Under the pieces are notes generated by a model. That model was given only the letters and a program-made list of their open reading frames with translations. It was not told where the DNA came from and made no database searches. The position numbers were made by a program, and so were the translations under genes. Positions 1 through 64,000 of a DNA stretch of 64,000 nucleotides are shown in pieces. Source of the DNA: Prauserella halophila (GTDB lineage Bacteria; Actinomycetota; Actinomycetes; Mycobacteriales; Pseudonocardiaceae); the NCBI RefSeq assembly GCF_024171895.1, contig NZ_JAMTCQ010000008.1, forward strand, positions 372,001 to 436,000, in the 5' to 3' direction. Each line of letters starts with the position of its first letter. Positions within the stretch are counted from its first letter, which is position 1.

Positions 1-7
1 AGCGGTG

Positions 8-1183
8 TCAGGCCTCGAGCACGACCGCCAGGCCCTGCCCGACGCCGATGCAGATCGCGGCCAGCCCGTACCCGCCGCCGCGGCGCCGCAACTCGTGGGC
101 GAGCGTACCGAGGATCCTGCCCCCGGAGGCGCCGAGCGGGTGGCCGATCGCGATGGCGCCGCCGTTGACGTTGACCACGGCCGGGTCGAGCTCGGGCCAA
201 TCGGCCAGGCACGCCAGCGATTGTGCGGCGAACGCCTCGTTGAGTTCGACCGCGGCCAGATCGCCCCAGCCGATGCCGGCGCGCTGCAGCGCGATCTCGG
301 CCGCGCGCACCGGGCCGATCCCGAACACGTCCGGGTCCACGCCCGCGGCGCCGCGGCCGGCGATGCGGGCCAGCGGCGTGGCGCCGATCCGATCGGCTCC
401 CGCCCGGTCGCCCAGCAGCAGCGCGGACGCGCCGTCGTTGAGCGGTGAGGCGTTGCCCGCGGTGATCGTGCCTTCCCCGCGGAACGCCGGTTCGAGCTTC
501 GCCAGTTTGTCCACGGTGGAATCCGGGCGGACGCCCTCGTCCCGGGTCAGCTCGGTGCCGGGCACCGGGACGACGTGCGTGTCGTAGAAGCCCTCGTCCC
601 ACGCCCTCGCCGCGTTCACGTGGCTGCGCGCGGCGAAGGCGTCCTGTGCCTCCCGTGAGATCGCGTACTGCTCGGCCACGCCTTCGGTCGACTCGCCGAG
701 CGAGACCGTCCACTGCTGCGGCATCCGCGGGTTCACCATCCGCCAGCCGAGCGTGGTCGAGTGCAGCTGCTGGTTCCCCGCGGGAAACGCCTTCCCCGGC
801 TTCTGCAGGACCCACGGCGCCCGGCTCATCGACTCGACACCGCCCGCCACGATCAGCGACGCATCGCCCACGGCGACGGTCCGGCTCGCTTGCATCGCGG
901 CGTCCAGACCGGAACCGCACAGGCGGTTGACCGTGCTGCCGGGAACCGACGTCGGCCACCCGGCGAGCAGCGTGGCCATGCGCGCGACGTTGCGGTTGTC
1001 CTCGCCAACCTGGTTGGCGTCGCCGAGCAGCACCTCGTCCACGGTGGCCGGATCGACGTCGCTGCGATCACGCAACGCCGACAGCACGTGCGCGGCCAGG
1101 TCGTCGGGCCGCACGGCCGCGAGCGAGCCGGAGTACTTGCCGAACGGGGTACGGACGGCGTCGAGCACGAAGACGTCGGTCAC
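8..1183 (-). CDS. pcaF: Thiolase of the 3-oxoadipate pathway
   Basis: This 391-residue thiolase would cleave 3-oxoadipyl-CoA with CoA to succinyl-CoA and acetyl-CoA in the cytoplasm. Visible are the N-terminal VLDAVRTPFGK, the acyl-accepting Cys89 in NRLCGSG, the GHPLGASGG histidine block near residue 348 and the second catalytic cysteine in CIGVGQG near residue 378. The GTG start at 1183 is chosen because it overlaps the TGA of the preceding CoA-transferase gene (GTGA), which implies translational coupling. A general acetyl-CoA acetyltransferase cannot be excluded on sequence alone; the CoA-transferase partners favour the aromatic-catabolism role. The gene is complete at its 3' end. Confidence 0.9.
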   Translation of the reverse strand: MTDVFVLDAVRTPFGKYSGSLAAVRPDDLAAHVLSALRDRSDVDPATVDEVLLGDANQVGEDNRNVARMATLLAGWPTSVPGSTVNRLCGSGLDAAMQASRTVAVGDASLIVAGGVESMSRAPWVLQKPGKAFPAGNQQLHSTTLGWRMVNPRMPQQWTVSLGESTEGVAEQYAISREAQDAFAARSHVNAARAWDEGFYDTHVVPVPGTELTRDEGVRPDSTVDKLAKLEPAFRGEGTITAGNASPLNDGASALLLGDRAGADRIGATPLARIAGRGAAGVDPDVFGIGPVRAAEIALQRAGIGWGDLAAVELNEAFAAQSLACLADWPELDPAVVNVNGGAIAIGHPLGASGGRILGTLAHELRRRGGGYGLAAICIGVGQGLAVVLEA

Positions 1184-1974
1184 CGCGAGGCCTCCTTGAG
1201 CGTACGCAATGTGGACAGTTCGGCCGCGGTCGGCGCGTCGGTGCGGGCCAGCTCGGGCGAGATCTGCAGGTTCCATCCGGTCGCGGCGCGGACGTCCTCG
1301 ACCTCCACACCGGGGTGCAGCTGCGTGAGCACGAGCTCGGCGGTCTCCGGGTCGGGGCGCAGCACGCCGAGGTCGGTGATCACCAGCGTCGGGCCTGCGC
1401 CCGGCAGGCCGAGCCGCTCCCGGTCGCCCCGACCCGAGCCGTGCCCGACCGACGTCACGAAATCGACCTTGTCGACGAAACTGCGCGCGCTCTGGCGCAC
1501 CACGACGACGACCTCGCGGCACGATGCGGCGATCTCCGGCGCGCCACCCGCACCCGGCAGCCGCACCTTCGGGTCGGCGTAGTCGTCGCCGATCACCGTC
1601 GTGTTGATGTTGCCGAACTTGTCCAGCTGTGCGGCGCCGAGGAAGCCGACGTCGATCCGCCCCGGCTGCAACCAGTAGTTGAAGACCTCGGGAACGCCGA
1701 TGACCGCATCGGCCGTCTCGGCCAGCACACCGTCGCCGATCGACGACGGCAGAACGTCCGGTTTGGACCCGAGCGTGCCGGACTCGTAGACGAGCACCAG
1801 ATCCGGTGCGTGGGTCCGCCGTGCGACGTTCGCCGCCGTCGAGGGCAGGCCGATGCCGACGAAGCACCGCGTGCCGTTCTCGAGCGCGCGGGCCGCGGCG
1901 ATCGACATCATCTCGTCGGACGTGTACTCCGGCTGCGCACCGGAGGCAGTGGTCGTGGCTGCGGCCTCGGTCAT
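1180..1974 (-). CDS. catJ: 3-oxoadipate CoA-transferase, subunit B
   Basis: This 264-residue beta subunit of a family I CoA-transferase would, with the upstream A subunit, move CoA from succinyl-CoA to 3-oxoadipate. The GIGLPS loop near residue 40 and the YESGTLG segment with the likely catalytic Glu64 are visible, followed by the FLGAAQLDKFGNINTT block typical of the family. Its ATG overlaps the stop of subunit A (ATGA) and its stop overlaps the thiolase start, so the three genes form one tightly coupled operon. The substrate is inferred from the neighbours and from resemblance to CatJ-type proteins. Confidence 0.88.
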   Translation of the reverse strand: MTEAAATTTASGAQPEYTSDEMMSIAAARALENGTRCFVGIGLPSTAANVARRTHAPDLVLVYESGTLGSKPDVLPSSIGDGVLAETADAVIGVPEVFNYWLQPGRIDVGFLGAAQLDKFGNINTTVIGDDYADPKVRLPGAGGAPEIAASCREVVVVVRQSARSFVDKVDFVTSVGHGSGRGDRERLGLPGAGPTLVITDLGVLRPDPETAELVLTQLHPGVEVEDVRAATGWNLQISPELARTDAPTAAELSTLRTLKEASR

Positions 1975-2816
1975 CGCACACCCTCCCTGTCACCGGCTTC
2001 GGCCGTGGACCGCCCTGCCAGGACCTCGTCGCGGACCCAGGTCCGGAACGTGTCCCGGTCGCGCCCGACGGAGTCCCAGTACTCGTAGTAGGCGTTGTCT
2101 CGTTCGTAGTAGCCCTGCGCGTACGACGGGTGCGCGCCGCGGGGCACCTCGGCCACGGCGGTGACGGCCCAGTGCGGCAGGACGACCTGACCGGCGACGG
2201 GATCGAGCTCGTCGACGACCTCCTCGACCGTCACCAGACTGCGCCCGGCGGCCAGCACGGCCTCCTTCTGTACCCCGACCAGGCCCCACATCTGCACGTT
2301 GCCGGCACGGTCGGCCCGCTGCGCGTGGATGATCGACACGTCCGGGTTGAGCGCGGGCACGGCGGCGAGCTCCTCGCCGGTGAACGGGCACGTGATCCAC
2401 TTGATCGTGGCCGTGTGCTCGGGCAGGTCCGTGCCGCGATACCCGCGCAGCACGGCGAACGGCAGGCCGGAAGCACCGGCGACGTACCGGTTGGCCATAC
2501 CCGCGTGGCTGTGCTCCTCGATCTCCAACGGCACCGGCCACGCGTGCTGCACCGCGTCGCGGAACCGGTGCAGCGAACCGACACCCGGGTTACCGCCCCA
2601 CGAGAAGATCAGCTTCCGCGCGCAGCCGGCACCGATGAGCTGGTCGTACACGATGTCCGGCGTCATGCGGACCAGACTCAGGTCCGTCCGCCCCTGCCGG
2701 ATGATCTCCTGTCCCGCCGCGTGCGGGATCAGATGCGTGAATCCTTCGAGTGCGACGACGTCTCCGTCGCGCACCAATTCGCCGACGCCGTCGGCCAGCG
2801 ACACGATGTCCGCCAC
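1971..2816 (-). CDS. catI: 3-oxoadipate CoA-transferase, subunit A
   Basis: This 281-residue alpha subunit of the CoA-transferase closely follows the CatI pattern: EGFTHLIP near residue 25, LVRMTPD, then SWGGNPGVGS and HPSYAQGYYERDN. It forms the CoA-transferase with the B subunit encoded immediately downstream. The GTG at 2816 is preferred over the upstream ATG at 2897 because a purine-rich GAGGTGG lies just before it, and because the 27 residues between do not resemble the family N-terminus. This is the first gene of the operon. An inverted repeat upstream is a candidate operator for an IclR-type regulator, which is not encoded in the window. Confidence 0.88.
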   Translation of the reverse strand: MADIVSLADGVGELVRDGDVVALEGFTHLIPHAAGQEIIRQGRTDLSLVRMTPDIVYDQLIGAGCARKLIFSWGGNPGVGSLHRFRDAVQHAWPVPLEIEEHSHAGMANRYVAGASGLPFAVLRGYRGTDLPEHTATIKWITCPFTGEELAAVPALNPDVSIIHAQRADRAGNVQMWGLVGVQKEAVLAAGRSLVTVEEVVDELDPVAGQVVLPHWAVTAVAEVPRGAHPSYAQGYYERDNAYYEYWDSVGRDRDTFRTWVRDEVLAGRSTAEAGDREGVR

Positions 2817-2861
2817 GTTCTGCCACCTCGTTGACCGGTTGCCGGCGGACCGGCCGCCGAC

Positions 2862-2895
2862 GTTCGTATAGCGCACGTGTGTTCTTGATACGAAC
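2862..2895. promoter_or_regulatory. Inverted repeat upstream of the catIJ-pcaF operon
   Basis: The arms GTTCGTAT (2862-2869) and ATACGAAC (2888-2895) form a perfect 8-bp inverted repeat with an 18-bp spacer, 46 bp upstream of the chosen catI start. The right arm is also part of a smaller GTTC-N7-GAAC dyad. Aromatic-catabolism operons are often controlled by IclR-type proteins bound to such dyads, so this is a plausible operator. The assignment is inference. Confidence 0.45.
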
Positions 2896-3017
2896 ATACG
2901 TCGAGGCGAATCGCGCCGTCAACAGCCGGCGATCGCGATCACCCCGCGGCAACCCCCGGACAGACAGGCCCGGGACCACGGCACTCCCGAAACGACAGGG
3001 CCACCGAAACGACAAAA

Positions 3018-3053
3018 GAGCCCCCGCGAGCCGCATCGGGCTCGCGGGGGCTC
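3018..3053 (-). terminator. Intrinsic terminator after lgt
   Basis: A perfect 15-bp stem (3018-3032 with 3039-3053, 6-nt loop) is followed, in the minus direction, by TTTTGTC. It lies 25 bp past the lgt stop codon and should end the trp-lgt transcript. Confidence 0.8.
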
Positions 3054-3077
3054 GCGGGGGCTTTGTCCGGTGGACTG

Positions 3078-4175
3078 TCAGCCGGCGTTGCCGGGCTTGT
3101 CCGGCGGTTCCCCTGCTCCGGCATCGCCGGACGCCGATGCCTCACCGGACGCGGAATCGGCGTCGTCACCGCCGTCGGAGCCGCCCCGGTCGTCGGAGCC
3201 GTCGGAGCCGCCACGGTCGTCCGCGCTACCGCCGCCGTCCGAACCGCCCTCGTCATCCGAGCTGCCCTCGCCGTCCGAGTTGCGCTCGTCGTCCGGACTG
3301 CGCAGCGTCTCCGGGGCCTCGCGCGGCCCCTTGGCCCGGGCCAGCACGAAGTACACGACCGCGCCGAGGAACACGAGCACCGAGACCCACACGTTGACGC
3401 GCTGGCCGAGGATCTCGTTGGCCGGGTCGGTGCGCATGAGCTCGATCCAGAACCGGCCCGCGGTGTAGCCCGCCACGTAGAGGGCGAACACGCGGCCGTG
3501 GCCGAGCCGCAACCTGCGGTCGAGCCAGATGATCAGCAGCGCGACGCCGAGGTTCCACAACAGCTCGTAGAGGAACGTCGGATGCACGACCTCGACCGGC
3601 ACATCGGTGATCGCCACCCCGCCGATCGGATCCTCGATGGCCGGGTTGTCCGGCGACACGCGCCGGTAGATCTCCAGTCCCCACGGCAGATCGGTGGGCC
3701 CGCCGTAGAGCTCCTGGTTGAAGTAGTTGCCGAGGCGGCCGACCGCCTGGGCGATGACGATGCCGGGTGCGACGGCGTCGGCGACGGCGGGCAGCGGGAT
3801 TCCCCTGCGGCGGCAGGCGATCCACGCGCCGACGGCACCGAGGGCGATCGCACCCCAGATCCCGAGACCGCCCTCCCAGATGTACAGCGCGCGGATCGGG
3901 TCGCGGCCCTCGCCGAAGTACAGCTGGTAGTCGGTGATGACGTGGTAGAGCCGGCCACCGATGAGGCCCATCGGCGCAGCCCACACCGCGATGTCGATGA
4001 TCGTGCACTGGGTACCGCCCCGCGCCTGCCAACGGCGCTCGCCGAGCCAGATCGCGACGACGATGCCGAGGATGATGCACAGTGCGTAGGCCCGCAGCGA
4101 GAACGGGCCGATCTCCCACACGCCACGGTCGGGACTGGGAATCGTGGAGAGGAAGGCAGCGGAGGCGATACTCAC
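3078..4175 (-). CDS. lgt: Prolipoprotein diacylglyceryl transferase
   Basis: Lgt is an integral membrane enzyme that transfers diacylglycerol from phosphatidylglycerol to the lipobox cysteine of prolipoproteins. The 365-residue product has the signature GRLGNYFNQELYGGPTD, the HPTFLYELLWN segment and about seven hydrophobic stretches. The last 75 or so residues are an extra hydrophilic tail rich in Ser, Asp, Glu and Gly, predicted to be disordered and cytoplasmic; many actinobacterial Lgt proteins carry such a tail. The gene lies 42 bp downstream of trpA in the same orientation, as in mycobacteria, and is followed by a strong terminator. Confidence 0.95.
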   Translation of the reverse strand: MSIASAAFLSTIPSPDRGVWEIGPFSLRAYALCIILGIVVAIWLGERRWQARGGTQCTIIDIAVWAAPMGLIGGRLYHVITDYQLYFGEGRDPIRALYIWEGGLGIWGAIALGAVGAWIACRRRGIPLPAVADAVAPGIVIAQAVGRLGNYFNQELYGGPTDLPWGLEIYRRVSPDNPAIEDPIGGVAITDVPVEVVHPTFLYELLWNLGVALLIIWLDRRLRLGHGRVFALYVAGYTAGRFWIELMRTDPANEILGQRVNVWVSVLVFLGAVVYFVLARAKGPREAPETLRSPDDERNSDGEGSSDDEGGSDGGGSADDRGGSDGSDDRGGSDGGDDADSASGEASASGDAGAGEPPDKPGNAG

Positions 4176-4217
4176 AGGCTCACCGTAACGTGGTGTCCCC
4201 TACCCGACTCGACCGCG

Positions 4218-5003
4218 TCAGGCCTGTGGGCGGCGCACGCCCTCGGCCAGCTCCTTCGTCAACGCGGCGACCGCGTCGGTACCGTCGACCGCCTTCGCCA
4301 CCAGCGCGGACCCGACGATGACCCCGTCGGCGAACGCCGACACCTCGGCGGCCTGATCCCCGGAACGCACGCCGAGCCCGACGCCGACCGGCAGGTCCGT
4401 GTGCACACGGGTGCGGTTCACGAGTCCCTGCGCCGCGCCACCGACAGTGTCGCGGGCGCCCGTCACGCCCATCACCGCCGTGGCGTAGACGAACCCACTC
4501 GCGGCTGCCGTGGTCAGCGCGATGCGCTCGTCCGAGGACGACGGGGCCACGAGGAAGATCCGGTCCAAGCCGTGGGTGTCCGACGCAGCGAGCCACTCGG
4601 ACCCCTCGTCGGGCGTCAGGTCCGGAGTGATCAGTCCGAGCCCGCCCGCGGCGGCGAGGTCGCGGGCGAACGCGTCGACACCGTAGTGGAACACCGGGTT
4701 CCAGTACGTCATCACGACCGCGCGGCCGCCACGGTTCGCGACCGATTCGACGACCTCGAACAGGTCCTTGAGCCGGAAACCGTTCCGCAGGGCCGTGTCG
4801 GCGGCCGCCTGGATCGTCGGCCCGTCCATCACCGGATCCGAGTACGGGAACCCGACCTCGACCAGATCCGCGCCGGCGTCGACGGTCGCGGCGAGCAGCT
4901 CCTTGGACTCGGCGACCGTCGGATAGCCCGCGGGCAGATAGCCGATCAGCGCACCGCGGCCTTCGCCGCGGGTCTGCGCGAACAGCTCGTCGATGCGGCT
5001 CAC
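4218..5003 (-). CDS. trpA: Tryptophan synthase alpha subunit
   Basis: This 261-residue TIM-barrel protein converts indole-3-glycerol phosphate to indole and glyceraldehyde 3-phosphate and works in a complex with TrpB. The acidic residues of the active site are visible in [15 protein letters not shown] near residues 47-61, and [13 protein letters not shown] is the phosphate-binding end of the barrel. The ATG overlaps the trpB stop codon by 4 nt (ATGA), consistent with coupled synthesis of equal amounts of the two subunits. Confidence 0.97.
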
Positions 5004-6250
5004 ACGCCCTCCACGAGGTTGAAGTACCGGGCGGCGGTGTCGACGTCCTTGTCACCCCGGCCGGACAGGCTGACGAGGATCAGACCGTCCGGTCCGAGCT
5101 CGCGGCCGAGTCGCAGGGCCCCGGCGAGCGCGTGCGCGGACTCGATCGCGGGAATGATGCCCTCGGTCTTCGACAACAGCTGGAACGCGTCCATCGCCTC
5201 GTCGTCGGTGACGGCGCGGTACTCGGCGCGACCCGCATCCTTCAGATACGAGTGCTCGGGGCCGACGCCCGGATAGTCCAGGCCCGCCGAGATCGAATAG
5301 GCCTCGATGGTCTGCCCGTCCTCGTCCTGCAGCAGGTAGGACAGGGCACCGTGCAGCGTGCCCGGCGTGCCCTGGGTCAGGGTCGCGCCGTGTTCCCCGG
5401 AGTCGAGTCCCTTGCCGCCGGGTTCGAGACCGACCAGCCGAACGTCGGTGTCGTCGAGGAAGCCGTGGAAGATGCCGATCGCGTTCGACCCACCGCCGAC
5501 GCACGCGGCGACGGCGTCCGGGAGGCGGCCCGTCTGCGCGAGCACCTGCTCGCGGGCCTCCTCGCCGATGATCTGGTGGAAGTTGCGCACCATCACCGGG
5601 AACGGGTGCGCACCGGCGGCGGTTCCCAGCAGGTAGTGCGTGGTGTCGACGTTGGTGACCCAGTCGCGCAGCGCCTCGTTGATGGCGTCCTTGAGTGTGC
5701 GCGAACCGGTCGCCACGGGAACGACCTCGGCACCGAGCAACCGCATCCGCGCGACGTTGAGCGCCTGCCGCTCGGTGTCGACCTCGCCCATGTACACGAC
5801 GCACTCGAGGTCGAGCAGGGCGCACGCCGTCGCGGTGGCGACGCCGTGCTGACCGGCGCCGGTCTCGGCGATCACGCGCTTCTTGCCCATGCGCTTGGTC
5901 AGCAGCGCCTGGCCCAGCACGTTGTTGATCTTGTGAGAACCGGTGTGGTTGAGGTCCTCGCGCTTGAGGAGGATCCGCGCACCGCCTGCGTGCTCGGCGA
6001 ACCGCGGCGCCTCGCTGAGCAGCGACGGCCTGCCTGCGTACCCGGAGAGCAACCGCTGGAACTCCGCGGTGAACTCGGGGTCCTGCTGCGCCTTGTCGTA
6101 CTCGGCGGCCAGTTCGTCGAGCGCGCCCATGAGCGCCTCGGGCAGGAACCGGCCGCCGTAGTCACCGAAGTGACCACGGGCGTCCGGATCGTGCCGCGAC
6201 GAGTGCGGCGACTGTGACGACTGCGGGGCCGTGTCGGTCATGTCGGTCAC
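5000..6250 (-). CDS. trpB: Tryptophan synthase beta subunit
   Basis: This 416-residue PLP enzyme joins indole to serine. The PLP lysine is in [10 protein letters not shown] near residue 100, and the phosphate-binding GGGSNAIG lies further on. The protein has a 20-residue hydrophilic N-terminal extension rich in Ser, Gln and His. Two in-frame ATGs (6250 and 6241) are possible starts. The first overlaps the stop of trpC by 4 nt and is used here. Confidence 0.97.
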
Positions 6251-7056
6251 CGGCTCGGACGCGGACAGGCGGGGTGCGACCCGGCGGTGACGAGCTGGAC
6301 CAGCGCGGCCTTCGGGTCGTCGGTGCTGACGAGTCCCTCGCCGACCAGCACGGCGTCGGCCCCGTGACCGGCGTAGGCCATCAGATCACCGGGACCGCGC
6401 ACACCCGATTCGGCGATCTTGAACGTCTCCATCGGCAGACCGGGTGCGAGCCGGGCGAACACGTCCCGGTCGACCTCGAGGGTGTGCAGGTCGCGGGCGT
6501 TGATGCCGATGACGGAGGCACCCGCCTCCAGTGCGCGGTCGCACTCCTCGGCGTTGTGCACCTCGACCAGCGCGGTCATGCCCAGCGATTCGACCCGGTC
6601 GAGCAGTGCGGAGAGCGCGTTCTGCTCGAGCGCGGCCACGATGAGCAGCACCATGTCGGCGCCGTGCAGCCGGGCCTCGTGCACCTGGTACGGGCTGACG
6701 ATGAAGTCCTTGCGCAGGATCGGCACGTCGACCGCGGCGCGCACGGCGTCGAGATCGGCGAGCGACCCGCCGAACCGGCGCTGTTCGGTGAGCACGCTGA
6801 TCACGCGCGCACCCGCGTCCTCGTAGTGTTTGGCCAGTACGGCCGGATCGTGAATGGCGGCCAGCTCGCCCTTCGACGGGCTCTTCCGCTTGACCTCGGC
6901 GATCACGCCGATGCCCGACTCCTGCAGCGAGCCCATGACGTCCCGTGGTGCGGGCGCCTCCGCGGCACGCTTCTTCAGCTCGTCGAACGGCAGCGCCGAC
7001 TCACGCTCGGCCAGGTCGGCCCGCGCGCCCGCGACGATGTCCTCGAGAACGCTCAC
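6247..7056 (-). CDS. trpC: Indole-3-glycerol phosphate synthase
   Basis: This 269-residue (beta/alpha)8 enzyme cyclises 1-(2-carboxyphenylamino)-1-deoxyribulose phosphate to indole-3-glycerol phosphate. The catalytic signature [12 protein letters not shown] lies at about residues 54-65, with LRKDFIV and GINARDL following. It is monofunctional: no TrpF domain is fused. Since trpF is also absent from this operon, the preceding step is probably supplied by PriA (13902-14639). The gap to the upstream membrane-protein gene is 144 bp, so trpCBA may have its own promoter. Confidence 0.96.
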
Positions 7057-7200
7057 CGGCTGACCTCACCGAGCGCCGGGACCGTTGATTCACTCGCAAG
7101 GTGGCTCACAAAAACCTTCCCCTTCCCGCTCAACCGATGCTAACCCGCGGGCTCGTCCAGACCGGGCGCGGGTCGGCGACAGCCGTGCCCACCACGGGTT

Positions 7201-8010
7201 TCACTCCGGGCGGTCGCCGCGCGGCCGGTCGAGGCCGCCCGCATCGGCTGCAGTGGCGTCGTTCGCACCGTCCCCGGCCCCGTCGGCGACGGCGGAATCC
7301 GTGGTGTCGGCGGTCCCCGTCGGGTCGTCACCCTCCGACAGCGCGTCCCACAGCTCCGTGTCGGGATCGCGCGCCGCCCGGCGATCGCCGGGTGCGGTGT
7401 ACTTGGCTCCCATCCGTGCCATGCGGTGCCCGCGCAGGACCAGCACGGCACCGGCCAGCGCGATGCAGACGCCCCCCGTGACGGCGGCCGCGGGACCCCA
7501 GAACGTCCACACCGGCTCGGCCGTGCTGCCCTCGTAGCCGGGCGCCCACCCGGACCAGGCGATCTCCCGGGTATCGCCCGCAACGACCAGGTACACCGTC
7601 CCCCCGCCCGCGACGATCAGCAGCAGGCCGAGCACCCGGCGCGCCGCGCCGCGGAACGCCAGGACCGCCGCGACGGCGGCCAGCGCCAGCAGCGCGATCG
7701 GCACCGGCCACGGGGCGAGCTCACCTCCGGTGAAGTCGTCGACCAGCCGGCCGTCGACCGTGCGCCCGTCCGGTACGTCGATCCACACCAGACCCGACGC
7801 GCCCCAGAGCGCTCCCGCACCGAGCAGCAGGGTGACCACGACGGCCCACAGGGCGCGTTTGTCCGGCCCTGCCGGCGTGGCGGGCACGGCACCGGCGCCT
7901 GCGGACGCCGCGGCACCGGCACCCTCGCCGCCGGTGCCCTCGCCGGTGCCGGTGCCGGTGCCGTCGGTGCCGTCGTCGTGGCGGCCGGCGTGGTCGTCAG
8001 GCACCGTCAT
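7201..8010 (-). CDS. Trp-operon-associated membrane protein (TIGR02234 type)
   Basis: This 269-residue protein has a hydrophilic Gly/Thr/Ala-rich N-terminus, four hydrophobic segments (the first near [19 protein letters not shown], others further on) and an acidic C-terminal tail. Its place between trpE and trpC and its topology match the actinobacterial trp-operon membrane protein family, represented by Rv1610 in M. tuberculosis. The function is unknown; a role in tryptophan or precursor transport is only a guess. The ATG at 8010 overlaps the end of trpE by 14 nt and is preferred to an ATG 14 codons upstream that lies deep inside trpE. Confidence 0.85.
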
Positions 8011-9553
8011 CGCCCGTCGTGCCCGCGGGCCGGAGCGTGCCGGCCGCCGCAACGGCCGACAGCACTGTGCGGGCCTTGTTCAGCGCCTCGTTGTCCTCGT
8101 AGTCGGGCTCGGAATCGGCGACGATCCCACCGCCCGCCTGAACGTAGGCGACCCCGTCGCGCACCAGGGCCGTGCGGATCGCGATCGCGGTGTCGGCGTC
8201 GCCCGCGAAGTCGAGGTAACCCACGACGCCGCCGTACAGTCCGCGCCGGGTCGGTTCGAGCTGTTCGATGAGCTCCATCGCCCGCACCTTGGGTGCCCCG
8301 GACAGCGTGCCCGCGGGGAAACACGCGGTCACCGCGTCGATCGCCGCCGCGTCGTCGGCGAGCTCGCCGGTCACGGTGGACACGATGTGCATGACGTGGC
8401 TGTAGCGCTCGATCGTGAAGAAGTCCACCACCTGCACCGAGCCCGGCCTGCACACTTTGCCGAGGTCGTTGCGGCCGAGGTCGACCAGCATCAGGTGCTC
8501 GGCGCGTTCCTTCTCGTCGGCGAGCAGCCCCTTGGCCAGCTGGGCATCCTCCTCGGCGTCGGTGCCGCGCCAGCGGGTTCCCGCGATCGGGTGCGTCGTC
8601 GCCTTGCCGTCCCGCACCGTCACCAGCGACTCGGGGCTCGAGCCGACGATGTCGAACCCGTCGAGGCGCAGCAGGTACATGTACGGGCTCGGGTTGGATG
8701 TCCGCAGCACGCGGTAGATGTCGAGCGCGTCGGCACCGGTGCGCAGTTCGAACCGCTGCGAGGGCACGATCTGGAACGCCTCGCCCGCGTGGATGGCCTC
8801 CTTCGCCGCCTCGACGGCCGCGTGGAAATCGTCCTTCGTGCGCGCACGGTCGAACTCGGGGGCGGGCCGGTCGAACACCGCGTTCGTGGCGGGGGCGGGC
8901 GTGGCGAGCTGCGCCGTCATGGCGTCGAGCCTGCGCACCGCGTCCTCGTAGGCGGCATCCACCCGCTCGGGGCTGTCGTCCCAGTTCACCGCGTTGGCGA
9001 TGAGCGTGACCGTGCCCTCGTGGTGGTCGAACGCCGCGAGGTCGGTCGCCAGCAGCATCGTCAGCTCGGGGATGTCGAGATCCTTCTCGGCGATCTCCGG
9101 CAGCCGTTCGATCCAGCGCACCGCGTCGTAGCCGATGTAGCCGACCATGCCGCCCGTCAGCGGCGGCATGCCGGGCAGCGGCTCGGTGTGCAGCGTCTCG
9201 AGCGTCTCGCGCAACACGGCCAGCGGATCGCCGCCGGAGGGCAGACCCGCGACGGGTGTCCCCGTCCACACCGCCTCGCCGTCGCGCACGGTCAGCGCCG
9301 ACGGGCTGTGCACCCCGATGAACGACCATCGCGACCACGACTCGCCGTTCTCCGCCGATTCGAGCAGGAACGTGCCGGGGCGGTCCTCGGCGAGCTTGCG
9401 GTACAGGGCGACGGGCGTGTCGGCGTCCGCGAGCACGCGGCGGACGACCGGGATCACGCGCCGGTCCTCGGCGAGTTCGCGGAACTGCGCGGCCGACGGC
9501 GTGACGGTGCCCAGGCCGGCACGGGCGGCCTCGACGGAATGGGCAGTGACCAT
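7997..9553 (-). CDS. trpE: Anthranilate synthase component I
   Basis: This 518-residue chorismate-utilising enzyme makes anthranilate, with ammonia from a TrpG partner not encoded in the window. It has the N-terminal LLES tryptophan-sensing motif ([13 protein letters not shown]), [10 protein letters not shown], and the C-terminal catalytic blocks [24 protein letters not shown] and [13 protein letters not shown]. The ATG at 9553 is chosen by family length; the open frame continues upstream but that part overlaps the divergent TetR gene. The start is 73 bp from that gene, so the trp promoter must be compact. I could not find a leader peptide with tandem Trp codons in this gap. Confidence 0.95.
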
Positions 9554-9626
9554 GGGTTCATTGTGCCGTCGGCGCCCGTGGGCCCGGCGGTGGGATCGGT
9601 GCTCGCGCATCGGCGATGATGGCGGG

Positions 9627-10256
9627 GTGACCAGCACACCGCACCGCCCGGCAGCCGACGGCTCCCGGCGCCGGGGCCGCAGGCCCGCCGGACAGGACAC
9701 GCGCGCCGCCCTGGTGGCTGCGGCGCGCGCCGAGTTCGCCGACAGTGGGTTCGGCGGGGCGACCGTCCGTGCGATCGCCACGCGCGCCGGCGTCGACGCC
9801 GCGATGGTCAACCACTGGTTCGGCGGCAAGGATCAGTTGTTCGCCGAAGCGGTGCTGCAGTTGCCGTTCGACTTCGCCGACGTGGTCGCCACCGTCACCG
9901 CCTACGGCCGGGACCGCCTCGGCGAAGGCATCGTCCGCACGTTCGTCGGGCTCTGGGACGGCGCGGGCGGCGATCGCTTCACCGCCCTGGTCCGCAGCGT
10001 CGCCAGCAACCCCGAGGCCATGCACACACTGCGTGCGGTCCTGGTCGCCAGGGTGCTCGGACCGGTCGCGGCGGCCGCGGACACCGATCAGCCGGAACTG
10101 CGCGCCTCGCTGTGCGCGAGCCAGGTGATCGGGCTCGGTATGGCGCGCTACGTGGCCGAGTTCGAACCGCTCTGCTCGGCCGATCCCGACACGATCGTCG
10201 CGGCCGTCGCCCCGACCCTCCAGCGCTACCTCACCGGCGACCTCGGCCACTCGTGA
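9627..10256 (+). CDS. TetR-family transcriptional regulator
   Basis: This 209-residue regulator has an N-terminal TetR helix-turn-helix ([21 protein letters not shown], about residues 47-67) and an all-helical ligand domain. The GTG start is selected because the family fold begins about 25 residues later, after a basic Arg/Gly-rich stretch. It is divergent from trpE with only 73 bp between the starts, so it could bind a site that influences trpE as well as itself. No ligand can be deduced. It is followed by a short GC-rich tandem repeat and then convergent hisI. Confidence 0.85.
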
Positions 10257-10315
10257 CGCGGGGCGGGACGGGACGCAGGCGCCGCCGCCGAGCCGCCGCC
10301 GAGCTGCCGCCGCCG

Positions 10316-10378
10316 CTGCCGCCGAGCTGCCGGTGCCGGCGCTGCCGCCGAGCTGCCGGTGCCGGCGCTGCCGCCGAG
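10316..10378. repeat. 26-bp tandem repeat between tetR and hisI
   Basis: Two perfect 26-bp units (10316-10341, 10342-10367) and an 11-bp partial third copy, all GC-rich and built on GCCGCCGAGCTGCC. They lie in the 144-bp space between two convergent genes. Slipped-strand expansion is the likely origin. Confidence 0.85.
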
Positions 10379-10400
10379 GGAGAGCCCCGTGCCGCGGCGA

Positions 10401-10796
10401 TCAGGCGCCGGGCGCGTCGCCGCCCGGGTCGTCCGCCAGCAGGAGGTCGGCGTCGAAGCACGTCCGCGTGCCGGTGTGGCACGCCGGGCCGGTCTGGTCC
10501 ACCCGCACGAGCAGCGTGTCCGCGTCGCAGTCCAGCCGGACCTCGCGCACGTGCTGGACGTTGCCCGAGGTCTCCCCTTTCACCCACAGCTGCTGCCTGC
10601 TCCGTGAGTAGTAGGTCGCGCGACGGGTCGCGAGTGTGTGGGCGAGGGCCTCGTCGTCCATCCACGCCACCATGAGCACGTCGGAGGTCGCGTGGTCGAC
10701 GACGACGGCGCAGACGAGCCCGTCGTCACCCCGCTTGAGTCTGCCGGCGACGGCCGGATCGAGGTTCGTCTCCCCTGCTCGCTCGCCGCTGCTCAT
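10401..10796 (-). CDS. hisI: Phosphoribosyl-AMP cyclohydrolase
   Basis: This 131-residue enzyme opens the adenine ring of phosphoribosyl-AMP in histidine synthesis. The motifs [15 protein letters not shown], the zinc and magnesium ligands in DCDADTLL, and the CHTGTRTCF cysteine pair are all present. It is a stand-alone HisI without the HisE pyrophosphohydrolase domain, as is usual in actinobacteria. The ATG overlaps the hisF stop (ATGA). Confidence 0.96.
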
Positions 10797-11566
10797 CGGA
10801 TCTCCACGTTTCCTGCCTTGAGGGCGGTCTTGACGTCGGCGATCGTGAACTCGCCGAAGTGGAACACGCTCGCCGCCAGCACCGCGTCCGCGCCCGCGTC
10901 GACGGCGGGCAGGAAGTGCTCGACCGCACCGGCCCCGCCGCTGGCGATCACCGGCACGCGCACCGCCTCGCGCACGAGCTGCAGCAGTGCGAGGTCGAAC
11001 CCGGTCTTCGTGCCGTCGGCGTCCATCGAGTTCAGCAGGATCTCGCCGACACCGAGCTGTTCGCCCCGCGCCGCCCACTCGACCGCGTCGATTCCGGTGC
11101 CCCGCCTGCCGCCGTGCGTGGTCACCTCGAAGCCCGACGGCGTCGGCTCCGCACCCTCGGGTACCCGGCGCGCGTCGACCGACAGCACGACACACTGCGC
11201 GCCGAACCGCTCCGAGGCTTCCCGCAGCAGCTCCGGGCGGGCGATCGCCGCGGTGTTGATGCCGACCTTGTCGGCACCGGCCCGCAGCAGCCGGTCGACG
11301 TCGTCGGTGCTGCGGACCCCACCTCCGACGGTCAGCGGGATGAACACCTGCTCGGCGGTGCGCCGCACCACGTCGTAGGTGGTCTCGCGGTCGCCCGAGG
11401 AGGCGGTCACGTCGAGGAAGGTCAGCTCGTCGGCACCCGCGGCGTCGTAGGCGCGCGCCAGTTCCACCGGGTCACCCGCGTCGCGCAGATCGACGAAGTT
11501 GACGCCTTTGACGACACGTCCCGCATCGACGTCGAGACACGGGATCACCCTCACCGCAACGGACAT
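10793..11566 (-). CDS. hisF: Imidazole glycerol phosphate synthase, cyclase subunit
   Basis: This 257-residue (beta/alpha)8 cyclase uses ammonia delivered by HisH to form imidazole glycerol phosphate and AICAR. The catalytic aspartates are visible in [14 protein letters not shown] (residue 11 region) and VVLSVDAR (near residue 130). Its glutaminase partner hisH is 3.2 kb upstream on the same strand, separated by two genes of opposite orientation and by priA. HisF and HisI therefore probably have their own promoter in the 90-bp space before the + strand gene. Confidence 0.97.
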
Positions 11567-11656
11567 GTCCCCAGACTAGGCGGGGAAACCGGGGTGCGAG
11601 CAGGCGGGATTCCCGTGCTCGGCAGGAATCGGGCACGCGGCGGGTGTCGCGTGATC

Positions 11657-13477
11657 ATGACCGGCGCTCCTGCGTACGATCCGGTGACTGTGACAGACGG
11701 ACCGATGGTCGCGACCCGTCCCGCGGAGCGGACCGCGGGCCCGCAGGACACGCCGGCGTCCCCGGCCGAGGAGAGGCGTCCGGGCCGATGGCGCTCCCGG
11801 CTGCCGGCCGCCGCCTCCGTGACGGCCGGCACCGTGATGCTCGGCGCGCACGGTGCCTACTACGGCAACTGGATCGTCGACGACGCCGCGATCACGTTCT
11901 CGTACGCGCGCAGTTTCGCCGAGGGGCTCGGACCCGTCGTCCAGCCCGGTACCGCACCGGTGGAAGGGTTCTCCAACGTCACGTGGACGCTGCTGCTGGC
12001 GCTGGCCCGGCTCGCCGGCCTGTTCGACCACGGCACGATCCTCGGGGTTCCGGACTACGTGCTGCTGCCCAAGGTCCTCGCGCTGGTGCTGTGCGCGGGC
12101 ACGCTGACGGCCTGCCACGCCGCGCTGGCACGGGTGCTGGTGCGGCCGTGGCTCGGGACGCTGGCCGTGGGCGGTCTGCTCGCGGTGACACCGTCGTTCG
12201 TCATCTGGGTGGTGTCGGGACTCGAGAACGCCCTGTACGGCCTGCTGGTCACGACGCTGGCGGTGCTGGTGTTCCGGGCGGTGCTCGGCGATGCCGTCCT
12301 GCGGTGGCGGCTCGCGGTCGGTGCGGGCCTGCTCGCGGCACTGGCGGCCCTCACCCGGCCGGAAGGGCTGATCTACGGCGGCGTCTATCCGATCGTCGTG
12401 CTGGGGATGGTGCTGCGGTCGCCGAGGAGGCACGTGTCGGCGGGCCTGCGGCATGTCGCGGCGTCGTCGGCGGCGTTCGTCGCCGCCGCCGGTGCGTACT
12501 TCCTGTGGCGCCGGTTCACGTTCGGCGAGTGGTTGTCGGCGCCGTCGATCGCGAAGTCCCAGGGCCTGCCGTATCCGACGGATCTGTCGAAGGCCGGGCA
12601 GCTCGTCGCGTACGCGGGCGCACCGGCCGTCCTGCTCGCCTGTGTGCTGGTCGGGATGCTGCTCGCCCAGCCGCCGTGGTGGCGGCGCGGGCTGCTCGCA
12701 CTCCTGGTACCGCTGGGACTGGCACTCGTCGCGTTCACAGTGCTCGAGGACGACTGGATGGGTCACCTGCGGTTCGCCACCCCGATCTGGATTCTCGGCG
12801 CGCTCACGGCGGTCCTGGCCGCGGCGGAAGCATTGCGGCGCACGCGGGGACGGGCACGCGCGATCGCGGTGACCGGGCTGGTCGTGGGACTGTTCGCGAG
12901 CGGCTCGTCGTTCGCGGTGGCCGCCTACGACTTCCGCCGCGCGCCGACGTTGTCGGCCTGTCACATCGCCGACCGCTACGGCCGCGTGTTCAACGGCTAC
13001 GCCGACGTGCTGGGACTGGACCACGGCTCGCTGCTACTGCCCGACCTCGGCGGCACGTCGATGACCAGCAGACTCCGGCTGATCGACATGGCCGGGCTGA
13101 CCGACATCCGGATGGCGCACCTGATCCGCAACGAGGACCACGCGGGCACGAGACGCTACGTCTTCGACGACCTCCGGCCCACGTTCGTCCACACGCGGCT
13201 GCCGTGGACGCGCGACGAGAACCTCACGGACGACCCGCGGTTCACCCGCGACTACGTGCGCATCTTCGCCGAACCCGGGCACCCGTGGCCCGACGGCGAC
13301 TGGGTCCGCAGGACTGCGGTTCCGGACGAGGAGACGCTGCAGCGGCTGCGGGCCTACGCGCAGGCGACGGCGGGACCGGCCGGTGACTATGCGCACGCCC
13401 CCACCCGTGCCTGCGGCGACACGCTGAGCGTCGGCTCCACCCCGCAACCGGAGCCCGCAGCCACTTCCGGCCGATAG
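11657..13477 (+). CDS. GT-C fold glycosyltransferase, AftB-like membrane protein
   Basis: This protein of about 606 residues has a hydrophilic Ala/Pro-rich N-terminus, roughly ten transmembrane segments and a soluble C-terminal part. The early acidic motif IVDDAAITFSYARS followed by VEGFSNVTWTLLL resembles polyprenyl-phosphate-dependent GT-C enzymes. It is closest in pattern to the arabinofuranosyltransferase AftB group, which acts on cell-wall arabinan outside the membrane. The donor and acceptor are inferred. Starts at 11657 (ATG), 11684, 11690 and 11705 are all in frame. The gene interrupts the his cluster in the opposite direction. Confidence 0.7.
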   Translation: MTGAPAYDPVTVTDGPMVATRPAERTAGPQDTPASPAEERRPGRWRSRLPAAASVTAGTVMLGAHGAYYGNWIVDDAAITFSYARSFAEGLGPVVQPGTAPVEGFSNVTWTLLLALARLAGLFDHGTILGVPDYVLLPKVLALVLCAGTLTACHAALARVLVRPWLGTLAVGGLLAVTPSFVIWVVSGLENALYGLLVTTLAVLVFRAVLGDAVLRWRLAVGAGLLAALAALTRPEGLIYGGVYPIVVLGMVLRSPRRHVSAGLRHVAASSAAFVAAAGAYFLWRRFTFGEWLSAPSIAKSQGLPYPTDLSKAGQLVAYAGAPAVLLACVLVGMLLAQPPWWRRGLLALLVPLGLALVAFTVLEDDWMGHLRFATPIWILGALTAVLAAAEALRRTRGRARAIAVTGLVVGLFASGSSFAVAAYDFRRAPTLSACHIADRYGRVFNGYADVLGLDHGSLLLPDLGGTSMTSRLRLIDMAGLTDIRMAHLIRNEDHAGTRRYVFDDLRPTFVHTRLPWTRDENLTDDPRFTRDYVRIFAEPGHPWPDGDWVRRTAVPDEETLQRLRAYAQATAGPAGDYAHAPTRACGDTLSVGSTPQPEPAATSGR

Positions 13478-13487
13478 ACTCCCCGGC

Positions 13488-13871
13488 GTGAGCGAGTTGG
13501 AGCGCCTCGGCGCCGAGAAGTACGTCCTGCTGACGACGTTCCGGCGGTCGGGCACGGCAGTGCCCACCCCGGTGTGGATCGCACGCGACGGCGACGAGCT
13601 CGTGCTCTACAGCGGCCGCGATGCGGGCAAGGTCAAGCGCATCCGCGCGGGCGCCGGCGTCGAGGTGACCGCGTGCGACGTCCGCGGCACGACGACCCAC
13701 GGGGACACGGTGCGCGGCACGGCGCGGGTGCTCGACGAGGCGGGCAGTGCCCGCGCCCGCGATCTCATCGCCCGCAAATACGGGGTGTTCGGCAAGCTCG
13801 CCATGCTGGGCAGCAGACTCCGCGGCGGCACGTCCCGCACGGTCGGCATCGCCGTCACCCTGACCGGCTGA
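13488..13871 (+). CDS. PPOX-class F420/FMN-dependent oxidoreductase
   Basis: This 127-residue split beta-barrel protein has the N-terminal pattern KYVLLTTFRRSGTAVPTPVW and the following ELVLYSGRDAGKVKRI. Both are typical of the small F420-binding PPOX proteins abundant in actinobacteria. These use deazaflavin or flavin to reduce diverse substrates; the physiological substrate is unknown. A GTG start lies 10 bp after the stop of the GT-C gene, so the two are probably co-transcribed. A frame that reads further upstream belongs to the neighbour. Confidence 0.85.
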   Translation: MSELERLGAEKYVLLTTFRRSGTAVPTPVWIARDGDELVLYSGRDAGKVKRIRAGAGVEVTACDVRGTTTHGDTVRGTARVLDEAGSARARDLIARKYGVFGKLAMLGSRLRGGTSRTVGIAVTLTG

Positions 13872-13901
13872 CCCTCCAGGGAACGGGCACGTCGCGGCTG
13901 T

Positions 13902-14639
13902 TCAGACGGCGGCGACGGCCTCGAGCGCCTCGGGCAGCGTGAACGCCTGGGCGTAGAGCGCCTTGCCGACGATCGCGCCTTCGACCCCGTCGCGTTCGAG
14001 CGCCGCCAGTGACCGCAGGTCGTCCACACTGGACACGCCACCGGAGGCGATGATCGCGGCGTCGGTGCGGGCGGCGACCTCACGCAGCAGGCCGACGTTC
14101 GGCCCCTTCAGCGTGCCGTCCTTGCTGACGTCGGTGACGACGTAGCGCTGGGCACCGTCGTTGTCGAGGCGTTCCATGACCTTCCAGAGGTCACCGCCGT
14201 CCTGGGTCCAGCCGCGCGCGGCGAGCCGGTAGCCGTCCTCGCCGATCCGCACGTCCAGGCCGATCGCCACGCGGTCGCCGTATTCGGACACGACCTTGGC
14301 GCACCAGTCGGGCGATTCGAGTGCCGCCGTGCCGAGGTTGACCCGCCGGGCTCCGGTGTCGAGTGCGGCCTTCAGCGACTCGTCGTCACGGATGCCGCCG
14401 GACAACTCCACCTGCACGTCGAGCTTCGCCACGACGTCGGCCAGCAGTTCCCGGTTCGACCCCTTGCCGAACGCGGCGTCGAGGTCGACCAGATGCACCC
14501 ACTCCGCACCGTCGCGCTGCCAGGTCAGCGCGGCCTCGAGCGGGGATCCGTAGGACGTCTCGGTGCCGGCCTCGCCCTGGACCAGGCGCACGGCCTGGCC
14601 GTCGGCCACATCAACGGCGGGAAGGAGTGTCAGCGTCAC
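13902..14639 (-). CDS. priA: Phosphoribosyl isomerase A (HisA and probable TrpF activity)
   Basis: This 245-residue (beta/alpha)8 isomerase acts on ProFAR in histidine synthesis; in actinobacteria PriA also acts on phosphoribosyl anthranilate. The catalytic aspartates are in [15 protein letters not shown] (Asp about 10) and [14 protein letters not shown] (about 170), and the loop [15 protein letters not shown] matches the PriA loop that allows dual specificity. No trpF occurs in the nearby trp operon, which supports the dual role. The gene runs toward convergent + strand genes, so the his cluster is broken after it. Confidence 0.93.
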
Positions 14640-14740
14640 GCCGCCAACTCTAAGACCCCGATGCGCCGATCGGCCTACAGGGGCATGCGCCCGCAGGCCA
14701 CCGCCACGCCCCGGGACCGGAGGTCACCGGCGTGGGGCGG

Positions 14741-15370
14741 TCACAGCGTGCCGAGCCAGTTGCGCAGCAGCTGCGCACCCGCGTCCCCGGACTTCTCCGG
14801 GTGGAACTGGGTGGCGCTCAGCGCGCCGTTCTCGACGGCGGCGACGAAGTCCTCACCGTGGCGGGCCCAGGTCACCAGTGGCTGCGCGCTGCCGAGCTCC
14901 GACCGCAGGGTCCATTCCCGCACCGCGTAGGAATGCACGAAGTAGAACCGCTCGTCGGGGTCGATGCCGTCGAACAGCCGCGATCCCCCGGGCGCACGGA
15001 CCGTGTTCCAGCCCATGTGCGGGAGGATGTCGGCGTGGAGCCGCTCGACCGTCCCCGGCCACTCCCCCGTGCCCTCGGTTTCCACGCCGTGCTCGACACC
15101 ACGGTCGAAGAGGATCTGCATCCCGACGCAGATGCCCAGCACGGGCCTGCCTCCGGCGAGCCGCTTGCCGACGATGCGATCACCCTGGACCGACCGCAAC
15201 CCCTCCGCACACGCGGAGAACGCGCCGACCCCGGGCACGACCAGACCGTCCGCCTCCACGGCGGCATGGGGATCCGCCGTCACCGCGACGTCGGCACCTG
15301 CACGCTCGACGGCGCGTTCGGCACTGCGGAGATTGCCTGATCCGTAGTCGAGAATCACAACTGAGGGCAC
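14741..15370 (-). CDS. hisH: Imidazole glycerol phosphate synthase, glutaminase subunit
   Basis: This 209-residue class I glutamine amidotransferase releases ammonia for HisF. The nucleophile is in [11 protein letters not shown] near residue 80 and the His/Glu pair in [10 protein letters not shown] near residues 190-195; the oxyanion strand [12 protein letters not shown] is also visible. A gap of 101 bp with a GC-rich dyad separates it from priA. hisB, hisC and hisD, which usually precede hisH in actinobacteria, are not upstream here; an MFS gene takes their place. Confidence 0.96.
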
Positions 15371-15379
15371 GGTTCCAGG

Positions 15380-16537
15380 TTAGCCCGTCCGCCGGGATGC
15401 CACCCGCACCGGCAGCAGCGCCAGCGACCACACCGCGAGCAGGCCGAAGGCCACTGCGTACGACGTGCCGGACACGACCGCGCCGACGGCCACCGCACCC
15501 AGGCCCTGTCCCGCGTCGAACGCCACGTTCCAGGAGATGCTCGCCCGGCCGGCCGAGGTGCGCTGGAACATCGACACGAGCGAGTCGTTCTGCACGGCAC
15601 CGAACCCGATGCCGAACACGATCATCGCCGTCACGGTGAGCCACGCCGGGCCGCCTTCGCTGAACACCGCGTACCCGGCGAGCCCGAGGCCCGACAGGGC
15701 TCGCCCCGGTGCCAGCAGCCGCCCGGTCCAGCGCGTGCCGAGCCTGCCGGCCGCCCAGCGGGACAACGTCGTGGCCAGCGGCAGCAGCAGGAGCGCGATC
15801 GACGACTCCGGGGCGAGCAGCAGGATCGGGGTGAACGTCGCCAGCGCGCCGAGGCCCGTCGAGGCGGCGAGCATCGGCAGCCACGGCCGCCACGTCTGCC
15901 GCACGGTCGGGAGGAATCCCCCGCCACGTTCCGGTTCGGCGGTGGACCGGGCAGGCGGCAGGAACGCGGCGGGCAGCAACGCGAGCGCGGGCAGAGCGGC
16001 CGCGAGCACGAACACCGCGGCGAAGCCCCAGTGCTCGGCCAGCCACGGACCCGCAGGCAATCCGACGAGCTGCGGCACGCCCGTGGCGAGGCCGTAGATG
16101 CCCGAACCGCGCGGGACGGCGGCCTGCGGCAGCAGTTCGGCGATGAGCGCGCTGCCGCACACGGTGAGCAGGCCGAAACCGATACCGCGCAGCAGCGAGA
16201 TCGTCAGGATGCCCTCGGGGGAACTCCACTCGATCAGCAGCGGCGTGGGCACGCCGAGGAACGCGATACCCGCGAGGATCCCCGTGCGGTAGCCGTAGCG
16301 CCGCACGAACGCACCGGTCCCGAGCTGCGTGAGAACCGTGCTGGCCATGAACACACCGGTGGCGGCCCCGGCGGCGAACGTGCCCGCCCCCTGCCGGACC
16401 GCCCACAGCGGCACCACCGGCAGCAGCAGCGAGAAACCGCACAACGCGAGGGCGGTCGCGGCGAGCGACAACCGGAACGGCCCGTACCGCCACGGCGACT
16501 CGTCACGGGGCGGGGCACCGGATGTGTGGTCAGCCAT
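15380..16537 (-). CDS. MFS transporter, DHA1-like
   Basis: This 385-residue major facilitator protein has twelve predicted membrane helices and a short charged loop after helix 6. The first helix contains ALALCGFSLLLPVVPLWAV, a pattern of drug:H+ antiporter-like members. The substrate cannot be deduced. It lies 9 bp upstream of hisH on the same strand, so transcripts from its promoter may run into hisH-priA. A small palindrome (16551-16562) overlaps the promoter region. Confidence 0.85.
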   Translation of the reverse strand: MADHTSGAPPRDESPWRYGPFRLSLAATALALCGFSLLLPVVPLWAVRQGAGTFAAGAATGVFMASTVLTQLGTGAFVRRYGYRTGILAGIAFLGVPTPLLIEWSSPEGILTISLLRGIGFGLLTVCGSALIAELLPQAAVPRGSGIYGLATGVPQLVGLPAGPWLAEHWGFAAVFVLAAALPALALLPAAFLPPARSTAEPERGGGFLPTVRQTWRPWLPMLAASTGLGALATFTPILLLAPESSIALLLLPLATTLSRWAAGRLGTRWTGRLLAPGRALSGLGLAGYAVFSEGGPAWLTVTAMIVFGIGFGAVQNDSLVSMFQRTSAGRASISWNVAFDAGQGLGAVAVGAVVSGTSYAVAFGLLAVWSLALLPVRVASRRTG

Positions 16538-16550
16538 ACCGACAGTTCTA

Positions 16551-16562
16551 GTACGTTCGTAC
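16551..16562. promoter_or_regulatory. Palindrome upstream of the MFS gene
   Basis: GTACGTTCGTAC has 5-bp perfect arms and lies 13 bp before the MFS start, where the promoter must be. It could be the operator of a local repressor. No regulator gene is adjacent and the motif is short, so confidence is low. Confidence 0.35.
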
Positions 16563-16602
16563 AGCTCTCACCGGGTCGGGTGGCGGGAACGTGAACGCCG
16601 CC

Positions 16603-17610
16603 TCAGCGCCGGGCCGCCCACGCCGTCAGCTCGTCGGCCGTCCAGGTGTTGACGACCCGATCCCCGGTCACGCCGCATTCGGTCGCGCGCACGCAGCCGA
16701 ACGGCAGCCAGGACAGCTGCCCGGGCGCGTGGGCGTCGGTGTCGACGGCGAACCGGCAGCCCGACTCCTGCGCGAGCCGCACCAGCCGTCTCGGCGGGTC
16801 GAGCCGTTCCGGCCGGGAGTTGATCTCCACGGCGACGTCGAACTCCCGGCACGCCGCGAACACGGCCCCTGCGTCGAACTGCGATTCGGGCCTGCCGCGA
16901 CCGGTGACGAGCCGGCCGGTGCAGTGACCGAGGACGTTCACCCGCGGATGCGACACGGCCGTCAGCATGCGCCGCGTCATCTCCACCGCGGGCATGCGCA
17001 GTGTCGAGTGCACACTCGCGACGACCACGTCGAGCCGTTCCAACAGATCCGGTTCCTGGTCGAGCGAGCCGTCGTCGAGGATGTCGACCTCGATGCCGCT
17101 GAGGATGCGCGGCGGGGCGAGGCGCTCGTTGCACTCGGCCACGACGTCGAGCTGGTGGCGGAGCCGCTCGGCCGACAGGCCGCGCGCGACCGTCAGCCGC
17201 GGCGAGTGATCGGTGAGCACGAGGTACTCGTGGCCGAGCGCGCGTGCCGCCCCGGCCATCTCCTCGATCGAACTGCCGCCGTCGGACCAGTCCGAATGGG
17301 TGTGGCAGTCCCCGCGCAGGGCGGCGCGCAGCGGCCCGCCATCGGGGATGCCGGGCGCGCCGCGCGACTCCAGATCCGTCAGATACGCGGGCTCCCTGCC
17401 CTGCACCGCCTCGGTGATGACCCCGGCGGTCGTCTTCCCGATCCCGGTGAGCTCCGTCAGCGTGCCCCTGGTGACACGGCGGGCGAGCTCGCCGTCGGGC
17501 AGGTCCGCGACCACGGCGGCGGCGTTGCGGAAGGCCCGCACGCGATAGGTCGGCTCACCGGTGCGTTCCAGGTGCAGGGCGATCTGGCGCAACACGTTCA
17601 CGGGATCCAT
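16603..17610 (-). CDS. PHP-domain phosphoesterase with N-terminal HhH domain
   Basis: This 335-residue protein carries a PolX-like helical N-terminus (about residues 1-75, with the helix-hairpin-helix LTELTGIGKTTAGVI). A PHP metal-dependent phosphoesterase domain starts at DCHTHSDWSDGG, with further ligands in LTDHSP, SGIEVDIL, ASVHS, LGHCTGR and DTDAHAPG. It looks like a bacterial family X DNA polymerase stripped of its nucleotidyltransferase palm. A DNA-repair 3'-phosphatase or nuclease role is inferred. The gene is followed by the divergently controlled MFS-his segment. Confidence 0.82.
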   Translation of the reverse strand: MDPVNVLRQIALHLERTGEPTYRVRAFRNAAAVVADLPDGELARRVTRGTLTELTGIGKTTAGVITEAVQGREPAYLTDLESRGAPGIPDGGPLRAALRGDCHTHSDWSDGGSSIEEMAGAARALGHEYLVLTDHSPRLTVARGLSAERLRHQLDVVAECNERLAPPRILSGIEVDILDDGSLDQEPDLLERLDVVVASVHSTLRMPAVEMTRRMLTAVSHPRVNVLGHCTGRLVTGRGRPESQFDAGAVFAACREFDVAVEINSRPERLDPPRRLVRLAQESGCRFAVDTDAHAPGQLSWLPFGCVRATECGVTGDRVVNTWTADELTAWAARR

Positions 17611-17975
17611 TGCTCACCTCACCGGTCGGGCGGCACCGGTCGGACGGCCCACCCGACCAGGGTCCTCGACGGCCGGGCCGGTCGCGGCCGCACTACTACG
17701 ATCCGGTGACGTCGTGCGACGTCATCGCCGGGGGACGACGGCGGTTCGCACGCGACGTCGCGGCCACCGGATCCGGCCGGAGTACACACGCGGCGTGACG
17801 ACGCCGTCCGCCATCCGGCCCAGTGCACCCTACGATCGTCGTCACCCGTTCCGGCCTGCGAGAACGGCAGGACGGAACCCGATGGGGGTCGCGTACGACC
17901 CGTCCGCGCACAGGCCGTATCTTGACCCGGTAGTCGGGGTCCGTTATTGCACGCACAGCGCGTGGAGGGGTTGTT
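17611..17975. other. Divergent intergenic region, PHP gene / vanW-like gene
   Basis: This 365-bp space lies between divergent genes. I recognise only the promoter of the right-hand gene (17922-17950). No conserved small ORF or RNA structure was found. Confidence 0.5.
17922..17950 (+). promoter_or_regulatory. Sigma-A-type promoter of the vanW-like gene
   Basis: TTGACC (17922-17927), a 17-bp spacer and TATTGC (17945-17950) make a good vegetative promoter, ending about 25 bp before the TTG start codon. A GGAGGGG ribosome-binding site (about 17964-17970) follows and supports the TTG start at 17976. Confidence 0.6.
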
Positions 17976-20090
17976 TTGCCGCAGGAACCTCGGTGGCCAG
18001 AGCCTTCGGAATCGCAGCCGAACGAGTGGCCCGAGTCCCACACCGAGCAGACCGACATTCTCCCTGCCGTCCCGCCGGCGAACACGGAGAGCACCGAGTC
18101 TGCCACGGAAAGTACGCAGTTCATCTCGGAGTACGGCGCCGCAGAGACCACGCAGCACATCGCGTGGCCCGAGGCCGACGCGGAGACCACGCAGCAGGTG
18201 CCCGGCCCCGCCGCCGGCTCGGGCGACGACACGGTCGTCGCCGCGGCGGCGAACGCACCCACCGCACCCGCAACGCCCGCGCCGGACACCGCGGGGGAAA
18301 CCACGCAGTACATCCCCGCCGTCCCGGCCGACGACCCCACCGGCCCCAGCCCCGACGACACCGGTGGCGCGGCCCCCGGTGGTACTCGCGGGGCCGCACT
18401 GGGCCGAGCCCGCACGCCACTGCTGGTCGCCGCGGCCGTTCTCGGAGTGCTCGCACTCGTCTACGTGGCCGACGTGTTCGCCACCTCGGGTGACGTGCCC
18501 CGCGGCACCGTCGTCGCGAGCGTCGACGTGGGCGGGATGAACCGCTCGGACGCCGAGGACAAACTCCGCTCCGAGCTGGAGCCGCGCATGACGCAGCCGG
18601 TGCAGTACCGCGCGGGCGACGTCGACAACGAGTTCGACCCGCAGCAGGCCGGTCTCCGGCTGAACTGGAAGGAAACCCTCGACCGCGCGGGCGATCAGCC
18701 GCTCAACCCGTTCTCCCGGATCGCGTCGCTGTTCACCGAGCGCGAGGTCGACGTCGCCACCGAGACCGAGCGCAATCAGCTCGAGAACGCGCTCGTGACG
18801 GTGCAGGAAACCGTCGACCGCGACCCGGTCGAGGGTTCGATCGCCTTCGAGGGCGCGACCCCGAAGGCGGTCGAACCGAAGGACGGCCAGAAACTCGACG
18901 TCACGGCGGCCGAGAACGTCATCGTGCAGGACTGGGCCGACGGCGAGCGGATCGAACTCCCGGTCAGCAGCACCCCCGTGTCGGTCAGTTCCGAGGACGT
19001 GCAGGCCATGTTGCGCGACGTCGCCGAACCCGCGGTATCGGCCCCGGTCCTGGTGCGCGGGGACGACGCCGACGGCACGCTCGAACCGGAGGAGATCGCG
19101 GCGGCACTGAGTTTCGAACCCGACAACGGCGAGCTCACCCCGAAGATCGACCGGAAGAAGATGGCCGCAGGCGTCAAGGAGGAGCTCTCGAGCACGGTGC
19201 AGGAAGGACGCGACGCCGAGATCGTGTTCAAGGACGGTTCGCCGACCGTCAAACCGTCCAAGGAGGGCAAGCGCATCAAGTGGAAGGACACGTTCGAGCC
19301 GCTGATGGACGTGCTGCGCAGCCAGGACGAGCGGGAGATCACGGCCGAGTACGAGAAACAACAGGCCGAGATCACGACGAAGCAAGCCAAGCAGCTGGGT
19401 ATCAAGGAGGTCATCGGTGAGTTCACGACCGGCGGCTTCGCCGCCGACTCCGGCGTGAACATCCGCCGCGTGGCCGAAGAGGTCGACGGCGCCATCGTCA
19501 AGCCGGGCGAGACCTTCAGCCTCAACCAGCACACCGGCCCGCGCACCCAGGCGCAGGGCTACGTCGAGGCGGGCATCATCAAGAACGGCGCGCCGGGCAC
19601 GGCCGTCGGCGGTGGCATCTCGCAGTTCGCGACCACGCTGTACAACGCGTCCTACTTCGCGGGCATGACCGACGCGGGACACCAGGAGCACAGCTACTAC
19701 ATCAGCCGCTATCCCGAAGGCCGGGAGGCGACAGTGTTCCAGAAGCCGAACGGGGCGAGCCTCATCGACCTGGCGTTCACCAACAACCTGCCGAACGGTG
19801 TCGCGATCCAGACCCAGTGGACGAAGAACGACATCACGATCAAGCTGTGGGGCACGAAGAAGTACGACGTCAAGTCCCGCACGGGCGATCGCAGCAACGT
19901 CGTCGATCCGGAGACCAAGGACGGGCCCGACGGCGACGAATGCTCGCCGAGCAGCGGCGCACCCGGATTCACCGTGACGAACACGCGCGTGCTGCGTGAT
20001 CTCGACTCCGGTTCGGTCGAGCGGGAGGATCGGACAGTGAAGTACAACCCGCAGCCCAAGATCGTCTGCAAGAACAACCGGCCGGAGTGA
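17976..20090 (+). CDS. VanW-family cell-wall protein with PG-binding domains
   Basis: This 704-residue protein begins with about 145 acidic, Thr/Glu/Pro-rich cytoplasmic residues. One membrane anchor follows (LLVAAAVLGVLALVYVADV), then an extracellular region with tandem peptidoglycan-binding-4 type repeats. The VanW core comes last, with GGFAADSGVNIRRVAE, GETFSLNQHTG, GGGISQFATTLYNA and the HSYYISRYPEGREATV segment. VanW proteins occur with vancomycin-resistance genes but are mostly of unknown cell-wall function. The TTG start is unusual; it is chosen because of the upstream GGAGGGG and promoter. No van genes are nearby. Confidence 0.87.
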   Translation: MPQEPRWPEPSESQPNEWPESHTEQTDILPAVPPANTESTESATESTQFISEYGAAETTQHIAWPEADAETTQQVPGPAAGSGDDTVVAAAANAPTAPATPAPDTAGETTQYIPAVPADDPTGPSPDDTGGAAPGGTRGAALGRARTPLLVAAAVLGVLALVYVADVFATSGDVPRGTVVASVDVGGMNRSDAEDKLRSELEPRMTQPVQYRAGDVDNEFDPQQAGLRLNWKETLDRAGDQPLNPFSRIASLFTEREVDVATETERNQLENALVTVQETVDRDPVEGSIAFEGATPKAVEPKDGQKLDVTAAENVIVQDWADGERIELPVSSTPVSVSSEDVQAMLRDVAEPAVSAPVLVRGDDADGTLEPEEIAAALSFEPDNGELTPKIDRKKMAAGVKEELSSTVQEGRDAEIVFKDGSPTVKPSKEGKRIKWKDTFEPLMDVLRSQDEREITAEYEKQQAEITTKQAKQLGIKEVIGEFTTGGFAADSGVNIRRVAEEVDGAIVKPGETFSLNQHTGPRTQAQGYVEAGIIKNGAPGTAVGGGISQFATTLYNASYFAGMTDAGHQEHSYYISRYPEGREATVFQKPNGASLIDLAFTNNLPNGVAIQTQWTKNDITIKLWGTKKYDVKSRTGDRSNVVDPETKDGPDGDECSPSSGAPGFTVTNTRVLRDLDSGSVEREDRTVKYNPQPKIVCKNNRPE

Positions 20091-20091
20091 C

Positions 20092-20129
20092 GAGTGCGGC
20101 GGGGTTCCGGCCCGGGCCCCGCCGCACTC
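20092..20129. terminator. Bidirectional terminator between convergent genes
   Basis: A perfect 13-bp stem (20092-20104 with 20117-20129, 12-nt loop) starts 2 bp after the vanW-like stop. It ends 19 bp before the stop of the convergent dehydrogenase gene. There is no strong T tract, as is common in GC-rich actinobacteria. Confidence 0.65.
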
Positions 20130-20147
20130 CTCGGTCACGCCCCGGTG

Positions 20148-21224
20148 TCAGCGCACGGTGAGGATCGAGCGCAGGTGCGACACCTCCGACATCCGGCGCT
20201 CGGCCAACCGGTCGGCTGCGGTCACGGCCGGCACGCCTTCGTCGTCGGCGAGGGCGAACACGGCCTTGGCGGTCTCGTACAGCGACGTCGCCTTGAGCCG
20301 GGCCCGGTCGGGGTCGTAGCCGCGCAGCTCGTCACTGACCTGGATCGTGCCGCCCGCGTTGACGAGATAGTCGGGAGCGAACAGGATGCCCCGATCCTGC
20401 AGCAGCTTCTCGACACCCGGATGCGCGAGCTGGTTGTTGGCGGCGCCGCACACGATCGCGGCACGCAGCGCAGGCACCGTGTCGTCGTCGAGGACCCCGC
20501 CGAGCGCGCACGGGGCGAAGATGTCCACATCGGACGCGATCAGCGCGGCGGTGTCGTCGACGACCTCCACCGACGGATGCACCGCGCGGACCTGGTCCAC
20601 GGCCCGCTCGTCGACGTCGGTGACGACGATCTCGGCGCCCGACTGCGCGAGGTGACCGACGAGGAGTTTGCCGACCTTGCCGACACCTTCCACGCCGACA
20701 CGCGTGCCCTTGAGCTCCGGACTTCCCCAGCAGTGCTCCGCCGAGGCGCGCATTCCCTGGTAGACGCCGAACGCGGTGAGCTCCGAGGAGTCACCCGCGC
20801 CGCCTTCCTCGCGTGAGCGTCCGGTGACGAAACCCGTCTCACGCGCGATGACGTCCATGTCGCGCACGTAGGTGCCGACGTCGCACGCGGTGATGTACCG
20901 GCCACCGAGCGACTGGATGAACCGGCCGTAGGCGCGCAGCAGGGCCTCCGATTTGAGCGCGTCGGGGTCCCCCATGATGACCGCCTTGCCGCCGCCGAGG
21001 TCGAGGCCTGCGAGCGCGTTCTTGTAGGCCATCCCCTTCGACAGTGCCAGCGCGTCGTCGAGCGCGGCGTCCTCGTCCGGGTACGGGTAGAAGCGGGTGC
21101 CGCCGAGGGCCGGGCCGAGCGCGGTCGAGTACACCGCGATGATGGCCTTCAGTCCGGTGGCACGGTCATGACAGTGGACGACCTGTTCGTGGCCGCTCTC
21201 GCGGCCGAATACACCGTCGGTCAC
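20148..21224 (-). CDS. Valine/leucine dehydrogenase (Glu/Leu/Phe/Val DH family)
   Basis: This 358-residue NAD-dependent amino acid dehydrogenase deaminates a branched-chain amino acid to its keto acid. Substrate-binding blocks [12 protein letters not shown] and [14 protein letters not shown] (with the catalytic lysine in the GGGK motif) and the dinucleotide-binding [13 protein letters not shown] are visible. Length and sequence fit the valine dehydrogenase group of actinomycetes better than glutamate dehydrogenase. The GTG at 21224 has AAAGGAG ten bases upstream; the open frame extends further but without family similarity. Confidence 0.9.
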
Positions 21225-21334
21225 GGGTGGTGACTCCTTTGTCGGTTCCGGTCGGCGCCGGTCGGCACCGGCCGGGATCGGTTGTGTTCCACGGCGCAGG
21301 CGTGCGGGGTTACCGCAGCGCACACCGCGTCAGC

Positions 21335-22267
21335 TCACGATAGACCCGGCCGTGTCGCAGGGGAAAGCGACGGACGTTGGACTGGCGGCGCCGCCGGAAC
21401 GGGCGCTGCGTCCCGGGCCGGCGATGTCGCCGGAGCGGCAGCAGCCACCGGCCCGGCCCGGCCCGCGACGGTGACCGTGCCCAGCTCGGACGCGACGGCG
21501 GCTTCGGCCAGCGCCGCGAGTTCCCGCCGCCCGGCCGCGCGGCCGGGTGCGATCTCCGGGCACACCGTCAGCTCGAGGGTCAGGTCCGGGATCGCCACGG
21601 CCCGCCGGAGCGAGGCGATGAGGGATTCGGGGCCGATGAACGCGGGCCGGGTCGTCTCGCGCCCGCCTGCCAGGTACCGCACGGCCACCGGCTGCACGGG
21701 CACCCCCGCATCGATCGCCGCCTGGAACATCGCGGGACGGAACCGCCCGGAGGCCGACCCGCACCACGTCGTCCCCTCGGGATTCACGGTGACCAGCGCG
21801 CCCGACCGCAGTGTCGTGGTCAGCGCATCGACAGCGGCGGGCAGCGCGGACAGTCGATCGCGGTCGAGGAAGACCGTGCCCATCCGCGCGACCAGCGTTC
21901 CCAGTACCGGCCACGAGGCGATCTCCCGCTTCGCGAGCGCCCGCATGGGGCGCATCGCGTTCAGGCCCAGGATGTCGGCGAACGAGATGTGATTGCTGAC
22001 GACGAGCGCACCGCGCCCGCGGCCGGCGAGCTCGCCGCGGACCACGAGCCGTATCCCCAGCGCCGCCAGCACACCGCCGAGCACCCGGCGTACGACCCGG
22101 TCACGGCCGGGCAGCACCGCCAGCACCGGCCCGAGCACCAGCGCGACGGCGACGACGAGAGCGGCACCGGCCAGCCGCAGCCCACGCCGCACCGGCCCGA
22201 CCCGGGCACCCTCCCGGGTGAGACAGCCGTCACCGCACGGCGAGACGGGCATCCACGGGTGACTCAT
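21335..22267 (-). CDS. Lysophospholipid-type acyltransferase (PlsC/OlsA-like)
   Basis: This 310-residue membrane-associated acyltransferase has an N-terminal hydrophobic helix (AGAALVVAVALVLGPVLAVL). It carries the acyltransferase catalytic motif SNHISFAD (H-x4-D), the FLDRD block and NPEGTTW. The C-terminal 60 residues are Ala/Pro-rich and low complexity. Its ATG overlaps the stop of the upstream GNAT gene (ATGA). Paired with an OlsB-like N-acyltransferase, it may complete an ornithine-lipid-like aminolipid. The same pair precedes the etf genes in mycobacteria (Rv3026c-Rv3027c). The lipid product is inference. Confidence 0.82.
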   Translation of the reverse strand: MSHPWMPVSPCGDGCLTREGARVGPVRRGLRLAGAALVVAVALVLGPVLAVLPGRDRVVRRVLGGVLAALGIRLVVRGELAGRGRGALVVSNHISFADILGLNAMRPMRALAKREIASWPVLGTLVARMGTVFLDRDRLSALPAAVDALTTTLRSGALVTVNPEGTTWCGSASGRFRPAMFQAAIDAGVPVQPVAVRYLAGGRETTRPAFIGPESLIASLRRAVAIPDLTLELTVCPEIAPGRAAGRRELAALAEAAVASELGTVTVAGRAGPVAAAAPATSPARDAAPVPAAPPVQRPSLSPATRPGLS

Positions 22268-23031
22268 ACCCCGGTCCCCAGGAAGTGCTTCAGGTAGCGC
22301 TCGTCGACCCGCTGCAGATCGAGCAGCACGAAGAAATCGGCGACGTCGAAGTCCGGATCGTGCGCGGGCGGCCCGCACACCCGGGCGCCGAGGCGCACGT
22401 ACCCGCGCAGCAGCGGCGGCAGCACCGGGCGCGCGGGACGTGCGATCTCGTCGCACTCCCACGGCCGCCGCGGAGTCACGCGATGCGCCTCGTCGGCGGC
22501 ATACTTGGTGCGTACGAGGTCCCAGACACCGGCGGCCTGAACCCCGCCGTCGGCGAGCGGCACCGAGGCGCAGCCGGCGAGGTAGCGGTGCCCGGACAAC
22601 AGCATGTACCGCGCGATGCCGGCCCACACCAGGCTGACGACCGCTCCCGTGCGATGGGCGGCGTCCACACAGGACCGTCCGGTTTCGACGAGCGACCCGC
22701 GCAGCGGGCCGAGCGCCGTCAGGTCGAATTCCGTGTCGGCGTAGAGGTTCCCGGCTTCGCGGGCACGGTCCGGCGGCAGCATGCGGTAGGTACCGACGAT
22801 CGCGCCGGACTCGTCGTCGGTGACCACGAGGTGGTCGCAGAAGGCGTCGAACGGGTCCACGTCCAGGCCGTCCGGCCCGGGTGCGAGCCGTGCGCCCATC
22901 TCCTCGGCGAAGGCCCGGTGCCGCAGCCGCTGGGCGGCAAGCACCTCGTCCTCTCCCGAGGCGACGCGCAGCGAGTACCGCGCGCCGCCTGCCGTCCGGT
23001 CCGTACTGAGCAGGGGCTGTGACCGCGTCAT
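22264..23031 (-). CDS. GNAT N-acyltransferase, OlsB-like
   Basis: This 255-residue GNAT-fold protein has the layout of ornithine-acyl-ACP N-acyltransferases and homoserine-lactone-synthase-like enzymes: RLRHRAFAEEMGARL, then DPFDAFCDHLVV, GTYRMLPP, and the C-terminal FDVADFFVLLDL. It would add an acyl chain to the amino group of a small acceptor, with the next gene adding the second chain. The ATG at 23031 is chosen over an upstream in-frame ATG at 23094 because the extra 21 residues are not conserved in type. Confidence 0.78.
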   Translation of the reverse strand: MTRSQPLLSTDRTAGGARYSLRVASGEDEVLAAQRLRHRAFAEEMGARLAPGPDGLDVDPFDAFCDHLVVTDDESGAIVGTYRMLPPDRAREAGNLYADTEFDLTALGPLRGSLVETGRSCVDAAHRTGAVVSLVWAGIARYMLLSGHRYLAGCASVPLADGGVQAAGVWDLVRTKYAADEAHRVTPRRPWECDEIARPARPVLPPLLRGYVRLGARVCGPPAHDPDFDVADFFVLLDLQRVDERYLKHFLGTGV

Positions 23032-23099
23032 GACTGGGATGCTCGCGCCGGCAGGAAAACCCCGGCGGGCACCGGCCGTGGCCGATGGCTGCACACCCG

Positions 23100-23116
23100 G
23101 TGAACGCTCCGTTCAC
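23100..23116. promoter_or_regulatory. Dyad upstream of the acyltransferase pair
   Basis: GTGAAC-N5-GTTCAC is a perfect 6-bp inverted repeat about 70 bp upstream of the GNAT start. It could be an operator; no regulator is assigned. Confidence 0.3.
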
Positions 23117-23133
23117 ACCGGCCTCACACGCGA

Positions 23134-23170
23134 ACGGCCGCCTCCCCGCGACATGCGGGGAGGCGGCCGT
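23134..23170 (-). terminator. Strong hairpin after etfA
   Basis: A perfect 16-bp stem (23134-23149 with 23155-23170, 5-nt loop) lies 20 bp beyond the etfA stop and before the acyltransferase pair. It should end the etfBA transcript, so the acyltransferases need their own promoter. Confidence 0.75.
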
Positions 23171-23189
23171 GTGCTGCGAGCGCGGGGTC

Positions 23190-24149
23190 TCAGCCCTTGC
23201 GCTTGGCGACCTCGTCGGTCAACTGCGGGGCGACGTCGAACAGGTCGCCCACGACGCCGAAGTCGGCGATCTCGAAGATCGGCGCCTCCGCGTCCTTGTT
23301 CACGGCGACGATCGTCTTCGACGTCTGCATGCCGGCGCGGTGCTGGATGGCACCGGAGATGCCGAGCGCGACGTAGAGCTGCGGCGAGACCGTCTTGCCG
23401 GTCTGGCCGACCTGGAACTGCGCCGGGTAGTAGCCCGAGTCGACGGCGGCACGCGAGGCACCGACGGCCGCACCGAGCGAGTCGGCCAGCTTCTCGACGA
23501 CCTCGAACTTCTCCGCCGAGCCGACACCGCGGCCGCCGGAGACGACGATCGACGCCTCCGTCAGCTCGGGCCGGTCACCGCCGACGACCGGCTCGACACC
23601 GGTCACCTTGGCGGACGTGGCGGCATCGGCCGCGGGCAGCGCCACGGTCTCCTCCGCGGCCGCGCCGTCGGCCTGCTCGGCCTCCACGGCACCCGGGCGC
23701 AGCGACACGACCGGCGTGCCCTTGGCGGCCTTGGCCTTCACGGAGAAGGCGCCACCGAAGATGGACTGGTCGACCGAGCCGTCGGCGTTCACGCCGACCG
23801 CGTCGACGAGCACACCCCCGCCGAGGCGGATCGCGAGACGGCCCGCGACCTCCTTGCCCTCGGCCGTGGCGGACACCAGCACGGCGGCGGGCGACGCCTG
23901 CCCCGCCACGGCGGCCAGCGCGTCGACCTTCGGCGTCACCAGGTAGGCGGCGGCGTCGTCGGACTCGGCGGCGTACACCTTCGCGGCGCCGTAGGACGCC
24001 AGCGCATCCTTCACCTTGCCGGTCGTGCCGGGGGTGCCGACGACGACCGCGGACGCCTCGCCCAGCGTGCGAGCAGCCGTCAGCAGCTCGAACGTGGACT
24101 TCTTGACCTCACCGTCGACCTGGTCGACGAGCACGAGTACTTCAGCCAT
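23190..24149 (-). CDS. etfA: Electron transfer flavoprotein, alpha subunit
   Basis: This 319-residue FAD-binding subunit accepts electrons from acyl-CoA dehydrogenases. The C-terminal FAD site is clear: [33 protein letters not shown], and [20 protein letters not shown]. The N-terminal domain (residues 1-190) is the ETF nucleotide fold that packs on EtfB. It lies 32 bp after etfB. It could serve the acyl-CoA dehydrogenase at 55 kb. Confidence 0.96.
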
Positions 24150-24181
24150 GGTTCGTCTCCTTGAGTGGGATGAGGTCTGTC

Positions 24182-24967
24182 TCAGATGAGCTTCTGGCCG
24201 GAGAGGTACTCGGCGGTCTTCACGCCGCCGTCACCGTCGTCGTCGACCCGCTCACCGGCGGCCCGCGGCGGCTTCGGCGCTGCCTCGAGCACCGTCGAGG
24301 ACGCACCCGGCAGGCCCAGGTCACCCGCGTCGACACCGAGGTCGGCGACCGTGACGGTCTCCACCGGCTTCTTCTTGGCGGCCATGATGCCCTTGAAGGA
24401 CGGGTACCGCGGCTCGTTGATCTTCTCGGTGACGCTCACGACGGCGGGCAGGTTCGCCTCGAGGTGGGTCACGCCGTCCTCGGTCTCGCGGTCGACCTTG
24501 AGGGTCGTACCCTCGAGGGACAGCTCACGGGCGTGGGTCAGCTGCGGCACGCCGAGGATCTCGGCGAGCATCGCGGGGATCGCGCCGCCGCGACCGTCGG
24601 AGGCCTCGTTGCCGGCGATGACGAGGTCGTAGCCGTCGACCTTGCCGAGCGCCCCGGCGATGACCTTCGCGGTGGCGACCATGTCCGACCCCTGCAGAGC
24701 CTCGTCGGAGACGTGGACGGCCTTGTCGGCGCCCATGGACAGGGCCTTGCGGATCGCGTCGGTGGCACGGTCGGGACCGACGCACAGCACGGTCACCTCG
24801 CCCTCACCGGCCTCCTTGATCTTGAGCGCCTCCTCGACGGCACGCTCGTTGATCTCGTCGATCACCGCATCGGCGGACTCGCGGTCGAGGGTGTGGTCAC
24901 TCTCGTTGAGCTTGCGCTCCGAGTACGTGTCCGGCACCTGCTTGACCAGTACAGCGATGTTGGTCAT
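24182..24967 (-). CDS. etfB: Electron transfer flavoprotein, beta subunit
   Basis: This 261-residue AMP-binding partner of EtfA has the N-terminal IAVLVKQVPDTYSERKL, the signature block around AGNEASDGRGGAIPAMLAE and LEANLPAVVSVTEKINEPRYPS. An AGGAG-type site lies just before the ATG. The 5' region carries two copies of TTAGGCGCAA (24977-24986 and 25011-25020). Confidence 0.96.
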   Translation of the reverse strand: MTNIAVLVKQVPDTYSERKLNESDHTLDRESADAVIDEINERAVEEALKIKEAGEGEVTVLCVGPDRATDAIRKALSMGADKAVHVSDEALQGSDMVATAKVIAGALGKVDGYDLVIAGNEASDGRGGAIPAMLAEILGVPQLTHARELSLEGTTLKVDRETEDGVTHLEANLPAVVSVTEKINEPRYPSFKGIMAAKKKPVETVTVADLGVDAGDLGLPGASSTVLEAAPKPPRAAGERVDDDGDGGVKTAEYLSGQKLI

Positions 24968-24976
24968 GGAACTCCT

Positions 24977-25020
24977 TTAGGCGCAATGCAGGGCGTTACT
25001 TGGCGGTAGATTAGGCGCAA
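24977..25020. repeat. Direct repeat in the etfB promoter region
   Basis: TTAGGCGCAA occurs at 24977-24986 and 25011-25020, 34 bp apart, within the 5' region of etfB. A related GGCGCAAAC is found near 25164 in the divergent degV leader. The copies may be binding sites for a shared regulator; AT-richer than the surroundings. Confidence 0.4.
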
Positions 25021-25204
25021 AACCACTGGTACGCGCCCCGAGGTGACCACGTTCACCCGGAATCGCGTTTTAGTGGGACGATCGTTCATGTAAATGGCCG
25101 ATCCGCTGGTCATTACACCACGTACACAACGCTTGCGCGCACGGTGCATCACATTCGCCTTAATGGGCGCAAACTTCGGGCTACCCTGGGGTAACGTCGA
25201 GGAC

Positions 25205-26044
25205 GTGCCTGTCGCAGTGATCACCGACTCCACGGCCAGCCTGCCGGAGCGGACCGCCAAGCAATGGGACATCTCCGTCGTGCCCGTGCAGGTCGTCGTC
25301 GGCGACCGCGTCGACGACGAGAACCGCTACGACCGCGAGGAGCTCCTGCGCCGGCTGCTCGACCACGAACCCGTCACCACGCAACCCCCGGACCCGGGCG
25401 CGTTCTTCTGGACGTTCCAGGACGCCGTCAGCGCGGGCGCCACCGCGATCGTCTGCCTGCACATCTCCACCAAGCTCTCGGCCACGGCGGACGCGGCCCG
25501 CGAGGCGGCCCAGCAGGTCAGCGTTCCCGTGTACATCCTCGACAGCGGCACCACGAACATGAGTCTCGGCTTCGCCGCCGTGTCTGCCGCACGTGCCGCG
25601 GCGGCCGGCGCATCCGTGGAACGCGTCATGAGCGCCGCGGACGCGCGCATCCGCGCCAGCACCGAGCTCATCTACGTCGACACGCTCGACTACCTGCGCA
25701 GGAGCCGGCGCATCGGCGGTGCGGCCGCGGCGATCGGTTCCGCGCTGTCGATCCGGCCGATCCTGACGATCAGCGGCGGCGAAGTGACGCCGCTGACGCG
25801 GACCCCCGGCACCAAACGCGCCCTCGCCAAACTCGTCGACGTGGCCGTCGAACGCGCAGGCGCGACCACCGTCGACGTCGCCATCGCTTCCATGGAGGTC
25901 GGCGACCGCGAACACCGCGTCGCCGGCGAGCTGCGCAGGCTGCTGCCCTCACTCGGCGACCTCACCCTCGTGCAGGGCAGCACCGTCGTCGGTGCGCACG
26001 TCGGTCCCGGCGCACTCGGCATCACCGTCGCCCCCGTTCCATGA
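25205..26044 (+). CDS. DegV-family fatty-acid-binding protein
   Basis: This 279-residue DegV protein has the N-terminal VAVITDSTASLP, the lipid-head-group loop around SGTTNMSLGF and the late VDTLDYLRRSRRIGG block. DegV/FakB proteins bind a fatty acid and, in Firmicutes, present it to the FakA kinase; the actinobacterial role is unclear. The GTG at 25205 follows CGAGGAC and gives the usual family length. The open frame runs 37 codons further upstream into the divergent promoter region. Confidence 0.88.
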   Translation: MPVAVITDSTASLPERTAKQWDISVVPVQVVVGDRVDDENRYDREELLRRLLDHEPVTTQPPDPGAFFWTFQDAVSAGATAIVCLHISTKLSATADAAREAAQQVSVPVYILDSGTTNMSLGFAAVSAARAAAAGASVERVMSAADARIRASTELIYVDTLDYLRRSRRIGGAAAAIGSALSIRPILTISGGEVTPLTRTPGTKRALAKLVDVAVERAGATTVDVAIASMEVGDREHRVAGELRRLLPSLGDLTLVQGSTVVGAHVGPGALGITVAPVP

Positions 26045-26215
26045 CCTGCGCCTTCCGCGACCCGGCACCCGCCTCGAAGGTCGCGTGTTCCCGCCGATCG
26101 CCCCGGTGCCCCCGCACCCATCGCCTACGCTGGGAACCGCCGACGCCGGCCGGGGTAAGGCGCCCCGGCCGTCGGACACGACGACCGGCCGGACGGCCGA
26201 CGGAAAGGACCACAC

Positions 26216-26401
26216 ATGGCATCGCTGTTCCACAAGGTGGCCCGGTTCGCGAAGAGCCCGGCGGGCAAGCGCGCGATCTCCGAGGCGAAGCGGATGGCCA
26301 ACGACCCCCACAAGCGCCAGCAGGCCAAAGAGGCCTTCGACAAGATCCGCAAGGGTTCCGGTGGCTCCCGCGGCGATGGCCGGCCGCCCGCATCCCGCTG
26401 A
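26216..26401 (+). CDS. Small basic conserved protein
   Basis: This 61-residue, Lys/Arg-rich protein starts MASLFHKVARFAKSPAGKRA and has no membrane segment. It is preceded by GGAAAGGA at good spacing. Similar short proteins, often with the pattern K-x-x-A-x-S-P-x-G-K, occur next to degV or alone in actinobacteria. Function is unknown; the charge suggests nucleic acid binding. Confidence 0.7.
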   Translation: MASLFHKVARFAKSPAGKRAISEAKRMANDPHKRQQAKEAFDKIRKGSGGSRGDGRPPASR

Positions 26402-26490
26402 CGCCGGCGCCCTCGCCACCGGTCCCGTTCACGCCCGCCTGCCGGCCCCAACTCTCGTTACCGGCAGGTAGGCGGTCCGGGTGCGACAGC

Positions 26491-26502
26491 TAGTCTCTCG
26501 GC
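26491..26502 (+). promoter_or_regulatory. Stranded leaderless promoter of the native methyltransferase
   Basis: TAGTCT (26491-26496) stands 6 nt before the GTG at 26503, the spacing expected of a leaderless actinobacterial transcript. It is the original promoter of the methyltransferase-GH57 genes, now cut off from them by 7 kb of inserted DNA. It points into the left end of the element. Confidence 0.5.
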
Positions 26503-26586
26503 GTGGACACGACTCGCGCCGAAGCCCTCCACCTCACCGGCGAGCGCACGGTGCCGGGAGTGCCGGAGGAGAATTACTGGTTCTAG
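26503..26586 (+). pseudogene. Displaced 5' end of the methyltransferase gene
   Basis: Twenty-seven codons, GTG to TAG, encode a peptide containing LHLTGERTVPGV and ENYWF. This is the N-terminus expected for Rv3030-type SAM methyltransferases. The match to the family stops exactly at the 13-bp repeat, and a TAG follows inside the element. Joining 26503-26581 to 33590-34278 gives an uninterrupted frame of 256 codons, so this fragment is the native start of the gene at 33.5-34.3 kb. Confidence 0.9.
26569..26581. other. attL core
   Basis: GAGAATTACTGGT, identical to 33577-33589, marks the left end of the integrated element inside the coding sequence of the methyltransferase (codons for E-N-Y-W). 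Upstream of the core the two att regions keep scattered identity because both encode the same protein segment. Confidence 0.9.
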
Positions 26587-26592
26587 ACCACT

Positions 26593-26679
26593 CGCACGTT
26601 GTGCGGTAACTGCTTTCCGCAGGTCGCCTATCGACGTTGTGCCCGAAGTTCTCGTGGCAGAACGTCGACCATATAGGCG
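26593..26679. repeat. Structured left end of the element
   Basis: The segment holds a perfect CGCAC-GTT-GTGCG dyad (26593-26605). A long imperfect stem follows, pairing CGCCTATCGACGTT (26625-26638) with AACGTCG (26661-26667) plus ATAGGCG (26673-26679), with an inner TGCC/GGCA helix. ACGTTGTGC is repeated at 26596 and 26634. CGTGGCAGA (26653-26661) recurs near the right end at 33452-33460. These are candidate integrase arm sites or a structured RNA; no function is proven. Confidence 0.45.
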
Positions 26680-26740
26680 GCCCCGGCCGGCGCAGTAACG
26701 CCGGAACCCGGGGCCTTGACCGGAAGGAAGGTTCCGGCCC

Positions 26741-27013
26741 GTGCTCACCATAGGTCTCGCGGTCGCGTGCGCACTACTCGCCGCGACTGCTCTCACGTTC
26801 GCGTTGCGCGCCCGCCACTGGCGGCGGCAGGCCAACAAGTACAAGGAAGCCTTCTGCGCTACCAGCGGCGTCGCCGCTCGGCACCGGGCCGCGGTGGAAC
26901 ATCTCGCCGCGCGGCTGCGCGACCATGCCGTACCGGACGGGCTCACCGCGGCCGACGCTGCCCTGTTCGCCGACAAGTTCGACCACGCCGCGCGGTGGGG
27001 TGAGGTCGAGTGA
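26741..27013 (+). CDS. Small membrane protein at element left end
   Basis: This 90-residue protein opens with one hydrophobic helix (residues 2-24) followed by basic RARHWRRQANKYKEAF and a helical cytoplasmic tail. The GTG start has a purine-rich GGAAGGAAGG upstream. The next gene overlaps it (GTGA). I do not recognise a family. Its place at the end of the element, opposite in direction to the core genes, suggests cargo such as superinfection exclusion or phage interference, which is a guess. It may be read from the captured host promoter at 26491. Confidence 0.65.
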   Translation: MLTIGLAVACALLAATALTFALRARHWRRQANKYKEAFCATSGVAARHRAAVEHLAARLRDHAVPDGLTAADAALFADKFDHAARWGEVE

Positions 27014-27402
27014 CCGGCGACGATCTGCACGCGCTGCGCGGCGAGCTCGAGGCCGTCGAACGCCGGCTCGGCGACATTCGCGCGCGCCTCGACGAGCACC
27101 GCGGCGCCCCTCCCGCCGGCGCCGGCGGCATCCGGTCCACCCACCCCGGCACCGGCGAGACGCTGGAGCGTGTCGAGGCGATGCACGAGGGTGGCACCGT
27201 GGCCTACCGCGTCACCGTCGACGGCGTGTTCGTCGGCTGGGTCGGCGACGGCGCCCCGTGGCGCGGCCACCGTTACGGCGGCCGCCGCTGGTGGGCTACC
27301 TGGCGGCAGGACGGTGACACCGCCGCCCGCTGGTCTTCAGAGCTCGAATATCCGACCCGTGCGCGCGCTCTGGCCGCGCTGGTCGCTCGCATCACGTCCT
27401 GA
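27010..27402 (+). CDS. Coiled-coil protein of unknown function in element
   Basis: This 130-residue protein has an N-terminal coiled coil (LHALRGELEAVERRLGDIRA, about residues 6-35), a Gly/Pro hinge and a compact C-terminal part rich in Trp, Gly and Arg (FVGWVGDGAPWRGHRYGGRR). The GTG overlaps the stop of the membrane-protein gene, so the two are co-translated and may interact. No known family is recognised. A hairpin 18 bp after the stop probably terminates the transcript. Confidence 0.65.
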   Translation: MTGDDLHALRGELEAVERRLGDIRARLDEHRGAPPAGAGGIRSTHPGTGETLERVEAMHEGGTVAYRVTVDGVFVGWVGDGAPWRGHRYGGRRWWATWRQDGDTAARWSSELEYPTRARALAALVARITS

Positions 27403-27419
27403 GCACCTGCCCGCAACGT

Positions 27420-27448
27420 CGCCGACGTCAGACCTGCTGACGTCGGCG
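27420..27448 (+). terminator. Hairpin after the left-end gene pair
   Basis: CGCCGACGTCA (27420-27430) and TGACGTCGGCG (27438-27448) form a perfect 11-bp stem with a 7-nt loop, 18 bp after the stop codon at 27402. Confidence 0.65.
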
Positions 27449-27861
27449 GCCTTGTCGGCAGTGTGCCGGCGATTCCCGGTTTCCTCAGCACCGCTTCCCG
27501 GGCGAATGCCCGCGCGGCCCCGTGACGGCGGGGACGTGCGGGTAAGGCGGGCTCTCACGTAAGCCACCGCGGCGTGAGCGCGGCTCTCTGCCCCCATGGC
27601 CAGGGGCGGGGCGACACATCCGGCACGCCGCGTCCCCACGATGGGGCGCGGCCGGTAGTGCTGGGCTGGGCAGAAATGGCGTGGGAGTGTCCCGACCGAA
27701 CGAAGTGAGGGAGGGAACCCCGTATGCCCTTTCCCGGCCGTTCCGCTACGTAGGCCGCCGTTTCGGCGCTGAGCGTGTCCCTACGGTCTGAACGCCCGGC
27801 GGCCGGGGTTCGGACCACCGGACCGCCGCGCAGTCGCACACGGCTTGACGCAGCGCAGCGA

Positions 27862-27905
27862 AACGGCCCCGCCGGGGAAAGGGAAGGAAACCCGGCGGGG
27901 CCGTT
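27862..27905 (-). terminator. Hairpin after the capsid gene
   Basis: A perfect 15-bp stem (27862-27876 with 27891-27905) with a purine-rich 14-nt loop lies 31 bp beyond the capsid stop codon. It should end the capsid operon. Confidence 0.7.
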
Positions 27906-27935
27906 CGTCTTCTCACCTCGACAGAGGAGAAGTTC

Positions 27936-29039
27936 TTACGCGGTCACGTCGACCGCCTGAGCGAACCCGTCCGTGAGGCTGACGCCGTACCCGCCGACCA
28001 GGGCCGTGGCCACGGTCCGAACACCCGTCTTCACGTCCTCATCGAACGCGGTCATGGCGCCCTGCGCCTCGAAGAACAACGTGCCCGCGCGCAGGTTCGA
28101 CACGACCATGGTGCCGCTCGTGACCGCACTCGAGGGGTACACCAGCGCGCCGGCGAACCGCTGGAACGCCTCCGCCGTGGTCTCGCCGCCGGTCGGCTGC
28201 ACGTCCTGCAGCAGGTTCGCGTCGTCGGGATGCGACAGAATCACCAGATCGGCAGGGTCCATCGAGGCCGTGGCGTCCAACACCTGCGCGATCGCCTTAC
28301 GAACGTCCTGCGGCGGGTCGTCGAACGCCGCCGCCGTCCCGGCCGCCGACTCCACATCACTGATCAGCGCGCCGTCGAGGTCCTTGGCGATACCCAGTTG
28401 ATGCATTGCCACGATGGCGCGCGCATCGGTGCCGAACCGGGCCTCGACGTTGAGATCGGTGAACCGTCCGAACCGGCGCAGCGTCGCCGACCCTGCCGTG
28501 CTCGAGTCGTATTCCGCCAACGAGGCGCCCTCGGACGCGCCGGCCTGCGCGGTCGGCAACGTCAGCTCGGGGAACTCTGCGGCGACCGCGTCCGCGTCGA
28601 CGCGGCGCACCCCGCCGATCACATGCAGGATCCGCGGCCCCGTCAACGGGTTGCTTCCCCATTTGCGCGGTGACCCCAGCTGGCCGGTCCCGACCGTCGC
28701 GTTCGTGACCTGCCGCAACTGCTCCGGCGACAAGTTGGCCTCAACCCGCCGCGCGGTGCGCGTGTTGATCGCGTCCTGCACCGCCTGCACGGCTTCGCCG
28801 CTGTAGGTCAGCGGGTGATCCGACTGCCCGCCGCCGGCCGACGCCGTGAAGGCCTGTACGTCGTTCGGCGCCGGCGCGGTGTAGGCGGCCTGCCGCTGGC
28901 GCACCTGCTGGTCACGCTGCGCCTGCGAGAGCTGGTTCTCCAGCGTCTCGTAACGCTCGACCTCGTCGCTGGTCAGGCTGCGACCCTCGGCACTGTCCAC
29001 GATGGCGGTCATATCCGCCATGATCTGCTCGATGTTCAC
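27936..29039 (-). CDS. HK97-type major capsid protein of the element
   Basis: This 367-residue protein begins with a helical scaffold-like segment (MADMTAIVDSAEGRSL to about residue 50) and a disordered linker, as in the delta domain of HK97-fold capsid proteins. The body follows the family course: a central NVEARFGTDARAIVAMHQLG helix region, SHPDDANLL, and a C-terminal VVSNLRAGTLFF to VGGYGVSLTDGFAQAV section resembling the A-domain end. Identification rests on pattern, not on alignment. The GTG start overlaps the TGA of the preceding gene. No protease gene is present, so maturation would depend on a helper or not occur. Confidence 0.7.
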   Translation of the reverse strand: MNIEQIMADMTAIVDSAEGRSLTSDEVERYETLENQLSQAQRDQQVRQRQAAYTAPAPNDVQAFTASAGGGQSDHPLTYSGEAVQAVQDAINTRTARRVEANLSPEQLRQVTNATVGTGQLGSPRKWGSNPLTGPRILHVIGGVRRVDADAVAAEFPELTLPTAQAGASEGASLAEYDSSTAGSATLRRFGRFTDLNVEARFGTDARAIVAMHQLGIAKDLDGALISDVESAAGTAAAFDDPPQDVRKAIAQVLDATASMDPADLVILSHPDDANLLQDVQPTGGETTAEAFQRFAGALVYPSSAVTSGTMVVSNLRAGTLFFEAQGAMTAFDEDVKTGVRTVATALVGGYGVSLTDGFAQAVDVTA

Positions 29040-29371
29040 GTGTTCTGCTCCGTTCCCGCGAACCGGACCGCATGCCGCGCCCGGATAAGTTGCTCCCGCT
29101 TGTGATCCGGCCCCGCGGCGGCATCGACCATCCCGGCCGCCAACAGCTTGTCCTCCTCGCTCACCCGCTCCTGACCGTCCACGCGGGCCTGAATCGCGGA
29201 GATCTGGGCGCGCAGCTCCGGACCCGCGGCGGAAGCGGCGAGATGGCTTGCGATCTCCGAACGGTGCGAATGGGCCAGATTCTCGACCTGCCGCGCGTGC
29301 ATCTTGTCCGCTTTGCGGGCCAACGCCAGCCACTGCGCCTGCCGCTCGGCCGACAACGGATTCCTGCTCAT
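29036..29371 (-). CDS. Helical protein of unknown function in capsid operon
   Basis: This 111-residue, highly charged, almost all-helical protein starts MSRNPLSAERQAQWLALARK. It sits between the HTH gene and the capsid gene with 4-nt overlaps on both sides (ATGA and GTGA). That position and the helical character would suit a scaffolding or capsid-size factor, or a terminase partner. No sequence family is recognised, so this is inference. Confidence 0.65.
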   Translation of the reverse strand: MSRNPLSAERQAQWLALARKADKMHARQVENLAHSHRSEIASHLAASAAGPELRAQISAIQARVDGQERVSEEDKLLAAGMVDAAAGPDHKREQLIRARHAVRFAGTEQNT

Positions 29372-29706
29372 CGCTGCCACACCCCCTGCGCGCCGGCCGC
29401 CAGCTCCATATCCGTATCCGCCGCCACGTCGTCGACCGTGGTCGCATCCGTCGCGCCCGCCTCCCGTAGCGCACCGTCGACATCGACCACGCACTCACGC
29501 GCCAACGCCTTCAACCCGTGCTGCCGACTCAACCGGTGCCACGTCGACTCCGAGATACCCAACGCCGAGCACACCTCGGCCACGGTGAGCGTGGCCGCAT
29601 CGACCATCACACGCGCCCGCACCAACAGCGCGAGCTTGTGATGCTCGGCGGCCCGCTTCTCCTGCCGCAACGTCTGCGCGAGCTTGTGCCGCTGACCGTC
29701 ATCCAT
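29368..29706 (-). CDS. Helix-turn-helix protein, possible small terminase-like factor
   Basis: This 112-residue protein has a basic N-terminal helix and a clear helix-turn-helix (TVAEVCSALGISESTWHRLS, about residues 41-60). An acidic C-terminal tail follows. Such HTH proteins can be small terminase subunits that recognise packaging sites, or repressors; being first in the capsid operon favours the former slightly. The ATG at 29706 is chosen because a TATACT -10 box lies 7 nt upstream, which predicts a leaderless mRNA starting at this codon; an ATG at 29724 would lie above the -10 box. Confidence 0.65.
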   Translation of the reverse strand: MDDGQRHKLAQTLRQEKRAAEHHKLALLVRARVMVDAATLTVAEVCSALGISESTWHRLSRQHGLKALARECVVDVDGALREAGATDATTVDDVAADTDMELAAGAQGVWQR

Positions 29707-29713
29707 GACACCA

Positions 29714-29731
29714 AGTATAGCCATATGCGCA
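29714..29731 (-). promoter_or_regulatory. Leaderless promoter of the capsid operon with overlapping dyad
   Basis: In the minus direction TATACT (29719 to 29714) is followed by 7 nt and the ATG at 29706. Just upstream lies the palindrome ATGCGCAT (29724-29731), with a further CATGC copy nearby. This is a likely repressor site controlling late expression. A -35 box is weak (TTCATG at 18 bp). Confidence 0.55.
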
Positions 29732-29792
29732 TGTCTGCATGAAACCGACGCGCCGGGCCGATACCGGCCAATCCGCCCCGGGCGTCGCACAC

Positions 29793-29819
29793 AAAAAAAT
29801 GACGGGAGCGGCGGGTCAT
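29793..29819 (-). terminator. T-tract terminator after the replication operon
   Basis: ATGAC (29799-29803) and GTCAT (29815-29819) form a short stem followed, in the minus direction, by seven T residues. Such a T run is rare in this DNA. It separates the ATPase/zinc-finger operon from the capsid operon. Confidence 0.6.
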
Positions 29820-29892
29820 CTGGGGCCAGGGTTGTGAACTTTTCGCGGGCGTCGGAGAGCAGCGCGGCCCGCTCGGCGACCTCGATGGCCGG

Positions 29893-30120
29893 TCACGGCG
29901 TCGTGTTCTCCTGCCGGTTCCATCGGTGGGTGTGTTCGGGTGTGGGGCCGTCGTCGGGTAGTCCGACGAGGCGGCGGAGGTAGACCAGCCGTGCGCGGTC
30001 GATGCTGTTCGCCTTGCTGGTGCGCGGGGTGCGGCGGCGTTGCTGGGTGTAGTGCCGTTGGCAGAGGCCGCGGGCGTAGTGGGTCCGGTGGCAGTCGGTG
30101 CGGTCGCACTCGCGGGTCAT
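29893..30120 (-). CDS. Small zinc-finger protein of phage type
   Basis: This 75-residue protein has the pattern C-x4-C-x9-C-x2-H in the first 25 residues (CDRTDCHRTHYARGLCQRHY), a form common in actinophage small proteins. A basic middle and LRRLVGLPDD follow. The four Cys/His residues should bind zinc. Its ATG overlaps the ATPase stop (ATGA), so it belongs to the replication operon. DNA binding is likely; an exact role is unknown. Confidence 0.7.
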   Translation of the reverse strand: MTRECDRTDCHRTHYARGLCQRHYTQQRRRTPRTSKANSIDRARLVYLRRLVGLPDDGPTPEHTHRWNRQENTTP

Positions 30121-31508
30121 CCGGTCGGCCCTTGCGTCTTGTTCCCACTTGTTCCGTCTTGTTCCGGGAACAGGTGCGCGTCTTGTTCTCTTGTTCCCGG
30201 CCCTTTAGGGCCGGGACAAGAACAGGTCGCGCTGCCCGGATGGGAGGTGTGGGCGCCGGAACAAGTCGGTACGAACACGCGAGCGCCGCGGGAACCGGTC
30301 GACTCGGTGAGGTGGCCGGCGATCGCGAGGCGTTCGAGTGCGTCGCAGGCTGCTTGTCGGTTCCCGCCTGCTGTGACGCGAACCTTGTTCTGGGTGGCCT
30401 GCTGACCGGCCGCGGTGATCTCGGTGACGACCGCGAGCACGTGCGCGTCGAGTTCGGCGTGCGGGTCGGTCTCGGCCGCCTGCTGCCCGTCCTCCGGCGG
30501 TGCGACGAACGCGAGGTCGAGGAAGTCCTTCCACTCGCGCTCGTCGTCGACGATCAGTGTGCCGAGGTATGTCCGGCCGGGTGTGCGCGTGGCCTTGCCG
30601 TGGCGTCGCAGGTGTCCGGGCCGGTCCTTGGTGACGAACACGTGCGAGACGCCGCGCCGGCCTCGGCCGAACGGTTCGGCGTTCTCGAGTACCAGCAGCG
30701 AGCCGGACAGGGCGTTGCCTTTGTGGATGCTGCCGAGCGCGGTCCGGCCGCGCGCTTCCCGGTCCTTGACGACGTGATCGCAGCCGAGCACGGCCGCCCC
30801 GGCGGTGGTAAACGGGGTGATCAGGCGTCGGCGGAACGCCGCGACGCCGCCCTCTTCGCGTATCTCGGCCCCGTGCAGCGCCATGCCCTCGTTGATGCCG
30901 TCGAGGATCACCAGCGCCGGCGACAGGGCGAGCAGCTCGGCCCGGTCGGCCTCGGTGATCGCACGCTCGGGCGCCACGAACCGGAACCGGTCGAGAATGG
31001 CCCTGTCGTCCACGTGGAGCGCCTGTAGACGTTCCACGGTGTCGGAGGGGTCGGACTCCTCAAAGTGGACGTACACGACCACCTGGTCGGCCTGTAGCTC
31101 GGCGGCGGCGCAGGCGAGCGCGTACCAGGACTTGCCGGATTCCATCTCGCCGATGACGGTGTGTTCCTTGCCGGGGTAGAGCGTGCGCAGTCCGTCGTCG
31201 CGGACGATGCCGACGGCCGGTTCGGGCCGCGTGATCTCGCCGCGCAGATACGGGCCCAGGTCGACCGGTCGCCACGCCGAGGGCTCGGCCGCCGGCGCGG
31301 TCGACGGGCCGCCATGGGTGCGGCCAGCGGCCGCACCCTGCTCGTTGGCCGGGTGCTGGCTGGCCTCCCCGGGCGGTTCCTCGTGTGGCGGAACGTCGGC
31401 CCAGGGGTCGACGGCCACCCCCTCGGCGTGATCGCGGTCGGCGAGGTACACGACCTCGCCGGTCTCGGTGTCCCAGTCGACCGGCCCCTCGTTGCCGTAG
31501 CCGATCAC
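30117..31508 (-). CDS. RepA/DnaB-like P-loop ATPase of the element
   Basis: This 463-residue protein has a disordered N-terminal 90 residues and then a RecA-like AAA ATPase domain. The Walker A is GEMESGKSW (near residue 120), the acidic HFEESDP loop follows, the Walker B is ALVILDGINEG, and the sensor region is GCDHVVKDREARGR. A winged-helix-like C-terminal region follows (TQNKVRVTAGGNRQAACDAL). This layout is that of RepA-type hexameric helicases of plasmids and satellites, so it probably drives element replication. The last residues are low complexity because the DNA there is an iteron-like array. The GTG at 31508 overlaps the upstream gene (GTGA). Confidence 0.82.
   Translation of the reverse strand: MIGYGNEGPVDWDTETGEVVYLADRDHAEGVAVDPWADVPPHEEPPGEASQHPANEQGAAAGRTHGGPSTAPAAEPSAWRPVDLGPYLRGEITRPEPAVGIVRDDGLRTLYPGKEHTVIGEMESGKSWYALACAAAELQADQVVVYVHFEESDPSDTVERLQALHVDDRAILDRFRFVAPERAITEADRAELLALSPALVILDGINEGMALHGAEIREEGGVAAFRRRLITPFTTAGAAVLGCDHVVKDREARGRTALGSIHKGNALSGSLLVLENAEPFGRGRRGVSHVFVTKDRPGHLRRHGKATRTPGRTYLGTLIVDDEREWKDFLDLAFVAPPEDGQQAAETDPHAELDAHVLAVVTEITAAGQQATQNKVRVTAGGNRQAACDALERLAIAGHLTESTGSRGARVFVPTCSGAHTSHPGSATCSCPGPKGPGTREQDAHLFPEQDGTSGNKTQGPTG
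30139..30265. repeat. Iteron-like TTGTTCC array, candidate replication origin
   Basis: TTGTTCC occurs at 30139, 30149, 30159 and 30191, and TTGTTCT at 30183. The first three are spaced exactly 10 bp, one helical turn. Inverted GGAACA/GGAACAA copies lie at 30165 and 30258. A CCCGGCCC-TTTA-GGGCCGGG hairpin (30196-30215) sits among them. The array lies inside the 3' end of the ATPase gene, as the lambda origin lies inside gene O. Function is inferred. Confidence 0.6.
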
Positions 31509-31795
31509 GCGGCCACCCCCTCGGCGAGTACGGCCTCGGAGAGCTCCGACAGAAGGCCGAGGCCGTGGAGGTGGTGCCAGGCGAGGCGGGCGGCCTCGGT
31601 GGACCGCGGCGACGGTGGCACCGCGGCACGGCAGTCGTACGGGTCGGCGTGGCCGCAGTCGAGCGGGGCGAGCCGGCGCGCAGCGGCGCGGCGACGACGG
31701 TCGAGGTCGGACCGCTGCGGTACCGTCGAGGGTGACGTGTTCGTGTCGTTGTCCGCCGCCTCGGTTGCCCAGCCGGGGCGGCGTTTCTCTGCCAT
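31505..31795 (-). CDS. Unknown protein in the replication operon
   Basis: This 96-residue protein has a polar N-terminus, a basic RRRRAAARRLAPL stretch, a CGH...C cluster (LDCGHADPYDC) and a hydrophobic helical end (HHLHGLGLLSELSEAVL). The ATG at 31795 overlaps the upstream stop by one base (TGATG); a GTG one codon earlier would give a GTGA overlap. The Cys/His group hints at metal binding. No family is recognised. Confidence 0.6.
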   Translation of the reverse strand: MAEKRRPGWATEAADNDTNTSPSTVPQRSDLDRRRRAAARRLAPLDCGHADPYDCRAAVPPSPRSTEAARLAWHHLHGLGLLSELSEAVLAEGVAA

Positions 31796-32103
31796 CACGC
31801 CGCATCACCGCGGGCCTGACGGTCCGACGTGGACGCGGCCTTCCGGGCGCGCCGCTTGGCCTCGCGGTTGGCGGCCATCTGCTTGAAGTAGGCGCGCTTG
31901 GCCGATTCGAGTCGCCGGGCGTACTCGCCGGGGTCGCTCTGTTCGAGCTCGTCGGGGATGCCGTACTCGCGTGCGATGCGGCGATCGCGTCCGGCCCACG
32001 TCGCCGCGAGGCGGGCGCGGCGGTCGGTCGTGCGGGCCCACGAGGCGTGAGCAGCAGCCGACATGTACGCGGATACTTGCTCGGGCGTGGGAAGTTCGGG
32101 CAT
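31795..32103 (-). CDS. Unknown charged helical protein, first in replication operon
   Basis: This 102-residue protein starts MPELPTPEQVSAYMSAAAHA and is rich in Arg and Ala, with a strongly basic C-terminus (REAKRRARKAAS). It is preceded by a GGAAGGGGTGG-like binding site and a 107-bp gap that must hold the promoter of the small-gene/ATPase operon. No family is recognised. Confidence 0.6.
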   Translation of the reverse strand: MPELPTPEQVSAYMSAAAHASWARTTDRRARLAATWAGRDRRIAREYGIPDELEQSDPGEYARRLESAKRAYFKQMAANREAKRRARKAASTSDRQARGDAA

Positions 32104-32210
32104 GGGGAGGCCACCCCTTCCGGGGTTAGCCGCTGTCCCATGCGGTGAAGATTTGCGCTGCGCGCGGGGCCCTAAATGACGTTGTGGCTACACCGTAACC
32201 GATGTGCGAA

Positions 32211-32513
32211 TCAGGGCTCGATTCGGACACTCCGTGTCGGGTGGCACTGACACACGTATTCCACCTCGCGCCCGATGACCCGTTCGAGCGGGTGCGTCGT
32301 GAACATCGACTTCGTCGCCTCTCCGTCCACAGTGGTGCGCGTGGACCGGACCTGTCCGGCCACCCACCGGCCGTGACCGGGCACGAGCCACACCGTGTAG
32401 AGCGGCCGGCCGGCGGGGCATCGCACGGCGTGAAGACGATGCAACGTCGCCGGGTCCCCCTCCAGGCCGTAGAACATCCGGAGCGCCTCGGCGACCCGGC
32501 CCTTGGCGCTCAC
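32211..32513 (-). CDS. Unknown protein coupled to the integrase
   Basis: This 100-residue protein has a GTG start overlapping the integrase stop (GTGA) and no other start signal, so it is translated only after the integrase. It contains a beta-rich middle (PLYTVWLVPGHGRWVAGQVRST) and a late CQCH group. A recombination directionality factor is possible by position, but the sequence lacks the basic winged-helix look of most Xis proteins. Unknown function. Confidence 0.6.
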   Translation of the reverse strand: MSAKGRVAEALRMFYGLEGDPATLHRLHAVRCPAGRPLYTVWLVPGHGRWVAGQVRSTRTTVDGEATKSMFTTHPLERVIGREVEYVCQCHPTRSVRIEP

Positions 32514-33427
32514 AGCCGGTCACCCCGCGCGAGCCGGCGCGCGGCCTCGCGAGCCTGCTCGTCGGCCACATGCGAGCCGTAACGTCGGGACATCGTCGGA
32601 GTGGTCCACCCCGCGAGCCGTTCGAGCTGGTCGTCGGACATGTTCGCGCCCTTCAGGTCCGCGGCCCAGGTGTGCCGGAACTGGTGCGGGTGCAGATGAG
32701 TCAGCCCGGCGGCCTCCGCTCGCCGGGACAACATCTCGGCCACCCCTCCCCCGGTCACGCGGGCGCCGGGCCGGTCGGCCCGCGTCGACAGGAACAGCGC
32801 CGAGCCGTTCGCTTGTGGCCGCTGCGCCCGGGCGCGCATGTACTTACGGAGCGCGAGGGCGGTACGGCCGCCGAACGGCACCGCGCGCACCTTGCTGCCC
32901 TTGCCGGTCACAGTGACCGTCTGGTGCCGCACGTCGAGGTGTTCGACATTGATGCCCACGAGTTCGGCGCGGCGTAGTCCACAGTCGAGCAGCACGCGCA
33001 CGATCGCGGTGTCTCGCCGGTCGACGAACGTGCCGCCCGACATGCTTCTCAGCAGCGTTGACAGGTCGTCGTCACTGATCACCGGGACGGGCTCGGGTTG
33101 CGGCATGGGCAGCTCGAGCCGCGCGGCGGGGTTGTGTTCAAGACCGCTGTCGGGCTCGGCCGCGACGTAGCCGAGCCACTTCCGCACCGCGATACCGCGC
33201 ACCCGCCGGGTGCTGTCGGCCATGCCCTTGTCGACCAGGTGGGCAAACCAATCACGCACGTGCGCGTGCGTGAGGTCCGCGGGCATCGTCACCGCCGGGT
33301 ATGCGGTGCGCAGCCAGGTGAGGAACTGGTCCACGCTGCGCCGATAGACCCTGATCGTCTCGTTGCCGGGACGGCCCGCTGCGAGCTCCAGCAACCACTC
33401 GTCGAGCCAATCGTTAAGGTGATCCAC
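32510..33427 (-). CDS. Tyrosine integrase of the element
   Basis: This 305-residue tyrosine recombinase has an N-terminal SAM-like core-binding domain (residues 1-110). The catalytic domain shows the first arginine in CGLRRAELVG, the HQFRHTWAAD box (H-x-x-R) and the nucleophile in TTPTMSRRYGSH. It would cut at GAGAATTACTGGT. The GTG at 33427 is preferred to a TTG at 33463, because TTGTCT-N17-TATTCT lies 7 nt upstream and predicts a leaderless mRNA from this codon. The gene reads inward from attR. Confidence 0.93.
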   Translation of the reverse strand: MDHLNDWLDEWLLELAAGRPGNETIRVYRRSVDQFLTWLRTAYPAVTMPADLTHAHVRDWFAHLVDKGMADSTRRVRGIAVRKWLGYVAAEPDSGLEHNPAARLELPMPQPEPVPVISDDDLSTLLRSMSGGTFVDRRDTAIVRVLLDCGLRRAELVGINVEHLDVRHQTVTVTGKGSKVRAVPFGGRTALALRKYMRARAQRPQANGSALFLSTRADRPGARVTGGGVAEMLSRRAEAAGLTHLHPHQFRHTWAADLKGANMSDDQLERLAGWTTPTMSRRYGSHVADEQAREAARRLARGDRL

Positions 33428-33434
33428 GCAAGGC

Positions 33435-33463
33435 AGAATAGCCGCGGTTCCCGTGGCAGACAA
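33435..33463 (-). promoter_or_regulatory. Leaderless integrase promoter
   Basis: Read on the minus strand, TTGTCT (33463 to 33458), a 17-bp spacer and TATTCT (33440 to 33435) are followed by 7 nt and the integrase GTG. It lies between the integrase and the new start of the methyltransferase, so the two divergent genes share this short region. Confidence 0.6.
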
Positions 33464-33465
33464 CG

Positions 33466-34278
33466 ATGTACGAAACCGACGGTAAGCGGGTGTCAGCGAC
33501 AGTGTCCGACGAAATCGCAGGTGAGGCCGCTTGCCTCGCGGCTTCCGGGGAGCGTACAGTCCCCGGTGTTCGCCACGAGAATTACTGGTACCGCCGACAC
33601 GAAGCCGCGTATCACGCGCTGCTGCCGTACTGCGCCGACGCCGTCGTCCTCGAAGCCGGATGCGGTGAGGGGTACGGCGCCGGCCTGCTCACCGAGCACG
33701 CGGCGCAGGTGATCGCACTCGACTACGACGGTGCCGCGATCGGGCACGTCGCCCGGAGCTATCCCACCGCGCACGCGCTGCACGCCAACCTCGCGGTGCT
33801 GCCGCTGATCGACGCCGGCCTCGACGTCGTCGCCAATCTCCAGGTACTCGAACACCTGTGGGACCAGTACGGCTTCCTCGCCGAATGCCGCCGCGTCCTC
33901 CGACCCGGGGGACGGCTGCTGGTCACCACCCCGAACCGGCTCACCTTCACCCCCGGCAGCGACACCCCGCTGAACCCGTACCACACCCGCGAGCTCTCAC
34001 CGTCCGAATTGGACGAGATGCTCCGCGAGGCCGGATTCGCGGTGCACTGGCTCGCCGGTCTGCACCACGGCGCCGGGGTGCGCGCACTCGACGAACGCTA
34101 CGGCGGGTCGGTCATCGACGCCCAGCTCGACGTCGTCATGGGCTCGCTGCCCGGGCAGGCGTCGTGGCCCGGATCGCTGCTCGCCGACGTCGCCGCGATC
34201 CGGGCGGACGACTTCGACATCCACGATCGCAACCTGGACGCCAGCCTCGACCTCCTCGCCGTGGCGGTCCGGCCGTGA
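33466..34278 (+). CDS. SAM-dependent methyltransferase with element-supplied N-terminus
   Basis: This 270-residue class I methyltransferase has motif I VLEAGCGEGYGAGL, VIALDYDGAAIGHV, LQVLEHLWDQY and a C-terminal end matching Rv3030. In mycobacteria its gene neighbours GH57 and GT4 genes of the methylglucose polysaccharide pathway. The first 41 residues come from the integrated element and replace the native start found at 26503. They end in GERTVPGV and ENYWY, so the family motif is preserved. The ATG at 33466 is the first start; GTG codons at 33490 and 33502 are alternatives. The transcript must now start inside the element. The stop overlaps the GH57 start (GTGA). Confidence 0.87.
   Translation: MYETDGKRVSATVSDEIAGEAACLAASGERTVPGVRHENYWYRRHEAAYHALLPYCADAVVLEAGCGEGYGAGLLTEHAAQVIALDYDGAAIGHVARSYPTAHALHANLAVLPLIDAGLDVVANLQVLEHLWDQYGFLAECRRVLRPGGRLLVTTPNRLTFTPGSDTPLNPYHTRELSPSELDEMLREAGFAVHWLAGLHHGAGVRALDERYGGSVIDAQLDVVMGSLPGQASWPGSLLADVAAIRADDFDIHDRNLDASLDLLAVAVRP
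33577..33589. other. attR core
   Basis: GAGAATTACTGGT is identical to attL (26569-26581) and encodes part of the ENYW motif of the restored methyltransferase. About 38 bp left of it encode the same peptide as the native gene with different codons. Confidence 0.9.
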
Positions 34279-35819
34279 CGGGCACGCACGACGGCCGCGC
34301 AGCCGACACCGAGACCGGCACCAAGACCGGCACCGAGACCGAGGGCACGTTCTGCCTCGTCCTCCACAGTCATCTGCCGTGGCTGCCGCATCACGGCACC
34401 TGGCCGGTCGGCGAGGAATGGCTCCACCAGGCGTGGGCGCATTCGTATCTGCCGGTGATGGACCTGCTGCGCCGGTTCGCCGACGAGGGCAAACGCGACC
34501 TGCTGACCCTCGGTGTGACCCCGGTGCTGGCGGCACAACTCGACGACCCGTACGCCCTGCGCGCGATGCACGACTGGCTCGGCACGTGGCGACTGCGGGC
34601 CGAGCACGCCGCGGACCTGTGGCGCGGCGACGGCCTGCTGTCCGACCTCGCGGCCGGTGAGCATCGCGCCGCCACCCGCGCCCTCGACGAACTCGAAACC
34701 ACGTGGCGGCACGGATTCTCCCCCGTACTGCGGTCGCTTGTGGACAGTGACGTGGTCGAACTCCTCGGTGGTCCGCTCGCGCATCCGTTCCAGCCGCTGC
34801 TCGACGAACGGGTCCGCGGATTCGCGCTGTCGGAAGGACTCGCCGACACCGCACTGCGCCTCGGCAGCCGGCCCGAGGGCATCTGGGCACCGGAGTGCGG
34901 CTATGCGCCCGGCATGGAGAACACGTACGCGGCGGCGGGCGTGCAGCGCTTCCTCGTCGACGGCCCCGCGTTGCACGGCGACACGGCGACGGCGCGCACG
35001 GTCGGCGACTCCGACGTGGTCTGCTTCGGCCGCGACCTCGAGGTCACCTACCGGGTCTGGTCGCCGAAAGCCGGCTACCCCGGTCACGCGCGGTACCGGG
35101 ACTTCCACACGTGGGCACACGACGTGGGCATCAAACCCTCACGCGTCACCGGGAAAGAGGTGCCGCCGCAGGACAAGGCACCCTACGACCCCGCCCGTGC
35201 CGCCGACACCGTGCAGACGCACGTCACGGATTTCGTCGACACCGTCGTGGCCCGGCTGCGCTCGCTGCGCGAACGCGACGGTCGCGAGGCGCTCGTGGTG
35301 GCCGCCTACGACACGGAGCTGTTCGGACACTGGTGGCACGAGGGCCCGCAATGGCTGGAGGGCATTCTGCGCGCGCTGCCGGAGGCGGGCGTGCGCGTGA
35401 CCACCCTGCGCGGAGCCGCCGAGGCCGGGCACGTCGGCGCGCCCGTGGACCTGCCCGCCTCCTCATGGGGGTCGGGCAAGGACTGGCGCGTGTGGGACGG
35501 CGAACAGGTGGCCGACATGGTCGACGCGAACGCGCAGCTGCAGCAGCGGCTGCTGGCACTCGACGTGCCACGCGGCCACCGCGACCCGGTCGCGGACCAG
35601 GCCGTGCGCGAGGCGCTGCTCGCCCTGTCCAGCGACTGGGCGTTCATGGTCACCAAGGACTCGGCCGCCGACTACGCCCGCAGGCGGGCGGGTGAGCACA
35701 CCGACCGGTTCGACGAACTGGCGGCACTGCACCGCACCGGCGATCCGAACGCCGTCCGGAGGGCCGCCGAGCGGCGCCGGGCGAGCCCGTTCGGCCGGCT
35801 CGACGCCCGCTCCCTCTGA
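34275..35819 (+). CDS. GH57 alpha-glucan branching enzyme
   Basis: This 514-residue GH57 enzyme would form alpha-1,6 branches in an intracellular alpha-glucan. The N-terminal strand LVLHSHLPWL, the nucleophile in WAPECGYAPG near residue 215, and the acid/base aspartate in AAYDTELFGHWW near residue 345 are visible, with the DUF1957-type C-terminal helical domain after. It corresponds to Rv3031. The first 25 residues are a Thr/Glu-rich run. It is coupled to the methyltransferase by a GTGA overlap, so insertion of the element could alter its expression too. Confidence 0.9.
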   Translation: MTGTHDGRAADTETGTKTGTETEGTFCLVLHSHLPWLPHHGTWPVGEEWLHQAWAHSYLPVMDLLRRFADEGKRDLLTLGVTPVLAAQLDDPYALRAMHDWLGTWRLRAEHAADLWRGDGLLSDLAAGEHRAATRALDELETTWRHGFSPVLRSLVDSDVVELLGGPLAHPFQPLLDERVRGFALSEGLADTALRLGSRPEGIWAPECGYAPGMENTYAAAGVQRFLVDGPALHGDTATARTVGDSDVVCFGRDLEVTYRVWSPKAGYPGHARYRDFHTWAHDVGIKPSRVTGKEVPPQDKAPYDPARAADTVQTHVTDFVDTVVARLRSLRERDGREALVVAAYDTELFGHWWHEGPQWLEGILRALPEAGVRVTTLRGAAEAGHVGAPVDLPASSWGSGKDWRVWDGEQVADMVDANAQLQQRLLALDVPRGHRDPVADQAVREALLALSSDWAFMVTKDSAADYARRRAGEHTDRFDELAALHRTGDPNAVRRAAERRRASPFGRLDARSL

Positions 35820-35841
35820 CGACGCGGATCGCCCCTGCGGG

Positions 35842-38043
35842 TCAGCTGCTGCCGGCCGCGGCGTCCACGTCACCGGCCCCGCCGGACCCCGCCGCGCCGC
35901 GACCTGTCCCGCCGGCGCCCTGCCGGTCGGGGGCCGGCCCGCCAGCGCCCTGCCGGTCGGCGCCCTGCCGGTCGGCGTTCGGCCGGTCGGCACCCGCACC
36001 CTCCGCGAGCACCGCGCGATTGGCCTCGGCCGCGGCGTCGAGGTCGACCTTGTGCACGCGCCGGTCGTAGGTCAGCAGGCCGTTGACCTCGTTCTCGACA
36101 TCCGTGGCTTGGGTGTAGATCGCCGCGGACAGCCCACGCTCGCGCACCACGGTGCGCAGTTCGCGGGCCACCTCGACGTACCGCCGGGTCAGCTCCTCGG
36201 CGGAACCGGTCATCTCGTAGGCCACCGGATCACCGGGCCACAGGTGCCCTCCGACGGCCAGTCCCAGCCCGCCGTACTCGCCGTCGGCCGTGGCGCGGTG
36301 GTCGGTCGCGAGCGGCCTGCCGGGACCGACATAGGTGTGGTCGTCGTAGACGTGCCCCGCACCGGAATCGGGATGCGAATGGCAGCAGTTGACGCCGCTG
36401 TCGGCGACGACGAGCCGCTCCGGGTCGGCCGCCATCAGCTGCTCGGTGATGCGGGCCGTGTCGTACTCGCCCCAGCCCTCGTTGAACGGCGTCCACACGA
36501 CCAGGGACGTCACCGAACGCAGCGCCGCGACGATGCCGGCCAGGTCCTCCTCGAACCGCGTGCGGGCCCGGTCCACGGGCGGCGCCTGCGGGCCCGGCGG
36601 ATTGTCGAGCACGACGGGCAGCGACGGAATGTCCTGCCAGACGAGGAGCCCGAGCCGGTCCGCCCAGTGGTACCAGCGGGCGGGCTCGACCTTCACGTGT
36701 TTGCGGACCGTGTTGAAGCCGTAGGCCTTCGCCTGTTCCAGGTCGTGGCGCAGCGCCGCGTCGGTGGGCGCGGTGTAGATCCCGTCGGGCCAATAGCCCT
36801 GGTCGAGCGGGCCGTACAGGAACGTGATCCGCCCGTTGAGGGCGATCCGGGACCGCCCTTCGGCATCGGGGACGAGCCCGATCGTGCGCAGTCCGACATG
36901 GCTGTGGACCTCGTCGAGAAGATCACCCGTGCTCGCGTGCAGCCGGACGGTGACCGCGTACAGGTGCGGATCGTCCGGGCTCCACGGCCGCGGCGACGGC
37001 ACGTCGACCCGCACCGGCCGCTCCGCCGCACCGGTGCCCGTCACCCCGGCCACCTCGACCTCGACGACAGCCGTTCCCGTGGCAGCCGCTCCCGCCGCAG
37101 TGGCTCCCGCCGCAGTGGCTCCCGTAGCAGTGGCCACCTCGGCTCCGGCCGGGATCGCGGTGACCACGACCCCCGTGAGGTCCGAGGTCACGTCGAGCCG
37201 ATCGATGCGGGTGTGCGGCACGGCCTCCAGCCACACGGTCTGCCAGATGCCGGAGGCACCGGTGTAGAGAATCCCGCCGGGCCGGTTGGCCTGTTTGCCG
37301 ACGGGGAACGTGCCGCTGTTGCCCGTGTCCTCGGCACGCACGACGATCTCCTGCTCCCCGCTCCCCCTGCCTTCCGAGGCACCGTCGGCCCGCAGCACCT
37401 CGGTGAGGTCGACGGAGAACGCCGTGTATCCGCCTTCGTGCCGGGCGACGAGCTGGTGGTTGACCCACACCGTGGCGATCTGGTCGACCGCGCCGAAGTG
37501 CAGCAGCACCCGGCCGCCGCGCCAGTCCGCGGGCACGTCGAACGTGCGCCGGTACCACATCCGCTCGACGCGACGGCCGATTCCGGACAGGGCCGCCTCG
37601 GGCGGGAACGGGACGACGATCTCCTCCCTGCCCTGCGGCTCGCCGTCACCGCCTGCGGCGGTGTACTCCCAGCGCCCGTTGAGGGTGCGCCAGCGGTCGC
37701 CGCGCGTGAGGTGTGGCCGAGGGTGCTCCGGCAACGGGGCGTCGGGGTCGACGTCGGCGGTCCACGGCGTGGTCAACGGTGCGACGGGCCGTCCGTCGGG
37801 CCCGGTCACCGCCGTACCGGCGGAGCCGCAACCGGCCTCCGGCGCCACCGGCGCGGTCGGCGCGGTCGGCGCGGATGCCGCAGCCAGCGCGTGGGCGTCG
37901 GGAGCAACGGGAGCGGCCGTGGGATCCGCGGCGGGCACGGCGGCGGAGTCCGCGTCAGGCGCTGTGGCGGAGTCCGCGTCTGACGCGGCGGCGGAGTCCG
38001 AGGCGGGTTCGGGGCCGGTGGCCGGAGGGACGTCGGCGTTCAT
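35842..38043 (-). CDS. GH2-family glycoside hydrolase
   Basis: This 733-residue enzyme has a GH2 sugar-binding domain (WRTLNGRWEYT, WYRRTFDVP, VWVNHQLVARHEGGYTAF), an immunoglobulin-like domain and a TIM barrel. The barrel has the acid/base in PFNEGWGEYD and a likely nucleophile in GEYGGLGL. No signal peptide is visible, so it is probably cytoplasmic. The N-terminal 90 residues are Ala/Asp/Pro repeats and the C-terminus is a DRQGA-type repeat; both seem disordered. A beta-galactosidase or beta-glucuronidase-like activity is possible; the substrate is unknown. It splits the GH57 and GT4 genes that are neighbours elsewhere. Confidence 0.85.
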   Translation of the reverse strand: MNADVPPATGPEPASDSAAASDADSATAPDADSAAVPAADPTAAPVAPDAHALAAASAPTAPTAPVAPEAGCGSAGTAVTGPDGRPVAPLTTPWTADVDPDAPLPEHPRPHLTRGDRWRTLNGRWEYTAAGGDGEPQGREEIVVPFPPEAALSGIGRRVERMWYRRTFDVPADWRGGRVLLHFGAVDQIATVWVNHQLVARHEGGYTAFSVDLTEVLRADGASEGRGSGEQEIVVRAEDTGNSGTFPVGKQANRPGGILYTGASGIWQTVWLEAVPHTRIDRLDVTSDLTGVVVTAIPAGAEVATATGATAAGATAAGAAATGTAVVEVEVAGVTGTGAAERPVRVDVPSPRPWSPDDPHLYAVTVRLHASTGDLLDEVHSHVGLRTIGLVPDAEGRSRIALNGRITFLYGPLDQGYWPDGIYTAPTDAALRHDLEQAKAYGFNTVRKHVKVEPARWYHWADRLGLLVWQDIPSLPVVLDNPPGPQAPPVDRARTRFEEDLAGIVAALRSVTSLVVWTPFNEGWGEYDTARITEQLMAADPERLVVADSGVNCCHSHPDSGAGHVYDDHTYVGPGRPLATDHRATADGEYGGLGLAVGGHLWPGDPVAYEMTGSAEELTRRYVEVARELRTVVRERGLSAAIYTQATDVENEVNGLLTYDRRVHKVDLDAAAEANRAVLAEGAGADRPNADRQGADRQGAGGPAPDRQGAGGTGRGAAGSGGAGDVDAAAGSS
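35914..35991. repeat. 15-bp repeats in the 3' end of the GH2 gene
   Basis: Four or so units built on GCCCTGCCGGTCGGC encode the DRQGA-like repeats at the GH2 C-terminus. Unit count probably varies between strains. Confidence 0.6.
37088..37132. repeat. 15-bp tandem repeat inside the GH2 gene
   Basis: Three in-frame units of GCTCCCGCCGCAGTG (the third with two changes) encode an Ala/Thr/Gly-rich surface loop between the two beta domains. Confidence 0.7.
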
Positions 38044-38414
38044 CACCGTCGATGGTTCCAGACGCCGCACTGCAGGTGGCTGCGCGAGGCACATGGCCAC
38101 CGCGTGTCGGAAACGCTGCACATCGGAAACGCTGCACGTCGGAAACGCTGCACGTCGGAAGCGCCGTACGTCGGGAGCCCCGCACGCCCCGTCGCCGGGC
38201 GCGTGCGGGACTCCGCACCCCGAGCCGCCACGGAGAGGGGAAGCACCGACCCGGACCGCCATGGTCCTCCCGTCGCGCGGCGCTGCGTCCCGCCCATCGG
38301 GTGAACCGCGCCCCGTCACGACCGGCAGGGCGGACGGACCGGCGGGGCACGGGCGCCCGGCCGCTCCGGCGGGTGTAGCTGGCCGGTGTACGTACCCACG
38401 AGTAACCTCCAACC
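38044..38414. other. Divergent intergenic region GH2 / GT4
   Basis: This 371-bp space holds the promoters of two divergent genes and a 16-bp tandem repeat near the GH2 side. I could not fix either promoter. No small gene is credible. Confidence 0.5.
38107..38186. repeat. Five 16-bp tandem repeats upstream of the GH2 gene
   Basis: Units start at 38107, 38123, 38139, 38155 and 38171. The first three are almost identical (TCGGAAACGCTGCACG); the last two diverge. They lie 64-143 bp upstream of the GH2 ATG, where a regulator could bind. The order of decay suggests repeated slippage at the near end. Confidence 0.85.
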
Positions 38415-39683
38415 ATGCGCGTGTTGCTGCTCTCGTGGGAGTACCCGCCGGTCGTGGTCGGCGGGCTCGCCCGGCATGTCCACGCACTGGCCCGGCATCT
38501 CGTCGCCGACGGCCACGACGTGACGGTCCTGTGCCGGCATGTCGCCGGTACCGATGCCGGGACGCATCCGACGTCCCACGAGGTCGTCGACGGAGTCCGG
38601 GTCGTGCGCGTCGCCGAGGACCCGATGCACCTGACGTTCGAACGCGACCTGGTCGCCTGGACGCTGTCGATGGGGCACGCCATGGCGCGCGCCGGACACG
38701 CCCTGCTCGGCACCTGGCGGCCGGACGTCGTGCATGCGCACGACTGGCTGGTCACCCAGCCCGCCATCGGACTGGCCGAGGCCGCGGGAGTGCCGTTGGT
38801 CGGCACGATCCACGCGACCGAGGCCGGCCGGCACTCGGGGTGGCTGTCGCACCCGTTGAACCAGCAGGTGCACTCGGCGGAGTGGTGGCTGGCCAACCGG
38901 TCCGACGCCCTCATCACCTGTTCGCACGCGATGCGCCGGGAGGTGGCCCAGCTGTTCGACCTCGACGCGCAGACGATCAGCGTGATCCACAACGGCATCG
39001 AGGAACGCGGCTGGCAGGTACCCGCCGAGGAGGTTGCGACCGCGCGCGAGCGTCACAGCCCGGACGGCGCTCCCCTGCTGCTGTACTTCGGCAGGCTCGA
39101 ATGGGAGAAGGGCGTACAGGACCTGCTCGGCGCTCTCCCCGAGGTGCGCGAGCGGCATCCGGGCACGCGACTGGTCGTGGCGGGCATCGGCAGGCACCAC
39201 GACGACCTCGTCGAACAGGCACACACCCTCGGGATGGCCGAGGCGGTCGACTTCGTCGGCCACCTTCCCGACCTGCGGCTGCGGGCGGTGCTGGCTGCCG
39301 CCGACGCCGTGGTGCTGCCGAGCCGATACGAGCCGTTCGGCATCGTCGCACTCGAAGCCGCCGCGGCCCGGCGCCCGCTCGTGGCGTCCACGGCGGGCGG
39401 GCTCGGCGAGGTCGTGATCGACGGCGAGACCGGCCTGGCGTTCGTACCGGGCGACGTTCCGGGGATCGCGAACGCGGTCGACGCCGTACTGGCCGACACC
39501 GGCGCGGCCGAACGCCGCGCGCACGCCGCGCAGTCCCGATTGGCCGCCGATTTCGACTGGGCCCACATCGCGACCAGCACGGCCGAGGTCTACCGGGGCG
39601 CCCGCCCCGGCGGCCCGCAGGACCTCCACCGGCCCAAGATCCCGACCGGAAACGCCTTCGACCCGGAACACGGCGCCGGCTGA
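38415..39683 (+). CDS. GT4 glycosyltransferase, Rv3032-like glucan synthase
   Basis: This 422-residue GT-B enzyme elongates alpha-1,4-glucan from a nucleotide-sugar donor. It shows the N-terminal LLSWEYPPVVVGGLARHVHAL, HAHDWL, GTIHATEAG, the FGRLEWEKGVQDLL start of the second domain and the donor-site ESYEPFGIVALEA-type segment (SRYEPFGIVALEA). It matches Rv3032, which acts with the GH57 and methyltransferase in making methylglucose lipopolysaccharide and capsular glucan. GlgM-like function is an alternative. Confidence 0.88.
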   Translation: MRVLLLSWEYPPVVVGGLARHVHALARHLVADGHDVTVLCRHVAGTDAGTHPTSHEVVDGVRVVRVAEDPMHLTFERDLVAWTLSMGHAMARAGHALLGTWRPDVVHAHDWLVTQPAIGLAEAAGVPLVGTIHATEAGRHSGWLSHPLNQQVHSAEWWLANRSDALITCSHAMRREVAQLFDLDAQTISVIHNGIEERGWQVPAEEVATARERHSPDGAPLLLYFGRLEWEKGVQDLLGALPEVRERHPGTRLVVAGIGRHHDDLVEQAHTLGMAEAVDFVGHLPDLRLRAVLAAADAVVLPSRYEPFGIVALEAAAARRPLVASTAGGLGEVVIDGETGLAFVPGDVPGIANAVDAVLADTGAAERRAHAAQSRLAADFDWAHIATSTAEVYRGARPGGPQDLHRPKIPTGNAFDPEHGAG

Positions 39684-39686
39684 CCG

Positions 39687-39732
39687 CCCCGTGGCGGCAC
39701 CGCCCCGTCGTCCCTGCGGTGCCGTCACGGGG
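39687..39732. terminator. Bidirectional hairpin GT4 / protease
   Basis: A 17-bp stem (39687-39703 with 39716-39732, one mismatch) lies between convergent genes and slightly overlaps the protease stop at 39725. Confidence 0.6.
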
Positions 39733-40543
39733 ACGTCGCCGGTCGGGTCAACTGCTCGGCGATGTCCTCGGCATAGGTGCCGACCCGTGCGTACACGCCC
39801 GGAAAGTCCGGGCGAGCGCAGCCCTGGCCCCACGACACGACGCCGGCGAGCACGCCGTCGACGGCCAGCGGACCGCCCGAGTCACCCTGACAGGCGTCGA
39901 CACCGCCCTCGGGCAACCCGGCGCAGACCATGCCCTCGGGGTCGTACTCGGAGCCGTATGCCGCGGCGCAGTCCTCGTCCGAGGTGACCGGCACGCTGCC
40001 CTGCAGCAGGGTGTCCGGCGAGGGGCCGCCTTCGGACGTGGTGCCCCAGCCCGCGACCGTCGCGTCGGCACCCGGGCTGTAGCCCGGGCCGTCGGTGGCG
40101 GAGGCCAGTTCGACGGGTTCGGCATCGGTCACCGGCGACGAGAGGGTCAGCACCGCGATGTCGGCACCGGTGGTGACGCCGGTGTAGTCCGGGTGGAGCC
40201 AGATGTCGGTGACCGGGGTCTCGCTGCCCTCGCTCGTCGTCAGATCCGTGCGGCCGGTGACGGCCACGACGTCGGAAGGGTCCTGGCCCTCGACGCAGTG
40301 CGCGGCCGTGAGGACCTTGTCCTCGGCGACGAGCGAACCGCCGCAGAACTGGAATCCCGCAGCGTCGGTGAGGGCGACCGCGTACGGGACGTCGGCGATG
40401 TCCGCGGGTGACCCGCCGACGATGTTGGGCGTCACGCCGGTGGTTTCGTCGGCGCCGGCGACCGTGAGCGAGCCGAGTGCGACCGCCAGCGTCGCCACGC
40501 TCACGCCCGCGGCGCGGGCGAGGGTGCGTGCGTTTCGAGTCAT
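39725..40543 (-). CDS. Secreted trypsin-like serine protease
   Basis: This 272-residue S1 protease has a signal peptide (about residues 1-31, ending near TVAGADE) and a short propeptide before IVGGSPA. The catalytic triad is visible in LTAAHC, TGADIAVL and CQGDSGGP. The aspartate six residues before the serine (GVDACQGDS) predicts cleavage after Arg or Lys. Six cysteines allow three disulfides. It is active outside the cell. The gene stands alone with a 370-bp upstream region. Confidence 0.93.
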   Translation of the reverse strand: MTRNARTLARAAGVSVATLAVALGSLTVAGADETTGVTPNIVGGSPADIADVPYAVALTDAAGFQFCGGSLVAEDKVLTAAHCVEGQDPSDVVAVTGRTDLTTSEGSETPVTDIWLHPDYTGVTTGADIAVLTLSSPVTDAEPVELASATDGPGYSPGADATVAGWGTTSEGGPSPDTLLQGSVPVTSDEDCAAAYGSEYDPEGMVCAGLPEGGVDACQGDSGGPLAVDGVLAGVVSWGQGCARPDFPGVYARVGTYAEDIAEQLTRPATSP

Positions 40544-40916
40544 GGGGAGCTACCTCCGATGTGGGAAAGTCACTGACCGCCCACATATGGCAGCGCATCA
40601 CGCCCAGGCCCGGCAAGCGACGGAGGTACTGGTGAAATCGGGGCTTGCACCGCGGCGCCAGTTGTGTTTGTCCTGGTCACGGGAAGAAATCCGCAGGTCC
40701 GTACCACTGCGGGTCACCGGAGACTCCCGGCCGGCAGCGTTCCCGAAGCCTGTCAGATCGTCACGAACGGTCCACTCGTGTGACCCCGAACCCTCGCGAA
40801 CGGCCCGTTCGCATCACTCGGATGCAGCCGGATACGCCGACGACGGATGCCGCGAGCCCGCCACCGATCGCACCTCGGGCCTCCCGCGCCCCACGCGGGC
40901 TCGCCGCGGCCGCGGT
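40544..40916. other. Intergenic region upstream of the protease gene
   Basis: A 373-bp space between the protease start and the end of a DUF5313-type gene. It contains a perfect dyad, GCGAACGG-C-CCGTTCGC (40796-40812). This could terminate the minus-strand gene upstream. I see no gene. Confidence 0.5.
40796..40812 (-). terminator. Short dyad downstream of the DUF5313-type gene
   Basis: Eight-bp perfect arms with a 1-nt centre form a palindrome about 105 bp after the gene's stop. As the loop is too small for a hairpin without fraying, a binding site is equally possible. Confidence 0.3.
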
Positions 40917-41312
40917 TCACGACCGGTAGATCGCCTCGTAGACCTCGCGGTTCGCGGCATCGGCCGCGATGGCGCGCTCACGCCGGATCGCACGTGCCTG
41001 GCCGTAGGCGAAGCCGTGCTTGGCGACGCGCAGTTCGACGCTCTCGTCGCCGTAGGCCTGCGAGTAGAACACGCCCACGACGAGCGCCATCAGCGACAAT
41101 GACAGCCGCAGGCCCAACGGGCCGGGCAGCAGCAACCACACCGACGCGAGCGGTAGCAGGTACACGAAGTTGCGCGCGGCGAGCCGCCAGCGCCACGCCC
41201 GGCTCGTCGCGTCCTTCAGCACCCACGGAGCCAGTTCGGCCGGCAGGCGGCCGCCCACCGAGTACCGCAGCCAGCGGATCGGACCGGGACGCGCCGTCTC
41301 CTCGCTCGCCAT
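40917..41312 (-). CDS. DUF5313-type membrane protein
   Basis: This 131-residue protein has RWLRYSVGGRLPAELAPWVLKD at the N-terminus, two adjacent membrane helices (YLLPLASVWLLL and LSLSLMALVVGVFYSQAY), and a basic C-terminal tail (ARAIRRERAIAADAANREVYEAIY). The arrangement matches actinobacterial DUF5313 proteins of unknown function. The start at 41312 is the first ATG that keeps the conserved part; the frame runs on upstream. Confidence 0.75.
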   Translation of the reverse strand: MASEETARPGPIRWLRYSVGGRLPAELAPWVLKDATSRAWRWRLAARNFVYLLPLASVWLLLPGPLGLRLSLSLMALVVGVFYSQAYGDESVELRVAKHGFAYGQARAIRRERAIAADAANREVYEAIYRS

Positions 41313-41435
41313 CACGCCGACAAGGATAACCAGCTGCGACACCCGCGAGCGGCCGGTGAGGGCCACATCACCGAGGCCGGACCGCGGCGGCCTGCCCCCG
41401 ATGCGGTGACGTGCGGCCCCGGGGGCGTCCACGCG

Positions 41436-42221
41436 TCACCGCATCGGCGGGCCCACGTGGGGCGACGATGCCGCAGGCGTGTTCACCTGCCGCACTGCGC
41501 CGCCGAGCTTGCCGATGCCGTAGAGCACGTAGCCGGCGGCGATCACCGCAACGAGCAGCATCGCGAGCATGCCGGCGAACCCGTCGTCACCGGAGTCCAG
41601 GAACGCGTAGAGGTTCAACCCCGCGGCGAGGTAGTAGACGAGGTAGACCAGCGGCAACGCGATCCACGTCAGTGGATGCCACCACCGCGTCGCGGCCTGA
41701 TTCCGGCCCACTGCGCACCAGTCCACGAACACCAGCAGCGGCGTCACGATGTGCTCGAACGGCAGGTGGTCGGCATCACCGCCCAGCAGCCCGAAGTAGA
41801 CGCCCGCGACGAGCAACAACAGCACCGTCGTGGCACCACGCAGCCACGGACTGCGCGGTTCGTGCCGCCTGCCGCCCGTGAACAACGGGTACGCCAGCAA
41901 CCCGAGGTAGACGATGCCGGCGAACAGGCTGGCGAGCTGGCTCAGCGCCTCGAAGTTCTCGTTCCAACCGGTCGCGTTGCCGACGCCGTACAGCGCGCAC
42001 CCGGCGACGAGGAGCCGCCACAGGCCGACCCCGGCCAGCACTCCGGGATGCACGCGCCGGGGCCGCTGCAGTGAGGCGCCGTACGACTGCTGCGGCTGCT
42101 GCGACTGCTGCTGCGGCGGAGCGCCGTGCGACGGCCTCCCCTGCGCCGGCTGCCGCGGGTCGCCGCAGGGCTGCTGTGGTTGCGCGCCGCCCACCGGCCG
42201 CTGAGGTGTCCGCCCTGTCAT
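41436..42221 (-). CDS. Pr6Pr-family membrane protein
   Basis: This 261-residue protein has a Gln/Pro-rich cytoplasmic N-terminus (about 50 residues with QQQSQQPQQ runs) and six membrane helices. The family-typical FEHIVTPLLVFVDW and WWHPLTWIALPLVYLVYYLAAG are visible. The family includes FAR-17a/AIG1-like proteins; activity is unknown in bacteria. Alternative ATGs upstream would only lengthen the disordered part. Confidence 0.78.
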   Translation of the reverse strand: MTGRTPQRPVGGAQPQQPCGDPRQPAQGRPSHGAPPQQQSQQPQQSYGASLQRPRRVHPGVLAGVGLWRLLVAGCALYGVGNATGWNENFEALSQLASLFAGIVYLGLLAYPLFTGGRRHEPRSPWLRGATTVLLLLVAGVYFGLLGGDADHLPFEHIVTPLLVFVDWCAVGRNQAATRWWHPLTWIALPLVYLVYYLAAGLNLYAFLDSGDDGFAGMLAMLLVAVIAAGYVLYGIGKLGGAVRQVNTPAASSPHVGPPMR

Positions 42222-42300
42222 GAGCGCCATCCTGGCAGAGGCAGGCATCCCGCCGTTGCCGTCCGAGCGATTTCGGCGCCGGGCTCCCGCGCACACGAAC

Positions 42301-42340
42301 GGGCACCGTCTGCCGCGAGGCGGCGCTGCAGACGGTGCCC
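42301..42340 (-). terminator. Terminator after aceB
   Basis: A perfect 13-bp stem (42301-42313 with 42328-42340, 14-nt loop) lies 13 bp past the aceB stop. Confidence 0.7.
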
Positions 42341-42352
42341 GGGTCGCGCTGC

Positions 42353-43960
42353 TCAGACCGTGGCGTTGGTCAAGTAGCGCGCGTACGCACCCGTGGTGAC
42401 GAAGCCCGGCAGCTTCTCCCCGAGCGCGGTCTCGACGAAGAGCTCGCGCGCGTCGGACAGCCGGGTCTCATCCCCAAGATCGGCACGCACCGCGGCGAGT
42501 TCCTCGTCGAGCCATTCGGTGACCAGCTCACGTGTGACGACCGTGCCGTCGGTGAGCTTGGTGTCATGGCGGATCCACTGCCACACCTGGCAGCGGGCGA
42601 TCTCCGCCGTGGCGGCGTCCTCCATCAGCCCGTGGATGGCGGCGGCGCCGGTGCCGCGCAACCACGCATCGAGGTACCGCAGCGCGACGTTGATGTTGCC
42701 GCGCACGCCCTCCTCGGTGACCTCGCCGCCCGCGCTGGCGACGTCCAGCAGGTCGGCCGCGGTGACGTCGACGTCGTCGCGCAGCACGCCGAGCTGGTTC
42801 GGCTCGGCGCCGAGCACGCCGTCGAAGACCTCGCGGCAGGTGCCGACCAGGCCCGGGTGGGCGACCCACGAGCCGTCGAAGCCGTCGCCCGCCTCACGTT
42901 CCTTGTCCCGGCGCACCTTCGCGAACGCCGCGGCGTTCGCATCGGCGTCCCGACTCGGGACGGCCGCGGCCATCCCGCCGATCGCATGCGCACCGCGCTT
43001 GTGGCAGGTCTGCACGAGGCGCTCGGTGTAGGCGCGCATGAACGGGACGGTCATCGTGACGTCGCCGCGGTCGGGCAGGACGAAGTCCGCACCGACGGTC
43101 CCGAACGTCTTGATCATCGAGAAGATGTAGTCCCAGCGGCCCGCGTTGAGGCCCGCGGCGTGCTCACGCAGTTCGTAGAGGATCTCGTCCATCTCGAACG
43201 CCGCGGTGATCGTCTCGATGAGCACGGTCGCGCGGACCGTGCCCTGCGGCAGGCCGATCTCGCGCTGAGCCAGGCGGAAGACGTCGTTCCACAGCCGCGC
43301 CTCGTGGTGGCTCTCGAGCTTCGGCAGGTAGAAGTACGGGCCGATCCCCTTCGCGACCAGGCGCTTGGCGTTGTGGAAGAAGTACAGGCCGAAGTCGAAC
43401 AGGCTCGCCGACACCGGACGTCCGTCGATGCGGACGTGCTTTTCCACCAGGTGCCAGCCGCGCGGCCGGACGACGGGTGTGGCCGGGTCCTCACCGATCG
43501 TGTAGTGCTTGCCGCCCGATTCGAAGTCGATGTCCCGGCGGATCGCGTCGTAGAGGTTCAGCTGCCCGTCGACGACGTTGGCCCAGGTGGGCGACGTGGC
43601 GTCCTCGAAGTCGGCCAGCCACACCTTCGCGCCCGAGTTGAGGGCGTTCACGGTCATCCTGGCCTCGACCGGGCCGGTGATCTCCACCCGGCGGTCCTCC
43701 AGCCCCGGGGCGGGGGCCGCCACCTGCCAGGAGGCGTCGTCGCGGATCGCGGCGGTCTCGGGCAGAAAGTCGAGCGTCTCCTCACCCGCGGCGATCCGCT
43801 CCCGACGGCGGCGCCGCGTGTCGAGCAGCTCACGGCGACGCTCGGCGAAGGCGTTGTCCAGCTTCGCCACGAACGCGAGGGCGGCGGGAGTGAGGATCTC
43901 GTCGTACCGGTCGGCAGTCTCGCCGGTGACGGTCAGCCTGTGGTCGAACCTGTCAGCCAT
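42353..43960 (-). CDS. aceB: Malate synthase A
   Basis: This 535-residue enzyme condenses glyoxylate with acetyl-CoA to malate. Length and motifs ([54 protein letters not shown]) fit the A isoform, not the larger G form used by mycobacteria. A GAGAGGGG binding site precedes the ATG. It is encoded downstream of aceA but separated from it by 148 bp with a terminator, so it probably has its own promoter. Confidence 0.96.
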
Positions 43961-44018
43961 GATCGGACCCCTCTCGGGCGGCACCCCGGGCACTGGATGT
44001 CCGGAGTGGGATGGGAAA

Positions 44019-44058
44019 GCGGGTGGGCCGGCCCGGTGGAAGTGACCGGCCCACCCGC
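44019..44058 (-). terminator. Terminator between aceA and aceB
   Basis: A perfect 13-bp GC-rich stem (44019-44031 with 44046-44058), followed in the minus direction by TTTCCC, lies 51 bp past the aceA stop. Confidence 0.7.
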
Positions 44059-44108
44059 TATGGGGTGTCACGGGAAGCGCTACGCAACGGCCGTGACACG
44101 CTGTTTTC

Positions 44109-45386
<1,278 letters not shown>

Positions 45387-45399
45387 CGAACTCTCCACC

Positions 45400-45415
45400 T
45401 TTGCGAACTTTGCGA
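45400..45415 (-). promoter_or_regulatory. RamB-like tandem site near the aceA start
   Basis: TTTGCGAACTTTGCGA is two adjacent copies of TTTGCGA 14 bp upstream of the aceA ATG. RamB of C. glutamicum recognises motifs with a TTTGCAAA core. The position suggests control of aceA. Inference by similarity. Confidence 0.45.
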
Positions 45416-45472
45416 TTGACTCGCTGTGTAGATCGACCATGACATGCGCTGCGAAAACTCGACCACATCTCC

Positions 45473-45496
45473 AATTTGCAAATTTCTGCAAAATTT
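45473..45496. promoter_or_regulatory. RamB-like operator between aceA and ramB
   Basis: The perfect palindrome AATTTGCAAATT (45473-45484) is followed by TTCTGCAAAATTT. It contains the TTTGCAAA core of known RamB sites and lies in the divergent aceA/ramB region, where it could serve both promoters. The AT-rich stretch stands out in this GC-rich DNA. Confidence 0.6.
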
Positions 45497-45611
45497 ACGT
45501 ACCATGTTGCGAAGGTTGTGAACGAGGTGTTCGCACCAACGGGAAAAGGCGAAGACTGAACCGGTTACTTGACCGTTTCGGTACGAAAGATCTACGGGAC
45601 GTGATGCTGCG

Positions 45612-47045
45612 ATGGACAAAACTTTCGCCGGGGGGAAGCTGCGCCATCTGAGGGAAAGCCGCTCGATGAGCCAGGCGGACATGGCCAGACTGCTCGACAT
45701 CTCGCCCAGCTACCTCAATCAGATCGAGCACAACTCCCGTCCGCTGACCGTTCCGGTGCTGCTGCGGATCACCGAAACGTTCGGTGTCGACACGGAGTTC
45801 TTCTCCAACACCGACACGGCGCGCCTGGTTGCCGACGTCAAGGAGGCGCTGCTCGACGAGGCGGTCGGGATCGAGGCGACCACCGGTGAACTCAACGAAC
45901 TCGCCTCGAACCTGCCGAACGTGGCCTCGGCGCTGGTCAAGCTGCACCGCAGTTACCGCAGTGCCGTCGAGACCACCGCCGCGCTGGTGACCGAGAACGG
46001 CATGGGCCAGCACGGCAGTGCCGCCGCTCTCCTGCCGCACGAGGAGGTGCGCGACTTCTTCTACGAGCGCGAGAACTACGTCGGCGAGCTCGACGAGCGT
46101 GCCGAACGGATGGCGTCCGACATGGCCCTGCGCCGGGGCGAGACCGTGCACCGGACGCTGCTCGACCGGCTCACCGACCACTACGGCGTGCAGGTCACCA
46201 GCGACGGCATCGACGAGTCGGCGGGTCAGCAACACCGCTACGAGCCGGATGCGAAGGTGCTGCGCCTGGCCCCGAGCCTGCGCATAGGGCAACGGGCGTT
46301 CCGCATGGCCTCGCAGATCGCGCTGCTGGAGTACGACGACCTGATCACCGAACTGGCCGACTCGTGGGCGTTCTCCGGCCCCGCCGCACGCTCACTGGCG
46401 CGCGTGGGCCTGGCCAACTACTTCGCGGGCGCCCTGATCCTGCCGTACGGGCCGTTCCTGTCGATGGCCGAGAAGTACCGCTACGACATCGAGCGGCTGT
46501 GCGACGAGTTCGGGGTGGGGTTCGAGACGGTGTGTCACCGGCTGTCGACGTTACAGCGGCCGAAAGCGCGTGGGGTGCCGTTCTCGTTCGTGCGCGTGGA
46601 CCGGGCCGGGAACATGTCGAAGCGCCAGTCCGCAGCAGGGTTCCACTTCTCCCGGGTCGGCGGGGCGTGCCCACTGTGGAACATCTACGAGGCGTTCACC
46701 TCGCCGGGCAAGGTGATCACCCAGGTGGCCACGCTCCCGGACGGGAAGAGCTACTTCTGGATCGCGCGGACGATCTCCCGCAACGTCGGCGGCTACGCCA
46801 GTCCGGGCAAGACGTTCTCGGTCGGACTCGGCTGCGAACTGCGGCACGCCCGGCGGCTAGTGTACTCGGCCGGGCTCGACCTCGACGACCGCACCGCGGC
46901 CACGCCGATCGGCATGGGCTGCAAGGTCTGCGAACGTCCCGCCTGTCCGCAGCGGGCGTTCCCCCACATCGGCAAGCAGCTCACGGTCGACGAGAACACC
47001 AGCACGTTCGTCCCCTACCCGGCCGTGCCGAAGCCCGAGGAGTGA
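45612..47045 (+). CDS. ramB: RamB-type regulator of acetate metabolism
   Basis: This 477-residue regulator has an N-terminal XRE helix-turn-helix (RHLRESRSMSQADMARLLDIS, about residues 11-31). A long central region follows, with an ImmA/IrrE-like segment around ANYFAGALILPYGPFLSMAE. The C-terminal domain has a cysteine cluster (MGCKVCERPACPQRAFP). Short-chain fatty acid regulators of this form repress aceA/aceB when acetate is absent. The divergent position next to aceA supports the assignment. Confidence 0.9.
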   Translation: MDKTFAGGKLRHLRESRSMSQADMARLLDISPSYLNQIEHNSRPLTVPVLLRITETFGVDTEFFSNTDTARLVADVKEALLDEAVGIEATTGELNELASNLPNVASALVKLHRSYRSAVETTAALVTENGMGQHGSAAALLPHEEVRDFFYERENYVGELDERAERMASDMALRRGETVHRTLLDRLTDHYGVQVTSDGIDESAGQQHRYEPDAKVLRLAPSLRIGQRAFRMASQIALLEYDDLITELADSWAFSGPAARSLARVGLANYFAGALILPYGPFLSMAEKYRYDIERLCDEFGVGFETVCHRLSTLQRPKARGVPFSFVRVDRAGNMSKRQSAAGFHFSRVGGACPLWNIYEAFTSPGKVITQVATLPDGKSYFWIARTISRNVGGYASPGKTFSVGLGCELRHARRLVYSAGLDLDDRTAATPIGMGCKVCERPACPQRAFPHIGKQLTVDENTSTFVPYPAVPKPEE

Positions 47046-47121
47046 CACCCGCCGCGGGAAGGCTCGCCGGCTCCCGGCTCGGCCGCTGCGGCGCCTCGCG
47101 GGAGTGACGCGCCGCAGCGGA

Positions 47122-48087
47122 TCACGCGGCGAAGGCCCGGCGATAGGCGGTCGGCGTGAGGCCCGTGTGCTCGGTGAGGCGGTTGCGGAGGTTGGCGGCC
47201 GTGCCCAGGCCGCTGTGGTGCGCGATCTGGTCGACGGCGAGGTCGGTCCGTTCGAGAAGCCGGCGAGCGTGCTCGACCCGCACCGTGGTCAACCATTGGA
47301 TCGGGGTGCAGCCGAGCTCGGTGCGAAAACGCCGGTGCAGGGTCGCCGGGCTCATGGCCGCGCGTGCGGCGATGTCGGCGACCGAGACGGGTCCGGTCGC
47401 GTGCTGCTCGGCCCAGCTCAGCGCCGCAGCCAGCGGGCTCTCGGCCTCCGCGGGGAGGGGACGTTCGATGAATTGCCGTTGCCCGCCCGGGCGATGTCCC
47501 GGGAACACGAGGCGGCGCGCGACGGCCGCGCCGACTTCGGCGCCGTGATCGCGGCGGACGACGTGCAGTGCCAGGTCGAGGGCCGCCGCGCTACCCGCCG
47601 AGGTGAGGACGTCGCCGTCGTCGACGAAGAGAACGGCATCGTCGACGCGCACCCGGGGATGGCGGGCGCGGAACTCGTCGGTCCACTGCCAGTGCACCGT
47701 GACGCGGCGCCCGTCCAGCACGCCCGCGTCGGCGAGGGTGAACGCCCCGGTGCACATCCCGATCATGCGTGTTCCCCGTGCGGAGGCTTGCGCGATCGCG
47801 TGCAGCACGTCGGGGTGATGTGGCGTCGCGGTGTCGGGCCGATTCGGAACGATCACCGTGTCCGCATGCTGCAGCGCCGACAGGCTCGCGACGCCGGTCA
47901 TGGCGAAGAAGCCCTGTCGCATCGGCACCGTCGGTTCGCGCGCGCACAACTGCACGTCGTAGAGCAGCCCGCCGATCTCGGGCCGGTCGATGCCGAGAAC
48001 CTCCGTCAGGCACGCCAGCTCGAACGGGTTCGAGCCCGCGTCGACCAGGGCGACGACCGTGTGCCGGTGCGAGGAATCTTGCGACAT
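47122..48087 (-). CDS. GlxA-type AraC-family regulator
   Basis: This 321-residue regulator fuses a DJ-1/PfpI-like domain (residues 8-180, with the nucleophile-elbow IGMCTGAF) to an AraC DNA-binding domain (about residues 215-320, two HTHs: SVADIAARAAMSPATLHRRF and AVDQIAHHSGLGTAANLRN). The ligand is unknown. It is divergent from a cupin gene, 51 bp away, which is its most likely target. Confidence 0.9.
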   Translation of the reverse strand: MSQDSSHRHTVVALVDAGSNPFELACLTEVLGIDRPEIGGLLYDVQLCAREPTVPMRQGFFAMTGVASLSALQHADTVIVPNRPDTATPHHPDVLHAIAQASARGTRMIGMCTGAFTLADAGVLDGRRVTVHWQWTDEFRARHPRVRVDDAVLFVDDGDVLTSAGSAAALDLALHVVRRDHGAEVGAAVARRLVFPGHRPGGQRQFIERPLPAEAESPLAAALSWAEQHATGPVSVADIAARAAMSPATLHRRFRTELGCTPIQWLTTVRVEHARRLLERTDLAVDQIAHHSGLGTAANLRNRLTEHTGLTPTAYRRAFAA

Positions 48088-48138
48088 GTGTCATTCCTTG
48101 CACTGTCGGCGGCGCAGTGCAAGCCGCAGGATCGGGGC

Positions 48139-48558
48139 ATGACGAACTCGGCCGTGAACATCGACGCCGTCCTGGACTCCTTCCAGGAACGGTGGAGCCC
48201 GCGGATCCTCACACGGGTCAACGACTACGACGTGCGCCTGGTCAAGGTGGAGGGAGCGTTCGTGTGGCATTCCCACCCGGACACCGACGAACTGTTCGTC
48301 GTGCTGGACGGCAGTCTCGACATCCGTCTCCGGCAGTCGGGCGACGAGGCCGCCGCCACTGGAACCGCTGCCACTGAAACCGTCGTGCACCTCGCGCGGC
48401 ACGATGCCTTCGTCGTCCCGCGCGGGGTCGAGCACTGCCCGGAGTCACCGGAGGGCGCGGCGGTGATGCTGCTCGAACCGACCGGAACACTCAGTACCGG
48501 CGATCACGACGGAGACATCCCCGACCACATCACCTCGACGACGGGCCTGCCCGCGTAA
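48139..48558 (+). CDS. Cupin-domain protein
   Basis: This 139-residue single-domain cupin has metal ligands in WHSHPDTDELFVVLDG and in RHDAFVVPRGVEH. Such proteins isomerise or bind small metabolites. A Ala/Thr repeat (ATGTAATET) interrupts the barrel. The ATG at 48139 is chosen as the first start after the divergent regulator; the frame extends upstream through that gene as a shadow. Confidence 0.85.
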   Translation: MTNSAVNIDAVLDSFQERWSPRILTRVNDYDVRLVKVEGAFVWHSHPDTDELFVVLDGSLDIRLRQSGDEAAATGTAATETVVHLARHDAFVVPRGVEHCPESPEGAAVMLLEPTGTLSTGDHDGDIPDHITSTTGLPA

Positions 48559-48634
48559 CCGGGCGGGAATCGGACGCCGGGCAGGCTCGCTCCGCGGGCG
48601 GCAACGGAGGTACCGGACGCCCCGCGGAACGGGT

Positions 48635-49390
48635 TCAGGACTCGTCGAGCGTCTGCCGCAGGGCTTCGTCGGCCTTGCGCGCCATGTCCTTGACGGCTTC
48701 ACGACGTTCGGCGTCGGCCTCGTAATCCGCCCGGCGGTCGCGCACGACGCGCGCCGGTGCGCCGACCGCGATGCCGAAGTCGTGGATGTCGCCGCGGACC
48801 ACGGCGTGCGCCCCGAGTACGCAGCCGCGTCCCACCCGCGTGCCTTTGAGCACCGACACCTTCGTGCCGATCCAGGTGTCCGGCCCGATCCGCACCGGGG
48901 CCTTGACGATGCCCTGATCCTTGATCGGCAGGTTGATGTCGGTGGTCACGTGGTCGAAGTCGGTGACGTACACCCAGTCGGCGATGATCGACGAACCGCC
49001 GATCTCGATGTCGAGATAGCCGTTGAGCACGTTCTGCTCGCCGAACACCGTCTTGTCACCGATGCGCAACGACCCCTCATGACAGCGGATCGCGTTGCCG
49101 TCACCGATGTGCACCCACCGGCCGATCTCCATACGCCCGTACCCGGCGCGAGCGTGGATCTCGACGTTCTTGCCGAGAAACACCATGCCGCGCAGCACGA
49201 TGTGGGGATTCACGATGCGGAACTTCAGCAGCCGCCAGTAGCGGACGAGATACCACGGTGTGTACGCGCGGTGGCGCAACACCCAGCGCAACGACTCCTT
49301 CGTCAGGAACCGGGCCTGGGCCGGGTCGTTGCGCGTCCGTCGCCAGACCTGGACGCGGTGCAGCACCGGCGAACCCCACATCGACGTCAT
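48635..49390 (-). CDS. Hexapeptide-repeat acyltransferase, Rv3034c-like
   Basis: This 251-residue protein has a left-handed beta-helix built of hexapeptide repeats (IGRWVHIGDGNAIRCHEGSLRIGD to GRGCVLGAHAVVRGDI) with an N-terminal helical part (WVLRHRAYTPWYLVRYWRLL). It resembles sugar O-acetyltransferases and Rv3034c, which lies near the same GH57/GT4 locus in mycobacteria. The ATG at 49390 gives the usual length; the frame runs 65 codons upstream through an 18-bp repeat. Confidence 0.85.
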   Translation of the reverse strand: MTSMWGSPVLHRVQVWRRTRNDPAQARFLTKESLRWVLRHRAYTPWYLVRYWRLLKFRIVNPHIVLRGMVFLGKNVEIHARAGYGRMEIGRWVHIGDGNAIRCHEGSLRIGDKTVFGEQNVLNGYLDIEIGGSSIIADWVYVTDFDHVTTDINLPIKDQGIVKAPVRIGPDTWIGTKVSVLKGTRVGRGCVLGAHAVVRGDIHDFGIAVGAPARVVRDRRADYEADAERREAVKDMARKADEALRQTLDES

Positions 49391-49472
49391 GCCCCGGAGA
49401 GTAGCTGTGCCATGCAGCGTCTCCGGTCGGGTGGTGGGCGGGAGCTCCGACCCACTGCGCCGGACCGACGGC

Positions 49473-49544
49473 GGTGCCGTGTCCATTGCCGGTGCCGTGT
49501 CCATAGCCGGTGCCGTGCCTACTGCCGGTGCGCCGTCAACGACC
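49473..49544. repeat. 18-bp tandem repeat upstream of the hexapeptide acyltransferase
   Basis: Units at 49473, 49491 and 49509, with a diverged fourth at 49527, all built on GGTGCCGTGTCCATTGCC. They run in frame with the acyltransferase and would encode a MDTAPA-type repeat if an upstream start at 49585 were used. Confidence 0.75.
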
Positions 49545-50798
49545 GGTGCGCTGGTCGGAACCCGCCCGGCGGTCAGGACCGACACGGGGCAAGCATCCGC
49601 CGGTTTCCGGCCGCTCCGCGCCGTCGGTACCAGCCTCCCGTGGAGCCAGGACGGGTTCGCGGCGGCCGGTGTAGGTGGCGCCGTTCGGGGTGGTCACCGT
49701 GGTGGTGCCGTGCACCGGGTCGTAGCGGGTGGCCCACCGCGGGTCGTTCTTCAGCCGGTGGTGGCGTCGGCATCGAGGCCCAGCGTTGGCCACCGACGTC
49801 GCTCCACGGTCCTTGACCCACTCGCGTTCGTGATCGTGATCGCAGTGCCGGGCAGGCCGATGACACCACGGGACGACACATTCGCGGTCCCGCACCCGCA
49901 CCAGCTGCCGGATCGTCTCGCTGGGTCGCCGCCGCGACCTGCCCAGATCCACCGGTTCCCCGGTTCCGGGATCGCACAGCACCGCGCGCCACACACTGGC
50001 CGGACCGGTCATGATCTCCCGAGCGATCACGGCGGGCACGGGCCCGTAACCGTCCAACTCGCACCCCTGCTCGGAGATCGACAAGGCGGTGTCGACCGGC
50101 AGGTGCAGATGCACCATCGTCGGCGCCGCGGGTGGTGCCGCACCCGGATCGTTGCCCAGCAACAGATCCGCGGTGACATCCGCACGCAGCTGATCCCACG
50201 TACGCTGCTCGCCGCCGCGGCGCAGTGACCGCGCCATCGCCTCGATCCGCGCGTAACACGCCGCTGCCACCTCGGCCGGCAACTCCGCCGACACTACCGA
50301 CACCGCATTCTCGCCCGGTACGAGCTCGACCCGGCGTTCCGCACGCGCTCTCCGTGCCCGGCCGGCCTGCCCACCCGGGTCGACCTTCTCCACCAACCTC
50401 GCCGCACACCGGGTCAGATTCCGCGGTTGCCACAACGTCGCTCCTGCCCCGTCGAGCTTCCCCGCCAGCAACCGGTCCACGGCGCGAGCCGCTTCGTCAT
50501 CCAGGGCCGCGGTCACCTTCAGAACCCGCTGCACGGCATACGATTCGAGCTCCCCGGCCCGCATCGCCTCGAGTATTCGCGGCATTCGCCGTGCCAGCTC
50601 GACCGAACGTCGGATCCGCTCCCGTACGGCCACCGGCGAGGCCCGCAGCTCGGGAGTCAGCTCCTCGGCCAGACTCCACCAGTCGTCCTCCACCGCGGCC
50701 GCCTCGGCAAGGAACGCCACTTCCTCGGCATCGACCTGCGCACGCCGCACCCGTAACGCCCGTGCACGCTCAGCCCGTGCACACTCCGCGCGACTCAT
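49536..50798 (-). CDS. DUF222/13E12-type protein with HNH endonuclease domain
   Basis: This 420-residue protein has the DUF222 helical region (residues 1-280) and a C-terminal HNH domain with CVVPWCHRPARHCDHDHE and CRRHHRLKN, containing the zinc-binding cysteines and catalytic histidine. Such genes occur in many near-identical copies in actinobacteria and are DNA-damage responsive in mycobacteria. The ATG at 50798 is the first in the conserved frame. A LexA-like box lies 82 bp upstream. A mobile or repair role is unresolved. Confidence 0.87.
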   Translation of the reverse strand: MSRAECARAERARALRVRRAQVDAEEVAFLAEAAAVEDDWWSLAEELTPELRASPVAVRERIRRSVELARRMPRILEAMRAGELESYAVQRVLKVTAALDDEAARAVDRLLAGKLDGAGATLWQPRNLTRCAARLVEKVDPGGQAGRARRARAERRVELVPGENAVSVVSAELPAEVAAACYARIEAMARSLRRGGEQRTWDQLRADVTADLLLGNDPGAAPPAAPTMVHLHLPVDTALSISEQGCELDGYGPVPAVIAREIMTGPASVWRAVLCDPGTGEPVDLGRSRRRPSETIRQLVRVRDRECVVPWCHRPARHCDHDHEREWVKDRGATSVANAGPRCRRHHRLKNDPRWATRYDPVHGTTTVTTPNGATYTGRREPVLAPREAGTDGAERPETGGCLPRVGPDRRAGSDQRTGR

Positions 50799-51370
50799 GA
50801 CACCCCCAGTGGCAGAACTACAGTGACAGAACTCAACGCAGTCCCGATCGTCCGCAGGACCACTCACTCGTCGACAGTATCGAACCAGTATTCGATACGA
50901 CAGATCTCGGCGTGTCACCCGATGGAGGGTCGCAGGCTCCTCCGCTGCGGTGTAGTGCGACCGCGAGACCGGCACGGCGGAGAGAGTCCTGCACTCCACG
51001 GCCAATCCCGGACCGGCGTCGGCCGGTCGCCGATGGGCCGCCACTCCTGTTGATACGACCCACCCGACCTGTACTGATACGACCCGCGCGCTCATGAGCC
51101 CTCCCCCGGCCGCACGATCACCCAGCACAACCAGGTATGGCGCGACGGTGCCGAATCGAGCTACACTGCTATCGCACGAACATTCGACAGCAAGAAATGT
51201 GGATATGTTGACGAACCTGCCATTGCCACCTCGACGGCCGGGGACCCTCCGCCGGCCGAATGCAGCCGTCTCCCCCGTATCCGGCAGCCGTAGCCTGTCG
51301 ACAGGCAGGCAAACAGTGACGACCAGACGCTGACGACCAGACGATGGCGACCCGACGGCGAGGAGCGGAC
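50799..51370. other. Divergent intergenic region DUF222-HNH / nucleoside hydrolase
   Basis: This 572-bp space contains the LexA-like box near the HNH gene, a TGATACGACCC direct repeat near 51051 and 51074, and an AT-richer stretch with TACACT near 51161 that could be a -10 box for the right-hand gene. No small gene is credible. Confidence 0.5.
50880..50895 (-). promoter_or_regulatory. LexA-like SOS box
   Basis: TCGAAC-CAGT-ATTCGA differs at one position from the actinobacterial SOS consensus TCGAAC-N4-GTTCGA. It is embedded in a larger perfect dyad, GTATCGAA-N6-TTCGATAC (50877-50898). It lies 82 bp upstream of the DUF222/HNH gene, which suggests damage-induced expression. Confidence 0.65.
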
Positions 51371-52327
51371 GTGACGAAGAAGCTGATCATCGACACCGAC
51401 CCCGGCGTGGACGACGCGATCGCCCTCGCCCTGGCGGCCCTGAGCAGCGAGGTCGACCTGCTGGGCGTGACCAGCGTGTACGGCAACGTCCCGCTGTCGG
51501 CGACGACGATCAACGCCCGCCGCATCCTGGCACTGTGCAAGCGGGCCGACGTGCCCGTCGCCGCGGGCGCCGCCCGGCCCCTGGTGCACCGGCACCCGAA
51601 CGAAGCCGGTGACGTGCACGGCGCCGACGGCCTGTCCGGCCGGTCGGCGGCGCTGCCCGAACCGGCCCGACCGCTGGACGAACGCGACGCCGTCACCCTG
51701 ATGGCCGAGCTGCTCGAGACCTCCGACGAACCGGTGACGATCGCCCCGATCGGCCCGTTGACCAATATCGCCGCGCTGCTGGCCGCGCATCCGGCCGCCG
51801 CGGCCAAGATCGAGCGGATCGTGATCATGGGCGGCGCACTCGGCCACGGCAACACCACGGCCGCCGCCGAGTTCAACATCTGGAGCGACCCCGAGGCCGC
51901 CCAGCGTGCACTGACGGGCGGCGAGGCCCCGTGCGTGCTCGTGCCGATGGACCTGACCTATCGCTGTGCCGTCGACGCGGCGTGGCTCGACGAGCTCGAC
52001 TCGTCCGGACCGATCGGCGCGGCACTCCACGCCCTCACCCCGGACTATCGCGAGCACTATCGCGGCGCACTCGGCTGGGACGGCATGGTGATCCACGACG
52101 CGGTGGCCGTCGCCGAGGCGATCCGCCCGGGCACGTTGCAGACCGAGCGGGTTCCGGTGCAGGTGGAGTGCTCGTTCGGACCGGGCCGCGGCGCCACCCA
52201 CGCCGATCGGCGCCTGCCCGCGCTGCGCGCCTCGACCGACGATCCGGATCCGGCACCGGACATCGAGCTCGCCGTCGACACCGACCTGACCGCGCTGCGC
52301 GCACTCCTGCTCGACGGATTGCGCTGA
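51371..52327 (+). CDS. Inosine-uridine-type nucleoside hydrolase
   Basis: This 318-residue enzyme cleaves the N-glycosidic bond of ribonucleosides. The calcium-binding DTDPGVDDAIAL is at the N-terminus, with EFNIWSDPEAA and the late WDGMVIHDAVAVAEAI that completes the active site. The GTG at 51371 follows GAGGAGCG. It starts KKLIID, usual for the family. Specificity cannot be told from sequence. Confidence 0.93.
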   Translation: MTKKLIIDTDPGVDDAIALALAALSSEVDLLGVTSVYGNVPLSATTINARRILALCKRADVPVAAGAARPLVHRHPNEAGDVHGADGLSGRSAALPEPARPLDERDAVTLMAELLETSDEPVTIAPIGPLTNIAALLAAHPAAAAKIERIVIMGGALGHGNTTAAAEFNIWSDPEAAQRALTGGEAPCVLVPMDLTYRCAVDAAWLDELDSSGPIGAALHALTPDYREHYRGALGWDGMVIHDAVAVAEAIRPGTLQTERVPVQVECSFGPGRGATHADRRLPALRASTDDPDPAPDIELAVDTDLTALRALLLDGLR

Positions 52328-52370
52328 CTCGACGATGCCCCGCCTCGCAGCGCTCCGTATCCTCTGAGCC

Positions 52371-53672
52371 ATGACATCGGGGGAGACCGAGACACCGTCG
52401 TCCACGGCACCGTCGTCCACGGCACCGGCCACGTCGCCACACACAGCGGCGGCACACACAGCCTCGACACGCACTGCCCCGGCCCGGCCCGGCCGGGGCC
52501 GGTTCGCCGCGCTGCTCGCGCTCGCCACCGCGGTCGTGCTGACGGCGGGCGTGCTCACCGTCCTCCGGTTGTCACCCGCGCCGGCCGGTGACACGGGCGC
52601 CGCGGCCGCCGCGGCGGACGGCACCGACTCCGGTGCGCAGGCACCCGGCCCCGGCAGCGCACCCGCGTCCGGGCAGACCCCGTCCCGGCAGAGCCCGCAG
52701 CCCGAGCCGACGCCCGACCGGACAGCCCCTGCTCAGCGCGTGCCACAGGAACAGGGCACGCAGTTCGAGGAATGGGTCGGCGAGGTCGCGGGCTGGCTCG
52801 ACATTCCCCGGCGCGCCATGCGTGCCTACGCCACCGCGACCGTCCGGATGGAACAGGAACAGCCCGGCTGCAACCTGTCGTGGGTCACGCTCGCCGGCAT
52901 CGGGCGCACTGCCAGCGACCACGGCCGCACGGGCGAGCGCAGCCTCACCCGCGACGGCAGGCCCACCTCCCCCATCGGCACCATCGAGCTGCGCGACTTC
53001 TCCGGCGACGTCATCTCTCAAACCGGCGCGAAAGGCCCGATGCAGCTCTCCCCCGCGGTGTGGCAGCAGTGGGCGGCGACCTCGGCCGGATCGGCACCGA
53101 ACGTCCAGGACATCGACGACGCGGCGCTCACCGCCGGCCGTGCGCTGTGCGACGAGGGACGTGACCTCGACCGGGGCCAGCAGTGGCTCGAGGGTGTCTC
53201 CTCCCTGCACGACGAGCCGTTGTTCCTGCACCGCGTACTGGCGACGGCCAACGTCTACGGCACGGTCGGGATGGAGGACGAGCCGCCCAACGAGAAGGTG
53301 CTCCAGGCCGTCACGTTCGCCATCGAGAAGATCGGCCTGCCGTACGTGTGGGGCGGCAACGGCCAGGAGCAGGGCGATGCCGGCTTCGACTGCTCCGGCC
53401 TGACGACCGCCGCGTACGACTCGGCGGGCGTGTCGCTGGAACGCACCGCACACTGGCAGTACTCGTCCGTCCCCATCATCGGCCCGGACGAGCAACCCCG
53501 GCTGGGCGATCTGGTCTTCTTCGGCGATCCGAACACGAAGATCCACCATGTCGGGATGTACATCGGCAACCAGCAGATGATCGACGCGCCGACGTTCGGC
53601 CAGGCCGTGCAGGTGCACAACTACCGCAAGCCGGGCGATTCCTACGCCGGCGCAGGACGGCCGGTGGCGTGA
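52371..53672 (+). CDS. NlpC/P60 hydrolase with lytic-transglycosylase-like domain
   Basis: This 433-residue protein has a Thr/Ala-rich cytoplasmic head, one membrane anchor (ALLALATAVVLTAGVLTVL) and a Pro/Ala linker. A transglycosylase-like domain follows (LAGIGRTASDHGR, GAKGPMQLSPAVWQQW), then a C-terminal NlpC/P60 domain with the catalytic FDCSGL and IHHVGMYIG. It should cut peptidoglycan stem peptides outside the membrane. The transglycosylase glutamate normally found in the GIGRVES position is Ala here, so that domain may only bind glycan. Confidence 0.88.
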   Translation: MTSGETETPSSTAPSSTAPATSPHTAAAHTASTRTAPARPGRGRFAALLALATAVVLTAGVLTVLRLSPAPAGDTGAAAAAADGTDSGAQAPGPGSAPASGQTPSRQSPQPEPTPDRTAPAQRVPQEQGTQFEEWVGEVAGWLDIPRRAMRAYATATVRMEQEQPGCNLSWVTLAGIGRTASDHGRTGERSLTRDGRPTSPIGTIELRDFSGDVISQTGAKGPMQLSPAVWQQWAATSAGSAPNVQDIDDAALTAGRALCDEGRDLDRGQQWLEGVSSLHDEPLFLHRVLATANVYGTVGMEDEPPNEKVLQAVTFAIEKIGLPYVWGGNGQEQGDAGFDCSGLTTAAYDSAGVSLERTAHWQYSSVPIIGPDEQPRLGDLVFFGDPNTKIHHVGMYIGNQQMIDAPTFGQAVQVHNYRKPGDSYAGAGRPVA

Positions 53673-53674
53673 CC

Positions 53675-54529
53675 ATGGAGACGACGACCGAATCCTTCCG
53701 CACGCCCGCCGGCATCACGCTCGGACTCGAGCACTTCGGTGATCCGGCCGCGCCACTCGTACTGCTCGCGGGCGCGCCGACCATGCTCTCCTGGCCCGAT
53801 GCGCTCTGCGAGACGCTGGCTCGCCGGGGACGCCACGTCGTGCGCTACGACCTGCGCGATGCGGGCGCGTCGACGTCCGGCGACCCCGAGTCACCGGACT
53901 ACACCCTGCGCGATCTCGCCGACGACGCCGCCGCGCTCGCCCGTGGTCTGGACGACCTGCCTGCGCACCTGGGCGGCATCGGGATCAGCGGCATGGTCGC
54001 CCAGGTCGCCGCGCTCGATCACCCCGACGCGTTCTCGGCGCTCACCCTCGCCGGGACGCGGCCCGTCGCACCGGGCCCGGTCGACGCCGACCTGCCCGAC
54101 CACGACGCCCGCACCATGGAGCGGATGTTCGCGCTGCCGATGCCCGACTGGTCCGATCGCGACGCCGTGGCCGCGTTCGCCGCAGCGCACGCCGAGATCC
54201 TCGGCAACGACCCCGCAGCGGCACGCACCACCGCCGCGCGCGTCGTCGATCGCACGCCGTCGGCGGATCCCGCGGCAGGCCGGGCCAACCAGCTGGGCAT
54301 GGTCTTCGCCGCACTGGACTGCACTCCGCGCTGGCGGGAACGGCTCGCCGAACTGGCCGTTCCGACGCTCGTCGTGCACGGCCGCAGGGACCCGTTCTTC
54401 CCGGTGGGCAACGGCGAAGCCCTCGCGCGGGAGATCCCCGATGCCCAGCTGCACGTGCTCGACCGGGCCGCGACCGCCATCCCCGACGACCTCACCGACG
54501 AGGTCGCGGCGGTCATGCTCGCGCGGTAG
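53675..54529 (+). CDS. Alpha/beta-hydrolase-fold protein with altered triad
   Basis: This 284-residue protein has the alpha/beta-hydrolase course: LVLLAGAPTMLSWP, RYDLRDAGAS, the elbow GIGISGMVAQ, the late acid in VHGRRDPFFPVGN, and the final strand LHVLDRAATAIPDD. The elbow has Met where a second Gly is usual. The position that normally holds the catalytic His (GHxLP) reads ATAIP without His. It may have lost hydrolase activity or use another His. The ATG is 2 bp after the upstream stop, so the two may be co-transcribed. Confidence 0.82.
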   Translation: METTTESFRTPAGITLGLEHFGDPAAPLVLLAGAPTMLSWPDALCETLARRGRHVVRYDLRDAGASTSGDPESPDYTLRDLADDAAALARGLDDLPAHLGGIGISGMVAQVAALDHPDAFSALTLAGTRPVAPGPVDADLPDHDARTMERMFALPMPDWSDRDAVAAFAAAHAEILGNDPAAARTTAARVVDRTPSADPAAGRANQLGMVFAALDCTPRWRERLAELAVPTLVVHGRRDPFFPVGNGEALAREIPDAQLHVLDRAATAIPDDLTDEVAAVMLAR

Positions 54530-55027
54530 GCGCGCAGCGGCACCTACTCGAGCCGGCCGGTCACGGCGGGCTTGCCGGCCGGAACGGAAAACGTCGCCGC
54601 GCCACGGCATTCCTGGTTTCTCGTGCATCGCAGTCGAGGTCACGGCGGCACGGGTCGACGACAAACGCATCGACCCGGACACCGGCACGCAAGCGGTTGC
54701 CGTCGGCGGTGCCCCGCCACCGAGGGCACACAGGTCACCCACGATCACCGAGGATTTGAACGCCCGTCCGCGAGTGTCTCTCCACAGCGCACAGCCTTCA
54801 CGTTTCCCGGCCACAGTGCCGATCCTCCGGGCGCACGGCCTCGCTCACCGTCCTCATATCCTTGACTTCCTCTTCTGTTGACATTCTCAACGATTGCTGT
54901 TTTTCTGTGATCTACAACATGGACGGTGTCCGAAGCGAGGCGCCGACGCGACGACACGAGCCCGACACCACGCCGGTCCACGCCGTCGCCATCGGACCGT
55001 TCGCGACGTCCCGAGGAGAGGAGGACC
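54530..55027. other. Intergenic region before the catabolic cluster
   Basis: This 498-bp space contains a MarR-like operator and the cluster promoter at 54862-54906. The first 330 bp show no gene or structure I recognise. Confidence 0.5.
54877..54891 (+). promoter_or_regulatory. MarR-like operator of the acyl-CoA dehydrogenase operon
   Basis: GTTGA-N5-TCAAC overlaps a TTGACA -35 box (54878-54883). The 14-mer TTGACATTCTCAAC differs at two positions from the site in the marR/SDR region (59194-59207), so both probably bind the local MarR protein. Confidence 0.6.
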
Positions 55028-56194
55028 ATGCATCCGGCCGCTCTACCCAGAACCATCTTCGACTCCGATCACGAACTGTTCCGGACCACCGCCCGTACGT
55101 TCGCCGAGCGTGAGGTCGCCCCGCACCTGGACACGTGGACCCGTCAGGGTCACGTCGACCGCGAGCTCTACCGCCGCGCCGGCGAACTCGGCCTACTGGG
55201 AATCGCCGCCGAGGACAAGCACAACGGCGGAGGTATCGACGACTTCCGGTTCCACGCCGTGCTCATCGAGGAGCTCTGCCGGGTGGGCGCCACTGTGGTG
55301 ACCATGAACCTCAGCGGTTTCAACGACCTCGTCGCCCCCTACCTGATCTCGCTGGCCGACGACGAGCAGAAGCGGCGCTGGCTGGCTCCGCTGTGCAGCG
55401 GCGACCTCATCGGCGCACTGGCGATGACCGAACCCGGCGCGGGCAGCGACCTGGCTGCTCTGACCACCACGGCCATACCCGACGGCGACGAGCTGGTGCT
55501 CAACGGGACCAAGACCTTCATCAGCACCGGCACGACGGCGGACGTCTTCCTCGTCGTGGCCCGCACGGATCCCGCGGCCGGACGGAAGGGTTTCAGCATC
55601 GTGCTGGTCGAGGCCGATACTCCGGGGTTCGCCCGCACCGGCCCGTTGCACAAGGTCGGCCTGTCCGCTCAGGACACCGCAGAACTGACCTTCGATCACG
55701 CCCGAGTACCGCGGGCCAACATCCTCGGCAACGAGAACGACGGTTTCGGCTACCTGCGGGGCAATCTGCCGCAGGAGCGGCTCAGCGTCGCGGTCACGGC
55801 GATGGCGGCGATGCGGCGCACGTTCGAGCAGGCCCTGGACCACACTCGCGACCGCACCGCCTTCGGCACCCGGATCGCCGACTTCCAGGCCAATCGCTTC
55901 TACCTCGCCGAACTGGCCACCGACATCGAGATCGCACAGACCTTCGTCGACCGGTGCGTTCTCGACGCCGCCCACGGATGGCTCGACGAGGTCACCGCCG
56001 CGATGGCCAAGTGGTGGGTGACCGAACTGCAGCAGAAGGTCGTCAATCGCTGTCTGCAATTGCACGGCGGCTACGGATTCATGACCGAATACGACGTCGC
56101 CAAGGATTACCTGGACTGCCGCGGCAGCACGTTGTACGCGGGCACGACCGAGGTCATGAAGGAAATCATCGGGCGGAAATTGACCCGGCAATGA
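55028..56194 (+). CDS. Acyl-CoA dehydrogenase
   Basis: This 388-residue FAD enzyme introduces a trans-2 double bond into an acyl-CoA and passes electrons to ETF. Visible are ALAMTEPGAGSDLAAL, FISTGTTADVFLVV, LPQERLSVAV, DRTAFGTRIADFQ and the C-terminal YAGTTEVMKEIIGRKL. The glutamate of the short-chain type (YEGT) is Ala here, so the catalytic base must lie elsewhere, as in the LCAD group; I could not assign it. The ATG follows a strong GAGGAGG. First gene of the + strand catabolic cluster. Confidence 0.93.
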   Translation: MHPAALPRTIFDSDHELFRTTARTFAEREVAPHLDTWTRQGHVDRELYRRAGELGLLGIAAEDKHNGGGIDDFRFHAVLIEELCRVGATVVTMNLSGFNDLVAPYLISLADDEQKRRWLAPLCSGDLIGALAMTEPGAGSDLAALTTTAIPDGDELVLNGTKTFISTGTTADVFLVVARTDPAAGRKGFSIVLVEADTPGFARTGPLHKVGLSAQDTAELTFDHARVPRANILGNENDGFGYLRGNLPQERLSVAVTAMAAMRRTFEQALDHTRDRTAFGTRIADFQANRFYLAELATDIEIAQTFVDRCVLDAAHGWLDEVTAAMAKWWVTELQQKVVNRCLQLHGGYGFMTEYDVAKDYLDCRGSTLYAGTTEVMKEIIGRKLTRQ

Positions 56195-56222
56195 TCCGCA
56201 TTCCCCGCAAGGAGAACCGAGC

Positions 56223-57746
56223 ATGCGCAACGAAGGTGTGGGGTCCTGGCCCTACCGCAGGGTCCGACTGGCTCCCGACAAGACCGCGATCACGTTCCGC
56301 GAACAGAGCCTGACCTACGCTCAGCTCGACGAGCGGGTGACGCGCCTCGCCCGTGCCCTACGCGAACTCGGGGTCGGCAAGGGGGATCGGGTGGCGCTGC
56401 TGAGCAGGAATCATCCGTCCTACCTCGAGGCACTGTTCGCTTCGGGACTACTGGGGGCGATTTTCGTCCCACTCAACGCGCGCCTTTCCACGCCCGAACT
56501 CGCCTATTCGCTCGAAGACGCCGGAGTGTCGGTACTGATCCACTCCGCCGAGCTGACCGAAGTCGGCATCACCGCCGCCGAGCAGGCCGCCACACGGCAA
56601 CGCGTCGTCGTGGACGGTGCCCCCGACAGCGACGCGGTCGGCTACGAGGACATCATCGCCCGCGCCGGCACCGACCGCCTCGCCGAGGTGGTCTCGCACA
56701 ACGATCCCTGCTTCATCATGTACACCTCGGGCACCACCGGGCGCCCCAAGGGCGTGGTGCTCACCCACGGCAACATCGTGTTCTCGGTGATGAACGCGGT
56801 CGTCGACCTGGACCTGCTCAGCGACGAGGTCTCGCTGGTGTGCGCGCCACTGTTCCACACCGCGGCACTGGATTTCGTCGCGCTGCCCACCCTGCTCAAG
56901 GGCGGGCTCGTGTGCATCGAGGAAGGGTTCGACCCGCAGCAGGTGCTGCAGGCGATCGAACGTGCGGGCGTGACCTACACGTTCGGCGCACCCACCATGT
57001 GCGACGACCTCAGCCAGCACCCGGACTGGAGCTCGACGGACCTGTCCTCGATCCGACGCATGATCGTCGCCGCCGCGCCGGTACCGCCGCGGACCCTGCA
57101 CGCTTATGCCGAGCGCGGTGTCAAGCTCTGTCAAGGCTACGGCCTGACCGAGACCGGCCCCGGCGCGCTGATCCTCACCCCCGACAACGTCGAGCGGAAG
57201 CTGGGCACCACCGGGGTCCCCCACTTCTTCACCGACGTCACCCTGGCCGGCCCCTCGGACGAACCGGTCGAGCCGGGCCAGCGCGGCGAAATCCGAATCT
57301 GCGGGCCCAACGTCACGAGCGGGTACTGGAATCGCCCGGAAGCCACGTCCGACGCCTTCGACGAACAGGGACGGTTCCGTTCCGGTGATGTCGGGGTGGC
57401 CGACCAGGACGGTTTCGTGGCCGTGGTCGACCGACTGAAAGACATGATCATCTCCGGTGGGGAGAACATCTACCCCGCCGAGGTGGAAGCCGCACTGCTG
57501 GACCTGCCCGGCGTGGCCGCGTGTGCGGTCTTCGGCGTACCCCACGAGAAGTGGGGCGAGGTCGGCCGCGCCGCCGTAACCCTCGAAAAAGGATCCGAAC
57601 TGTCCGAACAGGACATGACCGAGTTCCTGCTCGAACGACTGGCCAAGTACAAGGTCCCGAAATCGTTCCTCTTTCTCGACGAGATCCCACGCAACGCCAG
57701 CGGGAAGATCCGCAAGAACGAACTCCGCGAGCACTACGCGGGCTGA
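56223..57746 (+). CDS. Acyl/aryl-CoA ligase (AMP-binding)
   Basis: This 507-residue enzyme activates a carboxylic acid via an acyl-AMP to its CoA ester. The P-loop YTSGTTGRPKGVV, YGLTETGPG, the hinge DRLKDMIISGGENIYP and the catalytic lysine in NASGKIRKNEL are present. Substrate (fatty or aromatic) is unknown. It lies 28 bp after the dehydrogenase gene with AAGGAG, in one transcript. Confidence 0.93.
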   Translation: MRNEGVGSWPYRRVRLAPDKTAITFREQSLTYAQLDERVTRLARALRELGVGKGDRVALLSRNHPSYLEALFASGLLGAIFVPLNARLSTPELAYSLEDAGVSVLIHSAELTEVGITAAEQAATRQRVVVDGAPDSDAVGYEDIIARAGTDRLAEVVSHNDPCFIMYTSGTTGRPKGVVLTHGNIVFSVMNAVVDLDLLSDEVSLVCAPLFHTAALDFVALPTLLKGGLVCIEEGFDPQQVLQAIERAGVTYTFGAPTMCDDLSQHPDWSSTDLSSIRRMIVAAAPVPPRTLHAYAERGVKLCQGYGLTETGPGALILTPDNVERKLGTTGVPHFFTDVTLAGPSDEPVEPGQRGEIRICGPNVTSGYWNRPEATSDAFDEQGRFRSGDVGVADQDGFVAVVDRLKDMIISGGENIYPAEVEAALLDLPGVAACAVFGVPHEKWGEVGRAAVTLEKGSELSEQDMTEFLLERLAKYKVPKSFLFLDEIPRNASGKIRKNELREHYAG

Positions 57747-57868
57747 CCCGCCGCACCGGCCCTTCCGGTGGCGTTCCCATTTCTCCTGAGAATTCGCATG
57801 ACATCGGGCGGACATTCGCCGCCCACTCCGCCCTGCCCGAAAAAAACCGCCTCCCGATCAGGAATCCC

Positions 57869-58591
57869 ATGATGGTTACCGATGTCGCCGCGGCCATGCC
57901 GGCCGCGCAACGCAAAAGAGAGATCCGCAGGGTCGTCCTCGCCAGTTACCTCGGCAGCACGAGTACTACGATTTCCTGCTCCACACCACTGCCGCAGCCC
58001 TGGTGTTCGGGCCGGTCTTCTTCACCAATCTCGCCCCGCTGGCGGCCACGATCGCCTCCTTCGGCACTTTCGCAGCCGGCTACCTCGCGCGTCCCCTCGG
58101 CGGGGCAGTACTGGGAGATTTCGGGGACCTGCTCGGGCGCAAACGGATGCTGGTCGTGTCCGTGAGCATCATGGGCGTGGCCTCCTTCCCCATCGGCCTC
58201 ATCCCGCCTGCTGGCGGCCATAGGATCCTGGGGAGCGGTCATTCCGGTGCAGCTGCGGATCCGTCAGGGCATCGCCGTGGGCGGCGAATGGGGCGGTGCC
58301 GCACTGATGTCACTGGAACACGCGAACAAGAAGCGGCGTGGATTCGCCGCCTCCATCCCCGAACAGTTCGGCACCACGGCCCGCTACACGGGCGTGTCCC
58401 CGGGCTACCAGCTCGCGAGGCTGCTCGGTGCCGGCCTGACCCCGATGATCCTCACGTCGCTGTACGTCGCCAGTGGGCGCGACATCATGTCGGTGGTGTG
58501 GTTCCTGGCGGCGGTGGGACCGATCAGCGTGGTGGCCATCCTGCTCACTCGCGAGAGCCAGGACAACGAGCTCACCCAGGACACCTTCTGA
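57869..58591 (+). pseudogene. Decayed MHS-family transporter
   Basis: Three frames carry consecutive pieces of a metabolite:H+ symporter. Frame one holds RKREIRRVVLASYLGST-like start residues to about 57960. Frame two continues with EYYDFLLHTTAAALVFGPVF through GRKRMLVVSVSIMGVASFPIG. Frame three from about 58205 has QGIAVGGEWGGAALM. The last frame joins an early motif (RRGFAASIPEQ) directly to a C-terminal one (ARYTGVSPGYQLA), so some 180-190 codons are missing. Two frameshifts and an internal deletion make it non-functional. It was probably the substrate importer of the cluster. Confidence 0.85.
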
Positions 58592-58665
58592 GGAAGGAAC
58601 GTTCACCATCGCGGGCTCGTCCGTGCAGCGGTGCCAGTGGCCGGTGCCACCGGCACCACCCCGCT

Positions 58666-59145
58666 TCAGTTCCCGTGCCCGCCGAGAGCGACGGCTTCCC
58701 GATCGTCGAGGTCCGACTCGGGGAACGCGATCCGCCGCAGCATGTAACGCAGATGATCGAGGTCCTGCGGGGAAACACCCTCGAAATGGCCGTCCGATGC
58801 CGCGGCGACCCGCTCCCGCGCCTGTCGGCAAACCTGGTGGCCGGCTTCGGTGATCGCGATCAGCTTGTTACGCCGGTCGGTGGGATCGGGGGCACGGGTG
58901 ACCAGATCGCGTTTCTCCAGATCGTCGACCAGAGCCACGATCTGGCTCGGGTCCAGCCCCATGGTTGCAGCCAGACGCCGCTGCGTTACCCCATCACCGT
59001 CCTCGTCCACGAGGTCCAGCACCGAGTAGGAGCGGACCCGCAGGCCCAACGGGGCGAGTGCCTCACTGGCGGACCGGGCCAGCACCCCACTGGCGCGGGA
59101 CAACAGGAAACCGAGGTCTTCGGTCAGCGGGTGATTCGCATGCAT
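58666..59145 (-). CDS. MarR-family regulator of the catabolic cluster
   Basis: This 159-residue winged-helix protein has RSYSVLDLVDEDGDGVTQRRLA, GLDPSQIVALVDDLEKRDLV (recognition helix) and the wing RAPDPTDRRNKLIAIT. It is divergent from the SDR gene and probably represses both its own promoter and the operons on either side. Its inducer is likely the CoA ester made by the ligase, as for other MarR proteins of aromatic catabolism; inference. Confidence 0.88.
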   Translation of the reverse strand: MHANHPLTEDLGFLLSRASGVLARSASEALAPLGLRVRSYSVLDLVDEDGDGVTQRRLAATMGLDPSQIVALVDDLEKRDLVTRAPDPTDRRNKLIAITEAGHQVCRQARERVAAASDGHFEGVSPQDLDHLRYMLRRIAFPESDLDDREAVALGGHGN

Positions 59146-59184
59146 CGGAGGTCCTCTCGTTCGTACTGCGAACACTGTACCATC

Positions 59185-59218
59185 CATCAACAATTGACAT
59201 CATCAACTGTAGTTGATG
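59185..59218. promoter_or_regulatory. MarR-like operators in the marR/SDR region
   Basis: A perfect dyad CATCAAC-TGTA-GTTGATG (59201-59218) is preceded by CATCAAC (59185-59191) and overlaps TTGACATCATCAAC (59194-59207). The latter contains a TTGACA -35 box and matches the site at 54878-54891 in 12 of 14 bases. Confidence 0.65.
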
Positions 59219-59259
59219 TCATTTATCGAACACGCGGACACGAGCAGTCGGGAGTTCCC

Positions 59260-60171
59260 ATGGACCTCAGCAACAAAGTCGCGATCGTCACCGGCAGTGG
59301 CCAGGGGCTCGGCCTGGCCTACGCGCAGCAGCTGGCCCGCTGTGGCGCCTCGGTGGTGGTCAACGACATCAACGCCGAGACCGCCCAGGCCGCCGTCGCC
59401 TCGATCAGCGCCGAAGGCGGCAAGGCCCACGCCGTCGCCGGCGTCGTGGGCAGCGCCGAAACCGCCCAGGCCCTGGTGGACGGCGCGGTCGAGGCGTTCG
59501 GACGGCTCGACATCCTCGTGACCAACGCCGGCATCCTGCGCGACAAGGTCGTGTGGAAGATGAGCGACGAGGACTTCGACCAGGTCCTCGACGTCCACAT
59601 GCGAGGGACCTTCACCTGCGTACGTGCCGCGGTGATCAGGATGCGAGAACAGGGCGAGGGTGGCCGCATCATCTGCATCGGCTCACCGGCCGGCCAACGC
59701 GGCAACTTCGGGCAGACCAACTACTCCGGCGCCAAGGCCGGCATCGTGGGCATGGTTCGCACCTGGGCGATGGAACTCCGGCGCGCGGACATCACCGCCA
59801 ACGCGGTCGTGCCGGTCGCGGCCACCGCGATGACCGAAACCGTGCCGTTCCTCAAGCCCTACGTCGAGGCGATGCGGGGTGGCGAGGAACTGCCCGCCTT
59901 CGCCCGACGCGAACTCGGCTTCGGCGGCCCACAGGACGCGACCGGCATCGTGGCCTACCTCGCCGGCGACGAGGCCGCCGAGATCACCGGACAGGCCGTG
60001 GCTGTCGGTGGGGATCGCCTGGCGCTGTGGTCGCACCCGGACATGACCGTCACCGCCTACCACGACGGCGGCTGGGACCCCGACGCGATCGCCGCGGAAT
60101 GGCCGACCACCTTCGCCGAGCACCTCGAATCCGTCGGCGAGAAGCTCCCCGAGGAGGCGACAACACGATGA
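59260..60171 (+). CDS. SDR, probable 3-hydroxyacyl-CoA dehydrogenase
   Basis: This 303-residue short-chain dehydrogenase has the cofactor loop VTGSGQGLGLAYA, TNAGIL, the catalytic serine region CIGSPAGQRG and the tyrosine/lysine pair in TNYSGAKAG. Residues 1-220 resemble the dehydrogenase part of multifunctional MFE-2 enzymes, which act after a MaoC-type hydratase; such a hydratase is encoded in the same operon. A 70-residue C-terminal extension follows. The ATG at 59260 is chosen; the open frame reaches back through the pseudogene by chance. Confidence 0.88.
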   Translation: MDLSNKVAIVTGSGQGLGLAYAQQLARCGASVVVNDINAETAQAAVASISAEGGKAHAVAGVVGSAETAQALVDGAVEAFGRLDILVTNAGILRDKVVWKMSDEDFDQVLDVHMRGTFTCVRAAVIRMREQGEGGRIICIGSPAGQRGNFGQTNYSGAKAGIVGMVRTWAMELRRADITANAVVPVAATAMTETVPFLKPYVEAMRGGEELPAFARRELGFGGPQDATGIVAYLAGDEAAEITGQAVAVGGDRLALWSHPDMTVTAYHDGGWDPDAIAAEWPTTFAEHLESVGEKLPEEATTR

Positions 60172-61055
60172 GCCGCTACAGCTACGGCATCGACGTCGAA
60201 GCCATCACCGCGCTCGACGTCCACACCCACGTCGAGATCGACGGCTGCGGACACAAATCCCTGGACGACGACCTGATCGCGGCCTCGGAGAAATACTTCA
60301 AGTCCGGCCAGGAACGCACCCCCGGGATCGAATCCATGGCCGAGTACTACCGCGAGCGCAACATGGCCGCGATCGTGTTCACCGTCGACGCCGGCTCCGC
60401 CACCGGCCACCCGGTCAACTCCGTCGAGGAGATCGCCGAGAAGGCGGCCCGGCACAACGATGTGCTCATCCCGTTCGGCTCCGTCGATCCCTGGCAGGGC
60501 AGAACCGCCGTCAACCGGATACGCACGTTGGTCGACGAGTACGGGGTCAAGGGATTCAAGTTCCACCCCAGCTTGCAGGGATTCGAACCCAACAACCGCG
60601 ACTTCTACCCGCTCTACGAGGCGCTCACCGAGTGCGGTGTGCCCGCCCTGTTCCACACGGGGCAGACCGGCATCGGTGCCGGCCTGCCCGGCGGGCACGG
60701 CATCAAACTGCGCTATTCCGACCCGATGCTGCTCGACGACGTCGCGGCCGACTTTCCCGAGCTGACCATCATCATGGCCCACCCCTCGGTGCCCTGGCAG
60801 GACGCCGCCATCTCCAGCGCCTCGCACAAACCCAACGTGTACATCGACCTGTCCGGCTGGTCACCGAAGTACTTCCCGCCGCAGCTGGTGCAGGCCGCCA
60901 ACTCGATTCTGCGGCACAAGGTCCTGTTCGGCTCGGACTTTCCCGTCATCCAACCCGACCGCTGGATGCGCGACTTCGACAAGCTGGAGATCCGCGACGA
61001 AGTCCGCCCGCTGATCTTCAAGGACAACGCGCTGAAGATCCTGGGCCTGCTGTAG
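60168..61055 (+). CDS. Amidohydrolase-2 family enzyme
   Basis: This 295-residue TIM-barrel metal enzyme has the HxH in LDVHTHVEID, FHPSLQGFEPNN, the metal-binding HTGQTG, MAHPSVPW and the catalytic aspartate in FGSDFPV. The family includes decarboxylases (such as gamma-resorcylate and ACMSD types) and lactone or amide hydrolases. The operon context suggests decarboxylation or ring-product hydrolysis. Its ATG overlaps the SDR stop (ATGA). Confidence 0.87.
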   Translation: MSRYSYGIDVEAITALDVHTHVEIDGCGHKSLDDDLIAASEKYFKSGQERTPGIESMAEYYRERNMAAIVFTVDAGSATGHPVNSVEEIAEKAARHNDVLIPFGSVDPWQGRTAVNRIRTLVDEYGVKGFKFHPSLQGFEPNNRDFYPLYEALTECGVPALFHTGQTGIGAGLPGGHGIKLRYSDPMLLDDVAADFPELTIIMAHPSVPWQDAAISSASHKPNVYIDLSGWSPKYFPPQLVQAANSILRHKVLFGSDFPVIQPDRWMRDFDKLEIRDEVRPLIFKDNALKILGLL

Positions 61056-61098
61056 CGCAACCGTCCCGTCTTTTCATCCCCTCACACAAGGAGGAACC

Positions 61099-61581
61099 GT
61101 GTCCGTCGACGCCGCCACGACCACCACGACCGTGGAGACCCTCGCCGATCTCCGGGCATTCGAAGGCAGGCCGCTGGGAACCAGTTCCTGGCTGCCCATC
61201 GAACAGCAGCGCATCAACACCTTTGCCGACGCCACCGACGACCACCAGTGGATCCACACCGACCCCGAACGCGCCGAGGCCGAAAGCCCGTTCGGTGGTC
61301 CCATCGCCCACGGCTACCTCACCCTGTCGCTGATCATTCCCATGTGGGAGGAAGTTCTCACCGTCAACAGCGTGAGCACGAAGGTCAACTACGGTCTCAA
61401 CAAGGTCCGATTCGTCAACCCCGTGCCCGCGGGCGGTCGGGTGCGCCTGAACGCCACCCTCGGTAAGTACGAGGACCTGCCGAAGGGCGGTGTCCAGCTC
61501 ACCGTCGACGCGGCCATCGAACTCGAAGGCAGCGAGCGCCCCGCCTGCGCAGTGGAAGCCATCTACCGCATGTTCGAGTGA
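61099..61581 (+). CDS. MaoC-like enoyl-CoA hydratase
   Basis: This 160-residue single hot-dog protein has the hydratase-2 motif ADATDDHQWIHTDPERA near residues 48-64, followed by GPIAHGYLTLSL. It would hydrate a trans-2-enoyl-CoA to the R-3-hydroxyacyl-CoA, matching the preceding dehydrogenase. The GTG has GGAGGAA upstream. Last gene of the cluster. Confidence 0.92.
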   Translation: MSVDAATTTTTVETLADLRAFEGRPLGTSSWLPIEQQRINTFADATDDHQWIHTDPERAEAESPFGGPIAHGYLTLSLIIPMWEEVLTVNSVSTKVNYGLNKVRFVNPVPAGGRVRLNATLGKYEDLPKGGVQLTVDAAIELEGSERPACAVEAIYRMFE

Positions 61582-61599
61582 GACCCGTGAAATTCAGGG

Positions 61600-61960
61600 G
61601 CAGGGATCGCGGTGCCGAGCCGGGCTCGGCATGGATCGGTTGCCTTCGGGCCACGAGGCGGGCCATCCGGCCAGCTCTCCAGCGCCCGGAGCACGGCTTC
61701 CGGCACCGCGTCCTCGGCCGAGGAGAAAACCGCGCCGCGCCGGACCAGCACCCCGGTCACCGTGGAACCAGCTCCCGCAGCAACGACGTGTCCATGCGGT
61801 CACTCGGCGGTCTCGGCGAACGGACCGTCGGTCACCGGTGGCGTCCTGCGCCGTCGTAGCGCACGAACGTGCCCTCCGGCGCCAGCGCCTGGGCGTCGAC
61901 GACCTCTTCGTCGTGGCGGCCCTTCGTCAACGCGTGTGCCCCTGGGACGGAGCCGGCATC
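61600..61960 (-). pseudogene. Fossil of a YCII protein / ECF sigma gene pair
   Basis: Read on the minus strand, the first part encodes DAQALAPEGTFVRYDG and, after a frame change, PVTDGPFAETAE, the DGPF hallmark of YCII proteins. Immediately after, MDTSLLRELVP and, in another frame, GVLVRRGA and EDAVPEAVLRALESWPDGPP follow the N-terminus of SigJ/ECF-type sigma factors. The coding then stops. Frameshifts and truncation show decay. YCII-ECF pairs are common, so this is a relic of one; it is separate from the intact ECF41 gene. Confidence 0.7.
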
Positions 61961-62030
61961 TCATTCTCGACACCGCGGCCACATTCTTCGGATTTTCTTC
62001 CCGCAGGGTTTCCGGCGCGGGCCGGACCGC

Positions 62031-62942
62031 TCAGCGAGTCAGGACCGTCTCGCCGGAGATGCGGGACAGCTTCTCGGGATTACGCACCCCGTACAGTCCG
62101 GTGACCAGGCCGTCGTCGATACGCAGGGCCACGACGGTGTCGACCTCGTCGCCGCGCCGCAGCACCAGTGCAGGGTGGCCGTTGACGCGCGCCGGGGCGA
62201 GCGTGCCGATCTCGGGTAGGTGCCACAGGCCGGACGCCAACAGCCTGCCCACCTTGGCCGCACCCACGACGGGCTTCGGCGCGGCCTGCGCCAGTCCGCC
62301 GCCGTCGCCGATGAGCACGACGTCGGGAGCCAGGACGTCGAACAGGCCCTGCAGGTCGCCCGTGTCGACCGCGCGGCGGAACGCCTCGAGCGCCCGCTGC
62401 GCCTCGTCCGAGGCGGCCGCACTCCGCGGCCTGCGCGCGCTCACGTGCCCGCGCGCCCGGTGGGCGAGCTGCCGAACCGCCGCCGGACTCTTGCCGACCG
62501 CCTCGGCGATCTCCTCGTAGCCGACGGCGAACACCTCCCGCAGCACGAACACGGCCCGTTCGGTCGGCGACAGCGTCTCCAGCACCAGCAGCATCGCCAT
62601 CGACACGCTCTCGGCCAGCTCCACGTCCTCGGCCACGTCGGCCGCCGTGGCCAGCGGTTCGGGCAGCCACGCACCGACGTAGGACTCCTTGCGCCTGCCG
62701 AGCGTGCGCATCCGCGTGAGCGCCAGCCGGGTCGTGATCCGCACCAGGTACGCCCGCCGGTCACGTACCCGCGCCAGGTCGACGCCCGTCCACTTCAGCC
62801 ACGTCTCCTGCAGGACGTCCTCGGCGTCGGCCGCCGAGCCGAGCATCTCGTAGGCGACCGTGAACAGCAGATTCCGGTGCGCCACGAACACCTCGGTGGC
62901 CGTGTCGGCGTCCCGCGCGGACGCATGTGGCGTGGCAGTCAT
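62031..62942 (-). CDS. ECF41-group sigma factor
   Basis: This 303-residue sigma factor has region 2 (VFVAHRNLLFTVAYEMLGSAADAEDVLQ), the linker AWLPEPL, region 4 (LSPTERAVFVLREVF, YEEIAEAVGKSPAAVRQL) and a C-terminal SnoaL-like domain. The ECF41 marks DGGG (GDGGGLAQAA) and NPEKLSRI are present; this domain acts as a built-in anti-sigma switch in the group. No separate anti-sigma gene is needed. Its own promoter and that of the divergent decarboxylase both fit the ECF41 consensus. Confidence 0.93.
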   Translation of the reverse strand: MTATPHASARDADTATEVFVAHRNLLFTVAYEMLGSAADAEDVLQETWLKWTGVDLARVRDRRAYLVRITTRLALTRMRTLGRRKESYVGAWLPEPLATAADVAEDVELAESVSMAMLLVLETLSPTERAVFVLREVFAVGYEEIAEAVGKSPAAVRQLAHRARGHVSARRPRSAAASDEAQRALEAFRRAVDTGDLQGLFDVLAPDVVLIGDGGGLAQAAPKPVVGAAKVGRLLASGLWHLPEIGTLAPARVNGHPALVLRRGDEVDTVVALRIDDGLVTGLYGVRNPEKLSRISGETVLTR

Positions 62943-62971
62943 GGGTCTCCCTTCGGCGGTGACACCCCTAC

Positions 62972-62998
62972 GACGCCGTCGACCGCCGAGTTGTGACG
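62972..62998 (-). promoter_or_regulatory. ECF41-type promoter of the sigma gene
   Basis: In the minus direction CGTCACA, a 16-bp spacer and CGTC. It differs at one base from TGTCACA-N16-CGTC and ends 30 bp before the sigma ATG. It predicts autoregulation. Confidence 0.6.
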
Positions 62999-63077
62999 GC
63001 CCCGGGGCACCGATCGGCCACGACCGCGCATCCCGACGGCATCCCGGGTGGAACCGGCACGCGACAACGGCCGCGGT

Positions 63078-63104
63078 TGTCACACGTCGCGCGCCGTCGG
63101 CGTC
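63078..63104 (+). promoter_or_regulatory. ECF41-type promoter of the decarboxylase gene
   Basis: TGTCACA (63078-63084), a 16-bp spacer and CGTC (63101-63104) match the ECF41 consensus fully, 64 bp upstream of the carboxymuconolactone-decarboxylase-like ATG. Confidence 0.8.
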
Positions 63105-63167
63105 TTCTGCTCGTCCCACGACAACGCGTTACAGCGACGTCCCACGACAACGAGGAGGACCATCGCT

Positions 63168-63662
63168 ATGGAAACCCGATTCGACATGTTCGGCAACGAA
63201 CTGGCGCTCGCATTCGCCAAGCGGTTCGCCAATGCCGGCGCCGTCATCACCGCGTCACCGCTGCCGACCTCGGTCCAGGAACTCGTCTCGCTGCGTGCCA
63301 GCCAGATCAACGGCTGCGGCTGGTGCGTCGACATGCACACCAAGGAGGCCGCGGCCCACGGCGAGAGCGCGCTGCGGCTCAACCTCGTCGCGGTCTGGCG
63401 GGAGAGCACGGTGTTCACCGAGGCCGAGCAGGCGGCGCTCGCCTTCGCCGAAGAGGGGACGCGGCTGGCCGACGGCCACCAGGGAGTGTCCGACGAGACG
63501 TGGGCCGCGGTGCGCGAACACTACGACGACGACGAGACGGCGGCGCTCGTCGCGCTCGTGAGCCTGGTCAACGCGGCCAACCGCATGGCCGTGCTCGTCC
63601 ACCAGCGGGGCGGGTCCTACCAGCCCGGCATGTTCGAGGCCGCCCTGTCGGGACAGTCGTGA
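63168..63662 (+). CDS. Carboxymuconolactone decarboxylase/AhpD-like protein
   Basis: This 164-residue helical protein has the AhpD CxxC motif in NGCGWCVDMHTKEA near residues 49-62 and the later NRMAVLVHQ. Genes of this class are the standard neighbours and targets of ECF41 sigma factors. Activity may be a thiol peroxidase-linked redox reaction. A GAGGAGG stands before the ATG. Confidence 0.93.
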   Translation: METRFDMFGNELALAFAKRFANAGAVITASPLPTSVQELVSLRASQINGCGWCVDMHTKEAAAHGESALRLNLVAVWRESTVFTEAEQAALAFAEEGTRLADGHQGVSDETWAAVREHYDDDETAALVALVSLVNAANRMAVLVHQRGGSYQPGMFEAALSGQS

Positions 63663-63667
63663 CGTAA

Positions 63668-63705
63668 CGGCCGTGCGGGGCACTCGCGAGCACCCCGCAC
63701 GGCCG
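63668..63705. terminator. Bidirectional terminator
   Basis: A perfect 13-bp stem (63668-63680 with 63693-63705) whose loop contains CTCGCGAG lies between the convergent decarboxylase and SDR genes. Confidence 0.7.
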
Positions 63706-63743
63706 CGGAGTCGTGGCTCTCGCCTCCGGGCACAGGGTAGCGG

Positions 63744-64000
63744 TCAGACGACGCCTGCGCGGATCTCGTCGTAGATCCGGCGAGGATCGGCTGCCAGCGA
63801 AGCCTTGACGTGTGCGCTCCAGTCGTCGGCGAGCACCTCGACCGAGCCCGCCTCGACGCCGTCCAGGCCCGCACCGGCGACCACGGCCGGGTCACCCTTG
63901 GGGCCGTCGTAGGCGGCGCTGAAGTCGGTGTCGACGGCGCCCAGGTGCAGACCGGTCACCAGCGTGCCCTGGTCGGCGAGCTCGGTGCGCACCCCGTTCG
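63744..64000 (-). CDS. SDR-family dehydrogenase, 3' part only
   Basis: The final 85 residues of a short-chain dehydrogenase (NGVRTELADQGTLV, LHLGAVDTDFSAAYDG, then ADDWSAHVKASLAADP) run to the window edge. The N-terminal Rossmann fold and active site lie outside. The reading frame is open to position 64000. The C-terminal helix pattern fits classical SDRs. Confidence 0.75.
   Translation of the reverse strand, partial: NGVRTELADQGTLVTGLHLGAVDTDFSAAYDGPKGDPAVVAGAGLDGVEAGSVEVLADDWSAHVKASLAADPRRIYDEIRAGVV

Follow-up and report, generated by a model that had tools for sequence, protein, structure and literature searches.

A 7-kb element of Prauserella halophila with a single, apparently chimeric capsid gene is probably a helper-dependent phage satellite

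A 7,021-bp element (positions 26569-33589) is inserted in the 5' part of a methyltransferase gene of Prauserella halophila. It lies within the stretch of DNA analysed here, a window of 64,000 nucleotides in whose numbering all positions are given. The element is probably a helper-dependent phage satellite whose capsid protein is fitted to the portal and protease of its helper. Since it has a single shell gene without other recognised shell or tail genes, it is probably carried in particles completed by another virus, and the partial shell kits of its sister elements suggest the same. The features are the following (aa, amino acids):

26503-26586, plus strand: original methyltransferase 5' end, severed by the insertion, 27 codons and then a stop; N-terminus as in the unbroken gene of the congeners
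26569-26581, unstranded: att core, left copy of the 13-bp direct repeat
26741-27013, plus strand: 90-aa protein, 72% identical to L128 and related to L008; no Pfam or NCBIfam match
27010-27402, plus strand: 130-aa protein, 92% identical to L008 and 90% to L128 over 78 aa; no family match
27403-27699, unstranded: conserved non-coding block with possible stem-loops, 73-78% identical to L007, L008 and L019; also in L128
27936-29039, minus strand: capsid protein, 367 aa; residues 1-56 resemble a tailed-phage-type scaffold (delta) domain, 57-367 a satellite-type shell core
29036-29371, minus strand: 111-aa orphan, located where three sister elements have an S78 protease; no Pfam or PHROG match
29368-29706, minus strand: 112-aa helix-turn-helix protein (HTH_17 E 9e-6, excisionase model E 8e-4, both below cut-off)
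29893-30120, minus strand: 75-aa protein, like the N-terminus of phage HNH endonucleases (PHROG 5351 E 1.6e-6)
30117-31508, minus strand: 463-aa ATPase, AAA_25 / RepA-type replicative helicase
31505-31795, minus strand: 96-aa protein, 61% identical to L128
31795-32103, minus strand: 102-aa basic protein, related to proteins of L007, L019, L020 and L128
32211-32513, minus strand: 100-aa protein, function not assigned by family searches
32510-33427, minus strand: tyrosine integrase, 305 aa (PF00589 E 3.5e-27)
33466-33576, plus strand: methyltransferase start and first codons from the element, frame kept open
33466-34278, plus strand: host methyltransferase gene (target), rebuilt with the element's 5' end (PF08241 E 3e-18)
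33577-33589, unstranded: att core, right copy of the 13-bp direct repeat

The chief and decisive evidence for the element is the empty site in congeners. In all six congeners compared (L072, L073, L074, L075, L076, L077) the methyltransferase gene is unbroken at the insertion place, and the window flanks, once joined, give the same methyltransferase reading frame. In genome G001 this gene carries a frame change, but further downstream of the insertion place. In the window the right end of the element provides a replacement 5' end, so that the methyltransferase frame stays open. The direct repeat itself, GAGAATTACTGGT, is by itself poor evidence for the ends; of 2000 pairs of flanks drawn at random from the first ~27 kb of the window, 44 also had an exact repeat of at least 13 bp in common. 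The 45-nt stretches around both copies are identical at 34 of 45 positions, a value reached by none of 200,000 random pairs. The proposal of the initial annotation that an element is bounded by these repeats is thus backed by the six empty sites and the restored frame.

The gene list of that annotation was likewise borne out, with a PF00589 integrase, an AAA_25-type ATPase, small genes and, through an indirect profile chain, an HK97-lineage capsid. It had also reported portal, protease, terminase, tail and conjugative genes as missing; none of these and no complete virion gene set was recognised with Pfam (11/11 proteins), PHROGs (10/11) and NCBIfam (9/11), nor was any other packaging gene. 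A conjugative element was dropped from consideration because no FtsK/SpoIIIE-type or other transfer gene was found with Pfam, PHROGs or NCBIfam; actinomycete integrative and conjugative elements have an FtsK/SpoIIIE-type transfer gene. The HTH gene and the 111-aa orphan lie directly upstream of the capsid gene. Searches for relatives of the ATPase, capsid and 111-aa proteins had been proposed as a check. Among 50,697 phage records, 11 have ATPase/primase/helicase genes that are 27-39% identical to the ATPase (AAA_25 E 1e-4, under the Pfam cut-off), and two plasmid ATPases reach 35-40% identity with it, its relatives being located in small plasmids and tailed-phage contigs. The 111-aa protein gave no match in phages or viral contigs, the HTH protein none in phages and the 130-aa protein none in viral contigs. 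No phage record matched the conserved non-coding block, a candidate packaging site or replication origin, and an Rfam scan returned two weak matches only, far below their cut-offs.

The capsid protein has no match among Pfam and PHROGs capsid models, and its assignment to the HK97 lineage is therefore indirect. In hhalign, the core profile of the window, L007 and L019 proteins aligned with the cores of L008 and L020 (96.9%, E 1.3e-10, 252 columns), and L008 with L020 matched HK97 gp5 structures at E ~1e-11. L020, which by itself matched no capsid model, is linked via L008 (38.5% identity). Two of three members scanned, and likewise the L007 capsid, match Pfam Phage_capsid_4 (PF25209) above its cut-off; within the class, this model had matches in 28 of 345 genomes. 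A profile of eight capsids also matched gp5, but its ordinary phage members account for the match, and we therefore rely on the chain through hhalign and gp5. The profile of window, L007 and L019 alone found no capsid in PDB, and hhalign of the window capsid group against seven PF25209-type sequences and three tailed-phage cores gave no match. AlphaFold models from eight full-length capsids (pLDDT 37.7, with good confidence limited to the first ~50 residues) and from 19 capsid cores (pLDDT 38.0; no Foldseek match of the resulting model in PDB with E <= 0.001) are uninformative, speaking neither for nor against an HK97 fold. Searched singly, the window capsid matched nothing in phages, plasmids, viral contigs or genome contigs, and its first 60 residues nothing in phages. 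The HK97-type capsid of the initial annotation is thus supported, indirectly, by the profile chain.

Four sister elements (in genomes G004, G049, G397 and G001) have the integrase family and the non-coding block in common with the window element:

L008: 31-bp repeat, 7,122 bp
L019: tRNA-Met site, 19-bp repeat, 6,974 bp
L128: 3' end of a gene resembling a sigma factor, 21-bp repeat, 7,246 bp
L007: doubtful 13-bp repeat only

Relatives of similar layout at different att sites, for which a search had been suggested as a further check, were found: the four elements with clear ends, the window's included, measure 6,974-7,246 bp and occupy four different sites. The window integrase is 31-40% identical to those of L007, L008, L019 and L020 and 34% to that of L128, and the integrase, replication and head genes of these elements have been exchanged as modules by recombination. 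The head genes differ in kind. L007, L008 and L019 carry protease and capsid in this order, L128 has a protease (PF04586 E 7.5e-7) and no recognised capsid gene, and the window element has a capsid without protease; judging by L128, some members can do without the capsid. Of 390 family genomes, 8 gave a match with a two-sequence capsid profile (strongly the own genome, G049 and G397, moderately G004 and G377, and in the N-terminal domain only G293, G026 and G163). In the class sample, the capsid profile matched 1 of 394 genomes, the own one. The protease profile matched 29 of the 390 family genomes, the own genome not among them, and the sister protease had no match in viral contigs. When 17 protease loci were gene-listed and judged by eye, 13 looked like ordinary prophages (L057-L069) and two were smaller elements (L054, L056), L055 and L070 being beyond the gene caller. 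A CRISPR reading of repeats in relatives was dropped.

Domain-wise comparison indicates that the window capsid is a chimera of a tailed-prophage-type delta domain and a sister-type shell. Its delta domain (residues 1-56) is 62% identical to that of L021, which is part of a prophage region that also has genes for a portal, a large terminase, a ClpP-type protease and tails, and 20% identical to those of two sisters, L007 among them. For the shell core the relation is reversed, with 57% identity to these two sisters and 12% to L021. L007 and L008 have a common protease (74%) and delta domain (72%) and a different core (25%), and the delta domain thus appears to go with the protease there. Because L019 nearly duplicates L007, this link amounts to one independent comparison, that of L007 with L008, and the absent protease together with a swapped delta domain is one case. 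Delta domains related to that of L021 adjoin S78-type proteases in L009 and L022, while L021 has a ClpP-type protease; since related delta domains stand beside both types, a specificity of delta domain for protease is no more than possible.

In HK97 the scaffold (delta) domain is cut away by proteolysis. The HK97 portal is described as touching mainly this domain of the capsid protein (PMC10275583). The preferred reading, a satellite depending on a helper phage, would then run as follows. Its own integrase would have placed the element in the methyltransferase gene. It would excise once a tailed phage infects the cell or is induced, and the RepA-type ATPase and adjoining small genes would drive replication. 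The one capsid protein would enter head assembly, where the swapped delta domain may let the helper portal nucleate heads from the satellite protein or from a mix with the helper's, mixed heads of both proteins being conceivable as with Ccm of SaPIbov5. The helper protease would mature heads containing the satellite protein; a delta domain fitted to that protease would explain why the element, unlike three sisters, has none of its own. DNA would be packed into the heads by the helper terminase, for which the conserved non-coding block may serve as packaging site, and tails from the helper would finish the particle. Against this reading, the own genome showed neither a PF04860 portal nor a phrog_9 large terminase that would point to a helper. 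More tentatively, and with rather less confidence than for the satellite reading, a family of ~7-kb actinobacterial satellites may split the head genes among its members, each having only a capsid, only a protease or both and drawing on a helper for the rest, the delta domain being exchanged apart from the shell to suit the portal and protease, whether the satellite's own or the helper's.

In its gene content the element is best read as a satellite of a known kind, that of the 'integrase plus capsid' elements phiRv1 and phiRv2. Such Mycobacterium regions are published candidate PICIs, for which helper dependence is proposed there without experimental demonstration (PMC10654092). As in these actinobacterial regions, integration and capsid genes stand outside an intact prophage, and some of theirs are described with DNA replication genes (PMC10654092); the window element has an integrase (PF00589 E 3.5e-27), a capsid (by the profile chain) and an incomplete virion set. 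The likeness is one of gene content by published descriptions, not of sequence. Among the Mycobacterium candidates, some also have genes for terminase and scaffold, and those shown with a tyrosine integrase are inserted at tRNA genes (PMC10654092), in contrast to the sole recognised head gene, protein-coding 5' site and chimeric capsid found here. SaPIbov5 likewise has a single HK97-fold capsid homologue with its own delta domain, Ccm, which is reported to redirect helper heads, to occupy pentamers in them and to be the only satellite protein found there (PMC8569155). The window capsid has an N-terminal delta domain by profile chain and domain identity; SaPIbov5 belongs to another phylum, the window capsid is known from sequence, and the likeness is one of description. 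MulchRoom and MiniFlayer, satellites of Streptomyces phages, are also actinobacterial with capsid genes, and MulchRoom has a tyrosine integrase; they are described with terminase, portal, scaffold and adapter and without obvious replicase (PMC10690885), the reverse of the replication-type ATPase and lone capsid seen here. Charybdis elements, described without HK97 capsid (PMC12324425), were set aside as a different kind. The initial annotation had called the gene set unusually small: the capsid is indeed the only recognised virion gene, but phiRv1/phiRv2 and Ccm are described precedents (PMC10654092, PMC8569155). Among the literature matches listed, titles and abstract openings mentioned neither such Prauserella elements nor satellite capsids with an exchanged scaffold domain.

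The initial annotation had proposed small heads that are built by the element and filled and tailed by a helper phage. That the satellite capsid alone forms complete small heads, for which a helper supplies portal, protease, terminase and tail, seems unlikely. The HK97-lineage capsid with its scaffold domain is consistent with it, and the near-constant ~7 kb suggests a size limit. Besides a capsid protein of their own, capsid-forming PICIs are described as having protease, portal, connectors and terminase (PMC10690885), whereas Pfam and PHROGs recognised only the capsid in the window element, and L128 is without any recognised capsid gene. Given the differing partial head sets of the sisters and a scaffold domain of phage type, heads assembled jointly with helper proteins, or completed by them, are a better fit than independent heads.

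A decayed tailed prophage that has lost all late genes save the capsid is a quite unlikely origin. Small size, a single virion gene and an own genome without recognised helper, as searched with the PF04860 portal and the phrog_9 large terminase, would suit it, and a Mycobacterium survey found more small prophage-like elements than full-length ones (PMC3986857). It is opposed by the narrow size range of the four clear-ended elements at different sites, the non-coding block common to the sisters, the recombination of genes as modules, and open frames, integrase and ends that are all kept. The capsid gene appears to evolve under constraint, with dN/dS of 0.21 (L007/L019) and 0.39 (window/L007 core), and values for the 130-aa protein are 0.20-0.34; those for the protease (L007/L019, 0.54) and the ATPase (window/L054, 0.67) lie above the capsid's.

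It is improbable that the element is plasmid-like and integrative, spreading without packaging and using its capsid or protease gene as an anti-phage decoy. Its ATPase is common to two small plasmids typed non-mobilizable, p-XQ-29-C and pKRAD02, a lone capsid or protease gene could disrupt head assembly, and L128 retains the protease only; yet no conjugation or mobilization gene was recognised in the element, so that a spreading route would be missing, and the FtsK-type gene of p-XQ-29-C has no counterpart in it. PADLOC, run on 5 of the 11 proteins, gave as sole match the HTH model mad1 (E 9e-6, 23.9 bits) with the 112-aa protein. An encapsulin-like compartment gene as cargo, an HK97-lineage shell protein without portal or terminase, was dropped as very improbable given an N-terminal domain that the protein shares with tailed-phage capsids, the protease-capsid order in three sisters and the absence of an encapsulin match in Pfam.

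If the helper-dependent reading is true, packaging of a satellite with one capsid gene becomes directly testable. The domain that contacts the portal in HK97 appears visibly swapped here, in the sole capsid-bearing sister without a protease. The five members, with their common non-coding block and near-constant length, form a defined group outside Mycobacterium, which allows 'integrase plus capsid' elements like phiRv1/phiRv2 to be studied in soil bacteria.

The 13-bp direct repeats proposed as the boundaries of the element were confirmed at their coordinates, together with an empty site in all six congeners. The features to which the following results refer are:

26569-26581: left copy of the 13-bp direct repeat
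Plus strand, left end: genes for proteins of 90 aa and 130 aa
27403-27699: conserved non-coding block, flanked by the 130-aa and capsid genes, which converge on it
Minus strand, in order from the right-hand side: genes for integrase, 100 aa, 102 aa, 96 aa, ATPase, 75 aa, HTH protein of 112 aa, 111 aa and capsid
33577-33589: right copy of the 13-bp direct repeat

The insertion target in this 5.05-Mb genome is the 5' part of a SAM methyltransferase gene, which is intact at the corresponding place in 6/6 congeners; joining of the window flanks restored an N-terminus as in the congeners. The original methyltransferase start was retained in the left flank, where its frame hits a stop just past the repeat core, and a new start at 33466, in frame through the core, is supplied by the right end of the element. 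The 13-mer alone is weak evidence, as 44 of 2000 random flank pairs share a repeat at least as long; the 45-nt similarity around it is weightier, being reached by none of 200,000 random pairs. GH57-type and glycosyltransferase genes, read by eye, lie next to the methyltransferase gene, a neighbourhood that may resemble mycobacterial methylglucose lipopolysaccharide clusters.

Scans with Pfam (11/11 proteins), PHROGs (10/11, omitting the 90-aa protein) and NCBIfam (9/11, omitting the capsid and the 96-aa protein) upheld the initial annotation in that no gene for a portal, protease or terminase, and none for tail, lysis or transfer functions, was found in the element. Across the whole genome carrying the window, neither a PF04860 portal nor a phrog_9 terminase was detected.

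A capsid search in 100 related genomes matched five, namely the genome carrying the window, G049 (element L007, 53% identity), G004 (L008, 27%) and, over parts, G026 and G058. G397 (L019) was added by a later capsid search and G001 (L128) was reached via the conserved non-coding block, giving a group of five elements in five genomes and two genera.

Element sizes between repeats and integration sites
Window element: 7,021 bp; 5' part of the methyltransferase gene
L008: 7,122 bp; within a called gene, at its 3' end
L019: 6,974 bp; tRNA-Met
L128: 7,246 bp; 3' end of a putative sigma factor gene (read by eye)
L007: 7,534 bp, measured from a GC-rich 13-bp repeat that is possibly due to chance

A search for the same gene order at other att sites had been suggested; sisters of similar size were found at different sites, and their replication and head genes differ. 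Common to all five are the conserved block and the tyrosine integrase family (window versus the four sisters, 31-34%), and the 90-aa and 130-aa genes are shared by the window element, L008 and L128. As replication gene, the window element carries a RepA-type ATPase (55% identical to that of L054, a larger element), L128 a phrog_6012 helicase (E 5.6e-123) and L007 an O-like replication initiator (E 4.6e-10). The head genes are protease plus capsid in L007, L008 and L019, a protease with no recognised capsid in L128 and a capsid without protease in the window element. In L128 the place of the capsid (9594-10641) is taken by a DUF3558 gene (PF12079, E 5e-13) and a 140-aa gene, the product of which gave no convincing family match; both are possibly cargo. 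No portal, terminase or tail gene was found among the proteins of the four sisters scanned with PHROGs, some small frames being left out.

At about 9.5 kb (loose bounds), L054 and L056 exceed the five elements in size; L054 has protease and capsid, and L056 has portal, protease and capsid. L054:2424-12079 (G042, loose bounds) contains a putative serine recombinase (by eye), an S78 protease, a PF05065 capsid and the ATPase related to that of the window element. In G359, genes for a PF05065 capsid, a PF04860 portal, a protease and a tyrosine integrase-like protein lie within L056:8888-17347, a stretch of approximately 9 kb that may be intermediate in kind, with the 7-kb elements on one side and capsid-forming satellites on the other. 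L020, a 6,836-bp contig of G377 cut at both ends, carries integrase, capsid and putative replication genes (by eye); its ends (L020:1-6836) have no exact overlap of at least 20 bp, hence no sign of a circle. Other members of the family to which the window ATPase (30117-31508) belongs were found on two small plasmids of actinobacteria, both typed as non-mobilizable (CP146840.1, NC_009660.1), and in the viral contigs L131, L132 and L133, which carry phage genes; in L133 it is part of a 666-aa protein.

Nine capsids were compared in one alignment, cut between scaffold (delta) domain and core at residue 56, a position chosen by us from which the real cleavage site may differ. Residues 1-56 of the window capsid shared 62% identity with L021, 43% with L009 and 39% with L022, and 20% with L007/L019, whereas residues 57-367 shared 57% with L007/L019 and 12-16% with the L021, L009 and L022 phage capsids. 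Portal and large terminase genes adjoin L021 (in a tailed prophage region) and L009, and a large terminase adjoins L022. Between L007 and L008, the scaffold domain (72%) and the protease (74%) are similar and the core reaches only 25%, with DNA similarity ending near the same boundary. The window capsid is a chimera of scaffold and shell, and since the identities of the two parts differ by partner, each part is exchanged independently of the other. Because L007 and L019 nearly duplicate each other (93% over 3.9 kb), there is one independent case each of a scaffold that goes with the protease and, in the window, of a foreign scaffold without it. AlphaFold was confident only for the first ~50 capsid residues, modelled as helices, in agreement with the helical HK97 scaffold described in PMC10275583.

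Using a simple counting method on GC-rich codons, dN/dS was 0.21 for the capsid (L007/L019) and 0.39 for the capsid core (window/L007), values that speak against decay of the capsid gene. It was 0.20-0.34 for the 130-aa protein, 0.48 for the 90-aa protein, 0.54 for the protease (L007/L019, few changes), 0.59 for the 96-aa protein and 0.67 for the ATPase compared with L054.

The conserved block shares 73-78% identity with its counterparts in L007, L008 and L019, and may serve for packaging or as an origin. Two-sided changes were seen in 10/50 predicted pairs (four sequences) and the covariation term was slightly unfavourable, thus its RNA structure is only a prediction. It matched in 17/361 family genomes at E <= 1e-4; beyond E 1e-13 only the five genomes with elements remained, the matches in the other 12 spanning 29-63 bp. 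Run on 25 loci, the block model recovered its four source loci, and the remaining 17 matches had E values of at least 0.24.

Beside the block, three sisters contain a palindromic repeat of ~28 nt in 2-4 copies with a period of 61-62 nt; no such repeat was found in the window element at 27690-27940.

L007:11230-11620, minus strand: palindromic repeat array
L019:7620-8190: palindromic repeat array
L008:8510-9036: palindromic repeat array

These arrays resemble a type I-E CRISPR mini-array. No cas genes were noticed on the three elements, and some pieces between the repeats are themselves palindromic. A 20-nt palindrome from one such piece (L008:8701-8720) recurs exactly in two IMG/VR contigs of differing GC content (L134:5644-5663; L135:10370-10389).

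Altogether, elements of this kind are already known as integrase-plus-capsid regions: in PMC10654092, Mycobacterium regions with the same combination as the window element are named candidate PICIs. Ccm, as presented in PMC8569155, exemplifies what a lone capsid homologue can do. New among the literature searched are a capsid without protease, a sister with protease and without capsid, and the scaffold domain of tailed-phage type.
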